This document shows positions 1 through 33,655 of a stretch of DNA of 33,655 nt, piece after piece. The position numbers and the translations under genes were made by a program. Below the pieces are notes generated by a model, which was given only the letters and a program-made list of their open reading frames with translations, was not told the origin of the DNA and made no database searches. The stretch comes from Desulfobacterales bacterium (lineage in GTDB: Bacteria > Desulfobacterota > Desulfobacteria > Desulfobacterales > JAUYIZ01): NCBI GenBank assembly GCA_030688615.1, contig JAUYIZ010000310.1, forward strand, positions 1 to 33,655, written 5' to 3'. The number at the start of each line of letters is the position of its first letter. Position 1 is the stretch's first letter.

Positions 1-104
1 AAAGAACATGAATGAAACCTTTGTTTGGGACGAAAGGAGAATATGACATCAAAATACATTAGATTACTAAACCTATGTTTAGAACTTGAAATGAGGATGA
101 ATAG

Positions 105-1019
105 GTGAAAATTTCAAAAACAAGAGTCAATAATGTCAGCCAATATGTAAGCCATGTCGCTGCTGGGAAAGCATTTTTCGTATCATTCTCTGGTATTGAT
201 GGGCATGAAAAAGTTCTTCAAAGAGCAGGTTTTACCAAAGAACTAAATGCCGGTGAAAAAGTCCTGCCAGCACCATTTTTTGGCCCGCAATCTCTTTTTA
301 ATGCAGAGGGAAAGGAAATTCCACTAAAGGATCAGCCTATGGAGACTGCGTACCGGCAAGTGGAGTGGCACTTGAAGGATTGGGGCGGTTATGAACATTC
401 TGGGATAAATAATATCGCTTATCAACGATATCCAAGGCGTGTTATTCCTCCCCCAAGCATTGAGCTCCAAATCCGCAACAACGCAGATGGCAAGAAACTT
501 TGTGTTTCCGACAAACTCTGGAATGAACAGTCGGACCATGAGCGCATTAAACACGCGATCAATCTTTTTCTCGAAGTGTTTGGCGAGTTTGAGATACTTG
601 ATGAGGATTTGCTTCCGGCATTTAAGGTGCAAGCGCAAAGGTTGAACTGGGAAGTTCTCCCGAAAGGTTCGTACCCCTGGAAAAAGATCTGTAAGATCGT
701 AATGCCGTTGATAAAGCAGGCTAAAAAAGATGTTCGATCGCTTATTATGGCCCGTATCGAACGGATAAATGCCAGCGGTCCGGACTTTATAGCGACAGGG
801 AAAGCTGGTTTCCATGGCTACATAATTTTTGGATTTGAAAATAAACGAATATACGTTCTTGAAAGTATTTATTTTGGTAATGCTACTTATGTGTTTGATA
901 AAGACTGGGAAGAGTTATCCCAAAAGACAAAGGCGGAGATTTTAAACCAAAGCCTTCAAAAAGAACGTATTGTTCATAGAGAAACTTGGCTGGGAGAGAT
1001 CAATAGGTTATTGGCATGA
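105..1019 (+). CDS. hypothetical protein, translationally coupled to downstream HEPN-motif ORF
   Basis: 304-aa ORF with GTG start; stop overlaps next ATG (ATGA at 1016-1019). No family recognised. Confidence 0.75.
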   Translation: MKISKTRVNNVSQYVSHVAAGKAFFVSFSGIDGHEKVLQRAGFTKELNAGEKVLPAPFFGPQSLFNAEGKEIPLKDQPMETAYRQVEWHLKDWGGYEHSGINNIAYQRYPRRVIPPPSIELQIRNNADGKKLCVSDKLWNEQSDHERIKHAINLFLEVFGEFEILDEDLLPAFKVQAQRLNWEVLPKGSYPWKKICKIVMPLIKQAKKDVRSLIMARIERINASGPDFIATGKAGFHGYIIFGFENKRIYVLESIYFGNATYVFDKDWEELSQKTKAEILNQSLQKERIVHRETWLGEINRLLA

Positions 1020-1501
1020 GTCACGAAAAAGAGCTGCAACAAGTGGTCCGGCAGTATCAGAGGATGCTGCGGAAAATGAAAGCGCAGTCTGGTTTCGATC
1101 TTACTTGGCAGGAGGTGATGTACTGCGTTTTAGAGGTTTTTTATGTTATCGAAGGGGACATCGATCAGATAATTGCAAAAAGGTATGCGAGGGGAAATGC
1201 TGGCGTCGGAATGGATATAAAAGTTGTCTTCCTGTCCAAGTTGGATTTTTCTCGAAAAATAGCCATACTGGAAGAAATCCAGGAGGAAACAGGCATCGAT
1301 TTGTGGGTTAACCAAATACGGATGGTTAATAATCTGCGTAATGCGTTCGTTCATAATTATCCGCGAGGGAATAAGGGTTTTCGATATAAAAAAGGGCATA
1401 TTTGCGATGATCTTAAAATAAAAGATTTTTTTGAGGATATGACCGAGCTTTTTAAAAAACTGTCTACAGCTCTGGAGAAAGTGAAGGCCAAGCAGGAGTG
1501 A
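1016..1501 (+). CDS. HEPN-like / DUF4145-like small helical protein
   Basis: 161 aa; contains R-N-A-F-V-H (Rx4H) in 'NNLRNAFVHNYPRG', matching the HEPN Rx4-6H signature; helical character; ATGA overlap with upstream ORF. Confidence 0.6.
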   Translation: MSHEKELQQVVRQYQRMLRKMKAQSGFDLTWQEVMYCVLEVFYVIEGDIDQIIAKRYARGNAGVGMDIKVVFLSKLDFSRKIAILEEIQEETGIDLWVNQIRMVNNLRNAFVHNYPRGNKGFRYKKGHICDDLKIKDFFEDMTELFKKLSTALEKVKAKQE

Positions 1502-1510
1502 CGGAGAGGA

Positions 1511-1738
1511 GTGCTGAAAATGGTGTTTGATGTTCGGTATTTCAACATGCGAGAGGCCGCGCAATATCTAGGACAGACCTACCGATGGATGCAGAGGCAT
1601 TATGTCGATTTAATAAAGGCCGGCGTCATTACGTACCGAGTTCCCAAAGATTCCCCTAAGGGGCGGTTATTGTTTGGAAAGGAATCCTTGGATAAGTATA
1701 TGTCATCATGTCAGATCACTGCGGATTTCAACATTTGA
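1511..1738 (+). CDS. small helix-turn-helix (excisionase/HTH_17-like) protein
   Basis: 75 aa; 'MREAAQYLGQTYRWMQRHYVDLIKAGVITYRVPKDSPKGRLLFGKESLDKYM' resembles MerR/excisionase-type winged HTH. Confidence 0.55.
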   Translation: MLKMVFDVRYFNMREAAQYLGQTYRWMQRHYVDLIKAGVITYRVPKDSPKGRLLFGKESLDKYMSSCQITADFNI

Positions 1739-1768
1739 TCGAGTGGATAAAGAGGAAGAATAAAAGCA

Positions 1769-2577
1769 TGGGCCTACGAAAGGCTTTATTTTTAATGACG
1801 TTATTCCTCAGCTGTTGCGCCTCAGGATATGCCGTTAGCGAAGAGAACGTACAGCCACTTAAAGATCTAGGGGCTATCCAGCAGGTCATCAATGTGGTTA
1901 ATTCCAGCATCGGGAAAGACAGCCCATTCATTCCTGACCAGAAGGCTCTTCGCGTAACGCCACTAGGCGAATTTGTGCTGTCTCCATACGGGTTTGAACT
2001 CTACCGGGTCTATAAAGTAGATCTGAACGGTGGCGGTAAGGAAGAATACGTGATCGTTTGTAGCGGTGGGGCGATGAGATTATTCGGCCTTACCGGAGTT
2101 TTTGATGCCGCGGGGGCACCGGTGATGATGCCGCATCTTGAGAGTCTGTTTGAAGATGAGTCTAGTGCCGCGGACGCGCAAATGGCGGAGCTGTTCAGAT
2201 CTGGGAAGCTGACCATCCAAGAATCCCACAAGGTTCTTGCCCGCATGGGGGAGGGTTGGTCAGATGCGGATATTGGATTCAGAAAAGAAAACGGAAAGGT
2301 TCACATGGTCTTAAAGCGCGTTCAAGGGGTTCTTCTTGAGCCGGATAACAATACGCCGTACTGGCATCGTGTTGAAGGCGCGACGGCAGAGATCAGGGAG
2401 TATCTGTTTGAGACAAATGGCGAGATCAAACTTATTAAAGTAGCACCTGACGTTTACTTAGGGAAGGAACCGTTATTCCATTATCAGAAAAGCTTTAACC
2501 TGCCCTCCATAAAAGAAGTTCCTGCGTTCATGAAAACAATGAATGATGAGTATCAGTCGCACATGGCGAACAGGTGA
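1769..2577 (+). CDS. secreted hypothetical protein with FG-GAP/EF-hand-like segment
   Basis: Internal ATG at 1769 gives a signal peptide 'MGLRKALFLMTLFLSCCASGYA'; contains 'YKVDLNGGGKEEYVIVCSGG'. Confidence 0.6.
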
Positions 2578-3302
2578 GCAACATGACTGATCGTATGGCT
2601 GCATGGAACATTCTTCGGGATTTGGGATTCGTGGAGGACGCATCCGTTCTTTCAGATACGATGCCCGGTTTAAGCTTTAACTTCGGGAAGTTTAAGCTGA
2701 AAGCCAGTCTTGCAATGAATATGAGTTTTCAGAAGGTCGTGTTGTTCACGGGCGTGCTTGCTTCCAAACGGAGCGTGAGTGAGATTCAATTTGAAATGCC
2801 ACAACTCATGAGATCGCGGGAACAATGCGCGGCTTGGATCGCGTGGAACCTAGATCAGTGCGCTGACGATAAAGTCTTTCAACCAGTGCAAGAGGTGGCC
2901 TGGCTAAGTGAAGGTAGAAAGCATCAGAACCTTCTTCCTCAGTACGTGGATCTAACTGCTTATAAGGCCAGGCCCTGCTGCCTGGTGCAGCGTGATTGGC
3001 TACGCTTGGCATTGAAAGCTCTGAGAGATCAGATCTCTATAGAGGACGATACTGCGTTGTTAGAGGTGGGCTTTGAAGGCGGGGTGTTGTCTTTCCGGTG
3101 TGGGGGAAAAGTAGTGGCTCTGCCGGCAGAGGGTCACCCGTGGACGTTGCGCTACACCGTACCAGCAGGGAAGCTCCGGAAATTGCCGAAGCGACTGATG
3201 GAAACGCAGATCGACATATCGATTTGGGATTCGCGGCTGACCATTGGTCATTGGTGTTATGGAGGTGTTATGGAGATGTCGGGAGACACCCCCAAAAAAT
3301 AA
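2574..3302 (+). CDS. hypothetical protein (242 aa)
   Basis: GTG start overlapping upstream TGA (alternative ATG at 2583). Confidence 0.6.
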   Translation: MSNMTDRMAAWNILRDLGFVEDASVLSDTMPGLSFNFGKFKLKASLAMNMSFQKVVLFTGVLASKRSVSEIQFEMPQLMRSREQCAAWIAWNLDQCADDKVFQPVQEVAWLSEGRKHQNLLPQYVDLTAYKARPCCLVQRDWLRLALKALRDQISIEDDTALLEVGFEGGVLSFRCGGKVVALPAEGHPWTLRYTVPAGKLRKLPKRLMETQIDISIWDSRLTIGHWCYGGVMEMSGDTPKK

Positions 3303-3347
3303 CCCACGATCTTCAAGTTTTATTCAACGTCCACGAGATGCAGATCA

Positions 3348-5261
3348 ATGAAAGACAACGAGAGTAACAAAAACGACAACCTGGCATACCGAGTTGGTGA
3401 TCGCATTGGCGGTGATTACCTTATAAAGGACATCTTCGGAGGATTCCAAAAGTCGGGAATGGGTGTCGTCTACCTTGTTGAAAACAGGCGATGGGACTGC
3501 CCATTTGTTTTAAAAACCTACCAAGACGCTAGAGCCAACACGAATTTTGAGCAAAAGTTTCGCAAGGAAGCTGAGGCTTGGGTCGCGGTTGGGGTGCACC
3601 CAAACATTGTTAAGGCCCATTGGGTGGACTCCATTGATTTTCGTTTGTTTGTGGCCGCCGAATACATAGCCAAAGACTCGGAGGGACGCAATAATCTTCA
3701 TGACTATATTTCCGCTGGGCCATTAAATCCTTTCTGGATATTGAACTGGGCGGCGCAGTTTTGTTACGGGATGAAGTACGCCCTCAGAAATGGAATGCGT
3801 TCTCATCGTGACATTAAGCCTGAGAACATCATGGTGGATAGCGATTGGGTCCTTAAGGTGACCGACTTCGGCCTTGCCAAACTTTCCAGTGCAAATCTTG
3901 TGACTTCTGGTGGGACTCTCCCGTACATGTCTCCAGAACAGATAATTACGCCGCTAAAGGTCGATCACAGGGCCGACATCTACGCGTTTGGAATTATTAT
4001 GTACGGAATGTTTACTGGGGGACGGTACCCATATGCTATGCCGACGGATTCAAAGGACCCACAAGCCGAGTTTATAAAAGCTCACTTGCACGGTAGTCCA
4101 CAAAAAATCGATACCCCTCTTTACCAGATGATTGAGCGATGTCTTCGTAAAGATCCACAGGCTCGGTATGCTGGGTATGATGAATTACTCGGCGAAATAC
4201 AAAAAGTTGCAGCTGATATGGGTTTCAAGCTACTCCCTGAGAAAGGACCTTCCGAAGACGATTTAGCGGTTGAGTTATATGCCCGCGCTCAGTCTCTAAA
4301 TAGCCTTGGCCGACACGACGAAGCCCTTAAGCTGATCGAGGAGTATACGGATAAGTACCCCGAAGCGTCTTGTGGATGGACGGAGAAAGGGAGAATTCTT
4401 TTGGAACTAAACCGATCCGAGGACGCAGAACAAGCGCTTTTGAAATCGGTCGAATTGTTTCCATGTGGGTCCCCGGTCTGGAACAATCTTGGAATTCTTT
4501 ATGACCGATTGAAGCGTTATGAAGAAGCTTTTGTGGCTTATGCCCGCGCATTGGAGTTTGACGTAGGGAACACCGGTGCTTATATGAATCTGGCCCTCGC
4601 TTATTTTAATGCAGGCCAGTACTCCAAAAGTGCCGACTTGTATGTGCGGACTATCGTGAAGTTCCCACAAAAAGAGACACTTGTTTTTAATGCTGGTAAT
4701 AGTGCAGTCCTAATGATGAAAGAGGGGGCGGTAAATGATGCGATTTCAATCTTGAAGGTTTTAACGGAGAGGCGGCCCAAAGTCGTAAACCATTGGCACA
4801 ACCTGGCTCTTTGTTACTGGCAACTGAAACAGAGAGAGGATGCGGCCGACTGTTTCAATAAAGTTGTTGAGCTCAATCCCTCGGATGACTTTGCATGGAT
4901 CTCTCTCGTGAAGCTCAGCACCAACGTTGGCAATAGTATTGCGGCCTTGCGTTATTGCGATCGCCTTATGGAGTTAGAAAAAGGCCTGTCAAAAGGCGCC
5001 ACGATGAAGGCGCAATTACTCGCCAATGAAGGGAAGTATTCTGACGCTACGGCCTGTTTGAAAAGGGCACTCGAGAAATTCCCAGAAGATGACAGCGTGT
5101 ATTTTATCTGGGCCACAATAGCACAACAGACTGGGAAGACTAGCGAAGCGATGGAGGCGGCGAGGAATTGTAAGAAAATCCTGGTTTCCCAATCCCCGGT
5201 TAATACGGAAAATTTAGAAATGATTGAGGCGTTTATTCGTAGGGTGGAAAAGCGAAACTGA
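3348..5261 (+). CDS. Ser/Thr protein kinase with C-terminal TPR repeats
   Basis: Hanks motifs: 'FVLKTY' (VIK Lys), 'HRDIKPENIM', 'VTDFGLAKL', 'GGTLPYMSPEQI', 'DIYAFGIIMYGMFTGG'; multiple TPR-like repeats ('SPVWNNLGILYDRLKRYEEAFVAYARALEFD'). Confidence 0.95.
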   Translation: MKDNESNKNDNLAYRVGDRIGGDYLIKDIFGGFQKSGMGVVYLVENRRWDCPFVLKTYQDARANTNFEQKFRKEAEAWVAVGVHPNIVKAHWVDSIDFRLFVAAEYIAKDSEGRNNLHDYISAGPLNPFWILNWAAQFCYGMKYALRNGMRSHRDIKPENIMVDSDWVLKVTDFGLAKLSSANLVTSGGTLPYMSPEQIITPLKVDHRADIYAFGIIMYGMFTGGRYPYAMPTDSKDPQAEFIKAHLHGSPQKIDTPLYQMIERCLRKDPQARYAGYDELLGEIQKVAADMGFKLLPEKGPSEDDLAVELYARAQSLNSLGRHDEALKLIEEYTDKYPEASCGWTEKGRILLELNRSEDAEQALLKSVELFPCGSPVWNNLGILYDRLKRYEEAFVAYARALEFDVGNTGAYMNLALAYFNAGQYSKSADLYVRTIVKFPQKETLVFNAGNSAVLMMKEGAVNDAISILKVLTERRPKVVNHWHNLALCYWQLKQREDAADCFNKVVELNPSDDFAWISLVKLSTNVGNSIAALRYCDRLMELEKGLSKGATMKAQLLANEGKYSDATACLKRALEKFPEDDSVYFIWATIAQQTGKTSEAMEAARNCKKILVSQSPVNTENLEMIEAFIRRVEKRN

Positions 5262-5402
5262 AAGCTCCTTTGTTGATGAAACTATCTCGTCTTTTACTCT
5301 TTATGTGACATGACAATACAATGATATTAGCAGAGAGTGTCTGAACACACCCCCGTTGTCTTTCAATAGGTAAATATCTGCAGGTGGAGTATAATAATCT
5401 CC

Positions 5403-5924
5403 ATGCATGCAATTGGTGATATAGTGAACTCTTTAAATCGCTCTGTTATGTATATTAAAGGGCTTCAATCCCGCTTTGAGCTCCCTGTATTCCAGGGGGC
5501 CAAATACTCCGATGCGTATCTCAATTTTCTTCGCAACATTGTTTATTTGCGCATCATGAATATCGGCGAAGATACTCTGCGCGACCTCTGGCGGATTGAG
5601 AAGAAAATACTGTGTCTTTTAAATCTCGATTCTACGGGTTCAAAGACATGGTTCCTAGATGCATGCGGTCAGACGACACATCGTAAACGCCGGTTGCTCC
5701 TGAGTAACAGTGATATAGGCGTTACTTTGCCATCTGAATCCGTTCAGCTCGGCTTAAATTTCAAGACGCAGTTGCCCGAATTCTTTGATGGTCGTGAAAT
5801 GGGTGAAGATGTTGTTCGCGTTCTCAAGCAATATCTGAAGATTTATATGCGTATTCGAGATAGCATTGAAAAAGAAGCCCCGCTCACGCGCTCTGCTGCA
5901 CGTGCTGCCGTGAGGTTTAAATGA
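5403..5924 (+). CDS. hypothetical protein, coupled to downstream immunity-like ORF
   Basis: 173 aa; stop overlaps next ATG (ATGA). Confidence 0.6.
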   Translation: MHAIGDIVNSLNRSVMYIKGLQSRFELPVFQGAKYSDAYLNFLRNIVYLRIMNIGEDTLRDLWRIEKKILCLLNLDSTGSKTWFLDACGQTTHRKRRLLLSNSDIGVTLPSESVQLGLNFKTQLPEFFDGREMGEDVVRVLKQYLKIYMRIRDSIEKEAPLTRSAARAAVRFK

Positions 5925-6187
5925 TTAACGAGGCGGAAGCAATTAAGATTGCAGAAAAGCATCATGGGCCTGGGTTTCACTTCTTTTCCATAACACACGG
6001 TGCTGCCGATATTAGTGTCTCATTAGCATACGTTGCGAATGCGCGGAAATGGCATCCTGATGATGTCTGGTGCGTTCTGTGTTCGGCCCACCCAGGGAAA
6101 ATGATGCTATGTTCCAGCCGTGCCATAATCATCTCAAAGGATACCGGTGAAATTGTGTTTGATGGCGATGCCGGTGATGAAGGTTGA
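5921..6187 (+). CDS. small YrhB/Imm35-like protein
   Basis: 88 aa; ends with 'SSRAIIISKDTGEIVFDGDAGDEG', typical of the YrhB/Imm35-like fold; N-terminal 'INEAEAIKIAEK'. Confidence 0.5.
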   Translation: MINEAEAIKIAEKHHGPGFHFFSITHGAADISVSLAYVANARKWHPDDVWCVLCSAHPGKMMLCSSRAIIISKDTGEIVFDGDAGDEG

Positions 6188-6345
6188 TTTTCCTGCACGA
6201 TCTTATTGACAGTAAAATTTTGATTGCTCTGCTGAGAAATAGTAAAAACAGAAGCATGTCTACTCAACAATTAACAGATTTGTAAGAGTTTATTAGGATG
6301 ATGCGGCAGATTAAGAGGACGAAGAAATAGGCTAAGACTCCAGGC

Positions 6346-7371
6346 ATGGCCACCTTTCTTGAGATAGAACCAACGACAGAGAATTACTGGCGCGGGATCA
6401 TTCTACTTGGCCGGAATGTTGCCACATACAAACTCGCTCTAGCGAAGGCTCTGCTTGAATTAATGCCTTCGGGTAAGACTTTTGTCACCTTGGAAGAGCT
6501 CGCTGGACCATACACACGCCATTTGACCGATCATCTGAAGAAGGCTGACAAACAGATCGTTATGAATAGCAGCAAGTTTCTGGATGCTTGCCGGGGTTTC
6601 AACAAAGGCAAGCAAACGCAGGAACAACTGATCGATGCGGCGGTTGCTCAAGGCTTTAACAATGTGATTGATGCGTTTCATATAGTGAACAATGCTCTGG
6701 TCCCAAAAAAATTCTTTGTAGATGAACGAAAAACGAAGAAAGGTATTACCCTAACAGACGATTTATTCTTGTTGGGGAGTGGATCTCAAGGCGCTAATTT
6801 TCCGAGCGAGGTGGAAGCGCGATGGCGGCTGGTTGAAACTGCCTGGTCGTTGCAATTACCTCCGAGCATGCTGGCGGTGCAATACGGTCCCGAACTGGAA
6901 TCGCTTTTTGTGGAGACGGTGGAGCGACGAATTAATGTTACTGGGTGTCGCGCTGCGCTCAACGGCTATCAAAGGGGGAAGTGCTTTTATTGTTTCAAGG
7001 ATATTGTTATCTCTGGGGCAGAAACGGAAGTGGAGGTAGACCACTTTTTCCCGATAGGTTTGACGCGATTTTCCGAGTTCATTCAAATGAATCTAAATGG
7101 GGTGTGGAATCTCGTTCTCTCCTGCCAGGACTGCAACAGAGGCGTAGGGGGGAAGTCCATGCTTGTGCCTAATGTCCGCTATCTTGAACGCTTACACAGT
7201 CGCAATCAATTCTTTATCGAGAGCCATCACCCACTGCGGGAAACATTAATGAACCAAACGGGACAGGCTGAATCCGAACGCCGAAAATATTTACAAACAA
7301 CACACAGTAGCGCAACCGTTAGGCTACTTCACACTTGGGAAGCGATAGATGAATACCCCTCAGCATTCTGA
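6346..7371 (+). CDS. HNH endonuclease
   Basis: C-terminal HNH: 'GKCFYCFKDI...EVEVDHFFPIGL...NLVLSCQDCNRGVGGK', with CxxC pairs and DH. Confidence 0.9.
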   Translation: MATFLEIEPTTENYWRGIILLGRNVATYKLALAKALLELMPSGKTFVTLEELAGPYTRHLTDHLKKADKQIVMNSSKFLDACRGFNKGKQTQEQLIDAAVAQGFNNVIDAFHIVNNALVPKKFFVDERKTKKGITLTDDLFLLGSGSQGANFPSEVEARWRLVETAWSLQLPPSMLAVQYGPELESLFVETVERRINVTGCRAALNGYQRGKCFYCFKDIVISGAETEVEVDHFFPIGLTRFSEFIQMNLNGVWNLVLSCQDCNRGVGGKSMLVPNVRYLERLHSRNQFFIESHHPLRETLMNQTGQAESERRKYLQTTHSSATVRLLHTWEAIDEYPSAF

Positions 7372-7972
7372 TCCAACGGTGCTCTTCTACGAGCAAAATG
7401 CCAGCGTGTTCAGTCTTGATACCGGAAGTGTAGATATGGCTCATATCTATGCTGAGTTCCTCCCTTTTCTGCCGAAAGGCGGGAGGATTCTTGATGCTGG
7501 GTGTGGTTCCGGGCGTGATAGCGTGTTCTTCAAGAGGAAAGGGTTTTCCGTAAAGGCGTTTGATGCGTCCAAGACCCTGGCGGAGGTTGCGAGCCGAACT
7601 CTTGGCGAACCGGTTGAGGTAATGACATTTCTCGATTTGGAGGCAGGCGATGAATATGATGGCATTTGGGCGTGCGCCTCTTTGTTGCATGTGCATGACG
7701 GTGAAATGGACGATGTATTGCAGAGATTGATGCGGAGTCTTAAAAAAAGTGGCGTTCTTTACGCCTCATTCAAATATGGAACAACGGAAGGCTTTCGCAA
7801 CGGAAGGTATTTTAATGATTTCGACGAAAAGAAAATTACCGACTTACTTGTCAGGCATCCGTTGCTAAAATTGCAGCGAATGTGGAAGACAAGAGATTCG
7901 CGCCCAGGACGAAATCAAGAATGGTGGTTAAACGCAATTATGAAAAAAACTGTGCGCGTTGACATGGGTTGA
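7349..7972 (+). CDS. class I SAM-dependent methyltransferase
   Basis: Motif I 'GGRILDAGCGSGRDSVFFKRKGFSVKAFDASKTL', 'YDGIWACASLLHV'; overlaps HNH ORF by 23 bp. Confidence 0.9.
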   Translation: MNTPQHSDPTVLFYEQNASVFSLDTGSVDMAHIYAEFLPFLPKGGRILDAGCGSGRDSVFFKRKGFSVKAFDASKTLAEVASRTLGEPVEVMTFLDLEAGDEYDGIWACASLLHVHDGEMDDVLQRLMRSLKKSGVLYASFKYGTTEGFRNGRYFNDFDEKKITDLLVRHPLLKLQRMWKTRDSRPGRNQEWWLNAIMKKTVRVDMG

Positions 7973-8095
7973 AGGTGTGTTTCTGAAGGCTATGATACCC
8001 TCAGGATAGGAGTAGAAGGGGGATGTGCGGCAGCTTTTGTCGTGAAGGCAGAGAAGGAAGCATCGTCCCAACATCGCCAAAAAAAAGAAAAGTAA

Positions 8096-8299
8096 ATGAC
8101 TGAAGATCCAGCGCCTTACTTTGCAAATTATGCTCAGATGCTGCAATATCTCCGAAAAGATAAGAAAATGACTATTGTTGAGTTATCCCAAAAAATGGGC
8201 GTGTCGCAATCCTATATCGTAAAAATGGAAACGGGAGAAATTATCCCTACAAAGGAACAACAGGAAACAATACGGGCTTTTATTGATGGGCGATTATAG
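8096..8299 (+). CDS. XRE-family HTH protein
   Basis: 'MTIVELSQKMGVSQSYIVKMETGEIIPTKEQ' is HTH_3-like. Confidence 0.8.
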   Translation: MTEDPAPYFANYAQMLQYLRKDKKMTIVELSQKMGVSQSYIVKMETGEIIPTKEQQETIRAFIDGRL

Positions 8300-8317
8300 T
8301 AAGCGAACACATGTGTG

Positions 8318-8548
8318 TTATTGAACTTCTTTTTTTTCGAGACTGCCAAAGATCTGACTTAGTTGCATCTCAAGGCCAGAGGCCAAGGATTCAAGCTTTG
8401 CTATCGTGATCGCAACTTCACCGCGTTCGATTTGGCCGTAGTAGCTACGGTCAATGTTGACATGATGGGCAAACTGCTCCTGGGTGAACCCCTTTTCCTC
8501 CCTCAAACGTCTTAGAATTCTTCCAAATCTTTTTTCAATATTTTCCAT
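8318..8548 (-). CDS. XRE-family HTH regulator
   Basis: 'LRRLREEKGFTQEQFAHHVNIDRSYYGQIERGEVAITIAKLESLASGL'. Confidence 0.9.
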   Translation of the reverse strand: MENIEKRFGRILRRLREEKGFTQEQFAHHVNIDRSYYGQIERGEVAITIAKLESLASGLEMQLSQIFGSLEKKEVQ

Positions 8549-8549
8549 G

Positions 8550-8585
8550 CCCGATCATATCCTTGTGATTTTGCATATGATCGGG
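8550..8585. repeat. inverted repeat, 11-bp perfect arms (cccgatcatat / atatgatcggg)
   Basis: Arms 8550-8560 and 8575-8585, adjacent to the minus-strand XRE start codon; operator-like or RNA hairpin. Confidence 0.85.
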
Positions 8586-8589
8586 CCGG

Positions 8590-8620
8590 ACGGGATATGA
8601 GTCCACGGGACATATCCCGT
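8590..8620. repeat. inverted repeat, 10-bp perfect arms (acgggatatg / catatcccgt)
   Basis: Arms 8590-8599 and 8611-8620. Confidence 0.85.
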
Positions 8621-9190
8621 TTAAATTTTGTAAGTTGTGGGTTAACTTTGGATTAGACCCGGTTCGTTTGAACCGGGCGGTGATCGCTTCTATTCTGCGC
8701 AGAAGCGTCCTGTCGGTTAATTCCGCTCCAGGACGTGACGCTAGCGGGGTGGTGAAGGATAAGGCGACTTATCCGGGGAGTCCCTGGCGGGTATCCCCTT
8801 GAACCACCTGCGCGCTGGACTCATAATCTTTCTTACTCGCATCATCCCGCCCTCGAATATTCTCAAAATATTCATAACCTATTGGAACATAAAACGTTAA
8901 GGCTATTAATCTATTCATATGAGATAATTTGCTATTTAAGCCAAATAAATATGAATATTTTGCATAAATAATATTGCATTGGCTAAGAATCCGCGCTAGG
9001 ATGGTAGCATCTCGCAGAGGCCTCAAAACGCTGTCAGTGCGACGAAAACAGAGATACCCGCCAATTAGACCCGCCAGAAAGGCACCTGCTTTGCGGTGCC
9101 CAGATTTTCCAAGGCATCTTTATAAGTTATTCATTTTGTCCGACGCTGAGTAAGAGCTCAGTGACTCCACCAAAAGGGAGGTGATGATGT

Positions 9191-9595
9191 TTGGAGAAGG
9201 TTGCCCAATCATCCAGCAAGGGCGAAGGCCATCGCGGAGATCCACCCTTCGGCCCTGTGAGATGTCCGACAGAAGGATGCCGGGAAGTATTCTTTGAGAT
9301 CCAGCAAGAATTCTGGCTGAGTGTCCTGGAACGCTTCCACTGCGACCAATGCGGAAAGCGTACCTTTCCGACATTTTCTTCACTCGTCGAAGGCAGGCCG
9401 GATATTCTGCACGTTCAGTTCTGGTGTAACGATTGTAAGAAGAATTTTACGCAGCCGATTGCCGGAATCCGGAAATACTGCCGGGGCTGCAAGGCCTATC
9501 ATCATATTTTTCTCCATTGTCTTCTCGTCATGCCGGTTGCCCAGCCTGTACACCAAGAAAATTTATTGCCTGTAACCTCGAATCTCAAGAACTAA
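9191..9595 (+). CDS. small multi-zinc-ribbon protein
   Basis: TTG start preceded by SD 'gggaggtga'; Cys pairs CPTEGC, CDQCG, CNDC, CRGC. Confidence 0.6.
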   Translation: MEKVAQSSSKGEGHRGDPPFGPVRCPTEGCREVFFEIQQEFWLSVLERFHCDQCGKRTFPTFSSLVEGRPDILHVQFWCNDCKKNFTQPIAGIRKYCRGCKAYHHIFLHCLLVMPVAQPVHQENLLPVTSNLKN

Positions 9596-9625
9596 TCCCG
9601 CTGATCGATTCTAAAGCCCTCCCGT

Positions 9626-9743
9626 TGCTGTGCTTCGCTCGCCGCTGTACACCTTTTTGGGCTGTACAGCCGCCTCGACCACGGTCCCTCTTCTTTGGGT
9701 TGAAGGTACCGTGGTCGAGGCGTACGGCTCACGAAGCACAGCA
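9626..9743. repeat. three-way-junction inverted-repeat element
   Basis: Outer stem 9626-9637/9732-9743 (tgctgtgcttcg/cgaagcacagca, 12 bp), arm 1 9644-9651/9663-9670 (gctgtaca/tgtacagc), arm 2 9671-9685/9708-9722 (cgcctcgaccacggt/accgtggtcgaggcg, 15 bp), all perfect. Confidence 0.9.
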
Positions 9744-9775
9744 TGCCCATAAATCTTTCTGATTTTCTCTCTCAG

Positions 9776-9824
9776 ATGAAACGAAGTCGTTAATTAAGGG
9801 GTGTTTTTGCCCAATACTATGAAG
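9776..9824 (+). promoter_or_regulatory. duplicated conjugation-operon leader motif, copy 1
   Basis: ATGAAACGAAGTCGTTAATTAAGGGGTGTTTTTGCCCAATACTATGAAG; about 42/49 identical to copy 2 at 29805. Confidence 0.75.
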
Positions 9825-9897
9825 AGAAAAACTCAAAATCCAAAACCCAATCTTAAAACTTGGGGTGATAAATGGTCTTAAAGCCAGGAGATGAAAG

Positions 9898-10308
9898 ATG
9901 AAAACAATCGACGTCAGTCAAAGCCGGAACATGATCCAAGCTATTAGATTTAATTTGGCTGGGATGATTGCAGGACTTGGTATTTCGATCCAAAGAGGAA
10001 TAAGTCTTGGATTTGTGCTCTTTTTGGCACTGTCCACTCTTTCTCTCTTGAATTTAGGTGCCGACAAGCTGGAAGCATCTTTTAAAGATGTGTTTGTGGT
10101 GACGAAAAACGAAGCACGTAATCCGGTGGTCGCAGCGAGTTCAGTGAATGTGCGGCCGGCGGTTATTTATCAGAAGCCGCAAGTGAAGATGATTGCGACT
10201 GAAAATCGAGTGCCGCCCAGAGATGTGAGCAGAACGATCCGGGAATCCGGTTATTTCCTGAACGCGATCGAGTCGTTTACCCGGTCGCTTGGTCGATTTG
10301 CCCAATGA
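9898..10308 (+). CDS. hypothetical membrane-anchored protein at head of conjugation block 1
   Basis: 136 aa; hydrophobic segment 'GISLGFVLFLALSTLSLLNLG'; SD 'ggagatgaaag'. Confidence 0.65.
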   Translation: MKTIDVSQSRNMIQAIRFNLAGMIAGLGISIQRGISLGFVLFLALSTLSLLNLGADKLEASFKDVFVVTKNEARNPVVAASSVNVRPAVIYQKPQVKMIATENRVPPRDVSRTIRESGYFLNAIESFTRSLGRFAQ

Positions 10309-10317
10309 TCTCGTTAA

Positions 10318-10347
10318 AAGGGACGGAGGGATTTGCCTCCGTTCCTT
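10318..10347. terminator. intercistronic hairpin
   Basis: aagggacggagg / cctccgttcctt, 12-bp stem with one G-T pair; no long U tract. Confidence 0.6.
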
Positions 10348-10383
10348 CGCTGGGCATGAACTCTCGTAGAACGGGGAAGATGC

Positions 10384-11112
10384 ATGGATGAAAGCAAAGG
10401 GACGGAAGTAGAACAGCCGGTCGTTCTCAACGAGCGGGATATTGAAATCTTCAGACTGATTCATGAGCACCGGTACGCGGCGCACAGCCATCTCAAGATG
10501 GCGTTTTGGACGGATAATTCGGAAGAAGCCAACGCTTGTTACCGGCGGATTGAAAAGCTCACGAGGGCGGAATATTTGCGGAAAGGTTATTCGAGAAAGA
10601 AGAACCTGAACCTTTATCTGCTTACGGAAAAGGGCCTTGATGAGCTTCGCCGGCGGAATCTCGATGCAGGGATGCGCCTCTATGCGGAAGGGCCGTATTT
10701 CGACCGGTACATCGATCACGACCTGAAAGTCATGACGGTACGGCTTATTTTCGGACTCATGGGGCTCAAGGAATGGACAGGCGAGCGGTCGCTGAAAGAG
10801 CGCGGCGGGCTCAACCGCGTTCCAGATGGCATCCTGTCCATTCATGGTCGAAAAATCGCCATCGAGTTCGAAAACTACATTACCAAGGGACGGAAACGCT
10901 ATACGGACCTCTTCGACTTTTACAAGAGCAGCCCGGAATATGACCTGGTATTCATGATTCTCGATGGCGACACCAAGGACTGGCTTGTGGGGCTCGAATA
11001 TGATGCCCAGCAGCTGTGGTTCATCACGTATGAAGATTTTATTCAGAAGAGGGAAGAGGCCCTGCTCGAAAATAAAAGAGCGAGCTTCGTTCTGAACAGG
11101 ATCCTTCCATGA
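10384..11112 (+). CDS. replication-relaxation-like protein (wHTH plus nuclease-like C-terminus)
   Basis: 'LNERDIEIFRLIHEHRYAAHSHLKMAFW...RRIEKLTRAEYLRKGY...YLLTEKGLDELRRR' and 'VPDGILSIHGRKIAIEFENY', the Replic_Relax (PF13814)-like pattern. Confidence 0.7.
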   Translation: MDESKGTEVEQPVVLNERDIEIFRLIHEHRYAAHSHLKMAFWTDNSEEANACYRRIEKLTRAEYLRKGYSRKKNLNLYLLTEKGLDELRRRNLDAGMRLYAEGPYFDRYIDHDLKVMTVRLIFGLMGLKEWTGERSLKERGGLNRVPDGILSIHGRKIAIEFENYITKGRKRYTDLFDFYKSSPEYDLVFMILDGDTKDWLVGLEYDAQQLWFITYEDFIQKREEALLENKRASFVLNRILP

Positions 11113-11115
11113 GCC

Positions 11116-12972
11116 ATGACGAAGACAGCGGACCGACAGGAATCGCTTCTGGTCAAGGTCCTGGGATGGATTTTTGCGGCAATTCCCTTAGCGTTAGCTA
11201 ATGGACTGATCGAATTTCTTGCCAAAAGATCAGGGGCCCGGGCCAAGTGCTGGGCATTGGCCGGCCTTTGCGCCGCATCTCTCGGCTTAATCGGTATTAC
11301 CCGGTGGCTGAGTCATTATCTATCGGCCTTTGACTCAAACGCAGGCTATCCTGCAGAGCTTCTTGGCTTCAAGGTACTTCTTTTCTATCTCGCCTATGTG
11401 GTTATCCTCATGCCCGTTTTTATCCTGATCGCTTATTTCATACGCCAGGGCCGGGAGGGGATGTTCAAGCGGGCTGACATGAGGAAGACACCCAATCCTC
11501 TGAGAATGCGGAGAAACCGCCTCATCGCGGGTCGAAAACGGGCCTACCTGGGCGAGAGTTTTCACACCGGCCGCCCGCTTTATCTGACCAACGATCAACG
11601 GCTGATGCATGCAGAAGTTGTCGGCTCCACGGGAACAGGGAAAACAGAATCAGTTCTCTTGCCGCTGCTTGCCCAGGACCTGGCCCAGCGGAAGGGTGCC
11701 ATCATTATCGATGGAAAGGGGGATTTGGAGCTCCTGGACAGGATCCAATATATCGTCCTCGAGAAGAAACGAGAAAAGGACTTCTATTTCTTCTCCTTGG
11801 CGCATCCTGAGAAATCGCATAGTTACAATCCGCTTCTCCGGGGCAATGCCACCGAGCTCAAAGACAAGATCATCGGGAGCATGCCATGGAGTGAAGAGTT
11901 TTACCGGCGTATGGCCGAGCAGGCCTGTTTAACGCTCCTGAACGTGCTTGTGGCACAGGGTGAGAAGGTCAAGTTCAAGGATCTCCATGAATACCTGACG
12001 AATCTGGACGCACTATCGAAGCTGGTAAAGCGGACGCAGGACGAGGGCTACAAGTCGGATTTGGGCAAGATGGTGAACCAATTCAAGAACAACCCTAAAT
12101 TCCTCTCCGGTCTGATGGCGGATCTCTTTCTCACCGCTCGCAGCGAGTTCTCAAAGCTTGTGGACGTGGATGATCCGGAAATCGATCTCCTTGATGTTTA
12201 TCAGAACAACCGCATCGTTTACTTCCAGCTGAACCTGCAGGGGTATGGGGATACTGCCAAAAGGATGGGACGGATGATCCTGCAGGACATCCGCACGGTA
12301 TCGAGTTATATCCAGTCCCATCTCCGGGAATACAAACGCCACTTCTTTCCAGTATTCGTGGACGATGCATCCAGTTTCCTGGACCTGAATTTCATTGATT
12401 TCCTGAATAAGGCAAGGGCAAGCGGTTTTGCCATTACGCTTCTGCATCAATCCCTTGGTGATCTCGTGATCCGACGCGATTTTGCCTTCCAGCAGCAAGT
12501 GATCGAAAACACCAATATCAAAATCATCCTGAGACAGGATGATCCCGAGTCCATCGAAAAATTCACTCGTATCGGCGGGACGCGGAAGACCATGATCTCG
12601 ACATACCAGACAGAAGACAGGTTTCTTGGAAAGGGATTTACCGGCGTGGGTTCGATCCGGGAGGGCCAGACCTTCCGGGTGGATCCCGATCTCATACGCA
12701 GTTTGAAACGGGGTGAGGCCGTCGTCATATGGAAAAGCCCGTCATTTCGGACGGATTATGTGAAGCTGGATTTCTTCGGCCATCCGGTTTTCAGGGGCGA
12801 GTACGAACCTATTCACAAGATAAAGCAAGTGGATCCGCCGGTTGAAAAAGTTGAAGCCGAGGATCAGCCGAAAACCGAGACGGTCAAAACAGATGATTTG
12901 CCGCCGGACATCGATGCGCCATTAGCGATTGTTCAAGATATCGAAAGGAAAGCCCGTGAGCTAAAGAAATAG
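11116..12972 (+). CDS. type IV secretion/conjugation coupling ATPase, VirD4/TraG/TraD-like
   Basis: N-terminal TM segments; Walker A 'GSTGTGKTESVLLPLLAQDLAQRKGAIIIDGKGD'; Walker B-like 'FFPVFVDDASSFL'; 'SGFAITLLHQSLGDL'. Confidence 0.9.
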   Translation: MTKTADRQESLLVKVLGWIFAAIPLALANGLIEFLAKRSGARAKCWALAGLCAASLGLIGITRWLSHYLSAFDSNAGYPAELLGFKVLLFYLAYVVILMPVFILIAYFIRQGREGMFKRADMRKTPNPLRMRRNRLIAGRKRAYLGESFHTGRPLYLTNDQRLMHAEVVGSTGTGKTESVLLPLLAQDLAQRKGAIIIDGKGDLELLDRIQYIVLEKKREKDFYFFSLAHPEKSHSYNPLLRGNATELKDKIIGSMPWSEEFYRRMAEQACLTLLNVLVAQGEKVKFKDLHEYLTNLDALSKLVKRTQDEGYKSDLGKMVNQFKNNPKFLSGLMADLFLTARSEFSKLVDVDDPEIDLLDVYQNNRIVYFQLNLQGYGDTAKRMGRMILQDIRTVSSYIQSHLREYKRHFFPVFVDDASSFLDLNFIDFLNKARASGFAITLLHQSLGDLVIRRDFAFQQQVIENTNIKIILRQDDPESIEKFTRIGGTRKTMISTYQTEDRFLGKGFTGVGSIREGQTFRVDPDLIRSLKRGEAVVIWKSPSFRTDYVKLDFFGHPVFRGEYEPIHKIKQVDPPVEKVEAEDQPKTETVKTDDLPPDIDAPLAIVQDIERKARELKK

Positions 12973-13000
12973 AAAATTAACAGGCATCAAAGTAATTCAG

Positions 13001-13042
13001 AAAAAGGGGAAGGTCCCAAGCGATTAGGGCCTTCCCCTTTTT
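13001..13042 (+). terminator. rho-independent terminator
   Basis: aaaaaggggaaggtccc ... gggccttcccctttt, followed by T run; just downstream of the VirD4-like stop. Confidence 0.85.
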
Positions 13043-13137
13043 GCTTTTTAAACAGGAAAGGAGGTGGGTGCCGGCAAAAAAAGAGAAGGAAAGCGATTCA
13101 TTCTAAAACCACCAAATAAAACTCAAGGAGGAATGTC

Positions 13138-13377
13138 ATGGAAAATCAAGTGGTTCACAACTTCAAGAAAAGTGAAACCGAAGAAGTGCGCGTGTCGCTG
13201 CGGGAATACAAGGAGAAGACCTATGTGGATATCCGGCTCTTCTTCTTTTCCGAGCGGGACCAGGAATTCAGGCCCACGAGAAAAGGTCTGACCTTCGGAG
13301 CCGAGTTCTTGGGAGAACTGAAACGGGGACTCGAGAGGGTGGAATATGGAATAAGCGAGGCCGCACTTCAGCAATAA
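13138..13377 (+). CDS. transcriptional coactivator p15/PC4-like ssDNA-binding protein
   Basis: 'EEVRVSLREYKEKTYVDIRLFFFSERDQEFRPTRKGLTFGAEFLGELKRGLERV' matches bacterial PC4-like proteins. Confidence 0.8.
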   Translation: MENQVVHNFKKSETEEVRVSLREYKEKTYVDIRLFFFSERDQEFRPTRKGLTFGAEFLGELKRGLERVEYGISEAALQQ

Positions 13378-13414
13378 GAACAGCGCAGCCAAAGCTTTTC
13401 CTGATTCCAAAACC

Positions 13415-13449
13415 AAGGGCGGGAGGGACCATGTGTCTCTCCCGCCCTT
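13415..13449 (+). terminator. intercistronic hairpin/terminator
   Basis: aagggcgggag / ctcccgccctt, 11-bp perfect stem. Confidence 0.7.
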
Positions 13450-13472
13450 CTCATTTAAGGGAGAAAACAGCC

Positions 13473-13913
13473 ATGAATCAGAAATACCTGAAACGCATTA
13501 TCGCGCAGTATGTGCGGGAGAAAGATGTGACCTACTTCCCGTCGATGCAGTCCCCGGAGGAAGTTGCGAAGCATTTCTCCTATCTGGCCACCAGAGACCG
13601 GGAGGAATTCGTTTGTCTGCACCTTGATAAAGGCAACCATCCTCTCTGTTGGGACCGGGTCTCGGTAGGCACCCTGTCTGAAGCGCTTATCCATCCCCGC
13701 GAGGTCTTCAAGACAGCCCTGCTCTCGAACGCCTCGGCGGTGTTATTTCTGCACAACCACCCGTCTGGCCGCGGGGAGCCTTCTGCGGAAGACCGCAAGA
13801 TCACAAAGAAGCTCCAGGATGCTGGAAAGCTTCTCGAAATCAACGTCCTCGACCACCTGATCATCCACGGTGAGTCGGATTACTTCTCCTTCCGCGAACA
13901 CGGTCTTCTGTGA
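13473..13913 (+). CDS. RadC/JAB-domain protein
   Basis: 'SNASAVLFLHNHPSGRGEPSAEDRKITKKLQDAGKLLEINVLDHLIIHG' contains the JAB HxHPSGxxxPSxxD motif. Confidence 0.92.
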   Translation: MNQKYLKRIIAQYVREKDVTYFPSMQSPEEVAKHFSYLATRDREEFVCLHLDKGNHPLCWDRVSVGTLSEALIHPREVFKTALLSNASAVLFLHNHPSGRGEPSAEDRKITKKLQDAGKLLEINVLDHLIIHGESDYFSFREHGLL

Positions 13914-13925
13914 CCGGAGCTCGCC

Positions 13926-14135
13926 ATGTTCATCCTGGAGATTCTGGAAACGGAGGATAAGTCGTACTACGCGGACTGTTTGGCAGAGCTTACGGGGAAA
14001 CTCCGCAGCCACTGGGGATGGCTCCCGCTCGAAGAGATCAAACGCATTCACCGCGAAACCTTGAAAAGGGTTGTAGCCATGCAAACAAGGAAAGGAGATG
14101 CCTATGAAAACGCTCGTAATCAAAAAACAGGATGA
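13926..14135 (+). CDS. small hypothetical protein
   Basis: 69 aa within the ICE maintenance cluster. Confidence 0.5.
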   Translation: MFILEILETEDKSYYADCLAELTGKLRSHWGWLPLEEIKRIHRETLKRVVAMQTRKGDAYENARNQKTG

Positions 14136-14199
14136 GCCGCAACACCGTGGGATGATCGAAAAATTCCGGTCACACGGTTGGTCCATCGTCATTCGTTGA
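14104..14199 (+). CDS. 31-aa small ORF
   Basis: SD 'aaggag' followed by ATG: MKTLVIKKQDEPQHRGMIEKFRSHGWSIVIR*; overlaps the end of the previous ORF. Confidence 0.4.
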   Translation: MKTLVIKKQDEPQHRGMIEKFRSHGWSIVIR

Positions 14200-14209
14200 A
14201 GTTCCAAAT

Positions 14210-14245
14210 AGGGAACAGGAGATGTTGCTTTCTCTCCTGTTCCCT
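14210..14245 (+). terminator. intercistronic hairpin
   Basis: agggaacaggaga / tctcctgttccct, 13-bp perfect stem. Confidence 0.65.
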
Positions 14246-14295
14246 CAAGTCCTAAAAGGGAATCGCAACCCAAACGCAAGAAAGGAGGAACATCC

Positions 14296-14496
14296 ATGAG
14301 CGCACTTACGATCAATAGTTGGATCGAACAGTTCAAGGCCCGGTTTGACCAACGGGAACTAAGTTACATGACCGTCCATCGGGCAAAAATCGTGCTTCAA
14401 GTCAAAGACATGGAAACCGGAGAAATCCATTTGCATGAGCTGGAATATCAAAGTAAGGATGCGGTGCAGCTGATCCTGAGTAAGACATGTAAATGA
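14296..14496 (+). CDS. small hypothetical protein
   Basis: 66 aa; SD 'aaaggagg' about 8 nt upstream. Confidence 0.6.
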   Translation: MSALTINSWIEQFKARFDQRELSYMTVHRAKIVLQVKDMETGEIHLHELEYQSKDAVQLILSKTCK

Positions 14497-14536
14497 CCAT
14501 CAAAATCAGAACACATTCCAATGGGAGGATAAAATC

Positions 14537-14914
14537 ATGAGTAACATATTTGATGATGCGGATGTGGTTTATCAGTACAGCAGAATGCAGGCTTTGGAGG
14601 ATGGCGTATTAGTCGACATCACGGACCCCGCAAAGGAAGCCGGTTTTAAATTTCCTGTTGCGGTCACGCAGGGTGTCTATGGTGTTTTGAATGATACCAG
14701 TACTCCATGTCAGGACTTTGAAGGAAGAGTCTGGGATATGCTGATGGTGTTCAGAATGCATATTCGGACATGCGAGGGCGATACGGTTAATTTTGCGCCA
14801 TTGTTTGCAAGCAAGGGAAAGGCTAAGCCAGAGCCGGTTTCCATGTGGGCAAAGATTGGCCCGGGGGATGATGGAGCTCCGGTGATGACCGTGATGTTGG
14901 AAGGAGAGGATTGA
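14537..14914 (+). CDS. DUF6573-like protein
   Basis: 'YQYSRMQALEDGVLVDITDPAKEAGFKFPVAVTQGVYGVL' pattern seen in DUF6573 proteins of plasmids/ICEs. Confidence 0.75.
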   Translation: MSNIFDDADVVYQYSRMQALEDGVLVDITDPAKEAGFKFPVAVTQGVYGVLNDTSTPCQDFEGRVWDMLMVFRMHIRTCEGDTVNFAPLFASKGKAKPEPVSMWAKIGPGDDGAPVMTVMLEGED

Positions 14915-14915
14915 G

Positions 14916-15233
14916 ATGAAAACCTTCATCATAACGGAAATCAAGAAGGCCGTTGCTCGGCTGAAGGGAACCTTCGTATTCGTCGTCAAAGCCACGTTCA
15001 TCGCAATAGTGAACGTGGCCTTCTGGCTCCTTCCGCTCTTTTTGATGGGCTATTTCACACTGAAGCCCATCATTGGAGACTGGCATCATTCGGCCCCGCC
15101 CGTAGCCACATCCGCAGGGGTGCCAGTCCCTCCGCAGGAGCCGATCTATCCTGACAAAAAGCCACTCGATTTCGAAAGCTTTCTCCGGACAGTACGTAGC
15201 TTCGTCCGAGAGCTTCGCACGCTCGGCCGGTGA
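14916..15233 (+). CDS. hypothetical membrane protein
   Basis: 105 aa with a TM segment 'IAIVNVAFWLLPLFLMGYF'. Confidence 0.55.
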   Translation: MKTFIITEIKKAVARLKGTFVFVVKATFIAIVNVAFWLLPLFLMGYFTLKPIIGDWHHSAPPVATSAGVPVPPQEPIYPDKKPLDFESFLRTVRSFVRELRTLGR

Positions 15234-15238
15234 GAGAG

Positions 15239-15269
15239 CAGGGGGCATGGCATTCTGCCATGCCCCCTG
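15239..15269 (+). terminator. rho-independent-type terminator
   Basis: cagggggcatggca-ttc-tgccatgccccctg, 14-bp perfect stem; T run 15291-15297 further downstream. Confidence 0.75.
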
Positions 15270-15330
15270 TGCCCGGCTCCAAAAGGACCGTTTTTTTCTC
15301 ACCATTTCATGAGGAAGGCTTATAATGTTT

Positions 15331-15466
15331 GGATCTTCTGAACCCTACCCATCTCACCCAAACCTGTCAAGTTTTCAAAGAGCAGTTGAATGGCTAACTT
15401 ATTCTCTGACAAGCGATTAAATCGTCCGACCGGTCACTAATGACCCACACTAAACTCAGAAGATCC
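15331..15466. repeat. 11-bp inverted repeat pair
   Basis: ggatcttctga at 15331-15341 and tcagaagatcc at 15456-15466. Confidence 0.7.
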
Positions 15467-15531
15467 CAATTATTTTAAAAATTGAAGCAGACCTTGGCCT
15501 ATGGGCCCGTTGGGTACGCCCAAATCCAGCG

Positions 15532-15981
15532 CTACTCGCTCTCAGCCGAGTGCTGTCCAGCAATTGATTGCGCCAGGATTTGGCTTTGTTCGCTGATTAC
15601 CGTTGAGATTGGATGCCCGCATGCTTTGGAAAGCTTAGTGACCATGTCGGCAAGAATGTTGCCCTCGGCTTTCTCCTTTAGAAAATCCGCCAATTGGACA
15701 AGCAGCACATATTGTTCATTCGCCTTGAGCAAAAACCCGCGGATCAAGCCGGTATTGTTTTTGCGCGCACGCTGCGATCGTTCTAGAAGATCATCTGAGC
15801 GATGCAGGGTTTTGCCGGCTATATAGTCGAGCTTCCGGTTTCCGGTTTCATACCAAACAATGCCAAGTGTGTTTTCCGCTTTCCATACGCCCCACATGGA
15901 CTTCTCGGGCGTTAATGCCCGCGCGTCATCAATGCGAGAAAGAAGCGCTGCCAATTGCGCAGTACTGGTATTTGATGTCAT
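15532..15981 (-). CDS. hypothetical protein
   Basis: 149-aa minus-strand ORF; upstream SD 'aaggaggc' on the minus strand adjacent to ATG. Confidence 0.65.
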   Translation of the reverse strand: MTSNTSTAQLAALLSRIDDARALTPEKSMWGVWKAENTLGIVWYETGNRKLDYIAGKTLHRSDDLLERSQRARKNNTGLIRGFLLKANEQYVLLVQLADFLKEKAEGNILADMVTKLSKACGHPISTVISEQSQILAQSIAGQHSAESE

Positions 15982-16306
15982 TGTGCCTCCTTATTCAAGC
16001 CATAATGCTGTTGATTGTTAAAAGTCGTGAATCGCTATCAGCCGGAACCTATTATAGCCGGCGCAAGCGACACCGTAATGACGCCTGCTGGTTATTTTGT
16101 TTTGATCGCGACATTACGATGTCGCCTGGCTGATGTATTCTATTGAGGCAGCCGCATCACTGAGATGCAGGATCTTATAGCAGGGGCTGAGATTGAGCGC
16201 GAGGGCTATTTATTAAAATTGAGCAAAGGCATATCATGGGTTTTGGCCCATCTCCTTGAACGGGAGCAGGTTTTGAGTGTTTACTCTCAGAGGAATCAGG
16301 GGAAAA

Positions 16307-16723
16307 ATGGCAAGGGATATACAGGGCTGTTATGGCGAATATCGTGCAAGGGTTACAGGTAAACAAATCGTTTTGCCGCCTGAGATATGCCGCTACTTTC
16401 AGAAGATAAAGCCGGGTAAGGTTTATCTTATGGCAGGGTTCGATAAATGCTTGTTTCTATTCATAGAACCGTTCTGGCCGCAATCAGCAAGCGAACTCGT
16501 CTGTGCCGCATTTGACCGGAACGAAAAGCAGATGATATCGGCATCCCATCGAGACCCACAGATAATCGAGTGCGCGCAAGATGCTTGCCCTGATATTCCG
16601 CTCTCTCGAGCTTTGAAAGACTATGCCGGTATTGACAGTGAAATAGTGATTGTCGGGGTCGATGACCGGATTGAAATATGGGCGAAGGAGAGATGGAGCC
16701 GGTTCGTCGATGAAATGGTCTGA
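16307..16723 (+). CDS. MraZ-like (SpoVT-AbrB fold) protein
   Basis: 'GEYRARVTGKQIVLPPEICRYFQ...FDKCLFLFIEPFW' and 'VIVGVDDRIEIWAKERWSRF' resemble the two MraZ half-domains. Confidence 0.75.
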   Translation: MARDIQGCYGEYRARVTGKQIVLPPEICRYFQKIKPGKVYLMAGFDKCLFLFIEPFWPQSASELVCAAFDRNEKQMISASHRDPQIIECAQDACPDIPLSRALKDYAGIDSEIVIVGVDDRIEIWAKERWSRFVDEMV

Positions 16724-16907
16724 CGCTGACTGATCGCGGGGCTTGAAAGCCTTGCTTGCGGATAAATCCGCTTTATCAATAATTTAAACTTTGATAGCGA
16801 CATCATGGTTTCGTCATGCTGATTGGATGTATGGCCATGCCCAACGAAACGACGCACATTTATTCTTCCGGGGAAGGGAACCCCTTCTCAATTTTAGGCA
16901 AATGCTA

Positions 16908-17843
16908 TTAGGCGAGATAGGCCCTGATGCGGGAGTGGATCTCTTTTTTGAGGGCTGCGGGATTCTTGACATGAACATGGGGGATCCAGCTCATGATCGT
17001 CGGCTCGACTTCCATGAACTGGCAGACCTTGCTTTCGAGAATGAGTGATCCGTCCTTGTTTTCCTTCACAATCCGTTGATCGGGGAAATAGGTTTTGCCT
17101 TTGAAGTAGTCGGCCACTTCTTTATCCACGCGAAGGACGACCGTCTTATCGCGTTTTGCCGAAAACCACGGGTTCAGGCTCTGGGTGAGAATCGTTGTGA
17201 GATTTGCCGGCACTTCGAACGTTTTGCTCAGCACCTTCAGATTGGCGATATATTCTAATCGAAGGGTGAGAATCCAGTCCTGCTCGTGAACCCGGCCTAT
17301 GAGATACCAGAGGCCGTCAAAATAGGCAATCTTGAGCGGATCGACACGCAGCCACTTTGTGCGCGACTCCTTCCGGTAATCGAACTCGACCACGTGTTCG
17401 TCTTCGATGGCTTCCTCCAATTCCCCCAAGAAAGGTATCTTTTTGCCCAGGGCATTCCCCCGGGGAAGCTTGGCATAGAAAACAGAACTCGTTTCCTGAT
17501 AAAAGACCTTTCTCAGGATACTGCTGAAGGATTCCTCGAACGTGTCACCGAATGACTTGGCCACCTCGTACAGGAAGGCCAACAGGGAAGCTTCCTGACT
17601 GGTAAGACGCGGATCCTTCAGCGAAAAACCATCGGCAAAGCAATACGCGCCCTTCTTGTGGGGGGAGGGGCCGATGGGAAAGCCTGTCAGGCTCAGAAGG
17701 TCGATGTCGCGCTGAACCGTTCTGATACTGACGTTGAATTCTTTTGCCAGCTCGCGCGAGGAGACACAGCTATTGCTGTTCAGGCTGTTCAGCATATGCA
17801 ACAGCCGGAAAATCTTCTTATCGTAGCTTTGGTTTTTCGCCAT
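16908..17843 (-). CDS. WYL-domain transcriptional regulator (HTH_11 + WYL)
   Basis: 'SSRELAKEFNVSIRTVQRDIDLLSLTGFPIG' HTH plus WYL region 'EFDYRKESRTKWLRVDPLKIAYFDGLWYLIGRV'; start set at internal Met (MAKNQSYDKK). Confidence 0.9.
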   Translation of the reverse strand: MAKNQSYDKKIFRLLHMLNSLNSNSCVSSRELAKEFNVSIRTVQRDIDLLSLTGFPIGPSPHKKGAYCFADGFSLKDPRLTSQEASLLAFLYEVAKSFGDTFEESFSSILRKVFYQETSSVFYAKLPRGNALGKKIPFLGELEEAIEDEHVVEFDYRKESRTKWLRVDPLKIAYFDGLWYLIGRVHEQDWILTLRLEYIANLKVLSKTFEVPANLTTILTQSLNPWFSAKRDKTVVLRVDKEVADYFKGKTYFPDQRIVKENKDGSLILESKVCQFMEVEPTIMSWIPHVHVKNPAALKKEIHSRIRAYLA

Positions 17844-18097
17844 AGGGAGAACCTTTTCCAGAGCGACATGCGGTTGTCGCCATCTGCCGTTATTGTAACG
17901 GATCATTTTTACAAAGTACAAACAAAAGCCTGCCTGAAGGGGGGCAATAACAGTGCGCGCGGCACCGCATGCCTTTATGGGGCGATGCGACAACAGGCTG
18001 TCGCCAGCTATTGCTATACTTTAGTGGAAGCAGGGCGAGGCCGTCTCGTGACGAACCGCGCTTGCTTCCCTATGGGGAGAGGGGTAGACTTTAGACC

Positions 18098-19591
18098 ATG
18101 TCACACAATGAATACACACTTTCAAAGACGCGCTATCTCGCCGGGCAGCAGTGTGCAAAGCTGCTTTGGATGCATTATCATCAGAAAGAGGCCTTTCCGC
18201 CGATCGATGCGGCCACACAGGCGATATTTGATCAGGGGCATGCTGTGGGAGAGCTTGCGCAAACACTTTTCCCGGGCGGGGTGGCCATCCGGCCCGGCAC
18301 TGATTTCGAAGCCATTATTCGCGAGACAAAGGCGCTGTTGCCTAAAAGAGTGCCCCTGTTTGAGGCGGGTTTTTCTTGCAAAAACACTTATGCACGAGCC
18401 GATATTCTTAATCCCTGCGAGGATGATCAATGGGACTTGATCGAGGTTAAAAGCGGGACCAACGTCAAAGACGAGCACATTGCCGACCTGGCCTTCCAAA
18501 AGTACTGCTATGAGGGCGCGGGTCTCAAAATACGCAATACGCACCTGATGCACATTAATAATGGGTACGTCAAAAAAGGCGCCATTGATCCCCGGGAACT
18601 GTTTCACCAAGAAGATGTTACCGGTTTGGTGAATCAGGCCTGTCCGGGTGTGGAAGAGGAGATTGAGCGCCTGTTGAAAACCCTCCGGGAAAACGAGTGC
18701 CCCGAAGTCGCGATCGGCATGCATTGTGAAAAGCCCTATGAGTGCGCGCTCAAGCCGATCTGTTTCGCGCATCTGCCCGAGCATAATGTGCTGACCTTCG
18801 ATCACATGCGCAAAGAAACGGCCTTTGGTTTGATCGATGCGGGCATCCTCGATATCAAAGACGTGCCGCCTGAGACCGCGCTTTCCGGTCACCAGGCCAT
18901 CCAAAAAGAGGCGTATTGTTCCGGGAAGGTTTGTGTCAATACGGAGGCAATCGAGGCGTTCTTGCAGGCTCTCGAACTCCCGCTTTATTTTCTCGATTTT
19001 GAGACCGTCGGGCCGGCCATTCCGGTGTATGACAACAGCAGGCCCTATCAGCAGGTGCCTTTTCAGTATTCCCTGCACATCCTGACAAGCTGGGACGCGG
19101 AGCCCGAACACCATGCCTTTCTTGCCGAAGGCACCCAGGATCCCAGACCCGCTCTGCTCGAAGGCCTCAAAAGGCTTTTGGGAACCAGCGGCACGATCCT
19201 CGCCTACAATATGAGCTTTGAATTGTGCCGCTTGAGAGAATCCGTCGAGGTCTGGTCCGGCTTCACGGACTGGTTCAAGAACAATATCGAACCGCGCTTC
19301 AAGGACCTGATCGTCCCGTTCCGCAAGTTCGATTATTATGATCCCGGGCAAAAAGGCAAAACCTCGATCAAAAAAGTCTATCCGGCCATGACGGGCGAAT
19401 CATACGAAGGCCTTGGCATCGGAGACGGCGGCACTGCCAGCCGTGAGTATGCCCGCGTCACATTCGGCACAGATATCACAGCCGAAGACCGCGAGTGCGT
19501 AAGAAATGATTTATTGAAATACTGCGCCCTCGATACGATGGCGATGATTAGGGTATTGGAAAGATTGCGCGCAACTTGTGGATCAATATAG
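18098..19591 (+). CDS. DUF2779-type protein: Cas4/RecB-like nuclease plus DEDD-like exonuclease domain
   Basis: 'YARADILNP...WDLIEVKSGTNVKDEHIADLAFQKYCY' (RecB/Cas4 motifs), Cys set (QQCAKLLW ... CEKPYECALKPICFAH), and 'LYFLDFETV ... LAYNMSFE ... CALDTMAMIR' (DEDD pattern). Confidence 0.85.
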   Translation: MSHNEYTLSKTRYLAGQQCAKLLWMHYHQKEAFPPIDAATQAIFDQGHAVGELAQTLFPGGVAIRPGTDFEAIIRETKALLPKRVPLFEAGFSCKNTYARADILNPCEDDQWDLIEVKSGTNVKDEHIADLAFQKYCYEGAGLKIRNTHLMHINNGYVKKGAIDPRELFHQEDVTGLVNQACPGVEEEIERLLKTLRENECPEVAIGMHCEKPYECALKPICFAHLPEHNVLTFDHMRKETAFGLIDAGILDIKDVPPETALSGHQAIQKEAYCSGKVCVNTEAIEAFLQALELPLYFLDFETVGPAIPVYDNSRPYQQVPFQYSLHILTSWDAEPEHHAFLAEGTQDPRPALLEGLKRLLGTSGTILAYNMSFELCRLRESVEVWSGFTDWFKNNIEPRFKDLIVPFRKFDYYDPGQKGKTSIKKVYPAMTGESYEGLGIGDGGTASREYARVTFGTDITAEDRECVRNDLLKYCALDTMAMIRVLERLRATCGSI

Positions 19592-19612
19592 AGAAGCGCC
19601 AAAATAAACATA

Positions 19613-19656
19613 TCTAGAAAAACATAGAGCAGTCGGAATATTTTCTTATCGTAGCG
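19613..19656 (-). pseudogene. relict N-terminal fragment of a WYL regulator
   Basis: Minus-strand 'RYDKKIFRLLYVFLDMF' matches 'SYDKKIFRLLHMLNSL' of the 16908-17843 regulator; about 24/29 nt identity over the core. Confidence 0.5.
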
Positions 19657-19772
19657 TGTCTTTTGTGTGTTTACCTCAGGCACAGCCTGATTCGAACGGG
19701 AGCAGGCCCCTTTATTCAAAAATGGGCCGATCTGCTCGCAAGTTATGACCTTCTAAAAAGCCGGAGAAAACA

Positions 19773-20546
19773 GTGTTGAGAGCCTTACTTATCTTTTTGA
19801 TTTGCCGGCAGGTTGTCTGCGCGAGCTTTGGATTTGCCTATCTGGATGACTATCCGCCTTATTTGTTCAAAGAGGGCGCGCCGTCGCGGTTTGCGCTCGA
19901 AGATCTGTTCGCCGAGACCGCCGCTAACGGGTCAGGTTATTACAAAGAGGGCGCGCTCGAGATCGAGCTTTCTGAAACAGCCGATACCCAGCGTGCCTAT
20001 CGTTTCCTGATCAAAGATGGGGGGCAGATTCTGATGAAGGTGGAAGGCTTCGATCAGCCTGCCTTGCCGTCGAGTGTTTACCGGGCTGATCTGGATAACA
20101 ATGGTTTGGACGATTTAATGGTTATTTCCTGGTCGCGCGGCGTTGGCTTAGCGGTTTTATTGGGATCGGTTGATATCTTCATGAAAAAGGCCCCCGAAAG
20201 CTATGACCACATCCATTATGAGAGCGTTGCCGCGGGCCCCGAGGATTTTGTCGACATGGATCAAGACGGCCGGGCCGAAGTCATCATGCCAAGTTATTAT
20301 ATGGGGAATAAACACAATTACTTCGCATACGCGGTCTATGAGATTGCCGGAGGCCGCCTTGTGAATGTGAGTTCAAGGTACAAAGGCTTTCCCAAATTCA
20401 TTTGGTATACCCACAAGCCCAATGATAAGCAGACAACGCATCTCACCAAGGCTGAAAAGGCCGGCCACATCCGTGAGATAGAATCGAAGATCAAGTATCG
20501 TCACATTTTGCTTGAAAGCGGGCTAAGTGGCGCTGAGGGTAATTAG
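19773..20546 (+). CDS. secreted protein with FG-GAP/EF-hand-like repeats
   Basis: Signal-peptide-like N-terminus; 'YRADLDNNGLDDLMVISWS' and 'VDMDQDGRAEVIMPSYY'. Confidence 0.7.
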   Translation: MLRALLIFLICRQVVCASFGFAYLDDYPPYLFKEGAPSRFALEDLFAETAANGSGYYKEGALEIELSETADTQRAYRFLIKDGGQILMKVEGFDQPALPSSVYRADLDNNGLDDLMVISWSRGVGLAVLLGSVDIFMKKAPESYDHIHYESVAAGPEDFVDMDQDGRAEVIMPSYYMGNKHNYFAYAVYEIAGGRLVNVSSRYKGFPKFIWYTHKPNDKQTTHLTKAEKAGHIREIESKIKYRHILLESGLSGAEGN

Positions 20547-20580
20547 AAAGCATTGAGGAAAAGTTAAGGAGCTTGGGGCT

Positions 20581-21477
20581 ATGTTGAACAGGTTTGCCAA
20601 TCGAACCATGACACGCACCCGATACACTGAGATCAGGCGTACGGTGCGCCGGCACGTGACCATTAATTCTCAACAGGCGCTTGAGAAGCGCATGCCGCTT
20701 TCAGAAGCGGGTAAAAAAGTATTGATGGGGGGCATAGTCCTTAAAAAAGTGGCCATGGGCGTTATCTTGTCTGACAATGATCTTTATCAAATACGCGGCG
20801 CGGTGCCTCTGGAAAGACTGGAACGCGAACTGGCCTTGCAGGCTAATGAAAGCCATGGTAAACCGGCCGTTCTTGAAAAAACAGGTTACAACTTTGTGAT
20901 TTATGATGGCACGGGCACTTTTGAGATCAACGGAAGCCTGGGTGATTTTGACCGCGATGTCCACCGCAAAATGTATCAAATCAAGAAAGGTGATATTGTT
21001 TTTGTGGCGGGTGAGCTCGTTAGCATGAATTCTCCCTCCGGCTATTTCATCAGGCCGAGCGACTTTTATTCAGAAAGCGAAATGGAATTTTATCGGCAGG
21101 TTGCCGCAGACACCTATGACAGAAGCCGGAAACAAATAAACGAAATAAGGAAAAACAAAACCCGGGAGCCTGCCCAATATAGCCTGCCGCACGCGCGGCA
21201 GCCGTGGGATGTCGTAAAACTCTTTCTTAAACCGTCTCATGGCCTGACAGATTCTGATTATTGCTGGCTCGAGTTCGCGGCTGATTCTTATTTTAATCAA
21301 ACCGGAGATATCCGTGCTGCCCGGCTCATTGTGAAGTATTATTTAATCCATATAAGTGACGAAAAGAGGCGTTACATTGAAGAAGAGAATACCGATTATC
21401 CACTAGATTTCGAAGAAAACTTCTTTTCCATGTACCCACATCTTCAAGGCGTGGTTGAGTGGCCGGAAGATCATTGA
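20581..21477 (+). CDS. hypothetical protein with possible OB-fold segment
   Basis: 'FVIYDGTGTFEINGSLGDFDRDVHRKMYQIKKGDIVFVAGELVSMNSPSGYFIRPSDFY'. Confidence 0.6.
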   Translation: MLNRFANRTMTRTRYTEIRRTVRRHVTINSQQALEKRMPLSEAGKKVLMGGIVLKKVAMGVILSDNDLYQIRGAVPLERLERELALQANESHGKPAVLEKTGYNFVIYDGTGTFEINGSLGDFDRDVHRKMYQIKKGDIVFVAGELVSMNSPSGYFIRPSDFYSESEMEFYRQVAADTYDRSRKQINEIRKNKTREPAQYSLPHARQPWDVVKLFLKPSHGLTDSDYCWLEFAADSYFNQTGDIRAARLIVKYYLIHISDEKRRYIEEENTDYPLDFEENFFSMYPHLQGVVEWPEDH

Positions 21478-21619
21478 ACACCAGTTACTTTCGGCAGGTT
21501 GGCTGGGTTGGTCAATGTGATTGGCAATAATCAGCAGGCCGGCTTAAGAAAGTGGTTTCGGTTATTGAGAGTTTCAACTTAAACTGCAATACAAGAAAGA
21601 AGAACGGGAGTTGTTTAGA

Positions 21620-22342
21620 ATGAACGCTTTGCTGATACGAGTTGGCGCTGATCAAACGGCGGGGGGATGTAACGGTCTGGTGGACAGCCAGACTCTGGAG
21701 TTTGTCTATATCCCGATACCTGAATCGTGCGATACGCATGATCATCTGGCAAAACCCTATTCCCTTTTTGGGGAAGCTATTCAACAGTTCGGTGAAAGTC
21801 TTCCTAGTCATCTTACCGGCCGGAATACGCATCTTGATCCCGATTTCGAGTATCTTACCTATGGTGATCAAGGCGGGAGAGCCGTTCAAATAACATCCTA
21901 CCTTGAGCCGGGGGATCTGGTTGCCTTTTATGCAGGACTGCGGGATATACGCCCCAATGAGCGGCTTGTTTATGCGATCATCGGTCTTTATGTTATTGAG
22001 GAGATTATCGATGCGCGATTAATCCCCGAAAATCGATGGCACGAAAACGCACATACGCGCCGGAGATTAGCGGCGGGAGATATTATCATCAGAGCAAAAA
22101 GGGGTATATCGGGCAGGCTGGAAAGGTGCCTTCCGATTGGATCCTATCGGCCGCCCGCTGGTGACCCCGGCAAGCGGCCATCTTACCGTGTCTCGTCTGA
22201 CCTGCTCAATATTTGGGGTGGTTTTAATGTTCGTGATGGTTTTATCCAACGCAGTGCCAGACTACCTCAGTTTTTAAATGCGGACCTGTTTTATCAATGG
22301 TTTCAAAAACAAGGAGTCTCATTAATAGAAAGGAACAACTGA
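21620..22342 (+). CDS. Nmad3-like putative nucleotide-modification-associated protein
   Basis: 'MNALLIRVGADQTAGGCNGLVDSQTLEFVYIPIPE' N-terminal pattern; 2 bp upstream of an Nmad2-like ORF. Confidence 0.6.
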   Translation: MNALLIRVGADQTAGGCNGLVDSQTLEFVYIPIPESCDTHDHLAKPYSLFGEAIQQFGESLPSHLTGRNTHLDPDFEYLTYGDQGGRAVQITSYLEPGDLVAFYAGLRDIRPNERLVYAIIGLYVIEEIIDARLIPENRWHENAHTRRRLAAGDIIIRAKRGISGRLERCLPIGSYRPPAGDPGKRPSYRVSSDLLNIWGGFNVRDGFIQRSARLPQFLNADLFYQWFQKQGVSLIERNN

Positions 22343-22343
22343 C

Positions 22344-22943
22344 ATGCCTGAGAGAGCCTTTTTTGTCTACAAGATGACAACGGACAATGGTGGTGCGCCA
22401 TGCGTCCAGGATAATCTTTTAACATTAGCGATCTGTAAACCTGTCATTCGCCGTGTCGCTAAGGTGGGTGATTGGATTTTTGGATTCGGAGGCAATGGCG
22501 AATTACAGAACAGGTTGATTTACATAGCGGAGGTGACCGGAAAGTTGTGTGGCAGGATCTATTATAAAGACTATTCGAAAAGGCGGGATGCGATTTACAA
22601 ATGGAGCGGAGGTAGATTCACATTGAGAAGAACCGCTGTGTATCATGCAGACGGCAACAATATAAATAGCGATGTCGGGCAATATCCCGGGTATAAGAAT
22701 GCATACGTTTTACTTAGTGATGACTTCCGCTACTTTGGCAATACACAATATGAATATGATGAAAATCTGCTCAGTTATGTTAATCAAAACAGAATGCGAC
22801 CGCATCGTACTAATTTTGAAGCACCGCAAAGATCTCAACTTCGGCGCCTAAAAAAGAAAGTTTGGAGGGAGTATCAAGAAATGAAGATCGGAGACCCGAC
22901 GCACGATACCCCTGATGGCCGCAAAAGAAGTTGCAGCGGGTGA
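22344..22943 (+). CDS. Nmad2-like putative nucleotide-modification-associated protein
   Basis: 'FFVYKMTTDNGGAPCVQDNLLTLAICKPVIRRVAKVGDWIFGFGGN' is the Nmad2 signature (CKPxIRRxAxVGDWIxGxG). Confidence 0.85.
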   Translation: MPERAFFVYKMTTDNGGAPCVQDNLLTLAICKPVIRRVAKVGDWIFGFGGNGELQNRLIYIAEVTGKLCGRIYYKDYSKRRDAIYKWSGGRFTLRRTAVYHADGNNINSDVGQYPGYKNAYVLLSDDFRYFGNTQYEYDENLLSYVNQNRMRPHRTNFEAPQRSQLRRLKKKVWREYQEMKIGDPTHDTPDGRKRSCSG

Positions 22944-23178
22944 CCTGATGCTGTCGCTCATGCGTTGTGTGCTTTCCTCTATCTCCCAACTGTCTATCAT
23001 TTTGATATAAACGCGGTACCGGTTCTCTGCGGGACAGGTATCCGGCAAATGTGTCCCGGTAAGAACCGATGCCGGGGCAAAGCCATTATTGAATCGCGAT
23101 TAACAGGTAAAAGCAAAAGATTGATCGTTTTGAATGCAGGCCCCGATTGGGTGTCTATCGCAGGGAGGCGCGGATTTA

Positions 23179-23976
23179 ATGAAAGTTTATAAGGATTTTC
23201 TAAGTCATATCTTGAATGATGGCGTCCGAAGAGATACAGAACGGACAGGCGTTGGGACTATCAGCGTCTTTGGATATCAGATGCGTTTTGACCTTCGCAA
23301 AGGCTTTCCGCTGTTGACCACAAAAAAGGTTCATTGGAAGTCTGTTGTATATGAGTTGCTTTGGTTTCTTCGCGGCGATACGAATATCCGCTTTTTACAA
23401 GAAAACGGGATTAGTATCTGGGACGAATGGGCAGATATTGAGGGCGAGCTTGGGCCTGTTTACGGCAAGCAGTGGCGGCATTGGACTTGTCCGGATGGAA
23501 GTTCCGTGGACCAGATCGCTAAAGCCATTGAATTAATCAAAACGGATCCTTGCAGCCGCCGTATAATCGTTACTGCCTGGAATCCTGGAGAGGTTGATCG
23601 AATGGCGCTTCCGCCATGTCACGTGACATTTCAATTCTATGTCCAGGGCGGTGAGCTTTCATGCCAGCTCTATCAGCGCAGTGCAGATGCTTTTCTCGGC
23701 GTGCCTTTCAATATCGCGTCCTACGCGCTTCTGACTCATATGGTTGCGCAGGTAACCGGGCTCAAGCCGGCCGAATTCATTCACACGCTAGGGGACGCGC
23801 ACATTTACCGCAATCATCTTACGCAGACGCATCTTTTGCTATCAAGGAAACCACGGCCATTGCCAAATATTACCTTAGCACCGGAGGTTACGGATATATT
23901 CTCTTTCAAGTTTGAGGATATTAAACTTGAAAATTACAACCCTCATCCAGTGATCCCGGCAGCGATAGCTATTTGA
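23179..23976 (+). CDS. thyA: thymidylate synthase
   Basis: '[25 protein letters not shown]', '[30 protein letters not shown]', '[24 protein letters not shown]', 'GDAHIYRNH', '[15 protein letters not shown]'. Confidence 0.97.
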
Positions 23977-24312
23977 GCAAGTTAAGAGAATGAGCAGAGA
24001 AAGTTGGCGCCGTTCAAAAGTGCCGGGTTGGATTTAGTAAGGTTACAGAGTGTGCCTCGCTAGTGTGATTCGGTTGGCCCTGTGCGTAATGCCGCCTGTA
24101 TTTGATGATGGAATGTCATTTGTTCCGTTATTAACCCAGTGTTTTTGAATGGGCCACCCTTTTGTTGTATTAATGAAACACTTGACGAACATGCTGTCTC
24201 TGGCAGACTCTTGCATTAGCCCTCGGCAAGAAAGAAAGCTTGCGATGTAGCTGGTTTGATAAACAGCATAGTATTTATGGTGTTCGATATATAACAGTGA
24301 AAGGAGATTGGA

Positions 24313-25305
24313 ATGTCTAGTTCTTTTATATGGCGAGTCAAAACGGAACGCATGGGTAGCTTGGAACCCTTCAAGTCAGAATATGATATGGAAGCGTTCC
24401 TGATGAATAATCCATCTATTATATGCGGGGAGAACCCGGCGGATGAAAGCATGCCTCCGGCCTTGATACGGCAACAACTATCAACTAGGAAAGGCAGCCG
24501 TGACGCGGGGCGCATCGACCTCGTTGCTCTAGTGCATGAAGAAAAAGGCCCTGTTTTAAAGATCTTTGAACTGAAGCAGGGTCAGGTCACAACGGGCAGT
24601 GTTAAGCAACTTGTTGATTATCTTGACGGGTGGAGTAATGAAGAGAGTGCCAAGAATGCCGTTGAGAAATGGCTCACGGATATGAGCCCAGGTCGCAACG
24701 ATGTGGCCAAGCTCTTGGAGGCGCCCAAAGGCGTTCTTGTTGGCCCATCATTTCACAACGATGCGATTGCTGCTGCAGTTAAGCACAAGCTTGAAGGAAT
24801 GCGGCTGACTCGGTTTCGTCATGCATCAAGCGACGAGTATTTTGTGATCGTTGAAGATCAGGTTGGGGATGTAGTCAAAGAGGTTGACCCAAATCTGCAA
24901 AGGATTGTGGATGCGTACAATTGTTTACCTCAAGATGGGCTCTCCTCTACAGGTAGAGCACGCAAATTTCGGCAAGTGAGAGTGCCGAATTGGAATAATT
25001 TACTGCATTATGAATTTCATCTCGACGGCGATTCTGCTTTCGTGGCCTTGGATATTGAGCAAAAAGATCTGGATTGGCTGGCGGATAAGGAAGAAGTAAG
25101 CGGCTGTATTGTTGCGCTGAAAAAGTGTTTTCCGAATCAGACGGTATCATTCCCGGATAAGCAGTTTCGTTATGGGATAAGATTGAGTATAGCATTTAAT
25201 AAAAACGACGACCCTGAAGTTGTGGCGCGCGGCATGGGCCAGCTCATCCAGATTACCAAGCCTCTGATCGAAACTGCCCTGAACCAGCAGTGCGGCAGAA
25301 ATTAG
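24313..25305 (+). CDS. PD-(D/E)XK-superfamily nuclease-like protein
   Basis: 'EYDMEAFLMNNPSII...GRIDLVALVHEEKGPVLKIFELKQGQVTTGSVKQLVDYL' matches the E...D...ExK core of NucS/DUF91-like nucleases. Confidence 0.75.
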   Translation: MSSSFIWRVKTERMGSLEPFKSEYDMEAFLMNNPSIICGENPADESMPPALIRQQLSTRKGSRDAGRIDLVALVHEEKGPVLKIFELKQGQVTTGSVKQLVDYLDGWSNEESAKNAVEKWLTDMSPGRNDVAKLLEAPKGVLVGPSFHNDAIAAAVKHKLEGMRLTRFRHASSDEYFVIVEDQVGDVVKEVDPNLQRIVDAYNCLPQDGLSSTGRARKFRQVRVPNWNNLLHYEFHLDGDSAFVALDIEQKDLDWLADKEEVSGCIVALKKCFPNQTVSFPDKQFRYGIRLSIAFNKNDDPEVVARGMGQLIQITKPLIETALNQQCGRN

Positions 25306-25508
25306 ATGAAATCTTGGCACAGATTCGCCGATATGCCGAGCGGTGGTCAATCGTTTCGCTCAAAGATGATGTGGCGCGCCAGGTTAATGAGGCTGGATGC
25401 GCCTTCCATTTGTCCGATACGGTGGCATACCAGAGGAGTTGCGGTCTGCTGCCAATCTCCTTATCGGCTGTAATCTTCTTTAAAAAAATGGCACGGAAAT
25501 GGTGGTAA
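25290..25508 (+). CDS. small hypothetical ORF overlapping end of PD-(D/E)XK gene
   Basis: 72 aa, GTG start inside the previous gene; fits the spacing between genes. Confidence 0.35.
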   Translation: MRQKLDEILAQIRRYAERWSIVSLKDDVARQVNEAGCAFHLSDTVAYQRSCGLLPISLSAVIFFKKMARKWW

Positions 25509-25511
25509 GAT

Positions 25512-26330
25512 ATGTTGACAAAAGATTTTTTGTATGAAATTAACGGGGAAAAGAACGGAGGACTGAAATATTTTCTAGACACATTTAAGGGCGACCCTCG
25601 TATTGCCTGGTATCCTTCAGCGGGAGATGATTTTCGTGATTTGTTGTATCTGCATCCCAAATTTGCTGAAATAGCGCCAGCAACTAAACCTGATCCGCCC
25701 TTGCCGGATATTTTTCTTCATACCGACTACTACTTTCCCGGGTCAGAATCAACATTTCGCGATAATCAAATCATTCATGATGACGGTAGTACTCGAATCT
25801 CTATTGAAATTATCGAAGAATTGTCCCGATTGGATTTTCGTCTGGATTCGCAAATAGTTGATTTTCCTCAAGGAAGCTCTACAACTGGCCGTGTAATTTT
25901 CCTTCAAATTAAAGTTTGCTCAAATAGACTGGGAGAGTTTTCCCGGCCGCTTATTTATGCGTTCGTTGAAAACGAGGCTTTTTGTGCGTCAAAGGTCTTA
26001 CCAGCGCATTGCCAGTTTAGCCATGTGATCCATGTTCGTTATGGTGGCGGTCACGGCGGGGGAGGAAAGGCAAGGGGCGGGTGGTTACTGAATGTATTAG
26101 ATAGACTAGGATGTGAAGTATTCGTCACTGACGGAAGCCATGAACTTTCTCTTGGCGATAGGGATGCGCTTAGACTATATCCCATACTGGAAGGTTCGAA
26201 TACAGATCGTGAAGTTATACGGACTTTAGAAAGCGAAAAGTGGTCCGATTATGGAGACGTCACATGGAATATTCCCCGTGATAGATCAGGAAACAATATG
26301 GCGCCGGCAAGAGAAGAGGAATGGCGGTAA
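25512..26330 (+). CDS. conserved hypothetical protein
   Basis: 272 aa; SD-like 'ggtggtaag' upstream; contains 'DPRIAWYPSAGDDFRDLLYLHP'. Confidence 0.7.
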   Translation: MLTKDFLYEINGEKNGGLKYFLDTFKGDPRIAWYPSAGDDFRDLLYLHPKFAEIAPATKPDPPLPDIFLHTDYYFPGSESTFRDNQIIHDDGSTRISIEIIEELSRLDFRLDSQIVDFPQGSSTTGRVIFLQIKVCSNRLGEFSRPLIYAFVENEAFCASKVLPAHCQFSHVIHVRYGGGHGGGGKARGGWLLNVLDRLGCEVFVTDGSHELSLGDRDALRLYPILEGSNTDREVIRTLESEKWSDYGDVTWNIPRDRSGNNMAPAREEEWR

Positions 26331-26359
26331 CCGTCGTGAAAACTGAAAAGGGAGCAATT

Positions 26360-27316
26360 ATGGCTAATAAATCTTGGGGAATTAAATTGGGTTCCGGAGG
26401 AATATGTGTTCCGTTCTGTGAATCCCACTCCATCGTTGGGCTAGGATGGAAAATGGTGAATTCGAATATTATTTCAAGCAGTTCGAAAGAGGCGTTGTGG
26501 CAGCATGTCAGCAATGTCTGCAATTATTCGGACAATCGAGCCATTGGTAGCGCGACCGGAAAACTTTTCCGATTTGCCCAGGAGTGCGCCATTGGTGATT
26601 ACATTTTCTACTATGATCCCCCCAATAAACACGTTCGCATCTGTCGCGTATTGTCTGAACCCTTATACCGTAATTTTGATTTGAATACCGACATTGATGT
26701 TTGGCATTATCGCGAGGTCGAGTATCCACTCAAACCCATCTCGATCTTGGATTTTTATGGGGTATTGAAGGGGAAACTTTTGGGCCCACGCATGAGTTTC
26801 TGGACAATATTCGGCGGCACCGATTATGTCGCACAGCTCCTTTCAGGCCGAAAGCCCGGAGCTGAGCAAACCAAAGAATATCAGGATACAATGACAGTTC
26901 TAAAAAAACTCATCTTAAAACAGGTGGAAGTATTTGCTGATCAAGATTGGGAAAAAGTCGCGGCAGACTTTCTAAAATCTCAAGGAGCCCAGATTGATGG
27001 TCGCATTGGCGGTAACAGGTCCATTATCGATGTTGAAGCAAGATTTGATCATGGCATATTCGGAGAAGACATCTGGAGAATTCAGGTTAAATGCTACAAG
27101 GACCGCAAAGTCGATTGGCCTCAGATCGAAAAAGATTTTCATCACGTTGGAGATGCCAAATTTTGCTATGTAGCAGTTTTTGGTTTTACCGATGAAGCAA
27201 GACGACAAGCTGAAGCGAATGGGGTTTTGTTATTGGAGGCAGTAGACTTCGTACCGTTCTTCATGAGTGGAAAACTGAGATCCGATTTGATATACAAATT
27301 GGGACTCACAGCATGA
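26360..27316 (+). CDS. Mrr-like restriction endonuclease with N-terminal PUA/EVE-like domain
   Basis: C-terminus 'DWEKVAADFLKSQGAQIDGRIGGNRSIIDVEARFDHGIFGEDIWRIQVKCYKDRKVDWPQIEKDF...AVFGFTDEARRQAEANGVLLLEAVDFVPFF' fits Mrr_cat; N-terminus 'WGIKLGSGG...IVGLGW...AIGDYIFYYDPPNKHVRICRVLSEP' is PUA/EVE-like. Start set at internal Met. Confidence 0.8.
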   Translation: MANKSWGIKLGSGGICVPFCESHSIVGLGWKMVNSNIISSSSKEALWQHVSNVCNYSDNRAIGSATGKLFRFAQECAIGDYIFYYDPPNKHVRICRVLSEPLYRNFDLNTDIDVWHYREVEYPLKPISILDFYGVLKGKLLGPRMSFWTIFGGTDYVAQLLSGRKPGAEQTKEYQDTMTVLKKLILKQVEVFADQDWEKVAADFLKSQGAQIDGRIGGNRSIIDVEARFDHGIFGEDIWRIQVKCYKDRKVDWPQIEKDFHHVGDAKFCYVAVFGFTDEARRQAEANGVLLLEAVDFVPFFMSGKLRSDLIYKLGLTA

Positions 27317-27590
27317 AAGAATCTGAGGGAGAGAAGCATATATCAGAGCGTCTGGCACAAAATGGGGTGGCGACTCACAACTTTGGCGAAGTGACGCGGT
27401 GAGCATGGCTGCGATATTAAGGCTTGGCATTGACCCCACCCCGAAAATCCTTTTGTCGCAGCCCTTGTTTTGCCCCATATTATCAAACCCCCTTTTCAAC
27501 ACGACAAGACGTTGTCGTCCCGTCTCGTTATTCTAACGGCCCATTTTAACTTTTTTACGAACAGGCATAAAACAGCAAGGAGGCGGGCTA

Positions 27591-27889
27591 TGCAAATGAA
27601 ACGGCAGGGTGACTTACTGCTCATGGAAATACCCCATATCCCATTCAATGCGACGAGACTCAAGCATCGAGTCTTGGCAGAGGGTGAGGTAACGGGCCAT
27701 TTTCACGAGCTTGATGGCGGTATTGTTTACGAAGTGGACGGGCGGCTTTATTTTCGAGTCGAGCCCGATGAAAAAGTCATCTTAATGCACCCCGAACATG
27801 GGTACCTGACCTTTGAGCCCGGCTGTTACAGCGTTAAACTCCAACGTGAATATATACCCGCGGGGCCTCCTCGACGTGTCGCAGATTGA
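27591..27889 (+). CDS. small conserved hypothetical protein, partner of MORN-repeat gene
   Basis: 'QMKRQGDLLLMEIPHIPFNATRLKHRVLAEGEVTGHFHEL...'; overlaps the downstream ORF. Confidence 0.6.
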
Positions 27890-28736
27890 GTGGACACCGG
27901 AGGATGCCGAGAAGAGAGGCCGGCTCTTTCATAAACTCATCAAGCCGGAGTGCGCCCTGGCTGTTTCCTGCGGCTACTGGGCAAGTGGCCGGCTGCATTT
28001 TCGCTATTTTGTATTAAGGAGCGAACTGCATGGGCAGGGCGCCAGCTGGTACCGGGACGGCCGCCGCGAATGCCTGGAATACTACCGTTGCGGCGTCAAA
28101 CACGGCCCCTTTCGCACCTGGCATGTGAACGGACAGCCGAGAGAGGCCTGCCTTTACCGTGACGGGGCACTGCACGGCGAACGCATGCTGTGGTGCCGCA
28201 GTGGCAAGGTTGACAGCCAGGAACAGTACCAGAAAGGCCGGCTTCACGGCCTGCGAAGAATGTGGCACCCGAACGGCCAGTTAAAATTGGTTGAATCCTA
28301 TCGGGAAGGCCGCCGGCATGGGGAGTGTCACATGTATGATGAAATGGGGCGCTTAACAGGCCAGAGCTATTATATTCGCAATCGCCAGGTGCCCGGCCGG
28401 CTGTACGAATTAAGCGCCCGCGGTCAACTGACAGCTAAAGACATTATTGCTATACCGGACTTCCACCAGCGATTACTGTTCCTGCAGGAATTAGGCTACG
28501 AGCGTTTTATGGCCCAAGTGCCGCACAAAACCCTGCAAACAGACGGCGACCGGACCCTGATCCGCATTGTCTGGCGTCGCGATGAAGAACCCATGGTTCT
28601 GGTCAAAGTACGCTGCCCGTCGACAGGCACCTATTATGCGTTGAGGGTACCGCCCAAGACGCGGACGATTCAAGAGGCAGTCGGCTGGACCTTCGGTGTG
28701 CGTGCTGACATCTATCATCCTATAGAGGAGAGCTGA
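27813..28736 (+). CDS. MORN-repeat (YwqK-like) protein with DUF6745-like C-terminus
   Basis: Repeats 'GVKHGPFRTWHVNGQPREACLYRDGALHGERMLWCRSGKVDSQEQYQKGRLHGLRRMWHPNGQLKLVESYREGRRHGECHMYDEMG'; C-terminal 'VLVKVRCPSTGTYYALRVPP...EAVGWTFGV'. The true start may lie further in. Confidence 0.75.
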   Translation: MSPAVTALNSNVNIYPRGLLDVSQIEWTPEDAEKRGRLFHKLIKPECALAVSCGYWASGRLHFRYFVLRSELHGQGASWYRDGRRECLEYYRCGVKHGPFRTWHVNGQPREACLYRDGALHGERMLWCRSGKVDSQEQYQKGRLHGLRRMWHPNGQLKLVESYREGRRHGECHMYDEMGRLTGQSYYIRNRQVPGRLYELSARGQLTAKDIIAIPDFHQRLLFLQELGYERFMAQVPHKTLQTDGDRTLIRIVWRRDEEPMVLVKVRCPSTGTYYALRVPPKTRTIQEAVGWTFGVRADIYHPIEES

Positions 28737-28781
28737 GTTGGAGTTCTGCAGGGTTGAATATGGGGATATGGGATATTTGCA

Positions 28782-28809
28782 TTGACAGAATGAAAAATAT
28801 GTATAAAAT
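28782..28809 (+). promoter_or_regulatory. candidate sigma70-type promoter
   Basis: TTGACA-N16-TAAAAT. Confidence 0.6.
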
Positions 28810-28871
28810 AACAAGTAAATATCTTGTGGTGAGCGCGAGCCCACGGCGGTGAGCACGCCATTGACAGAACC

Positions 28872-29004
28872 TAAATAGGTTGTAGCGAGATCCATACGGG
28901 GATTCTCATCAACTCCTTTAACCACATTGCCGTGTGTGGTCTGGCTCAAACACGGCGATCCGGGGGATCTCCATTTAATCCGCACGCTACGACCTGAGTA
29001 TTTA
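28872..29004 (+). ncRNA. candidate structured RNA/leader
   Basis: Nested stems 28877-28887/28985-28995 (11 bp, one GU), 28887-28893/28965-28971, 28929-28935/28950-28956; downstream of promoter and upstream of terminator at 29151. Confidence 0.5.
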
Positions 29005-29150
29005 AACCCACCTCAACAATCCAAAAACGAGACCTAGCTAAGCAATCCCAAGGGGTATTTTTCTAATTCCCTCCACGGGAGCAGTGTCTCTACTGATTTC
29101 ACCACCCTAAAAATTTCTTTTTTTTGTTTCTGGTTATGACCAGATCAATG

Positions 29151-29178
29151 CGGACGATTCGTCGGATCGTCCGTTTTT
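29151..29178 (+). terminator. rho-independent terminator-like hairpin
   Basis: cggacgat-tcgtcgg-atcgtccg followed by tttttg. Confidence 0.75.
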
Positions 29179-29214
29179 GTTTTCAGTCCTCGCGCGGCGG
29201 AATGCGAGGACAAA

Positions 29215-29808
29215 ATGAAAACAAAAAAGAATAGAAACACATCGAATAACAAGCCAAGAACCAGAGTGCGGACCGTTGATTTTATGAGAATTGAGGGGAC
29301 GGTGAATAATCAACCATTGAGCACCTTTGAACTCGACGTCCGCGAGAAGTTAGCAGTATCAGCATCGCCGCTGAACTTTATGATCCAGCAAGAAGACGAA
29401 GCCTTGAGAGATGAGCAGCGTCATGAAGCAAAGCAAACACTCAAGGAACTTCTCAAGGCCGCGCACCTTACGCGGAAACAGTTATGGTGCTACAGACTCG
29501 TTTTCAGGGAAGGCCGAACCATCCGTGATACCGCATTGCTGATGAAGGTCTCAGATGCGCGGATTTGCACCATGGTCGAAGGGATCAAAACCACCTTGAA
29601 GAGAACGGCGGCAAAGCTGGAAAACGGTCAGATGCTCTTTGAGCGTATTTCAGAAATGCCGCTTGAGGCGTGGGAAAAGCAGCTTTGCGATCTCAGACTT
29701 CGCAAAGGATTGTCGCTGAGGCGTATCGCTGCGGTCATGGGAATCAGTTGGCCCACTGTGCACAGGCGGGTAAAAGCCATTCTCGGCAGGCTGGTGGTTG
29801 AGGAATGA
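29215..29808 (+). CDS. sigma-70 region-4-like double-HTH regulator
   Basis: 'LTRKQLWCYRLVFREGRTIRDTALLMKVSDARICTMVEGIKTTLKR' and 'LRKGLSLRRIAAVMGISWPTVHRRVKAIL'. Confidence 0.75.
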   Translation: MKTKKNRNTSNNKPRTRVRTVDFMRIEGTVNNQPLSTFELDVREKLAVSASPLNFMIQQEDEALRDEQRHEAKQTLKELLKAAHLTRKQLWCYRLVFREGRTIRDTALLMKVSDARICTMVEGIKTTLKRTAAKLENGQMLFERISEMPLEAWEKQLCDLRLRKGLSLRRIAAVMGISWPTVHRRVKAILGRLVVEE

Positions 29809-29853
29809 AACGAACCCGTTAATTACGGGCGGTTTTTGACCAATACTATGGAG
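29805..29853 (+). promoter_or_regulatory. duplicated conjugation-operon leader motif, copy 2
   Basis: ATGAAACGAACCCGTTAATTACGGGCGGTTTTTGACCAATACTATGGAG; see copy 1 at 9776. Confidence 0.75.
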
Positions 29854-29939
29854 GAGGGTACGCGATGCACCAAACGGCGGGGCAAACGAAGCCCGGCTAA
29901 ATGCGTCAAACGGCCCTCCTTCCCAGTCGAGGAGGATAA

Positions 29940-30254
29940 ATGAATCAGAGAGTCCGGAATTTATTCATCACAGCAGGCAGTATCTGGATGACCTTGTTTT
30001 GGTTCGCCAGTGTTGCTTGGGCACAAGCTGCATCTGAGGAAGATCTCCGTTTTTTTCTGGAACGGGTTGGAGATTTCCTTATCCGGACGGTTGGCCCCGG
30101 GGTTCTCGTAATCGGTATGGCAGTTGCCGGGGTATCCATGGCTCTGGGAGATGAACAGGGAATGAGGCGGGGAGCGATTGCCGCAGGTGGCGGAGCCCTG
30201 ATCATGCTCTCCAGGGCCATCCTCGATCTTATTCAGAACGTAACCCATTTTTAA
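29940..30254 (+). CDS. VirB2/TrbC-like pilin
   Basis: Signal peptide ('FASVAWAQA'), two hydrophobic helices, Gly/Ala-rich; precedes VirB3/VirB4-like genes. Confidence 0.75.
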   Translation: MNQRVRNLFITAGSIWMTLFWFASVAWAQAASEEDLRFFLERVGDFLIRTVGPGVLVIGMAVAGVSMALGDEQGMRRGAIAAGGGALIMLSRAILDLIQNVTHF

Positions 30255-30263
30255 GGAGAAGCG

Positions 30264-30548
30264 GTGAGAAACGCAAAAGGATACAGAAAAATTCATGCCC
30301 GGAACAAGCTTTTTGGTCTGGAGTTCCCGGATTTGATGATTCTGCTTTTGGTTTATCTTTTTGTGTTTATGTTCTCGAAGAACCTGTTTTTGAATCTGCT
30401 GATCTTGTTGGGGCTTTATCTCTTTCTCACTTTCTACAAAAAAGGGAAACCGCCGCATTGGACCGAGTCCTGGATCCGGTTTCTGATGACAAATCGAAAT
30501 TATCGGGCCGCGAGAGAAGCTGAAAAGGAGATCTTTGATGACAAGTAG
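30264..30548 (+). CDS. VirB3/TrbD-like membrane protein
   Basis: 94 aa with two TM segments, immediately upstream of VirB4. Confidence 0.65.
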   Translation: MRNAKGYRKIHARNKLFGLEFPDLMILLLVYLFVFMFSKNLFLNLLILLGLYLFLTFYKKGKPPHWTESWIRFLMTNRNYRAAREAEKEIFDDK

Positions 30549-33063
30549 TCTGCTGCTTAAGACGCGGGATCTTTTACGTGGCGAGAAACAGATGCCCTTC
30601 TTTAAATTAATCGATCTCTATTCCGTCGAAGATGGGATCGCCGTGGGTGTTTCCGGTGCGATGGGATTGGGCTATCGATTCCGGGGGAGGGACCTGCTCC
30701 TACAAAATGATGCTGAGATCGAGTCTTTTGAAGTCAGGCTGCGGCGTTTCCTTAACCGTATGCCGGAGGGGGCAATGCTGCATTTTGTTGTTTCTTCGGA
30801 TAAGGCGGGAAAGGAGGCCGTTCAGGAAATCCTTCCCCGGGTACCGGTCGAAGAGAAATTGGCATCCAGAATTATTCAGGAAAAAGAGCATTTTTATCAA
30901 AAACACCCCTTCATTCAGAGAAACGTTTTTCTTTTTATTGTCATCAGCCCGCAGGGGAAAAGGGATCGCTCGTCATTCCTGCCTGATTTCAGTGCCGCAT
31001 TCGGGAAAAAAGCCAGACGATTGAGCCGGCTTGAATTCCAATCCTGTAAACAAGCGCTGGAACGAGTTGCGTCTGAGATAGCGGATGGATTTCGGAGTCT
31101 TGGTTTTTCACTCGAATTGCTGAATGACGATGATCTGTTGCGGTATCTCTACCAAATACTGAATCCGGATTATTCCGAGCACACCATACCGTTCAGCCCC
31201 TATTTTATGAAAAAAGGGACTGCTCATCCCGAACGGTCGTCGCTTAGAACCAGACTCCTGCTATCGGCGCCTTTGGTGGAAGACCGCTTTCTTTATCTCA
31301 ATCGCTATTTTCATAAGGCGGTCAATCTTGTGGAGCTTCCCGAGGAAACAACCTTGAAGTCGCTGAAGGATTTCGAGTCCGCCCTGGGCGAGGATTACCT
31401 TATGACAATGTCCATCGGCATTCCCGATCAGGAAAAGGAGAAAGGAAAAATCAAACGGCAGTTGAACTATACGAAGGCAAAGAGTTTCTTTTCCCGAAGC
31501 AAAGATCATGAAGCCATCGCCCGTGCCGGTGAAACCGACGAACTTTTGGGGACCATCGCAGAATCATCAGATCGATTCTTTCATTTTTCATTGGCGGTCG
31601 TGCTTAGGGCAAAGAGCCAGGAAAAGCTGGATAAGCGAATCCGGGAAGCGGTGCGGGCGTTTACGAGAATGGGGGATGCGCGTGGGATTGATGACCGATT
31701 GAATCATGACCGGCTTTTTCTTTCTTTTTTACCGCTTCAAGGCGACATGAACCCTCTTTCCTTTCTGATACGCTCAGAAGTTCTGGCCCACTTGCTTCCC
31801 GTACAGGCAAATTGGCAGGGTACCGAGAAACCGGGAGTCGTGCTGAAAACATACCGCAATGAGCCCCTGAAGCTTGATCTCTTCGATTCGAATCTGCAAG
31901 CCAAGCACTCGCTTATGCTCGGGACAACGGGATCGGGAAAGTCGTTTTTTACAAATCAACTTCTCCTGAGCTTCCTCACAGGCTCCCGCGACCAGGACGT
32001 GATCGTGATCGATCTGGGTGGAAGCTACCGGAGACTCGCGTCGTTAATAGGGGGATCCTATTTGGAAGTTGAATGCTCGGAGCGCTTTGCCTTTAATGTC
32101 TTTCCGCGTGCCGCAGTCCTTTTCCCGGAGGGGAAAGAAGCAGATGCTACATTTCTCCAATTCTTAAAAGAACTCCTTCGCAAAATGATAGCGCCCTCGA
32201 AGAACTGGTCCCCCAGTGAAAAAATGATTCTGGAACGGGCCATTCGCCAGGCTTATCAACCATTACGGCCAAATGAAGCACCTGTGTTGGGGGACATCGA
32301 GAGAGCTTTAAAGCAATTCTCGCAGGGGGATGATGAGGACCGGAAGAAAGCCTATCAATTCGCCAAAGAACTTTGCCTTTTTACCGAGGGCGAATATGGA
32401 AAGCTCCTGAACAGGCGAGGCTCCTTTGACATGGATGCCCGCTTTGTCGTCTTCGATCTGAGGAAAATCTCTCATTATCCCGAACTCCAGGAAATCCTGC
32501 TCATGATCATTCCTTTTGCGCTCAAACGTAAATTTGAAAATGTCGGTATCAAGAAACTCCTTGTTTTGGATGAATGCTGGCAGCTTTTAAAAGAATCGCA
32601 GGGGACGGAATTGGTCGAGGTGTTTTACCGGACGGCCCGGAAGATGAATGCGGCGGTTCTCTCGATATCACAGAACCCCGAGGATTTTCTCGACGCTACG
32701 ATATCGGCGGTCATGATCAATAACTCCCCGATTAAATATATTTTGCGACTCAAGAAAGGCCATGACCGGCTCGCAGCCTTTGGTTTCAATGAGAACGAGA
32801 TACAGGCGGTGCGCGAGCTGGACGGGAGGCAGGGCTTCTTTTCGGAAGTGTTTATCAAGTTCGATCAGGAAGGGGTTGTGGCCAAAGTGGAACCGACACC
32901 GCTCGAATACTGGATGGCGACAACAGACCCTCAGGATTCGGTGGAGGAGAAGAAGCTGCTGTCGATTCATCCGGGATTGACCCAACTGGAACTGTTAGAG
33001 CAACTGGCTGCCCGTTTCCCTAATGGCATAAGAACCGCAATGGAGTTGAGCGATGTGGGATGA
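30538..33063 (+). CDS. VirB4/TrbE/TraC-like conjugation ATPase
   Basis: Walker A 'LGTTGSGKSFFTNQLLLSFL', 'DVIVIDLGGSYRRLA', Walker B 'KLLVLDECWQLLKESQG', 'AVLSISQNPEDFL'. Confidence 0.92.
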   Translation: MTSSLLLKTRDLLRGEKQMPFFKLIDLYSVEDGIAVGVSGAMGLGYRFRGRDLLLQNDAEIESFEVRLRRFLNRMPEGAMLHFVVSSDKAGKEAVQEILPRVPVEEKLASRIIQEKEHFYQKHPFIQRNVFLFIVISPQGKRDRSSFLPDFSAAFGKKARRLSRLEFQSCKQALERVASEIADGFRSLGFSLELLNDDDLLRYLYQILNPDYSEHTIPFSPYFMKKGTAHPERSSLRTRLLLSAPLVEDRFLYLNRYFHKAVNLVELPEETTLKSLKDFESALGEDYLMTMSIGIPDQEKEKGKIKRQLNYTKAKSFFSRSKDHEAIARAGETDELLGTIAESSDRFFHFSLAVVLRAKSQEKLDKRIREAVRAFTRMGDARGIDDRLNHDRLFLSFLPLQGDMNPLSFLIRSEVLAHLLPVQANWQGTEKPGVVLKTYRNEPLKLDLFDSNLQAKHSLMLGTTGSGKSFFTNQLLLSFLTGSRDQDVIVIDLGGSYRRLASLIGGSYLEVECSERFAFNVFPRAAVLFPEGKEADATFLQFLKELLRKMIAPSKNWSPSEKMILERAIRQAYQPLRPNEAPVLGDIERALKQFSQGDDEDRKKAYQFAKELCLFTEGEYGKLLNRRGSFDMDARFVVFDLRKISHYPELQEILLMIIPFALKRKFENVGIKKLLVLDECWQLLKESQGTELVEVFYRTARKMNAAVLSISQNPEDFLDATISAVMINNSPIKYILRLKKGHDRLAAFGFNENEIQAVRELDGRQGFFSEVFIKFDQEGVVAKVEPTPLEYWMATTDPQDSVEEKKLLSIHPGLTQLELLEQLAARFPNGIRTAMELSDVG

Positions 33064-33151
33064 GGGATCTTGTGTGATGGCGGTGTTTTGTATGGTCATG
33101 ACACTATTCGCTTTGGCGGCATTTCTTATTTATGCCGCGAGGTATTTATGA
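33053..33151 (+). CDS. 32-aa single-TM small ORF between VirB4-like and VirB5-like genes
   Basis: MWDEGSCVMAVFCMVMTLFALAAFLIYAARYL*; overlaps VirB4 stop and (ATGA) the next ATG. Confidence 0.5.
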   Translation: MWDEGSCVMAVFCMVMTLFALAAFLIYAARYL

Positions 33152-33655
33152 AAAAGACAGCGATTCTATTTGTCCTTGTGCTTTTGATGCTCTGCCCGCT
33201 GAACCGCAAGGCTCATGCGGCGCTGCCGACCTTCGATGCGGTCAATGCCGCTCTGAGTGAATTGAGGAATGCGGTCATGCAATCACAATTTGCCCAGGAT
33301 ATTGCACTCGCAATGGAAAGGCTGAATCAGCTGAAATCGACTTATCAGGAGCTTCTCCGGTTCCATTCCGGCCTCGACGATTTGTTCGAAACCTGGGTCG
33401 GGGACCCCCTGCATCAATTCCTGAATGCGGGACAGGGCTTTCAGTTCACGTTTCCGGACTTCCCAGCGATATCGCCTCAAATCGATCTGATCCAAAATGC
33501 GCAAGGACCTTCAGATATTCGAAATGCTCTGGAAAATATAACGGGAAAGATCCCTCAAAGTGAAGCAAGACCTTACATCTTGTTCGAAGAAATGCAGGTA
33601 GTTGAGGGCCTGGACTTGGCTCAGAAGATTCGCCAATCGGGCGAGAACACCCGTG
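33148..33655 (+). CDS. VirB5/TrbJ-like protein, truncated by window end
   Basis: ATG at 33148 overlapping upstream TGA; signal peptide 'MKKTAILFVLVLLMLCPLNRKAHA' then helical 'MERLNQLKSTYQELLRFHSGLDDLF'; open to window end. Confidence 0.65.
   Translation, partial: MKKTAILFVLVLLMLCPLNRKAHAALPTFDAVNAALSELRNAVMQSQFAQDIALAMERLNQLKSTYQELLRFHSGLDDLFETWVGDPLHQFLNAGQGFQFTFPDFPAISPQIDLIQNAQGPSDIRNALENITGKIPQSEARPYILFEEMQVVEGLDLAQKIRQSGENTR

Follow-up and report, generated by a model that had tools for sequence, protein, structure and literature searches.

A 118-base element at positions 9626-9743 of the window (the whole 33,655-nucleotide stretch analysed) is very probably the oriT of a MOBC conjugative element, working as DNA. 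We base this reading on structure, position, covariation, polarity and reference plasmids together: the element lies beside the genes for a MOBC relaxase and a coupling protein, and it forms a large inverted repeat with the predicted nic inside, as in CloDF13 and pAM373. Nicking, relaxase binding, mobilisation, transfer direction and rejoining are what we infer for it. The first-pass annotation of this DNA had left the choice between an oriT-like DNA site and a structured RNA; the former gains support from the linkage to MOBC and coupling-protein genes, from paired stem changes, from the architecture of CloDF13 and pAM373, and from strand polarity.

Structure and folding of the element

Inspection of the sequence (9626-9743, 118 bases) yields three perfect stems of 12, 8 and 15 bp, so the stems described in the first-pass annotation are borne out with exact coordinates. 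The features of the element and its surroundings are as follows.

9191-9595, plus strand: zinc-ribbon protein gene, conserved neighbour of the proposed oriT on its upstream side; its homologues occupy the equivalent position in L006, L007, L008, L010, L055 and L058
9626-9637 (5' arm, TGCTGTGCTTCG) and 9732-9743 (3' arm, CGAAGCACAGCA): outer stem, 12 bp, perfect
9641-9643 and 9726-9728: extra 3-bp stem, GCC/GGC
9644-9670: hairpin 1, 8-bp stem with arms 9644-9651 (GCTGTACA) and 9663-9670 (TGTACAGC); small, least conserved junction arm
9671-9722: hairpin 2, 15-bp stem with arms 9671-9685 (CGCCTCGACCACGGT) and 9708-9722 (ACCGTGGTCGAGGCG); core hairpin with the conserved GACCnC/GnGGTC stem
Between 9680 and 9679, minus strand: predicted nic, CCGTG/GTCGAGG, by core alignment with CloDF13 GGGTG/GTCGGG
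9776-9824, plus strand: motif in common with 29805-29853, probable relaxase-operon promoter for an element-encoded sigma factor
9898-10308, plus strand: small conserved protein gene between promoter and relaxase; homologues in L006, L055 and L056-L058
10384-11112, plus strand: MOBC-family relaxase gene (winged helix and PD-(D/E)XK-type nuclease)
11116-12972, plus strand: TraD/TraG-type coupling protein gene (PF10412, PF02534, PF12696; TIGR03743)

Folded as RNA, the element reaches -77.8 kcal/mol on the plus strand and -85.0 kcal/mol on the minus strand, against shuffle means of -42.8 and -46.9. The corresponding z values relative to dinucleotide shuffles are -9.56 and -9.65 (about -9.6 on both strands), and none of 200 shuffles folded as well. 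A T tract is absent after either arm, unlike in an intrinsic terminator, and this agrees with the earlier judgement that a simple terminator was unlikely. A search of Rfam 15 returned nothing at the gathering score and, at a permissive threshold, chance miRNA matches only. Searching plasmids and phages by DNA similarity gave nothing useful, and a 43-bp blastn match in another genome (G016, L004) was dismissed as chance, as it falls in the start of a coding sequence.

A REP- or MITE-type palindromic repeat present by chance would also be an inverted repeat with an outer terminal stem, but the 118-base element occurs once in its own genome, and in divergent elements its counterparts are found at the corresponding site although their stems differ in sequence. 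These observations refute that explanation, to which we assign a negligible chance.

Gene neighbourhood and the MOBC relaxase

The element had been placed between the zinc-ribbon gene and a shared leader motif, and this agrees with the gene at 9191-9595 upstream and the motif at 9776-9824 downstream. The motif is indeed shared (9776-9824 = 29805-29853); it looks less like a leader than like a promoter for a sigma factor encoded on the element itself. Within it, TTTTTGCCCAATACTATG (9804-9821 and 29833-29850) is found in the window only before both transfer blocks, and also before block 1 in L092. Because TTTTTGCCCAATACTATG is confined to the starts of transfer blocks, the motif is probably the promoter of an element-encoded sigma factor; the gene at 29215-29808 matches sigma-70/FliA-type factors (TIGR02937, 1.8e-9).

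The relaxase encoded at 10384-11112 matches PF13814 (Replic_Relax) at 7.8e-6 and 26.5 bits, above the cut-off of 25.3, as well as NF041423 (the NCBI MobC family of CloDF13 type) at 3.6e-10 and 39.5 bits, which does not reach the subfamily cut-off of 200. Its predicted structure (pLDDT 85) consists of a winged helix followed by an alpha/beta core with the PD...ExE strands. The residues P, D, E, E and K (PD...ExE...K) are invariant in all 18 aligned relaxase homologues, including MobC of a CloDF13-like plasmid, and judged from sequence this pattern is the PD-(D/E)XK nuclease signature. Foldseek searches with the model retrieved winged-helix regulators, BamHI, HincII and Hjc, none of them significant alone (best E 0.005). 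The published description of MOBC relaxases likens them to restriction endonucleases and places a winged helix at the N terminus (PMC12857230).

An XRE-type regulator gene (8318-8548, minus strand) lies upstream in the window, and a LacI-type regulator gene (~355 aa) directly precedes the zinc-ribbon gene in the related loci of G211, G198, G229 and G237. A retron or IS200-type RNA was considered and rejected, as the 20 window proteins scanned include no reverse transcriptase and no TnpA/TnpB.

Relatives in Omnitrophota retain pairing with different stems

Searching with the window coupling protein identified Omnitrophota contigs (54-61% identity), and a phylum-wide search added further loci; the viral contigs scanned with the same protein gave no match. 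Of 15 Omnitrophota-type loci with sufficient sequence ahead of the MOBC gene, 14 carry a nested inverted repeat there (L006, L007, L008, L010, L054-L060, L062, L074 and the window). At the Omnitrophota MOBC locus L063, no clear nested repeat was seen upstream of the relaxase gene. The outer stems of the relatives (for example CTGTGCTTCG, GTCCTTCCCG, CGGGCATGCC, CATCCTTTGC, CTTCCTCACC and TCTCAACACG, each matched by a complementary arm) are entirely different in sequence among related loci, with pairing retained. In the core hairpin, GACC(A/T)C and its partner are retained, and on the relaxase-sense strand a C.C or C.T mismatch frequently comes next. Over the whole set of elements, within Omnitrophota and beyond, hairpin 1 is optional, being degenerate in L059 and absent in L100.

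Pairs were counted in arms set in register by hand, because MAFFT alignments of the complete elements (A1, A2) failed to match up the outer stems. Across 18 elements, standard pairs filled 410 of 432 pair cells, compared with 250 +/- 7 in shuffles, and 161 cells differed from the commonest pair on both sides, compared with 42 +/- 5; both counts are partly circular, because the arms were located as inverted repeats. The paired stem changes that the first-pass annotation had proposed to look for by covariation analysis are present. Independent support comes from the recurrence of the repeats at one genomic place: the nested-repeat scan gave one many-seeded match in the window, at the element, against a background of 6 chance matches in 1.71 Mb of block-shuffled DNA.

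In L054 (G197:C28, 1610-2530), a second oriT-like element lies 24 bp before a different MOBC gene, with no coupling protein gene adjacent. The same genome, G197, also contains a related element with a coupling protein, and the L054 element is likely a mobilizable hitch-hiker.

Several further features were noted in these loci. In L006, three GGGTCTACA-type repeats, set apart from one another, lie together with a 14-bp hairpin (7992-8062) ~150 bp before the oriT, and hairpin 1 ends in similar GGGTCTAC words in other Omnitrophota copies; these could be relaxase or accessory binding words. Group II intron pieces are found inside or at the edge of transfer regions (L006 12223-12492; L052 336-407). 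An AT-rich, TATGAT-like minus-strand loop in some Omnitrophota copies suggested a single-strand promoter (Frpo-like), which we rejected since the motif is absent from other MOBC elements.

The architecture recurs on plasmids of other phyla

The same nested architecture was found upstream of MOBC genes on plasmids of Paenibacillus, Peribacillus, Bacillus, Alkalihalophilus and Cytobacillus, and on a CloDF13-like Enterobacter plasmid; those of Paenibacillus, Bacillus and Enterobacter are typed as MOBC. A Bdellovibrio plasmid has a single 31-bp hairpin in place of the nested repeat, and in three plasmid examples from Streptomyces, Pseudomonas and Eleftheria the nested structure could not be made out. 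The distance from element to relaxase gene ranges from ~25 bp (L054, L062) to >1 kb (some Bacillota plasmids).

Two reference plasmids were compared directly. No segment of CloDF13 (NC_002119) has a lower folding energy than the nested repeat at 9650-9783, whose hairpin contains the sole GGGTGGTCGGG of CloDF13, on the plus strand, the mob genes being on the minus strand. GGGTGGTCGGG, cut as GGGTG/GTCGGG, is reportedly the CloDF13 nic site (Nunez & de la Cruz 2001), and we favour this assignment because of the exact single match inside the predicted hairpin. By alignment of the cores, the window nic would lie on the minus strand between 9680 and 9679. In pAM373, too, the folding energy is lowest at the nested repeat (14392-14533), and the MOBC gene (13007-13792) lies downstream of it.

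A site of recombination, resolution or replication (attP-like, dimer resolution, or a rolling-circle double- or single-strand origin) could in principle take this form, as folded single-stranded DNA sites serve such roles, and a review counts TraX of pAD1, a MOBC relaxase, among the relaxases with recombinase-like properties (PMC5714925). Against this, the element is linked to MOBC genes on plasmids and other elements without need of a nearby integrase or Rep gene, and no recombinase gene recurs beside it. It is also present in CloDF13 with the reported nic, and we consider such a site highly improbable.

Strand polarity

Strand preference was judged by folding energies because single mismatches (G.T versus A.C, 3 versus 7) were too thin a basis. 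With DNA parameters, 18 of 19 elements give the more stable fold on the strand antisense to the relaxase gene, and the same preference was seen in all seven later-found elements and in both reference plasmids, giving 27 of 28 in total; with RNA parameters, it is weaker (14 of 19). A sign test on the first 26 elements gives p = 8e-7 when they are treated as independent, a value that overstates the significance because the elements are related. A contribution to the polarity comes from pyrimidine-rich unpaired bases on the relaxase-sense strand, seen in some of the Omnitrophota elements. In CloDF13, the favoured strand is the one bearing GGGTGGTCGGG. Transfer genes usually enter last in conjugation; if the favoured strand is the one transferred, transfer-gene-distal DNA would enter first and the transfer genes last, matching this order.

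The very stable RNA fold and the covarying stems would also suit a structured RNA, either a small RNA or an mRNA 3' end regulating transfer (for example antisense to the operon, or sgm-sRNA-like), and mobilisation of SGI1 requires a small RNA, sgm-sRNA, encoded next to its oriT (PMC9299015). This option of the first-pass annotation has nevertheless been weakened: the element has no Rfam match and no terminator T tract, it precedes the probable operon promoter (9804-9821), and its distance from the relaxase gene varies widely. Moreover, the strand preference is clearer with DNA than with RNA parameters, and the reported CloDF13 nic falls inside the same hairpin. We therefore regard a structured RNA as very unlikely.

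Proposed function as a MOBC oriT

On the oriT reading, the MOBC relaxase (10384-11112) would recognise the nested inverted repeat, most likely in an extruded or single-stranded state, and would nick the minus strand within the core hairpin at CCGTG/GTCGAGG. The minus strand would then leave with the zinc-ribbon side first and the transfer genes last, with the coupling protein passing it on. Inside the recipient cell, the minus strand in its folded form may signal where the transferred strand ends and is to be rejoined.

Few relaxases are as poorly understood as those of the MOBC family. They lack the HUH fold and no covalent intermediate has been detected (PMC12857230); for these reasons, how they hold and rejoin the DNA end is an open question. 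A common covarying, strand-polarised oriT from Omnitrophota to Bacillota and Enterobacteria would make folded-strand recognition, the GTG/GTC nick and end-of-transfer folding testable. We put forward tentatively, with rather more doubt than belief, that MOBC relaxases form one structure-recognising system across phyla. Its site would be a folded nested palindrome with a short GTG/GTC core, the strand being set by the built-in polarity and the shape read as by junction resolvases of the same fold, so that the oriT sequence could drift almost completely with function kept. A structure-based search may also reveal oriT sites, and hitch-hiking elements with an oriT only, where sequence searches fail.

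The MOBC oriT as such is already known; the cross-phylum, sequence-divergent and strand-polarised architecture may be undescribed. No description of it was found in the literature searched, primary oriT papers lying outside that search, and the literature searched described no earlier Omnitrophota oriT.

Host assignment and cargo

At close identity, the transfer system is absent from 194 genomes of the order of the host bin and is found in Omnitrophota; on these grounds, the contig (G000:C97) is a recent acquisition or else a binning error. A different contig from that bin (G000:C244, L111) contains additional transfer block 2 sequence, which includes one in-frame TGA. To the left of the transfer module, the gene at 3348-5261 encodes a 637-aa protein that joins a protein kinase domain to TPR repeats. 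Cargo comprises an Nmad2-domain protein (22344-22943) and a DUF7663 gene (25512-26330) overlapping an Mrr-type nuclease gene (26321-27316), which together look like defence or nucleotide modification functions.

Comparison with known systems

The Omnitrophota elements (L006, L007, L010, L055-L059) share the order of the window, with a zinc-ribbon gene, the three-way element, a small protein, the MOBC relaxase and the coupling protein, followed further on by an F-type block with TraC/VirB4. They differ in their unrelated outer stems and variable hairpin 1, and the zinc-ribbon gene is more distant in G211 and G243.

In pAD1, the TraX binding site consists of five direct repeats at 70-120 bp from nic (PMC12857230), whereas no direct repeats were found in the window at 9560-9900. 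The Carboxydocella and B. subtilis plasmids do carry direct-repeat arrays; since such arrays are present in L096 and L105 but not clearly in the CloDF13-like L097, they are not established as defining a MOBC oriT. The window relaxase would then either bind within the folded structure or have a non-repetitive binding site. The relaxase of pAM373, Orf8, is related to TraX of pAD1 (PMC7117660), and the pAM373 element resembles that of the window in having an outer stem (18 bp) and a core hairpin (24 bp) that contains CTGACC/GGTCAG.

The Carboxydocella thermautotrophica plasmid pCCELLA01 (MOBC in PLSDB) likewise has an outer stem (14 bp), a small hairpin, and MOBC and coupling protein genes downstream, and its core, GACCTCG-C-CC.../...GG-C-CGAGGTC, has a C.C mismatch as in the window element. 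It differs in tandem direct repeats downstream (3657-3771) and in a spacing of ~175 bp between element and relaxase gene. The oriT of CloDF13 (mobB/mobC) likewise combines an outer stem with a core hairpin containing TGGTC, and its GGGTGGTCGGG strand is antisense to the mob genes. Its reported nic core is GGGTG/GTCGGG, compared with CCGTG/GTCGAGG predicted for the window, and extra inner hairpins stand where the window has a single small one. CloDF13 is mobilizable only, whereas the window element is accompanied by an F-type transfer block.

Follow-up and report, generated by a model that had tools for sequence, protein, structure and literature searches.

The window analysed here (33,655 nt, the entire contig C97 of the source assembly) carries two operons for conjugative transfer, each headed by a copy of the same 49-bp sequence. 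The features around the two copies are the following.

9626–9743, no strand assigned: branched inverted repeat, candidate oriT region (DNA fold −47.2 kcal/mol, z −9.8)
9776–9824, + strand: copy 1 of the 49-bp motif, heading the DNA-processing operon
9898–10308, + strand: first ORF of operon 1, 136 aa, no family match
10384–11112, + strand: MobC/Replic_Relax-type protein, candidate MOBC relaxase (Pfam PF13814 and PD-ExE-K pattern)
11116–12972, + strand: TraD/VirD4-type coupling protein (T4CP; TIGR03743, PF02534, PF10412, PF12696)
29215–29808, + strand: putative regulator, 197 aa, with two sigma-region-4-like HTH domains (PF04545, TIGR02937, FliA_WhiG)
29805–29853, + strand: copy 2 of the 49-bp motif, heading the mating-pore (virB) operon
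29940–30254, + strand: VirB2/TrbC-type pilin, first gene of operon 2 (PF04956, E 6.2e-10)
30264–30548, + strand: VirB3/TraL-like protein (PF05101, E 0.006, and TIGR02762, E 0.004, both below cut-off)
30535–33063, + strand: VirB4/TraC ATPase (TIGR02746, E 3.8e-81, below cut-off; PF19044, E 1.1e-37)
33148–33655, + strand: start of a gene in the VirB5 position (VirB5 by position only), continuing into contig C244 (L061)

In the operon behind copy 1, the protein encoded from 10384 matches PF13814 just above the cut-off (E 7.8e-6) and NF041423 far below it (E 3.6e-10), and it contains a PD-ExE-K pattern. Since MOBC relaxases are related to PD-(D/E)XK nucleases (PMC12857230), the family match and the pattern make this protein a candidate MOBC relaxase. 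The coupling protein exceeds the cut-offs of PF02534, PF10412, and PF12696, and its match to TIGR03743 (E 3.9e-34) stays below the cut-off. The branched inverted repeat lies between a zinc-ribbon-like ORF and copy 1, 32 bp upstream of the latter, and has a 12-bp outer stem that encloses two hairpins, one of them about 15 bp long. It is a candidate for the oriT of the element.

The operon behind copy 2 runs off the end of the window. The last 18 nt of the window (33638–33655) are the first 18 nt of contig C244 of the same genome, and an open frame of 253 aa that takes the virB5 position spans the junction. According to the Pfam searches, the next genes of C244 encode a weak VirB6 match, VirB8, VirB9/CagX, and VirB10/TrbI, and a tyrosine integrase appears later. 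The genes after the virB operon on C244 are those for OEP, a glycosyltransferase, HlyD, a YhcG-type nuclease, and the tyrosine integrase; no tRNA gene was found in the window or in C244. Together, the window and C244 hold the T4SS, coupling protein, candidate relaxase, and integrase expected of an ICE. The element is therefore probably one ICE that extends over at least two contigs, and the gene content and the contig join place the two copies of the motif at the heads of its DNA-processing and mating-pore operons.

The 49-bp repeat and its distribution

The preliminary description had pointed to two copies of the motif with about 42/49 identity, and this is borne out. Both copies lie on the + strand, 20,029 bp apart, and agree at 42 of the 49 positions (86%), while the number of pairs at or above this level expected in the window is about 8.5e-10 when each base matches with a probability of 25%. 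The second-best 49-mer in the window reaches just 29/49, a degenerate scan of the window recovers these two copies only, and 100 dinucleotide shuffles of the window gave no motif match. The seven differences are scattered along the motif. The match ends sharply on both sides, and the flanking sequence is unrelated between the copies. Within the motif, no direct repeat, inverted repeat, or palindrome rises above shuffled sequence. Because just two copies exist, the conserved columns are statistically indistinguishable from one another.

From the end of the motif to the ATG of the first structural gene we measured 73 nt at copy 1 (ATG at 9898) and 86 nt at copy 2 (ATG at 29940), so the earlier figure of roughly 80–90 bp was about right. 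The placement of both copies in intergenic DNA stands for copy 1 but only in part for copy 2, whose beginning shares bases with the TGA stop codon of the regulator gene (29806–29808). Further downstream, within 29850–29939 of the window, GGAGGAGGG, just after copy 2, and CCCTCCTTCC are able to pair; if left free, CCCTCCTTCC could pair instead with the Shine-Dalgarno sequence GAGGAGG of virB2. This possible switch is not conserved at copy 1.

The motif is confined to the element. Further copies, for which the preliminary description had proposed a scan of the full element, did not appear: a whole-genome search of the source assembly (4.78 Mb, 429 contigs) gave no third copy, and there is none in C244, the next contig of the element. 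Nor was the motif found in about 400 genomes spread over the phylum, where the weak matches sit within long ORFs. Matches in relatives to a 22-nt core with two mismatches were discarded, the rest of the motif being absent there. In the plasmid collection the motif matches stay at chance level with none close, the phage collection holds no motif match, and the searches of these two collections gave nothing else that was close.

VirB4 has no close homologue among 146 relatives from the order (the best other match has 28% identity) or among 391 genomes of the class. For the coupling protein, 396 genomes of the phylum and 372 of the order gave a single distant match (29%) and nothing close. For the regulator, the relatives gave two distant matches only; inspection of one of them showed a FliA-like gene within a flagellar cluster. 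Eleven distant T4SS loci contain no homologue of MobC, the coupling protein, or the regulator, and the strongest motif match across these loci falls inside an ORF. Among the relatives listed, none shares the genus or family of the source genome.

Promoter-like anatomy and the adjacent putative regulator gene

The features that bear on transcription are given below.

9815–9820, + strand: candidate −10 hexamer TACTAT in copy 1 (4/6 to TATAAT, consensus match only)
29844–29849, + strand: candidate −10 hexamer TACTAT in copy 2 (4/6 to TATAAT, identical in both copies)
28782–28809, + strand: sigma70-like promoter TTGACA-N16-TAAAAT (11/12), upstream of the regulator leader
29150–29174, + strand: intrinsic-terminator-like hairpin, 40 nt before the start codon of the regulator

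TACTAT occupies positions 40–45 of the motif. If it is taken as the −10 element, the conserved block spans about −51 to −3 and would fit a promoter; an activator and RNA polymerase would contact just this stretch, which supports the reading as a promoter box. No sigma70 −35/−10 pair in the two copies exceeds chance, and there is no good −35: the best score common to both copies is 7/12, a value reached by 72% of column shuffles. A −10 element that has no −35 partner but a long conserved stretch upstream would suit an activator-dependent promoter. The missing −35, however, would equally be seen in a sequence that is not a promoter. The ATG conserved after TACTAT, to which the preliminary description drew attention, is present in both copies but is probably not a start codon, as neither copy has a Shine-Dalgarno sequence. 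Sigma54 spacing and a resemblance to ops/JUMPstart or boxA were considered and rejected on inspection.

The gene directly upstream of copy 2 encodes the putative regulator. This protein matches PF04545 (E 5e-6), TIGR02937 in two stretches (E 1.8e-9), FliA_WhiG at residues 55–127 (E 4.1e-6), and sigma70/ECF region 4 at residues 146–194, and Pfam and NCBIfam profile searches gave no match to sigma region 2. With two region-4-like matches and region 2 missing, the protein as judged from its profile matches is by definition not a sigma factor. A single-sequence structure model shows two HTH-like units at modest confidence (mean pLDDT 63.5); many sigma region 4 domains appear among its fold matches, though none reaches E ≤ 0.001. 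Such a protein could act as an activator that binds close to the −35 region. It is the adjacency of its gene to copy 2, and this alone, that suggests binding to the box, so we propose it tentatively; the XRE proteins or the relaxase itself are other possible binders.

The promoter at 28782–28809 is the only 11/12 sigma70 match on either strand of the window. It is separated from the regulator gene by a structured leader of ~360 nt (z −3.1), the strong terminator-like hairpin, and another hairpin directly before the regulator ATG. The region 28782–29214 is possibly a site of attenuation or an sRNA gene.

We consider the 49-bp repeat to be a shared promoter/activator box of an ICE, with a probability of roughly 60%. 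The shared strand, the similar spacing to the genes, the position at the heads of two transfer operons, the sharp edges, and the adjacent putative regulator gene all point to a common transcriptional input, which is the part of the regulatory input proposed in the preliminary description that we retain. According to this model, the duplicated, activator-dependent box would put the operon at 9898–12972 and the operon from 29940 (virB2-B3-B4-B5-like-B6-B8-B9-B10) under one control. TACTAT would act as the −10 element, and transcription would start about 6–7 nt later, near 9827 and 29856. The conserved bases at the expected −35 location would form the activator site, from which the activator would contact RNA polymerase in a class II geometry, and the effect would be activation rather than repression. 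The likeliest activator would be the tandem sigma-region-4-like HTH protein of 29215–29808, made from its own sigma70-like promoter through the structured leader. Dimeric regulators usually leave an internal repeat in their site, and its absence from the motif counts against this model, as does the modest 4/6 match of the −10 hexamer. A bolder version is that a protein with two sigma-region-4-like domains and no region 2 represents a new kind of master activator, one that reads an asymmetric and unusually long box of ~49 bp, switches both operons, and has its own synthesis gated by a terminator leader; this version is doubtful.

Alternative explanations

The same positions suit repression equally well. 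The 49 bp might be a repressor operator or autoregulatory site through which a relaxosome protein, the MobC-type relaxase, or an XRE protein keeps both operons off until induction. At 49 bp and 86% identity, the repeat exceeds the usual length of a single repressor operator, which counts against this explanation, as does the lack of internal symmetry. Relaxosome proteins can control their own promoters, as in pIP501, where the relaxase TraA binds the tra promoter overlapping oriT (PMC4981023). Copy 1, 32 bp past the possible oriT, would be suitably placed for such control, but copy 2 has no comparable inverted repeat beside it and adjoins the regulator gene instead. A repressor site is conceivable but unlikely. 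If the box were a promoter for a host alternative sigma factor, for example of the FliA/WhiG kind, no element-encoded activator would be needed. The FliA-type consensus used for scoring is TAAA-N15-GCCGATAA, and both copies carry TAAT-N15-NCCAATAC at the same place, matching it at 8 of 12 positions; this arrangement, however, is scored equally by 11% of column shuffles. The 29215 protein does contain a FliA-like region 4, but the motif is absent elsewhere in the host genome and the conserved block runs 15 bp further upstream than this −35. We regard a promoter of this kind as quite improbable.

The repeat might instead act in RNA, as a leader peptide, a terminator/antiterminator, or a loading site for antitermination, the last of which the preliminary description had listed among its possible signals. 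In copy 2, CCCGT/ACGGG stands before a T run, and the leader has a better fold than shuffled sequence (z −3.55). In copy 1 the same stem is broken with no compensation, the fold of the leader is no better than that of shuffles (z +0.56), and the two leaders fold unlike each other, so antitermination is the part of the earlier proposal that we do not keep. In both copies ATGAAACGAAnnCGTTAA encodes MKR[S/T]R-stop, but no Shine-Dalgarno sequence lies at a proper distance before either ATG. Rfam gave no match at the gathering score and only chance-level ones below it. Because the stem is not kept, the fold of copy 1 is ordinary, Rfam is silent, and a usable Shine-Dalgarno sequence is lacking, a conserved hairpin, leader peptide, or antitermination signal is unsupported, and a conserved RNA signal is highly unlikely. 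Finally, the copies are direct repeats that flank 20 kb including cargo-like genes, as expected if they were paired recombination sites or a scar left when the intervening DNA was inserted. The seven scattered differences leave no identical core, and there are no internal inverted arms, which makes recombination sites very improbable indeed. In addition, the intervening segment contains the coupling protein and the candidate relaxase, copy 2 lies exactly between the regulator gene and virB2, and the distance to the operon that follows is similar for the two copies.

Relation to known transfer regulons

The shared promoter/activator box resembles several known systems. In an IncC plasmid, AcaCD sites precede traL, traV, traN, and traI, with a class II geometry and 17 major binding peaks (PMC4207636). 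As in the AcaCD system of IncC (IncA/C) plasmids, a shared box here stands before more than one transfer operon, those with the mating-pore and relaxase genes among them, and the master activator is encoded by the element, although here it is a candidate, and the class II geometry reported there is one that we infer. AcaCD is an FlhDC-like complex with 17 peaks, whereas here there are two copies and a sigma-4-like HTH candidate. ICEclc is reported to carry a 27-bp motif in eight of its nine transfer promoters, under the regulator BisDC (PMC9286271). Like our element, it is an ICE with one motif common to transfer promoters and found nowhere else on the element; unlike it, the box here has 49 bp and two sites. 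The control site of pIP501 (PMC4981023) also lies beside oriT (a candidate oriT here) at the head of a transfer operon, but it is a single site overlapping the oriT inverted repeats, whereas here the inverted repeat does not include the box, and a second operon carries another copy of it.

The same motif thus stands upstream of two transfer operons of one element, as in the AcaCD and BisDC kind of system. No FlhDC-like regulator was found among the proteins scanned, which comprise part of the ORFs, whereas a sigma-4-like HTH protein is present. Since the scanned proteins include no FlhDC-like regulator and the activator role is our proposal from sequence, we assign the box to neither the AcaCD nor the BisDC kind.

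In general, the box is real, probably regulatory, and ordinary in kind: control of several transfer operons through one box is already known, this 49-bp sequence is new, and the type of its regulator is possibly new. If our interpretation is right, it identifies the point at which an uncharacterised ICE from a sparsely sampled lineage of bacteria is controlled, and it offers a searchable 49-bp signature for the transfer regulon of this ICE. It would also suggest the tandem sigma-4-like HTH protein as a type of regulator for transfer control.
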